Positions 1 through 11,672 of a stretch of 11,672 nt of DNA are shown in pieces. Numbering within the stretch: position 1 is the stretch's first letter; each line of letters opens with the position of its first letter. A program made the position numbers and the translations under genes. The stretch comes from Deltaproteobacteria bacterium (lineage in GTDB: Bacteria; Desulfobacterota; DSM-4660; Desulfatiglandales; Desulfatiglandaceae), in assembly GCA_013349725.1 (NCBI GenBank), contig DUZB01000086.1, forward strand, positions 1 to 11,672, read 5' to 3'. The notes beneath the pieces were generated by a model that saw nothing but the letters and a program-made list of their open reading frames with translations, was not told the origin of the DNA and searched no databases.

Positions 1-1
1 A

Positions 2-541
2 GCGTCCACCTTTGTGGCGGAAGCCGTGGTCGCCAATGCGGCCGACGAGAACGAACTGGCGCGTCTCGGACCGGAGAAAAGAGACGCCGTCGTCTGCGCC
101 ATCGGCGATGATTCCAAGGAATCGTCCATTATCTGCACGGCCCTCCTCCGTCAAATGGGCGCCCCGTTTGTCGTATCCCGCGCCAATGACAAAATGCACC
201 AGCGCATTTTACAACTGGTGGGAGCGCATCAGATCATCAATCCGGAGCAGGAATTCGGCCAGCGCTTCGCCAATCGCCTGCTTTATCGGCATATTATCGC
301 GCAAACACCTATCGGAGATGACCTGCATCTCACCGAAATCCACGTCCAGCCGGCCATGGTGGGGAAAAGTCTTATCGAACTTGCCCTTCCAAAGCGTTTC
401 AACGTTATGGTAGCCGCAATCCGTCGTGGGAAACCAGGCCGGCTGATGCAACCTTCCCCGAGCGAGCCTTTGCAGGCGGGGGACGATCTGATAATCGTTT
501 CCACGGAAGCAGTGATCCCCAAACTGATGGAAGGAGTCTAA
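2..541 (+). CDS. ktrA: KtrA/TrkA-family K+ uptake regulatory subunit (RCK protein), 5' truncated by window edge
   Basis: This is the cytoplasmic gating subunit of a Ktr/Trk-type K+ uptake system. It would form a ring under the membrane subunit and bind nucleotides. The frame is open from base 2, so the GTG at 14 is not the real start. Roughly 45 residues with the GxGxxG nucleotide loop lie outside the window. What remains is the second half of an RCK_N (TrkA-N) domain, with the family-typical stretch NAADENELARLG followed by VVCAIGDDSKESS and GAHQIINPEQEFG. A TrkA_C domain follows (MVGKSLIELALPKRFNVMV ... LQAGDDLIIVS). The implied full length of about 220 residues fits single-unit KtrA rather than the duplicated E. 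coli TrkA. The membrane partner (KtrB/TrkH-like) is not in the window and may lie just upstream. The next gene begins 2 bases after the stop, so they are probably co-transcribed. The family call is firm; KtrA versus TrkA is inferred from length and similarity. Confidence 0.9.
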   Translation, partial: ASTFVAEAVVANAADENELARLGPEKRDAVVCAIGDDSKESSIICTALLRQMGAPFVVSRANDKMHQRILQLVGAHQIINPEQEFGQRFANRLLYRHIIAQTPIGDDLHLTEIHVQPAMVGKSLIELALPKRFNVMVAAIRRGKPGRLMQPSPSEPLQAGDDLIIVSTEAVIPKLMEGV

Positions 542-543
542 CC

Positions 544-1263
544 ATGAAGATTGCACAATCCGTTCGCATGGGCGCATGGCTGTTGATCGGGCTCAATCTG
601 CTCATGGCGCTGGGATCTATCTGGATTTTCATGCGCATGGCGCCGGCCATCGAAGTAATCATTGAACGGAATGTGGTGTCCCTGGAGGCATGCGAGGAAA
701 TGCTGGCCTCCCTGGCTATGATCGGCCAAGACGGTCCTGCCAACCAGGTCTTGGAGGCAACATTCCTCAATGCCCTCAGGCGAGCTCAAAACAACATCAC
801 CGAAAAAGAAGAGCCCGCGGCCCTGGAATCGATCAAAGCAGGTTATCCCAATGCCTTTCTGGGAAGCAGGGCCGCTCAACAGGAAACGGTGGCCGCCATC
901 GTGCTTCTGGGGAAAATCAATCGGGAAGCCATGATCGTAGAGGACCGCCGGGCCCGGCAATTTGGAAATGCCGGCGCCTGGGGGGTCGTGTTCATGGCCG
1001 TCACTGTTTTTTTTGCGGGTATGCTTTTCAAGAGAGCACTTTCAAGAAATCTGGTCGTTCCTCTGGAAGAAATTCACGAGGTCATAACCGCCCACCGAAC
1101 CGGAGATACCATGCGGAGGTGTACCGGGCCCGATCTGCCCGGAGACGTCAAACTGGTTTATAACGGTATCAACGAACTTCTGGATCAAAAGGCCTGTTTT
1201 CGTGCTGCCGCTGGAACAGAAAGCCGCGACGGAACGCGAAATTTAAAGGAAGGAAAGCATTGA
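544..1263 (+). CDS. Small membrane sensor-like protein: two TM helices, periplasmic helical domain and HAMP, no output domain
   Basis: The product is a predicted inner-membrane protein of 239 residues. TM1 spans about residues 10-30 and TM2 about 144-163. Between them is a helical extracytoplasmic region of about 115 residues, like the four-helix-bundle sensor of chemoreceptors and kinases. After TM2 comes a HAMP-like linker (about 163-215) with the conserved proline in NLVVPLEEIHEV and the second helix LVYNGINELLDQ. No kinase, cyclase or methyl-accepting domain follows. The start has a good AAGGAG site and lies 2 bases after ktrA, which suggests a link to K+ uptake; that link is inference. 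The last 24 residues look unnatural. Shifting frame at the AAAA run (1187-1190) gives RPVFVLPLEQKAATEREI and a stop at 1244-1246, so the C-terminus may carry a one-base frameshift. It may be a remnant of a larger sensor protein. The exact function is unknown. Confidence 0.7.
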   Translation: MKIAQSVRMGAWLLIGLNLLMALGSIWIFMRMAPAIEVIIERNVVSLEACEEMLASLAMIGQDGPANQVLEATFLNALRRAQNNITEKEEPAALESIKAGYPNAFLGSRAAQQETVAAIVLLGKINREAMIVEDRRARQFGNAGAWGVVFMAVTVFFAGMLFKRALSRNLVVPLEEIHEVITAHRTGDTMRRCTGPDLPGDVKLVYNGINELLDQKACFRAAAGTESRDGTRNLKEGKH

Positions 1264-1284
1264 AATCAGCGAAGCGATTCTATA

Positions 1285-1311
1285 ACTTTAGGCACTTTAG
1301 GCACTTTTAAC
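1285..1311 (+). repeat. Tandem 9-base repeat, ACTTTAGGC x2 plus a degenerate third copy
   Basis: ACTTTAGGC occurs at 1285-1293 and again at 1294-1302, followed directly by ACTTTTAAC at 1303-1311. The repeats lie about 100 bases before the mgtE start. They could be binding sites for a regulator of mgtE or part of a dispersed intergenic repeat. The sequence alone does not decide between these. Confidence 0.55.
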
Positions 1312-1397
1312 TTGTAGGGTTCTTAAGTAAAACAGCCCCTTTCAGAAGCTTCCTAAAACCGGGCTCTCTGTACCTGGATTTTTACTGCCACTATTTC

Positions 1398-1404
1398 AAG
1401 AGGA
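1398..1404 (+). promoter_or_regulatory. Ribosome binding site of mgtE
   Basis: AAGAGGA lies 5 bases before the ATG at 1410. It supports this start, which also fits the usual length of MgtE proteins. Confidence 0.7.
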
Positions 1405-1409
1405 TAACC

Positions 1410-2774
1410 ATGAGTGATTTATCTCCCCCCTGGGAAAAGCTCAGAGAACTGATCGCCGCAGGAAACCGTATTGAACTGACAAAATTTGTCGAAACGCTCA
1501 GCCCCCCGGAGACGGCCAGGGCCATCTCCCGACTGACAGGGGAAGAACAGCTTCGGCTGTTCAGCCTTCTCAGCCCCAAGGATGCCGCCGATGTGATTGA
1601 GGATATCTCGGAAGCTCAGGCCGCGGACCTGGTGGAGGATATGCCATCGGAGCAGGCAGCGGCAATCATGGAAGAGCTGTCCAGCGATTATCTTGTAGAT
1701 GTGCTGGGCGAAATGGATGAGGATGCAAGTCAGGCCATCCTCGCAAAAATGGATTCTAAAGAAGCCGCAGAAGCGAGAATGTTGTTGGAGTACCCCCCGG
1801 ACTGCGCCGGCGGACTCATGATTTCCGAATTTCTTGTCTATAAAACCGACAATACTATCCAGAATGTACTCGATGACCTGCAGGCCAATCGACGTGAATA
1901 CGTCAATTACCATGTTCAATATTTTTACGTTGTCGACCGGGAAGAGAAACTGGCCGGCGTGCTTCGCATGCACGACCTGCTTTTTCCAGCCCGGGAGACC
2001 CTTCTCACCCAAGTGATGATTCCTTCCCCTCTCAGCGTGTCGGACAAGGCTTCTCTCAAAGAGCTTGAGGAGTTTTTCGAGGAACATCACCTGTTCGGCG
2101 TTCCGGTTGTGGACGTTGGGCGGAGACTGATGGGCGTGGTACTGCCCAATGCCATCGAAGAGGCCGTCAATAAGCGAAAAACAAAAACTTTTCTGAGGCT
2201 GAGCGGTATTATTGGCGGTGAGGAGTTCCGGACCATGCCGTTGTTCTCCCGTTCCGGTCGCCGTCTGTCCTGGTTGAGCATGAATATTGTGCTCAATATT
2301 ATCGCCGCAAGTGTCATTGCCCTGTACCAGGATACCCTTGCCGCAGTCATTACCCTGGCGGTTTTTCTGCCCATGGTCAGCGACATGAGCGGTTGTTCAG
2401 GCAACCAGGCAGTGGCGGTTTCTATGCGTGAGCTCTCTCTTGGCCTGGTCCGGCCGGGCGAATTGCTCTGGGTTTTAGCGAAGGAAGCCAAGGTCGGCGT
2501 CATCAACGGTCTGGTGCTTGGCTTGCTGCTGGGCGGGGTCGCCTATTTCTGGAAGGGAAACCCATGGTTAGGCGTCGTGGTCGGCGGCGCTTTGGCGGCC
2601 AACACGCTGGTTTCCGTTACCTTAGGCGGTATGCTGCCCCTCGTACTCAAACGATTAAGACTGGATCCGGCACTGGTTTCCAGCCCGTTGCTGACAACGG
2701 TCACTGACATGTGCGGTTTCTTTTTTGTTTTGAGTTTTGCCGCAGCGATCCTGCCGAAACTCGGAGGGATGTAG
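1410..2774 (+). CDS. mgtE: MgtE-family Mg2+ transporter/channel
   Basis: This is an inner-membrane Mg2+ (possibly also Co2+) channel, 454 residues, the usual MgtE length. The order is an N-terminal helical MgtE_N domain (about 1-130, rich in acidic repeats such as DAADVIEDI and AADLVEDMP), the linker PPDCAGGLMISEF (129-141), a pair of CBS domains (about 140-255), and a C-terminal membrane domain with about five helices (about 285-450). In MgtE, the N and CBS domains sense cytoplasmic Mg2+ and close the pore. D433, in LLTTVTDMCGFFF, matches the pore aspartate that binds Mg2+ in Thermus MgtE. The helix after P321 reads SDMSGCSGNQAVAVSMREL, where many MgtEs have a GGNxGxQ pattern, so this belongs to the SGCSGNQ variant subgroup. 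It converges with the K+ channel gene, leaving 31 bases between the stops. Confidence 0.95.
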   Translation: MSDLSPPWEKLRELIAAGNRIELTKFVETLSPPETARAISRLTGEEQLRLFSLLSPKDAADVIEDISEAQAADLVEDMPSEQAAAIMEELSSDYLVDVLGEMDEDASQAILAKMDSKEAAEARMLLEYPPDCAGGLMISEFLVYKTDNTIQNVLDDLQANRREYVNYHVQYFYVVDREEKLAGVLRMHDLLFPARETLLTQVMIPSPLSVSDKASLKELEEFFEEHHLFGVPVVDVGRRLMGVVLPNAIEEAVNKRKTKTFLRLSGIIGGEEFRTMPLFSRSGRRLSWLSMNIVLNIIAASVIALYQDTLAAVITLAVFLPMVSDMSGCSGNQAVAVSMRELSLGLVRPGELLWVLAKEAKVGVINGLVLGLLLGGVAYFWKGNPWLGVVVGGALAANTLVSVTLGGMLPLVLKRLRLDPALVSSPLLTTVTDMCGFFFVLSFAAAILPKLGGM

Positions 2775-2805
2775 CAGAAGACACTGCCCGGATGGATGAA
2801 TCAGC

Positions 2806-4509
2806 CTAAGACGACTTGAGCCTGATCCCCTCTGAATACATTTTGAAAAACCGTTTTTCCGCATCATTGGTGCCAATCATAATGAGCTCATCATTCTCAC
2901 GGAAACAAAGAGAGGGGTCAGGATTGCTGACCATCTTGCCGTCTTGTTTTATGGCAATGACGCTGCAGCCTGTTTGCATGCGGATCTGACTTTCAGCCAA
3001 GGATTTGTTTATAAGAGAGGAATGCACGCCGACACGGAATACGTTTAACCCCTCGGCAAGCATCAACACTTCATCGGGTTTGAGAAGATTAAGAATCGTA
3101 TTGGCGGCCAGAGACGCATAGGACATCACCAGGTCAGCCCCGGCCGTGTGCAGCTTTGAGATACTTCTGTCAAGGGTAGCCCGGCTGATGATCTGGATGT
3201 CGGGCCGCAGCCTCCGGCAGTAAATGGTCAGGTAAATATTTGTGGGGTCATCATGGGTGGTGATGATAACCGATGGAGCCTTCTTGATCCCTGCCTGTTC
3301 CAGTATGCTGATGTCCGCGGCGCTTCCATAGATGTACCTGTCATCTTCGACGAGCCTCTTATTTTTTTCAATGATTCGATAGTCAATATCCCCTTCTTCC
3401 AGTGCCTCTGCGGCAGCACGGCCAACCCGTCCGCCTCCCAGAATAAGAACCGGCGCCGGGAATTTCTGATGACCCCCAAAACGTTCATCGTAGTTTTTAA
3501 GTTGTTCCGTTGTTCCGGCCAGTAGAAGAACGGTCGTGGAATTGATCCGTGTTGCTGCGGTGGAGTTTTCAAACATTCCCTTTTCCCAGACACCCACAAT
3601 CGTAAGGCCTGTTGTTTCGCGCAGTCTGCTTTGCTGGAGAGTCTTACCTACGAGAGTTGTCCTCATGGCCGGGGCCTCCGCCAAGAGAAGAGAGTCGATG
3701 CTTCCAATCACGTTTGCCTGGGCGCTCGTCCTGAGCACTCTTCTTGCCAATGACTGGCCCAGTAGTTTCATGAATTGGAAAACGTGGGTGCTTCCAGCCA
3801 GCTGTAAAATATCTACGGAATCATCCAGATCCGCATTTGCAACAATTGGCACCTCTTTAGAAACTTCCCGGACCGTGAAGGCGATGTTCGTATTCATCAT
3901 GTCGTCAATATTGGCAACCACCAGGGTCGCTTTCTCTACCTTGAGGCGTCTGTACGTGTCCGGATCACCCAATTCACCCACCACCACTTTATAGTCCAGG
4001 TCGATCAGTTCCAGCGCTTTTTTTACATCCTCCATGACAATGACATATTCATATTGATATTGTCTCAGCCTGTCTACAAGATTCATGGTGATCGGATCGT
4101 AGTTTGTCAGAATGACATGGTCTTCTATGTCTTCGGGCAATTTTCGAGGAGCCCTGGCTTTTGTCTGGGCCTCGAGCCATGGCGCGTAAAAGAACTGGAT
4201 GAAAGTGAAGGGAAGCATGATGAGAAGCAATACGATACCGGATAGGAGCACAACCATAGAGAACAGCTTTCCCAAGTCCGAGTCGAAAGTGATATCCCCG
4301 AAACCGAGGGTGGACATTACCGTAAGAGTCCAATAAAAGCCTGTAATCCAGCTGAATTTTTTGTCTTCCAGCATCATCAGAAAATGAAACAGGACACTGT
4401 AGACGGTGATCATGGTTATCAGGAGGAGAAAAAACTTCATCAACATCTTGAGGTTTCTCTCACTTGTCCCTTTCAGGATATAGACAAACTGCCCAAATAG
4501 AAATTTCAT
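2806..4509 (-). CDS. Two-TM potassium channel with two RCK (TrkA_N + TrkA_C) units
   Basis: This is a predicted K+ channel of 567 residues. TM1 spans about residues 24-46. The pore helix leads into the filter TLGFGD (67-72), a bacterial variant of TVGYGD, and TM2 spans about 83-108. The cytoplasmic part has two RCK units. The first (about 130-340) lacks the glycine loop: HVILTNYDPITMNLV stands where GxGxxG is expected. The second (about 351-567) keeps it in VLILGGGRVGR (G358, G360, G363), with acidic E381 at the end of the next strand. Each unit is followed by a TrkA_C domain (about 270-335 and 480-550). Tandem RCKs suggest four subunits making one eight-unit gating ring. An in-frame ATG at 4518 exists, but GGGAG at 4519-4523 is 9 bases before the ATG at 4509 and touches the upstream one, so 4509 is preferred. 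It follows the PII gene by 82 bases on the same strand and may have its own promoter. Confidence 0.92.
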   Translation of the reverse strand: MKFLFGQFVYILKGTSERNLKMLMKFFLLLITMITVYSVLFHFLMMLEDKKFSWITGFYWTLTVMSTLGFGDITFDSDLGKLFSMVVLLSGIVLLLIMLPFTFIQFFYAPWLEAQTKARAPRKLPEDIEDHVILTNYDPITMNLVDRLRQYQYEYVIVMEDVKKALELIDLDYKVVVGELGDPDTYRRLKVEKATLVVANIDDMMNTNIAFTVREVSKEVPIVANADLDDSVDILQLAGSTHVFQFMKLLGQSLARRVLRTSAQANVIGSIDSLLLAEAPAMRTTLVGKTLQQSRLRETTGLTIVGVWEKGMFENSTAATRINSTTVLLLAGTTEQLKNYDERFGGHQKFPAPVLILGGGRVGRAAAEALEEGDIDYRIIEKNKRLVEDDRYIYGSAADISILEQAGIKKAPSVIITTHDDPTNIYLTIYCRRLRPDIQIISRATLDRSISKLHTAGADLVMSYASLAANTILNLLKPDEVLMLAEGLNVFRVGVHSSLINKSLAESQIRMQTGCSVIAIKQDGKMVSNPDPSLCFRENDELIMIGTNDAEKRFFKMYSEGIRLKSS

Positions 4510-4591
4510 AATAAACATCTCCCTGCCCGTCTGCCATGAACCCCTTTACAGAATCACGGGAACATTTTCACCAAAGAATCTCCACGGACAG
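4510..4591 (-). other. Gap between the PII gene and the K+ channel gene
   Basis: These 82 bases on the minus strand hold the channel's GGGAG ribosome binding site (4519-4523). No clear hairpin terminator or strong promoter is visible. The channel may therefore be a distal member of the long minus-strand operon or have a weak promoter of its own. Confidence 0.4.
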
Positions 4592-4936
4592 TTATCGATG
4601 CTTTTTCGCTTCTTCCTTGAAGTGTTCTATCTGGCTTTCCAAACCTATGGCACTTTCCACGTCCACCACGAACGCGATCCCCGTGCCCGGTTCTATAAAT
4701 CTTCCGGCCTGGTAAATGGCGCCCAGCACCGGTTCAACGAGCCTTTCTTCCAAGAGAAAGAGAACCACGTCGGTCTGCGCTTCAAGGGTCAGGCCGAAGA
4801 AAGTCTTTGCCTCGTGTATGCCTGTACCTCGAGCCGGGATAATGGTGGCCCCTGTACCGCCGGAAGCCTTGGCCGCGTCTACGATTCGATCGGTTTCCGT
4901 GGTTTTGACCATTGAGATAATCAATTTTAATTTCAT
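4592..4936 (-). CDS. PII-family signal protein with a shortened T-loop, paired with DUF1538 membrane genes
   Basis: The product is a small (114-residue) trimeric signalling protein of the GlnB/GlnK superfamily. PII proteins bind ATP/ADP, often 2-oxoglutarate, and control transporters or enzymes by direct contact. The opening MKLKLIISMVKTTETDRIVDAAKASGGTGAT and the late stretch GTGIAFVVDVESAIGL (84-99) fit the PII fold. Between the PII strands, where E. coli GlnB has a long T-loop with uridylylated Tyr51, this protein has only TGIHEAKTFFGLTLEAQ, with no Tyr. Uridylylation control is therefore unlikely. The B-loop region (AGRFIEPGTG) is about three residues longer than in GlnB and lacks its lysine. 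The ATG is 1 base after the stop of the DUF1538 gene, with AAGGGAG just upstream, so the two are translationally coupled. Control of the DUF1538 membrane proteins is the natural inference, by analogy with GlnK-AmtB and SbtB-SbtA. Confidence 0.88.
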   Translation of the reverse strand: MKLKLIISMVKTTETDRIVDAAKASGGTGATIIPARGTGIHEAKTFFGLTLEAQTDVVLFLLEERLVEPVLGAIYQAGRFIEPGTGIAFVVDVESAIGLESQIEHFKEEAKKHR

Positions 4937-4937
4937 G

Positions 4938-5723
4938 TCATTTCTCCCTTCTCATCCTTAGACTCCGGCGCTCCAGCCAGCGTGCCAACTGAGCGTACCC
5001 CATTACGGTCATGATGGGGAAGACACTCGCAAAGGCAATCAATCCGAATCCATCCAGTGCAGGATCACGGCCCGGAATCGTTTCCGATAGACCAAGGCCC
5101 AGGGCAGCAACCAGGGGCACGGTCACCGTCGAGGTCGTGACCCCGCCTGAATCATAGGCAAGGGCGATAATCTCCCGGGGAGCGAATACCGTCTGGATCA
5201 CGACAATAACGTATCCTGCAATGATATAAATATAAAGTGGCGTTCCCGTCACGATGCGAAACGTGCCGATTCCTATTCCAATGGCCACCCCGGTTGCAAC
5301 AGCCAATCTCAATCCCCACTGGCTCAGACTGCCTCGTGAAACCTCGTGCGCTTTGTAGCATACTGCAATCAATGCCGGCTCCGCAACGGTCGTGGCAAAT
5401 CCGATCAGGATGCCGAAGACATACACCCATGCATAGGCGTGCCAGGGCGCATCAGCCGGGACCGTTTTCGAGCCGAAAACAAATTCTGGCGCTGACAATT
5501 GCTTCGCCATGATCTTGCCTATGGGAAACAGAGCGGTTTCCAGTCCGTCCAAGAAGAGGGTCAGGCCCACAAGAACAAACACAAAACCCGCCACTACGCG
5601 CTTCCAGTTCGGTATGGGTTTTCGCAAAACCACAAGCTGGAAAAACAGCAGCAAAACCAGAACCGGAAAGACATCCTTGACGGTCAGGCCGAGAGTATGA
5701 GCAAATGTGGTAAGAAGTTCCAT
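4938..5723 (-). CDS. DUF1538 membrane protein, second copy of a tandem pair
   Basis: The product is an integral membrane protein of 261 residues with about six or seven hydrophobic segments and a basic cytoplasmic tail (LERRSLRMRREK). DUF1538 proteins are presumed transporters of unknown substrate. Family motifs are [11 protein letters not shown] (111-121), FAPREIIALAYDSGG (180-194), a Thr/Ser-rich stretch [14 protein letters not shown] (196-209) and [10 protein letters not shown] (224-233). All recur in the preceding gene, so the two are paralogues; many family members elsewhere carry both halves in one chain. It begins 15 bases after the stop of the first copy, with only a weak ribosome site (GGATACTGG), which fits coupled translation and a paired complex. 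It has a longer polar loop (about 77-96) than its partner. The family call is firm; the transport role is inferred. Confidence 0.85.
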   Translation of the reverse strand: MELLTTFAHTLGLTVKDVFPVLVLLLFFQLVVLRKPIPNWKRVVAGFVFVLVGLTLFLDGLETALFPIGKIMAKQLSAPEFVFGSKTVPADAPWHAYAWVYVFGILIGFATTVAEPALIAVCYKAHEVSRGSLSQWGLRLAVATGVAIGIGIGTFRIVTGTPLYIYIIAGYVIVVIQTVFAPREIIALAYDSGGVTTSTVTVPLVAALGLGLSETIPGRDPALDGFGLIAFASVFPIMTVMGYAQLARWLERRSLRMRREK

Positions 5724-5737
5724 CCAGTATCCATAAC

Positions 5738-6508
5738 TCAGCGAAAAAAGATCATACCGTATCCCATAACGAACACGATCGGCAATAATGAGGCAAACGC
5801 GATAAGTCCGAAGCCATCCACCAGAGGGTTACGCCCGCGGATTGTTGAAGCCAGACCCACACCCAGGGCCGTTACCAGCGGCACAGTTACCGTCGATGTG
5901 GTGACGCCACCGGAATCATAGGCGACACCCACGATTTCCTTCGGCGCAAAGGCCGTCATGATCATAACGGCGACGTAGCCGCCGATGATAAGGTAGTGAA
6001 CAGGCCACCCCTTGAGGATTCGTATGAGGCCCACCAGAATAGCAATCCCCACGGAAAATGCAACGGTGAGCCGGAGCCCCAAGGCATAAGACTGCATGGA
6101 CGTCGGATCAGAACCGATAAGATTCCCCTTGGCTGCCACCATGGCGGCTTCTTTCGTCACCGCGATGAGAGCCGGCTCCGCGATGGTCGTGGAGAAACCG
6201 AGTCCGAACCCGAACAGGAGCAGCCAGAAAAGGCTTCCCTTGCGGGCAAAGGCCTCCGCCATCGCTTCTCCGATGGGAAAGAGTCCTATCTCCAGCCCGA
6301 CAACAAAAAGGGCTAACCCTAAAATGACCAAGATAAGTCCCACAAATACATTCAGGACATCAGGAAAGGGCTGCCGCACCACGGCTAACTGGAAGATCAA
6401 TATAACCAGGATGATCGGGAGGAGGTCCCGGCAGGCCCCGACGATATTCAGGCCAAATCGCCTGAGCGGGTTGACAATATATTCTATAAGTTCATTTTTG
6501 CCGGCCAT
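5738..6508 (-). CDS. DUF1538 membrane protein, first copy of a tandem pair
   Basis: The product is an integral membrane protein of 256 residues, a paralogue of the next gene. Hydrophobic helices lie at about 29-45, 52-72, 92-110, 143-165, 170-188 and 235-253. Shared motifs are [12 protein letters not shown] (106-117), [15 protein letters not shown] (187-201), [14 protein letters not shown] (203-216) and [10 protein letters not shown] (231-240). A conserved Asp in a Gly/Ser/Thr-rich membrane region would suit ion or solute binding, but no substrate is known to me. An in-frame TTG at 6523 could extend it by five residues, but GGAGG stands 4 bases before the ATG at 6508, so ATG is chosen. It begins 15 bases after the YitT gene. 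Confidence 0.86.
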
Positions 6509-6523
6509 ATGCCCTCCAAGCAA

Positions 6524-7399
6524 CTACCAATGGGGCTGATTCCCGATGCGGGCGCCCATGACCTCCAGGGTGTCTGAGACCACTACAAAGACATAGGGAT
6601 CGATATCCCGAACAAGCCGCTTCAGGCGGGGAAGTTCCTGGAAGGCGATGACCGTGTACAGGACCTTCATTTCGTTTCCTGTATACCCTCCCCTGCCCTC
6701 TAAAAGGGTCACGCCCCGGTCAATTTTTTCCACAATCTCCCGGGCGATTTTTTCCCAATGGGGGGAAATAATGAAAACCGCCTTTCTCTGGCTCAACCCC
6801 ATAACCACCAGATTGATAATATAAGAACTGACAAAGATGAAGATCATCGTGTACAGGGCCGCCTCCAGCGAGAAGAGGATGGCGCCTGCCGCAAGGATCA
6901 GGCTGTTGAGTGCCAACATGGTGGTTCCCAACCGGATGGAGAACCGCTTGAGGAGAATCACCGAAAGGACGTCCAGACCGCCCGCCGACCCCAAGGACCG
7001 CAGGGTAATCCCCGCCCCAGTCCCAGTGATGATCCCTGCCAGGATAGCGTTCAGGATCTTGTCATGGACAGGCACGGAGAGGTTTATCCATTCCAGCGCC
7101 CCGGTGAAAAACAACATCCCCACGATGCTGTAGAGAAAAAAGCGGCGCCCCACGTACATCCAGCCAAGGACGAAGACAGGAATGTTCAAAAGGAGATAGA
7201 GCACCCCAACCGGAAAAGATGGAACAAGGTAGTGGATAACGATCGAAACACCGGTAAATCCGGCCCCGAAAAACTGGTGGGGAATGAGGATCCCGTTCAC
7301 GGCCACTGCACAGATACCGCTCCCCACAGCTAAGAGAAAGAAGTTCCAGAGCATCTGCTTCGCGGGCCCCAGAGCGGCGCGCATAGTTAATTTTGACAT
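6524..7399 (-). CDS. YitT-family membrane protein (YitT_membrane/DUF161 + DUF2179)
   Basis: The product has 291 residues, the standard length. The N-terminal part (about 15-205) carries about six membrane helices and the family signature LGSAGGLDVLSVILLKR (136-152). The C-terminal DUF2179 domain (about 207-287) has GVTLLEGRGGYTG (229-241) and resembles small ligand-binding regulatory domains. The family's substrate is not established; a transporter or exporter role is commonly supposed. The start is supported by AGGA 5 bases upstream. This AGGA sits inside the last codons of the epimerase gene, whose stop is 2 bases before this ATG, so translation is coupled. Its place between the epimerase and the DUF1538 pair suggests that this membrane protein and the metabolic enzymes serve the same compound. 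Confidence 0.9.
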   Translation of the reverse strand: MSKLTMRAALGPAKQMLWNFFLLAVGSGICAVAVNGILIPHQFFGAGFTGVSIVIHYLVPSFPVGVLYLLLNIPVFVLGWMYVGRRFFLYSIVGMLFFTGALEWINLSVPVHDKILNAILAGIITGTGAGITLRSLGSAGGLDVLSVILLKRFSIRLGTTMLALNSLILAAGAILFSLEAALYTMIFIFVSSYIINLVVMGLSQRKAVFIISPHWEKIAREIVEKIDRGVTLLEGRGGYTGNEMKVLYTVIAFQELPRLKRLVRDIDPYVFVVVSDTLEVMGARIGNQPHW

Positions 7400-7401
7400 C
7401 T

Positions 7402-8475
7402 TTATCCTGATTTTTCCGGGTCAAAACCCAACCCTGGTTTGTTTGTTGGAAAAAGGATTCCGTTTCGAAGAATGACGGCGCCGTCGGCGGGATCGTTCAG
7501 TAGCCCCAGATGACCGTCCAGATCAGCATAAATCACATTGGGCCTCGCCAGGGCAAAATGAAGGCCCGCGGCGATGGCGAGGGCCGACTCATCCATGCAC
7601 CCCACCATGACCTCCAGTCCGGCGGAGCGGGCAACAGCGTTAACCTGGAGGGCCTCCCCGATCCCTCCCACTTTCATGAGCTTCACGTTCACCATGTCGG
7701 CAAGTCCCCGCCGGGCAATGCGAAAGGCATCCCTCAAGGTCATCAGGGCCTCATCGGCCATGACCGGAATGGAGACCCCCCTGGTGACGTGTCCAAGCAG
7801 ATCGGGCAGGCCTTTGGGAGTGGGCTGCTCCAACAGCTCCAGGCGAGCGTCCCGGGTCTGCTCCACGAACCGGATGGCATCCTCCACGGTGAACCCCTGG
7901 TTAGCATCAAAACGGAGTTCTATATCCCTTCCCACGGCCTCCCGCACCTTCCATACCCGGGAGATATCAGCATCCACATGGAGCCCGCCTTTCAGCTTCA
8001 GGGACCGAAATCCTCTCTTCTTCCAGTACAACCCGTGTTCCACGGTTTCCTTTTCGGGCATAATGCCGATGGTGACGCTGGTCTTTATGCGGTCCCGGAA
8101 GCCCCCCAGGATTTTCCAAAGGGGAAGACCTGCTGTCTTACCAAGAAGGTCAAAGAGGGCCATGTCCACTGCTGCCAGGAGGGACGGGTATCCTTTCAGG
8201 TGATGTTTCAACCTCAGCATGATCCGCGCGGCCCGCAGAGGGTCGGCGCCCTTCAAAAACGGAACTATGGTAGATTCTATCACACCCGGAAATCCTTCAA
8301 CTTTTTCCCCGGTCACCCCTTCGCTGGGGGCGGCACAGCCATATCCGGTGATCCCCCTGTTGGTCTCCATGCGGATGAAAATGTTGGTGACTTCCGCCAC
8401 ACTCTCATACGCAATCGTATAGGGCTCCGACAGACGCAACAGGACCGGCCATGCCTCAATTCGGGTAATTCGCAT
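7402..8475 (-). CDS. Enolase-superfamily dipeptide epimerase / DgcA-like N-acetyl-D-glutamate racemase
   Basis: This is a cytoplasmic Mg2+-dependent epimerase or racemase of 357 residues, with an N-terminal capping domain (1-about 125) and a TIM barrel. Residues match the dipeptide epimerase (AEE) pattern: the base motif K160-L-K162 in SLKLKGG; metal ligands D190 (RFDANQG), E216 (LLEQP) and D241 (MADE); the second base K268 (NVKLMKVGG); and the substrate-recognising D318-L-D320 (YADLDGH). All catalytic residues are present. AEE enzymes interconvert L-Ala-D-Glu and L-Ala-L-Glu; the close homologue DgcA racemises N-acetyl-D-glutamate in the D-glutamate pathway. A DUF1611/DgcN-like gene in the same operon makes the second option attractive, but the sequence alone does not settle the substrate. 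The start is 6 bases after the fusion gene's stop; the nearest GAGG is 12 bases upstream, so initiation is probably coupled. Confidence 0.9.
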   Translation of the reverse strand: MRITRIEAWPVLLRLSEPYTIAYESVAEVTNIFIRMETNRGITGYGCAAPSEGVTGEKVEGFPGVIESTIVPFLKGADPLRAARIMLRLKHHLKGYPSLLAAVDMALFDLLGKTAGLPLWKILGGFRDRIKTSVTIGIMPEKETVEHGLYWKKRGFRSLKLKGGLHVDADISRVWKVREAVGRDIELRFDANQGFTVEDAIRFVEQTRDARLELLEQPTPKGLPDLLGHVTRGVSIPVMADEALMTLRDAFRIARRGLADMVNVKLMKVGGIGEALQVNAVARSAGLEVMVGCMDESALAIAAGLHFALARPNVIYADLDGHLGLLNDPADGAVILRNGILFPTNKPGLGFDPEKSG

Positions 8476-8481
8476 GAAGGG

Positions 8482-10878
8482 TTAATACCTCTTCTGATAG
8501 ATCTCATCCAGACTGAGGCGCTTGAGATCTTCCACAAACTCAATGAGGTGTTTGATCATCACCGCCCACATCTTCTCACCCTTTTCCCTACTCCCTTTTG
8601 TAGGATCCCCTAAGACCCCCGTTGGCGAGATCTTTGAAGTGTGCGCGTACCAGCCCACACTCCGCTTGTTGGTGAAGTCCAGATAGCGGCTTGAAAACCG
8701 GGGAATGAACTTCCGAATCTTCCCCGAACGTACCAGGTGAGGTCGGGTGGCCAGTGTGGTGCTGGTCTCAATCTCCCCGGAATGAACGTCGTTGGGCGTT
8801 TCGGCCATGGCGTAGATATCGGGATCGCTTGTTTCCCCCGTATCCACACAGGTGAAGATATGGGAATCCCGATTGATCATCTGGGCCGCGAAATGAAGGG
8901 CGGGGCCGTTGCCGCCATGACCGTTGATGATAACCAGTTTGGTGATTCCGTGTCGGACGGCGCTCATGCCCACGTCATACACGATCTGCGACAAGGTCTC
9001 GGGATTGATGCTGATGGTTCCGGCAAAATCCTCATGGTGATAGCTGACGCCATAAGGGATCAACGGGAGGACCACAGGCCTGGGGGTCGTGCACCCTTCG
9101 GCGACCTTTCTTGCCATATACTCGGCATCAAAGGCATCACAATCGAGCGGCAGATGGGGACCATGCTGTTCAATGGCCCCTACGGGAAGAAGAGCCACAT
9201 CCACTTCCTGGAACCGGATCTTTGCCTCGGGCCACGTGAGCTCTCCGAGCAGATAATTCCCATTTTCATATCCCTTCTCCTCCTGGTCTTTAAAACCGCC
9301 GGCGGGGGTTCCGTGATGGGTTTCAAAGGGGTAAGGCCTTTTGAGATCAGGTTCCCCCCACAGATCGAAATCCACCCAGGTTCGCCCGCGACGTATACAG
9401 GATCCTTCGGCATGCTCTAAAATGAGCTGGTACAGGGGTTCACGAAGATCTACCGGAATCCCTTCCACGGGAGATCTCTCCCGGTCAAAACGGAGCTTCA
9501 GGACTTGCGGGCGCGAGGTCGCACGGACAGACCCAATCCTCGCTTCATGGACAAGGCCTTTTTTCATCAAGAGAAAACCAAGATGCTCCACCACTTCTCT
9601 CTCCGGATGGATTCCCTTGGCAGCAAGGCTTTCCAGACAGCCCCCTATTTGATCCTCCCGATAACTGCATTTCACGGGATCCGCATCCATGGCCATGAGC
9701 ATCCCGACAATTCTCCTGCACTTCTCGCAGCGGCCGCAGGGCCTCACCCCTTCCGCCTCCCTGTGGGCAGCATGGCACGAGACCTGATGCCGCTGCAACT
9801 CCGGATAACGTTCAACAAGTATCTTTTGGATAAGAAATTCCGACAGGGGTCTCAGAATGGAAAATTGGGTAATGCCCCAGTTCTTCCGGTAAAAATACCG
9901 GGTCAAGGCGTCATCGAAATAGCGACTCTGATCATACAAACCATCATAGTGAGTGATGCCTTTATAGGATATCCTGCGGGTGGTATCGAACTCATCCCCG
10001 ATCACCAGTCTCCCCACATGCCTTTTACGCAGGATGGGCAGTGCTCCAAAAAGAAAGACGGCTACGGTCCATAGCCGTATGGGATATTCGTCGGACCGCA
10101 CATTGGAAAAGTCTTTTCGGACAAAGGGAAGATGCCGCACCATCCAGTTAAAAAGACGGTCCGAGTTGGTCCACACCCTGGCCGTATTCGGGATATGGTC
10201 GCGGAAATGATGATAGGCGTTTAAGGCGGTAAACCAGTGCCTGCCCGATTCATTGAGAAAGATGGGATGAACCTCATGGCCGACTTCCCTGAGCAGCCCG
10301 AAGCTCAGCAGGCTGTCTTTCCCACCGCTGGAAAGCACGGCGTAGCGGGATGGATCGGTGATCCAGGTCTTCCGGGGTTCACGACTTCCGACATTTTTAT
10401 CCTTCAAGGGCTCATTTTCACCAAAAATGAGCCGCGTCTGAAGGTAGCTTTCCCGTTTTACCGCAGGAAGAGCCCCTGCCCTCCCCTGCAGAAAAGGGTT
10501 GGGCTCCAGGAACTTCTTCACGAAAATCTCGCGGGCCGTATTGCGGGCCATCTCTTCCAGAAAACGCCTGTCGTACTTATCAAAATGGTCCAGAAAAGCA
10601 ATCTCTTCACAGAAAAGGCCGTAGTTCAGGGCCACCTGGGCGGAAATCATCGCTGCGAGATTCAGAGATTCCGCTTCGCCCGGTTCAAAGACATCTTCTT
10701 CGAAGGTATATTGGAGATTCATGGAATCGGTTTCGCCGTTCCGTATCACTCGATAGGGAGCGGTGAGACGGCGTTTTTCCAACTGGACCGGACCCACCTC
10801 CAGCCTTTCAATAACCTTGAGAATCGCTAACGGGTCCTGTTGGGAATCCTCTTCGTGCGTTTCCATCTTTTCATCCAT
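8482..10878 (-). CDS. Fusion of a QueC-like PP-loop ATPase and a creatininase-family amidohydrolase
   Basis: One open frame encodes 798 residues. Residues 1-170 are a helical N-terminal region I do not recognise. Residues about 178-400 are a PP-loop (adenine nucleotide alpha hydrolase-like) domain, with the ATP motif S184-GGKDS-189 and a Cys cluster C368, C381-G-R-C384-E-K-C387, spaced like the zinc site of QueC. PP-loop enzymes adenylate a carboxylate or similar group before attack by a nitrogen or sulfur nucleophile. Residues about 542-798 are a creatininase-family domain: GELTWPE, then VGAIEQHGPHLPLDCDAFD with likely metal ligands E570, H572 and D581, then NGHGGN (H654) and DVHSGEIETS (H699, E702). 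This family hydrolyses amides or cyclic amides. The ATG at 10878 overlaps the upstream gene by 8 bases; a longer frame up to 11037 overlaps DUF1611 and is Arg/Trp-rich, so it is rejected. The ATG at 10866 is an alternative. I know of no standard protein with this architecture. Confidence 0.85.
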   Translation of the reverse strand: MDEKMETHEEDSQQDPLAILKVIERLEVGPVQLEKRRLTAPYRVIRNGETDSMNLQYTFEEDVFEPGEAESLNLAAMISAQVALNYGLFCEEIAFLDHFDKYDRRFLEEMARNTAREIFVKKFLEPNPFLQGRAGALPAVKRESYLQTRLIFGENEPLKDKNVGSREPRKTWITDPSRYAVLSSGGKDSLLSFGLLREVGHEVHPIFLNESGRHWFTALNAYHHFRDHIPNTARVWTNSDRLFNWMVRHLPFVRKDFSNVRSDEYPIRLWTVAVFLFGALPILRKRHVGRLVIGDEFDTTRRISYKGITHYDGLYDQSRYFDDALTRYFYRKNWGITQFSILRPLSEFLIQKILVERYPELQRHQVSCHAAHREAEGVRPCGRCEKCRRIVGMLMAMDADPVKCSYREDQIGGCLESLAAKGIHPEREVVEHLGFLLMKKGLVHEARIGSVRATSRPQVLKLRFDRERSPVEGIPVDLREPLYQLILEHAEGSCIRRGRTWVDFDLWGEPDLKRPYPFETHHGTPAGGFKDQEEKGYENGNYLLGELTWPEAKIRFQEVDVALLPVGAIEQHGPHLPLDCDAFDAEYMARKVAEGCTTPRPVVLPLIPYGVSYHHEDFAGTISINPETLSQIVYDVGMSAVRHGITKLVIINGHGGNGPALHFAAQMINRDSHIFTCVDTGETSDPDIYAMAETPNDVHSGEIETSTTLATRPHLVRSGKIRKFIPRFSSRYLDFTNKRSVGWYAHTSKISPTGVLGDPTKGSREKGEKMWAVMIKHLIEFVEDLKRLSLDEIYQKRY
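9261..9284 (-). promoter_or_regulatory. Strong ribosome-binding-site-like sequence with ATGs at the PP-loop/creatininase junction, out of frame
   Basis: On the minus strand, AGGAGG (9284-9279) is followed 9 bases later by ATG (9269-9267) and by a second ATG (9263-9261). This is exactly where a stand-alone creatininase would begin (NYLLGELTWPE). Both ATGs are shifted relative to the creatininase frame; one extra base in the GGG at 9261-9259 would put them in frame. It is either a relic of two separate genes, a site masked by an indel or sequencing error, or chance in a Gly/Glu/Lys-coding stretch. Confidence 0.45.
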
Positions 10879-11672
10879 TTGACGAGCTCTTGATATATGG
10901 CGCCAAGACCTCAACCAGCTTACCCGTATCCCCCAGGAGAACGTCCAGGGCCGGGAGCCCCGTTTCCTTTGTAATCTGTTCACAGGCCCCGGGGATACTC
11001 TCCCTTTCCATCTCCTCATGATTGATGGTGACGGCAATCACCGGTTTTCCCGACAGAAGTTCAATGGCCGCGATCTGTTTCTTCAGGGGATGCATGGGGT
11101 ATCCGGGAAAACCATCATACTCTTTCCTGGCTGGTGCATGCTGAAGGATCACCACATCGGGCCTGCCTGCCGCCAGGATCTCGAATCCACCCGGGTATGC
11201 TGGATTCATCAGACTCCCCTGCCCTTCAATAACGATCACCTGAGGCCGGCACTCCTTCCATGCCGTCCAAACGGCATGCTCAATCTCCCCCGACACGAAA
11301 TCATTGATGAGGGAATCCAAAATGATCCCGTGGGCGACCCCCTGCATCCACGCCGTCTGCCCTGTACCGATAAGCTCTCCAGAATATCCGGCAGACCGCA
11401 GGACGTCCAGAAGAATCCATGCGGTGGTCCGCTTCCCGATGGCGGAATCGGTGCCCAGGACCGCAATTTTTAGGCAGTCGACCTCTTCGATCTTGCCGCT
11501 GAAAAAATGGAGGACATCCCGTGGCGGCGGCTTTCGAATATCCCGTATCTTCACATGGTATTTTTCCGCCAGGCGCACCATTTCCCGATCTTCCGAGAGA
11601 AAGTCATGAAGTCCCGAGTCGACATTCAACCCGTTTTCAATGGCGGTTATGACATCCCGGCGGGCGAAGTCG
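10871..11672 (-). CDS. DUF1611 P-loop protein, DgcN-like N-acyltransferase, 5' end beyond window
   Basis: The frame is open to the window edge (upstream residues read DFARRDVITAIENG), and the first possible start, TTG at 11629, lies inside the conserved N-terminal domain, so the true start is outside. About 267 residues are visible of an expected 330-350. The visible part begins with the end of the DUF1611 N-terminal domain (NVDSGLHDFL ... IRDIRKPPP). It continues with a P-loop domain holding the Walker A-like KIAVLGTDSAIGKRTTA, then GELIGTGQTAWMQG, VIVIEGQGSLMNPAYPGG and VVILQHAPARKEYDGFPGYP, all typical of the family. The homologue DgcN is described as a D-glutamate N-acetyltransferase working with the racemase DgcA. 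A DgcA-like gene two places downstream supports that reading. The stop overlaps the next gene's ATG by 8 bases, so translation is coupled. It is the first visible gene of the minus-strand operon; any promoter is outside the window. Confidence 0.87.
   Translation of the reverse strand, partial: DFARRDVITAIENGLNVDSGLHDFLSEDREMVRLAEKYHVKIRDIRKPPPRDVLHFFSGKIEEVDCLKIAVLGTDSAIGKRTTAWILLDVLRSAGYSGELIGTGQTAWMQGVAHGIILDSLINDFVSGEIEHAVWTAWKECRPQVIVIEGQGSLMNPAYPGGFEILAAGRPDVVILQHAPARKEYDGFPGYPMHPLKKQIAAIELLSGKPVIAVTINHEEMERESIPGACEQITKETGLPALDVLLGDTGKLVEVLAPYIKSSSNG

What the first reader, a model, noticed from the sequence alone, without database searches (positions are those of the whole stretch)
8482..10878. 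PP-loop ATPase fused to a creatininase-family hydrolase: unusual two-enzyme protein
A single frame carries SGGKDS, a QueC-like four-Cys site (C368, C381, C384, C387) and an intact creatininase metal centre (E570, H572, D581, H654, H699, E702). A PP-loop domain typically activates a group with ATP to form an amide, thioamide or nitrile, while creatininase-type enzymes hydrolyse amides or cyclic amides. Having both on one chain suggests successive steps on one intermediate, or an ATP-driven ring opening. The unassigned 170-residue N-terminal region may hold the substrate-binding part. I know of no described protein with this architecture.
Basis: partly seen in the sequence, partly recalled or inferred. 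Interest (0 to 1): 0.72.

Follow-up and report, generated by a model that had tools for sequence, protein, structure and literature searches.

The report
Conserved ATP-enzyme fused to amide hydrolase
Many environmental bacteria carry one long protein that joins an ATP-using activating enzyme, distantly related to the cell-wall enzyme MurL, to an amide-splitting enzyme, inside a conserved four-gene set whose product is not known.

Summary
One 798-codon frame (8482-10878, minus) carries a PP-loop enzyme with SGGKDS and four Cys, followed by a creatininase-family hydrolase (Pfam 230.8 bits). It is not a local indel: of 80 relatives kept from genome contigs, 76 read both parts in one open frame, 3 carry a stop elsewhere, one has two adjacent genes. 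Both active sites are almost fully conserved in 68 aligned fused proteins.

The 'QueC-like' label needs refining. The PP-loop part is closest by profile to MurL, the ATP-to-AMP, one-way peptidyl-glutamate epimerase. The 'unassigned' N-terminal region has the fold of the N-terminal part of MurL and QatC (no sequence signal).

The gene is third of a conserved operon: threonine-synthase-like PLP enzyme, DUF1611/DgcN-like protein, this fusion, dipeptide-epimerase-like enzyme (all four in 43 of 52 testable loci; same order in 56 of 56).

Best reading: the PP-loop part adenylates a carboxylate of a peptidyl or N-acyl amino acid, and the hydrolase part cuts an amide in the same pathway, which also inverts an alpha-carbon. 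Substrate and product are unknown. Five literature searches aimed at it found no description. New variant of a known kind, moderately interesting.

The parts
8482..10878 (-). PP-loop/creatininase fusion gene, 798 aa
10369..10878 (-). N-terminal domain, residues 1-170; fold as in the N-terminal part of MurL and QatC
   Evidence: AF2 model, VIA match 22..446 to QatC, MurL model matches QatC 15..417; no sequence signal
9544..10368 (-). PP-loop ATP pyrophosphatase core with Cys4 region, residues 171-445 (end approximate)
10312..10329 (-). SGGKDS pyrophosphate-binding motif, residues 184-189
9718..9777 (-). Cys368-x12-Cys381-x2-Cys384-x2-Cys387
   Evidence: 68/68 conserved
9250..9324 (-). variable linker, residues 519-543
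   Evidence: 13-49 residues between the flanking anchors, median 21; residues 521-543 hold no column conserved at 95%
8485..9249 (-). creatininase-family amidohydrolase domain, residues 544-798
   Evidence: PF02633, PDB creatininases
9136..9171 (-). metal ligands E570, H572, D581
   Evidence: 68/68
8917..8919 (-). metal ligand H654 (NGHGGN)
   Evidence: 68/68
8767..8784 (-). H699..E704 (HSGEIE) with H699 and E702
10871..11672 (-). DUF1611 / DgcN-like gene upstream, cut by the window end
   Evidence: PF07755 207.1 bits; DgcN model 112.7 bits, below its cut-off of 480; in 65 of 69 testable loci
7402..8475 (-). dipeptide-epimerase-like enolase-superfamily gene downstream
   Evidence: in 53 of 61 testable loci

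Best explanation
A true bifunctional enzyme. Residues 1 to about 445 form a PP-loop enzyme of the MurL/QatC/QueC group that binds ATP at SGGKDS and most likely makes an acyl-adenylate (releasing pyrophosphate, then AMP) on the carboxylate of a peptidyl or N-acyl amino acid. Residues 544-798 form a metal-dependent creatininase-family amidohydrolase that cuts an amide bond of a substrate or product of that step. The chain works in a four-gene pathway: the PLP enzyme supplies or consumes an amino acid, the DUF1611 protein modifies its amino group (as DgcN, named an N-acetyltransferase, is said to do), the PP-loop part activates the carboxylate, the dipeptide-epimerase-like enzyme inverts an alpha-carbon, and the hydrolase part releases the end product. 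Shown here: the fusion, both conserved sites, the kinship to MurL, the operon. Inferred: all the chemistry, its order and the substrate.
For: Fusion and sites. MurL kinship: profile-profile 97.6%, robust to cutting MurL to 4 sequences (8/8) or one (3/3), absent for a reversed profile (0.5%); a MurL profile run on 20 whole genomes also picks the fusion (a 708-847 aa frame at the operon's coordinates) in 15 of 20, at E 3e-7 to 3e-4. Same architecture: both models have QatC as best PDB match across N-terminal domain and core. MurL uses ATP, forms AMP and was proposed by its discoverers to adenylate the alpha-carboxylate (passages of PMC5808125 and PMC8788868). Operon: with representatives annotated. 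The epimerase keeps K160/K162/K268 and D190/E216/D241 (52/52) and D318-x-D320 (51 of 52, one gap); that the DxD pair binds a free dipeptide amino group in this family is recalled.
Confidence: 0.5

Rival explanations
1. Amidotransferase reading: the creatininase-type domain splits an amide donor and hands the ammonia (or amine) to an acyl-adenylate made by the PP-loop part, as glutaminase domains do in GMP, NAD and asparagine synthetases (asparagine synthetase recalled).
For: PP-loop synthetases fused to amide-splitting domains are a recurring design: GMP synthetase (a passage of PMC13329287; start of abstract of PMC10526850), NAD synthetase with a nitrilase-like glutaminase (start of abstract of PMC3376133). 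The fused state is dominant.
Against: I know of no creatininase-family glutaminase (recalled). The linker is long and variable (13-49 residues), which does not suggest a tight tunnel. The nearest family, MurL, uses no ammonia in the passages read.
Confidence: 0.18
2. Amide/peptide ligase plus trimming peptidase: the PP-loop part joins an amino acid to an amine (as Cap9 joins a nucleobase to a protein N-terminus) and the MftE-like hydrolase removes a protecting residue.
Against: There is no room for a precursor peptide between the operon genes of this window: neighbours overlap by 8 bases or lie 6 bases apart. PADLOC gave no match for the fusion.
Confidence: 0.15
3. A MurL-type ATP-driven L-to-D epimerase that supplies D-glutamate for the cell wall.
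For: Kinship to MurL; two of 20 operon genomes, G001 and G008, have neither MurI over the cut-off nor a true MurL.
Against: 16 of 20 operon-bearing genomes have MurI over the cut-off, and G007 and G015 have a true MurL. G001 has a D-amino-acid aminotransferase candidate at 267.3 bits, just under the cut-off of 277.45.
Confidence: 0.05
4. The fusion is an artefact of an indel or misassembly at the junction.
For: The window has an AGGAGG-like stretch and an out-of-frame ATG at the junction, and an 87%-identical relative (P0003) is unfused.
Against: 75 of 80 loci are one open frame, plus L018; the chromosome record of Desulfosarcina widdelii (L076, G001) has a 790-codon stop-free frame there.
Confidence: 0.02

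Closest known systems
[quoted passage not shown]
   Same: N-terminal domain plus PP-loop plus Cys4 (SC...CG.C.KC), FS-[IF]-L-RPL-[SN]-E motif, QatC as best PDB fold match
   Different: GGGKDS rather than SGGKDS, other substrate-side blocks, no creatininase domain, no MurL Pfam call in the precomputed table
QueC, Cap9, QatC (QueC group)
   Different: Pfam QueC only 12.5 bits against a cut-off of 22 (sister P0003); profile similarity weaker than to MurL; the QueC and Cap9 matches begin at residue 176-177, so they do not cover the N-terminal domain
Creatininase family (PF02633): creatininase, MftE, IolN, ArfB
   Same: Pfam family and conserved metal-ligand set
   Different: Below the equivalog cut-offs of all four; E122 of creatininase is Gly or Asp
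GMP and NAD synthetases (PP-loop plus amide-splitting domain)
   Same: Same design idea: PP-loop synthetase with an amidohydrolase on one chain
   Different: Unrelated hydrolase domain; no ammonia transfer shown here
DgcN-DgcA D-glutamate pathway and L-Ala-D/L-Glu epimerase
   Same: DUF1611 protein and enolase-superfamily epimerase encoded together
   Different: Both below the equivalog cut-offs; Arg24 of the B. subtilis epimerase is Glu in 48 of 52; joined here to a PLP enzyme and the fusion

Membership tests
Creatininase family PF02633 | profile score over the gathering cut-off | tested here: met
   230.8 against 31.3 bits
Creatininase family PF02633 | conserved E, H, D, H, H metal-site residues | tested here: met
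   E570, H572, D581, H654, H699 in 68/68; their metal role rests on creatininase structures as recalled
True creatininase (TIGR04448) | equivalog cut-off and Glu122 equivalent | tested here: not met
   99.9 against 235 bits; position is G656, G 52 / D 16 of 68; alignment, residue number 122 recalled
Mycofactocin MftE (TIGR03964) | equivalog cut-off | tested here: not met
   143.7 against 172 bits
PP-loop ATP pyrophosphatases | SGGxDS motif on a PP-loop fold | tested here: met
QueC PF06508 | profile score over cut-off | tested here: not met
   No QueC hit for the window protein at E 0.001; sister P0003 12.5 against 22 bits
MurL | PF26298 and PF26299 | tested here: inconclusive
   In the precomputed Pfam column none of 120 listed homologues has them, all 120 MurL rows do; but PF26298 is not in the library on hand, so the window protein itself was not scanned
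MurL | profile-level homology of the PP-loop core | tested here: met
   hhalign 97.6%, E 3.4e-12, 190 columns; controls
MurL | MurL-invariant substrate-side blocks (NGHTPFS, SNES.ANE) | tested here: not met
[quoted passage not shown]
   needs enzyme assay
L-Ala-D/L-Glu epimerase (downstream gene) | Arg24 for the Glu side chain; equivalog cut-off | tested here: not met
   Glu 48, Gln 3, Asp 1 of 52; 212.5 against 500 bits. Arg24's role is recalled
Enolase-superfamily dipeptide epimerases (downstream gene) | two catalytic Lys, three acidic metal ligands, DxD | tested here: met
   K160/K162/K268, D190/E216/D241 52/52; D318/D320 51 of 52, one gap; roles of these residues recalled
DgcN (upstream gene) | NF041892 cut-off | tested here: not met
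   112.7 (window piece, cut by the window end) and 140.7 (full-length L009) against 480
Threonine synthase (first operon gene, outside the window) | equivalog profile over cut-off; sole ThrC of the genome | tested here: inconclusive
   One representative (L036): PRK06381 422.4 over 266, TIGR00260 104.5 under 167.1; 19 of 20 genomes have another ThrC over cut-off
Glutamine-type amidotransferases | ammonia release and transfer | not testable with these tools
   needs assay

The most novel reading that the evidence does not exclude
A new class of coupled enzyme: a creatininase-type amide hydrolase feeding (or draining) a MurL-type PP-loop acyl-adenylating enzyme on one chain, either as a new kind of amidotransferase or as an ATP-driven one-way device that activates, inverts and releases a dipeptide or N-acyl amino acid, making an undescribed metabolite common in sediment and marine bacteria.
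Probability: 0.25. Interest if true: 0.78.

Novelty: new variant of a known kind. Interest (0 to 1): 0.52.

Why it matters
A two-enzyme chain conserved across many phyla, with both active sites nearly fully kept and three steady gene partners, points to a real, unassigned metabolic pathway. Because its nearest relative, MurL, is itself called mechanistically unclear in the papers seen, this family offers a second, independent system for testing how PP-loop adenylation can drive chemistry at an amino-acid alpha-carbon. Named strains that carry it (Desulfosarcina widdelii PP31, strain NaphS2, Flexithrix dorotheae DSM 6795) make it testable.

Tried and rejected
Indel artefact: rejected. D-Glu supply for peptidoglycan: not supported, 16 of the 20 genomes chosen have MurI over the cut-off. 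Operon PLP enzyme as the only threonine synthase: rejected, 19 of 20 have another over the cut-off; the exception, G012, has a 148.1-bit candidate under it. A riboswitch that would name the ligand: none at Rfam gathering level in the window and in 18 of the 80 loci (only tRNAs). Defence-system membership: PADLOC none for the fusion, QueC 11.5 bits for P0003. A non-homologous gene replacing the epimerase where it is missing: in the loci looked at, the following genes differ, and all 8 genomes searched hold some enolase-superfamily homologue. N-terminal domain to MurL by sequence: no signal; a forced local alignment puts a Glu117 kept in both families in register, but at no confidence, and the global-mode alignments of the same call do not. 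My first neighbour count used a greedy ORF caller that let long antisense ORFs hide genes; the tblastn count replaces it. The QueC control alignment had only 4 sequences; I matched depth. A full-length model was not made: the two structure jobs went to the PP-loop part and to MurL. Literature: ten searches were answered. Five were aimed at the architecture or operon; none listed a paper on either, but one search listed only 15 of 47 papers.

Full report
Observation. The frame 8482-10878 (minus) encodes 798 residues with every feature at the stated place. Pfam sees only creatininase PF02633 at 546-782 (230.8 bits); the first part has no Pfam call. A sister protein (P0003) scores QueC at 12.5 bits, under the cut-off of 22, and two others score DUF6395 at 21.3 and 17.7 bits, under 25.

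Is the fusion real? A search with residues 1-540 gave 2906 hits among the 8000 candidates scored, 120 of them listed. With the query, 107 of 121 are of fused length and 14 are 528-557 aa long without the hydrolase; P0119 of the 14 runs into the start of the hydrolase and may be a truncated fused protein. A tree of 54 of them (all 14 unfused, 40 fused) needs 6 changes of state, with unfused forms scattered among fused ones, so repeated splitting or loss is likelier than repeated fusion, though the root is not known. A scan of genome contigs found 199 relatives and kept the best 80, by record title from Deltaproteobacteria/Desulfobacterales, Acidobacteria, Gemmatimonadota, Bacteroidetes, Ignavibacteriae, Planctomycetota, Latescibacterota, Aminicenantes, KSB1, Zixiibacteriota and others. 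75 of 80 read both parts in one open frame. Of the other five, L018's stop is before the start, L024, L070 and L071 have stops elsewhere, and L047 alone has two adjacent genes.

Conservation. In 68 aligned fused proteins the PP-loop motif, four Cys and metal-site residues are kept (68/68 for most; D188 64/68, E702 65/68). The linker varies from 13 to 49 residues and holds no conserved column, so the domains are probably autonomous modules. Creatininase's own E122 is replaced (G656; G 52, D 16), and its equivalog model is missed (99.9 against 235 bits), as is MftE's (143.7 against 172).

What MurL does. [quoted passage not shown] the mechanism is stated to be unclear.

Context. Counting by tblastn within 8 kb, on the same strand and where the contig is long enough, the DUF1611 gene is beside the fusion in 65 of 69 loci, a threonine-synthase-like PLP gene in 62 of 65, the dipeptide-epimerase-like gene in 53 of 61, all four in 43 of 52; where all are found the order is the same in 56 of 56. 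The window lacks the PLP gene because it ends inside DUF1611. DUF1611 is the family of DgcN (NCBIfam hit), described as key to a D-glutamate route (passages of PMC12363236; another paper that I tried by DOI was not held). The epimerase is nearest solved dipeptide epimerases (3jva, 3rit, 1jpm) and keeps their catalytic residues, but position 24, Arg in the B. subtilis Ala-Glu enzyme, is Glu in 48 of 52, so L-Ala-D/L-Glu is an unlikely substrate. A cationic side chain is possible, but the 3rit enzyme, recalled as cationic-specific, has Arg there too, so I do not claim it.

Tests of wider roles, in 20 genomes chosen from those behind the 80 loci. 16 have MurI over the cut-off, two others have a true MurL, and G001 has a near-cut-off D-amino-acid aminotransferase: cell-wall D-Glu is not the general purpose. 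19 of 20 have another threonine synthase over the cut-off, so the operon's PLP enzyme is a paralogue. No riboswitch was found in the window and 18 loci.

Mechanism. I commit to acyl-adenylation by the first part of a peptidyl or N-acyl amino acid and amide hydrolysis by the second within one four-enzyme route. The recurring pairing of PP-loop synthetases with amide-splitting domains (GMP and NAD synthetases) keeps an amidotransferase reading alive as the main rival. Chemistry, order and substrate remain inference.

Novelty. Five literature searches were aimed at this architecture or operon: creatininase with PP-loop, 0 papers; DUF1611 with epimerase, 0; others (1 paper; 15 of 47 listed; 1 paper) listed none on it. 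The 2026 QueC-family paper PMC13329287 has no mention of creatininase or MurL (term search of the main text). JGI names such as 'creatinine amidohydrolase/.../7-cyano-7-deazaguani...' show that automatic annotation has seen both parts.

Noticed in passing
window 9260-9285, minus strand: At the junction lies an AGGAGG-like stretch followed by an ATG that is out of frame with the hydrolase part; the 87%-identical relative P0003 is unfused. Could be chance in a charged linker or a trace of fission and fusion.
   Followed up: partly
proteins P0034 and P0037: These unfused homologues end in LDGIYQKRY, like the C-terminal tail (SLDEIYQKRY) of the hydrolase domain, as if the hydrolase had been cut out from inside a fused gene.
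   Followed up: no
L020 and L026: Only the PLP gene and the fusion stand together. In the genome of L020 (G011) an epimerase-DUF1611 pair lies about 83 kb away, so the four genes look like two modules. No DUF1611 match was found in L026's genome (G021).
   Followed up: partly
G007 and G015 (genomes of L031 and L052); G008 (genome of L004): G007 and G015 (Bacteroidetes-type) have a true MurL and no MurI over the cut-off; G008 has neither, and its best D-amino-acid aminotransferase match (140.9 bits) is under the cut-off, so its D-Glu source is open.
   Followed up: partly
window 4592-6523, minus strand: Two DUF1538 genes (UmpA-like 347.2 bits, UmpB-like 304.8 bits, both under their NCBIfam cut-offs) followed by a PII-domain protein (35 bits, over its Pfam cut-off of 25): probably a cation antiporter with a regulator.
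   Followed up: no
window 6524-7399, minus strand: A YitT-family membrane protein follows the epimerase directly; its ORF cluster occurs in 9 loci, the window included, a possible transporter partner.
   Followed up: no
window 7402-8475, residue 24 of the protein: Glu in 48 of 52 where the B. subtilis Ala-Glu epimerase has Arg24, hinting at a different dipeptide.
   Followed up: partly
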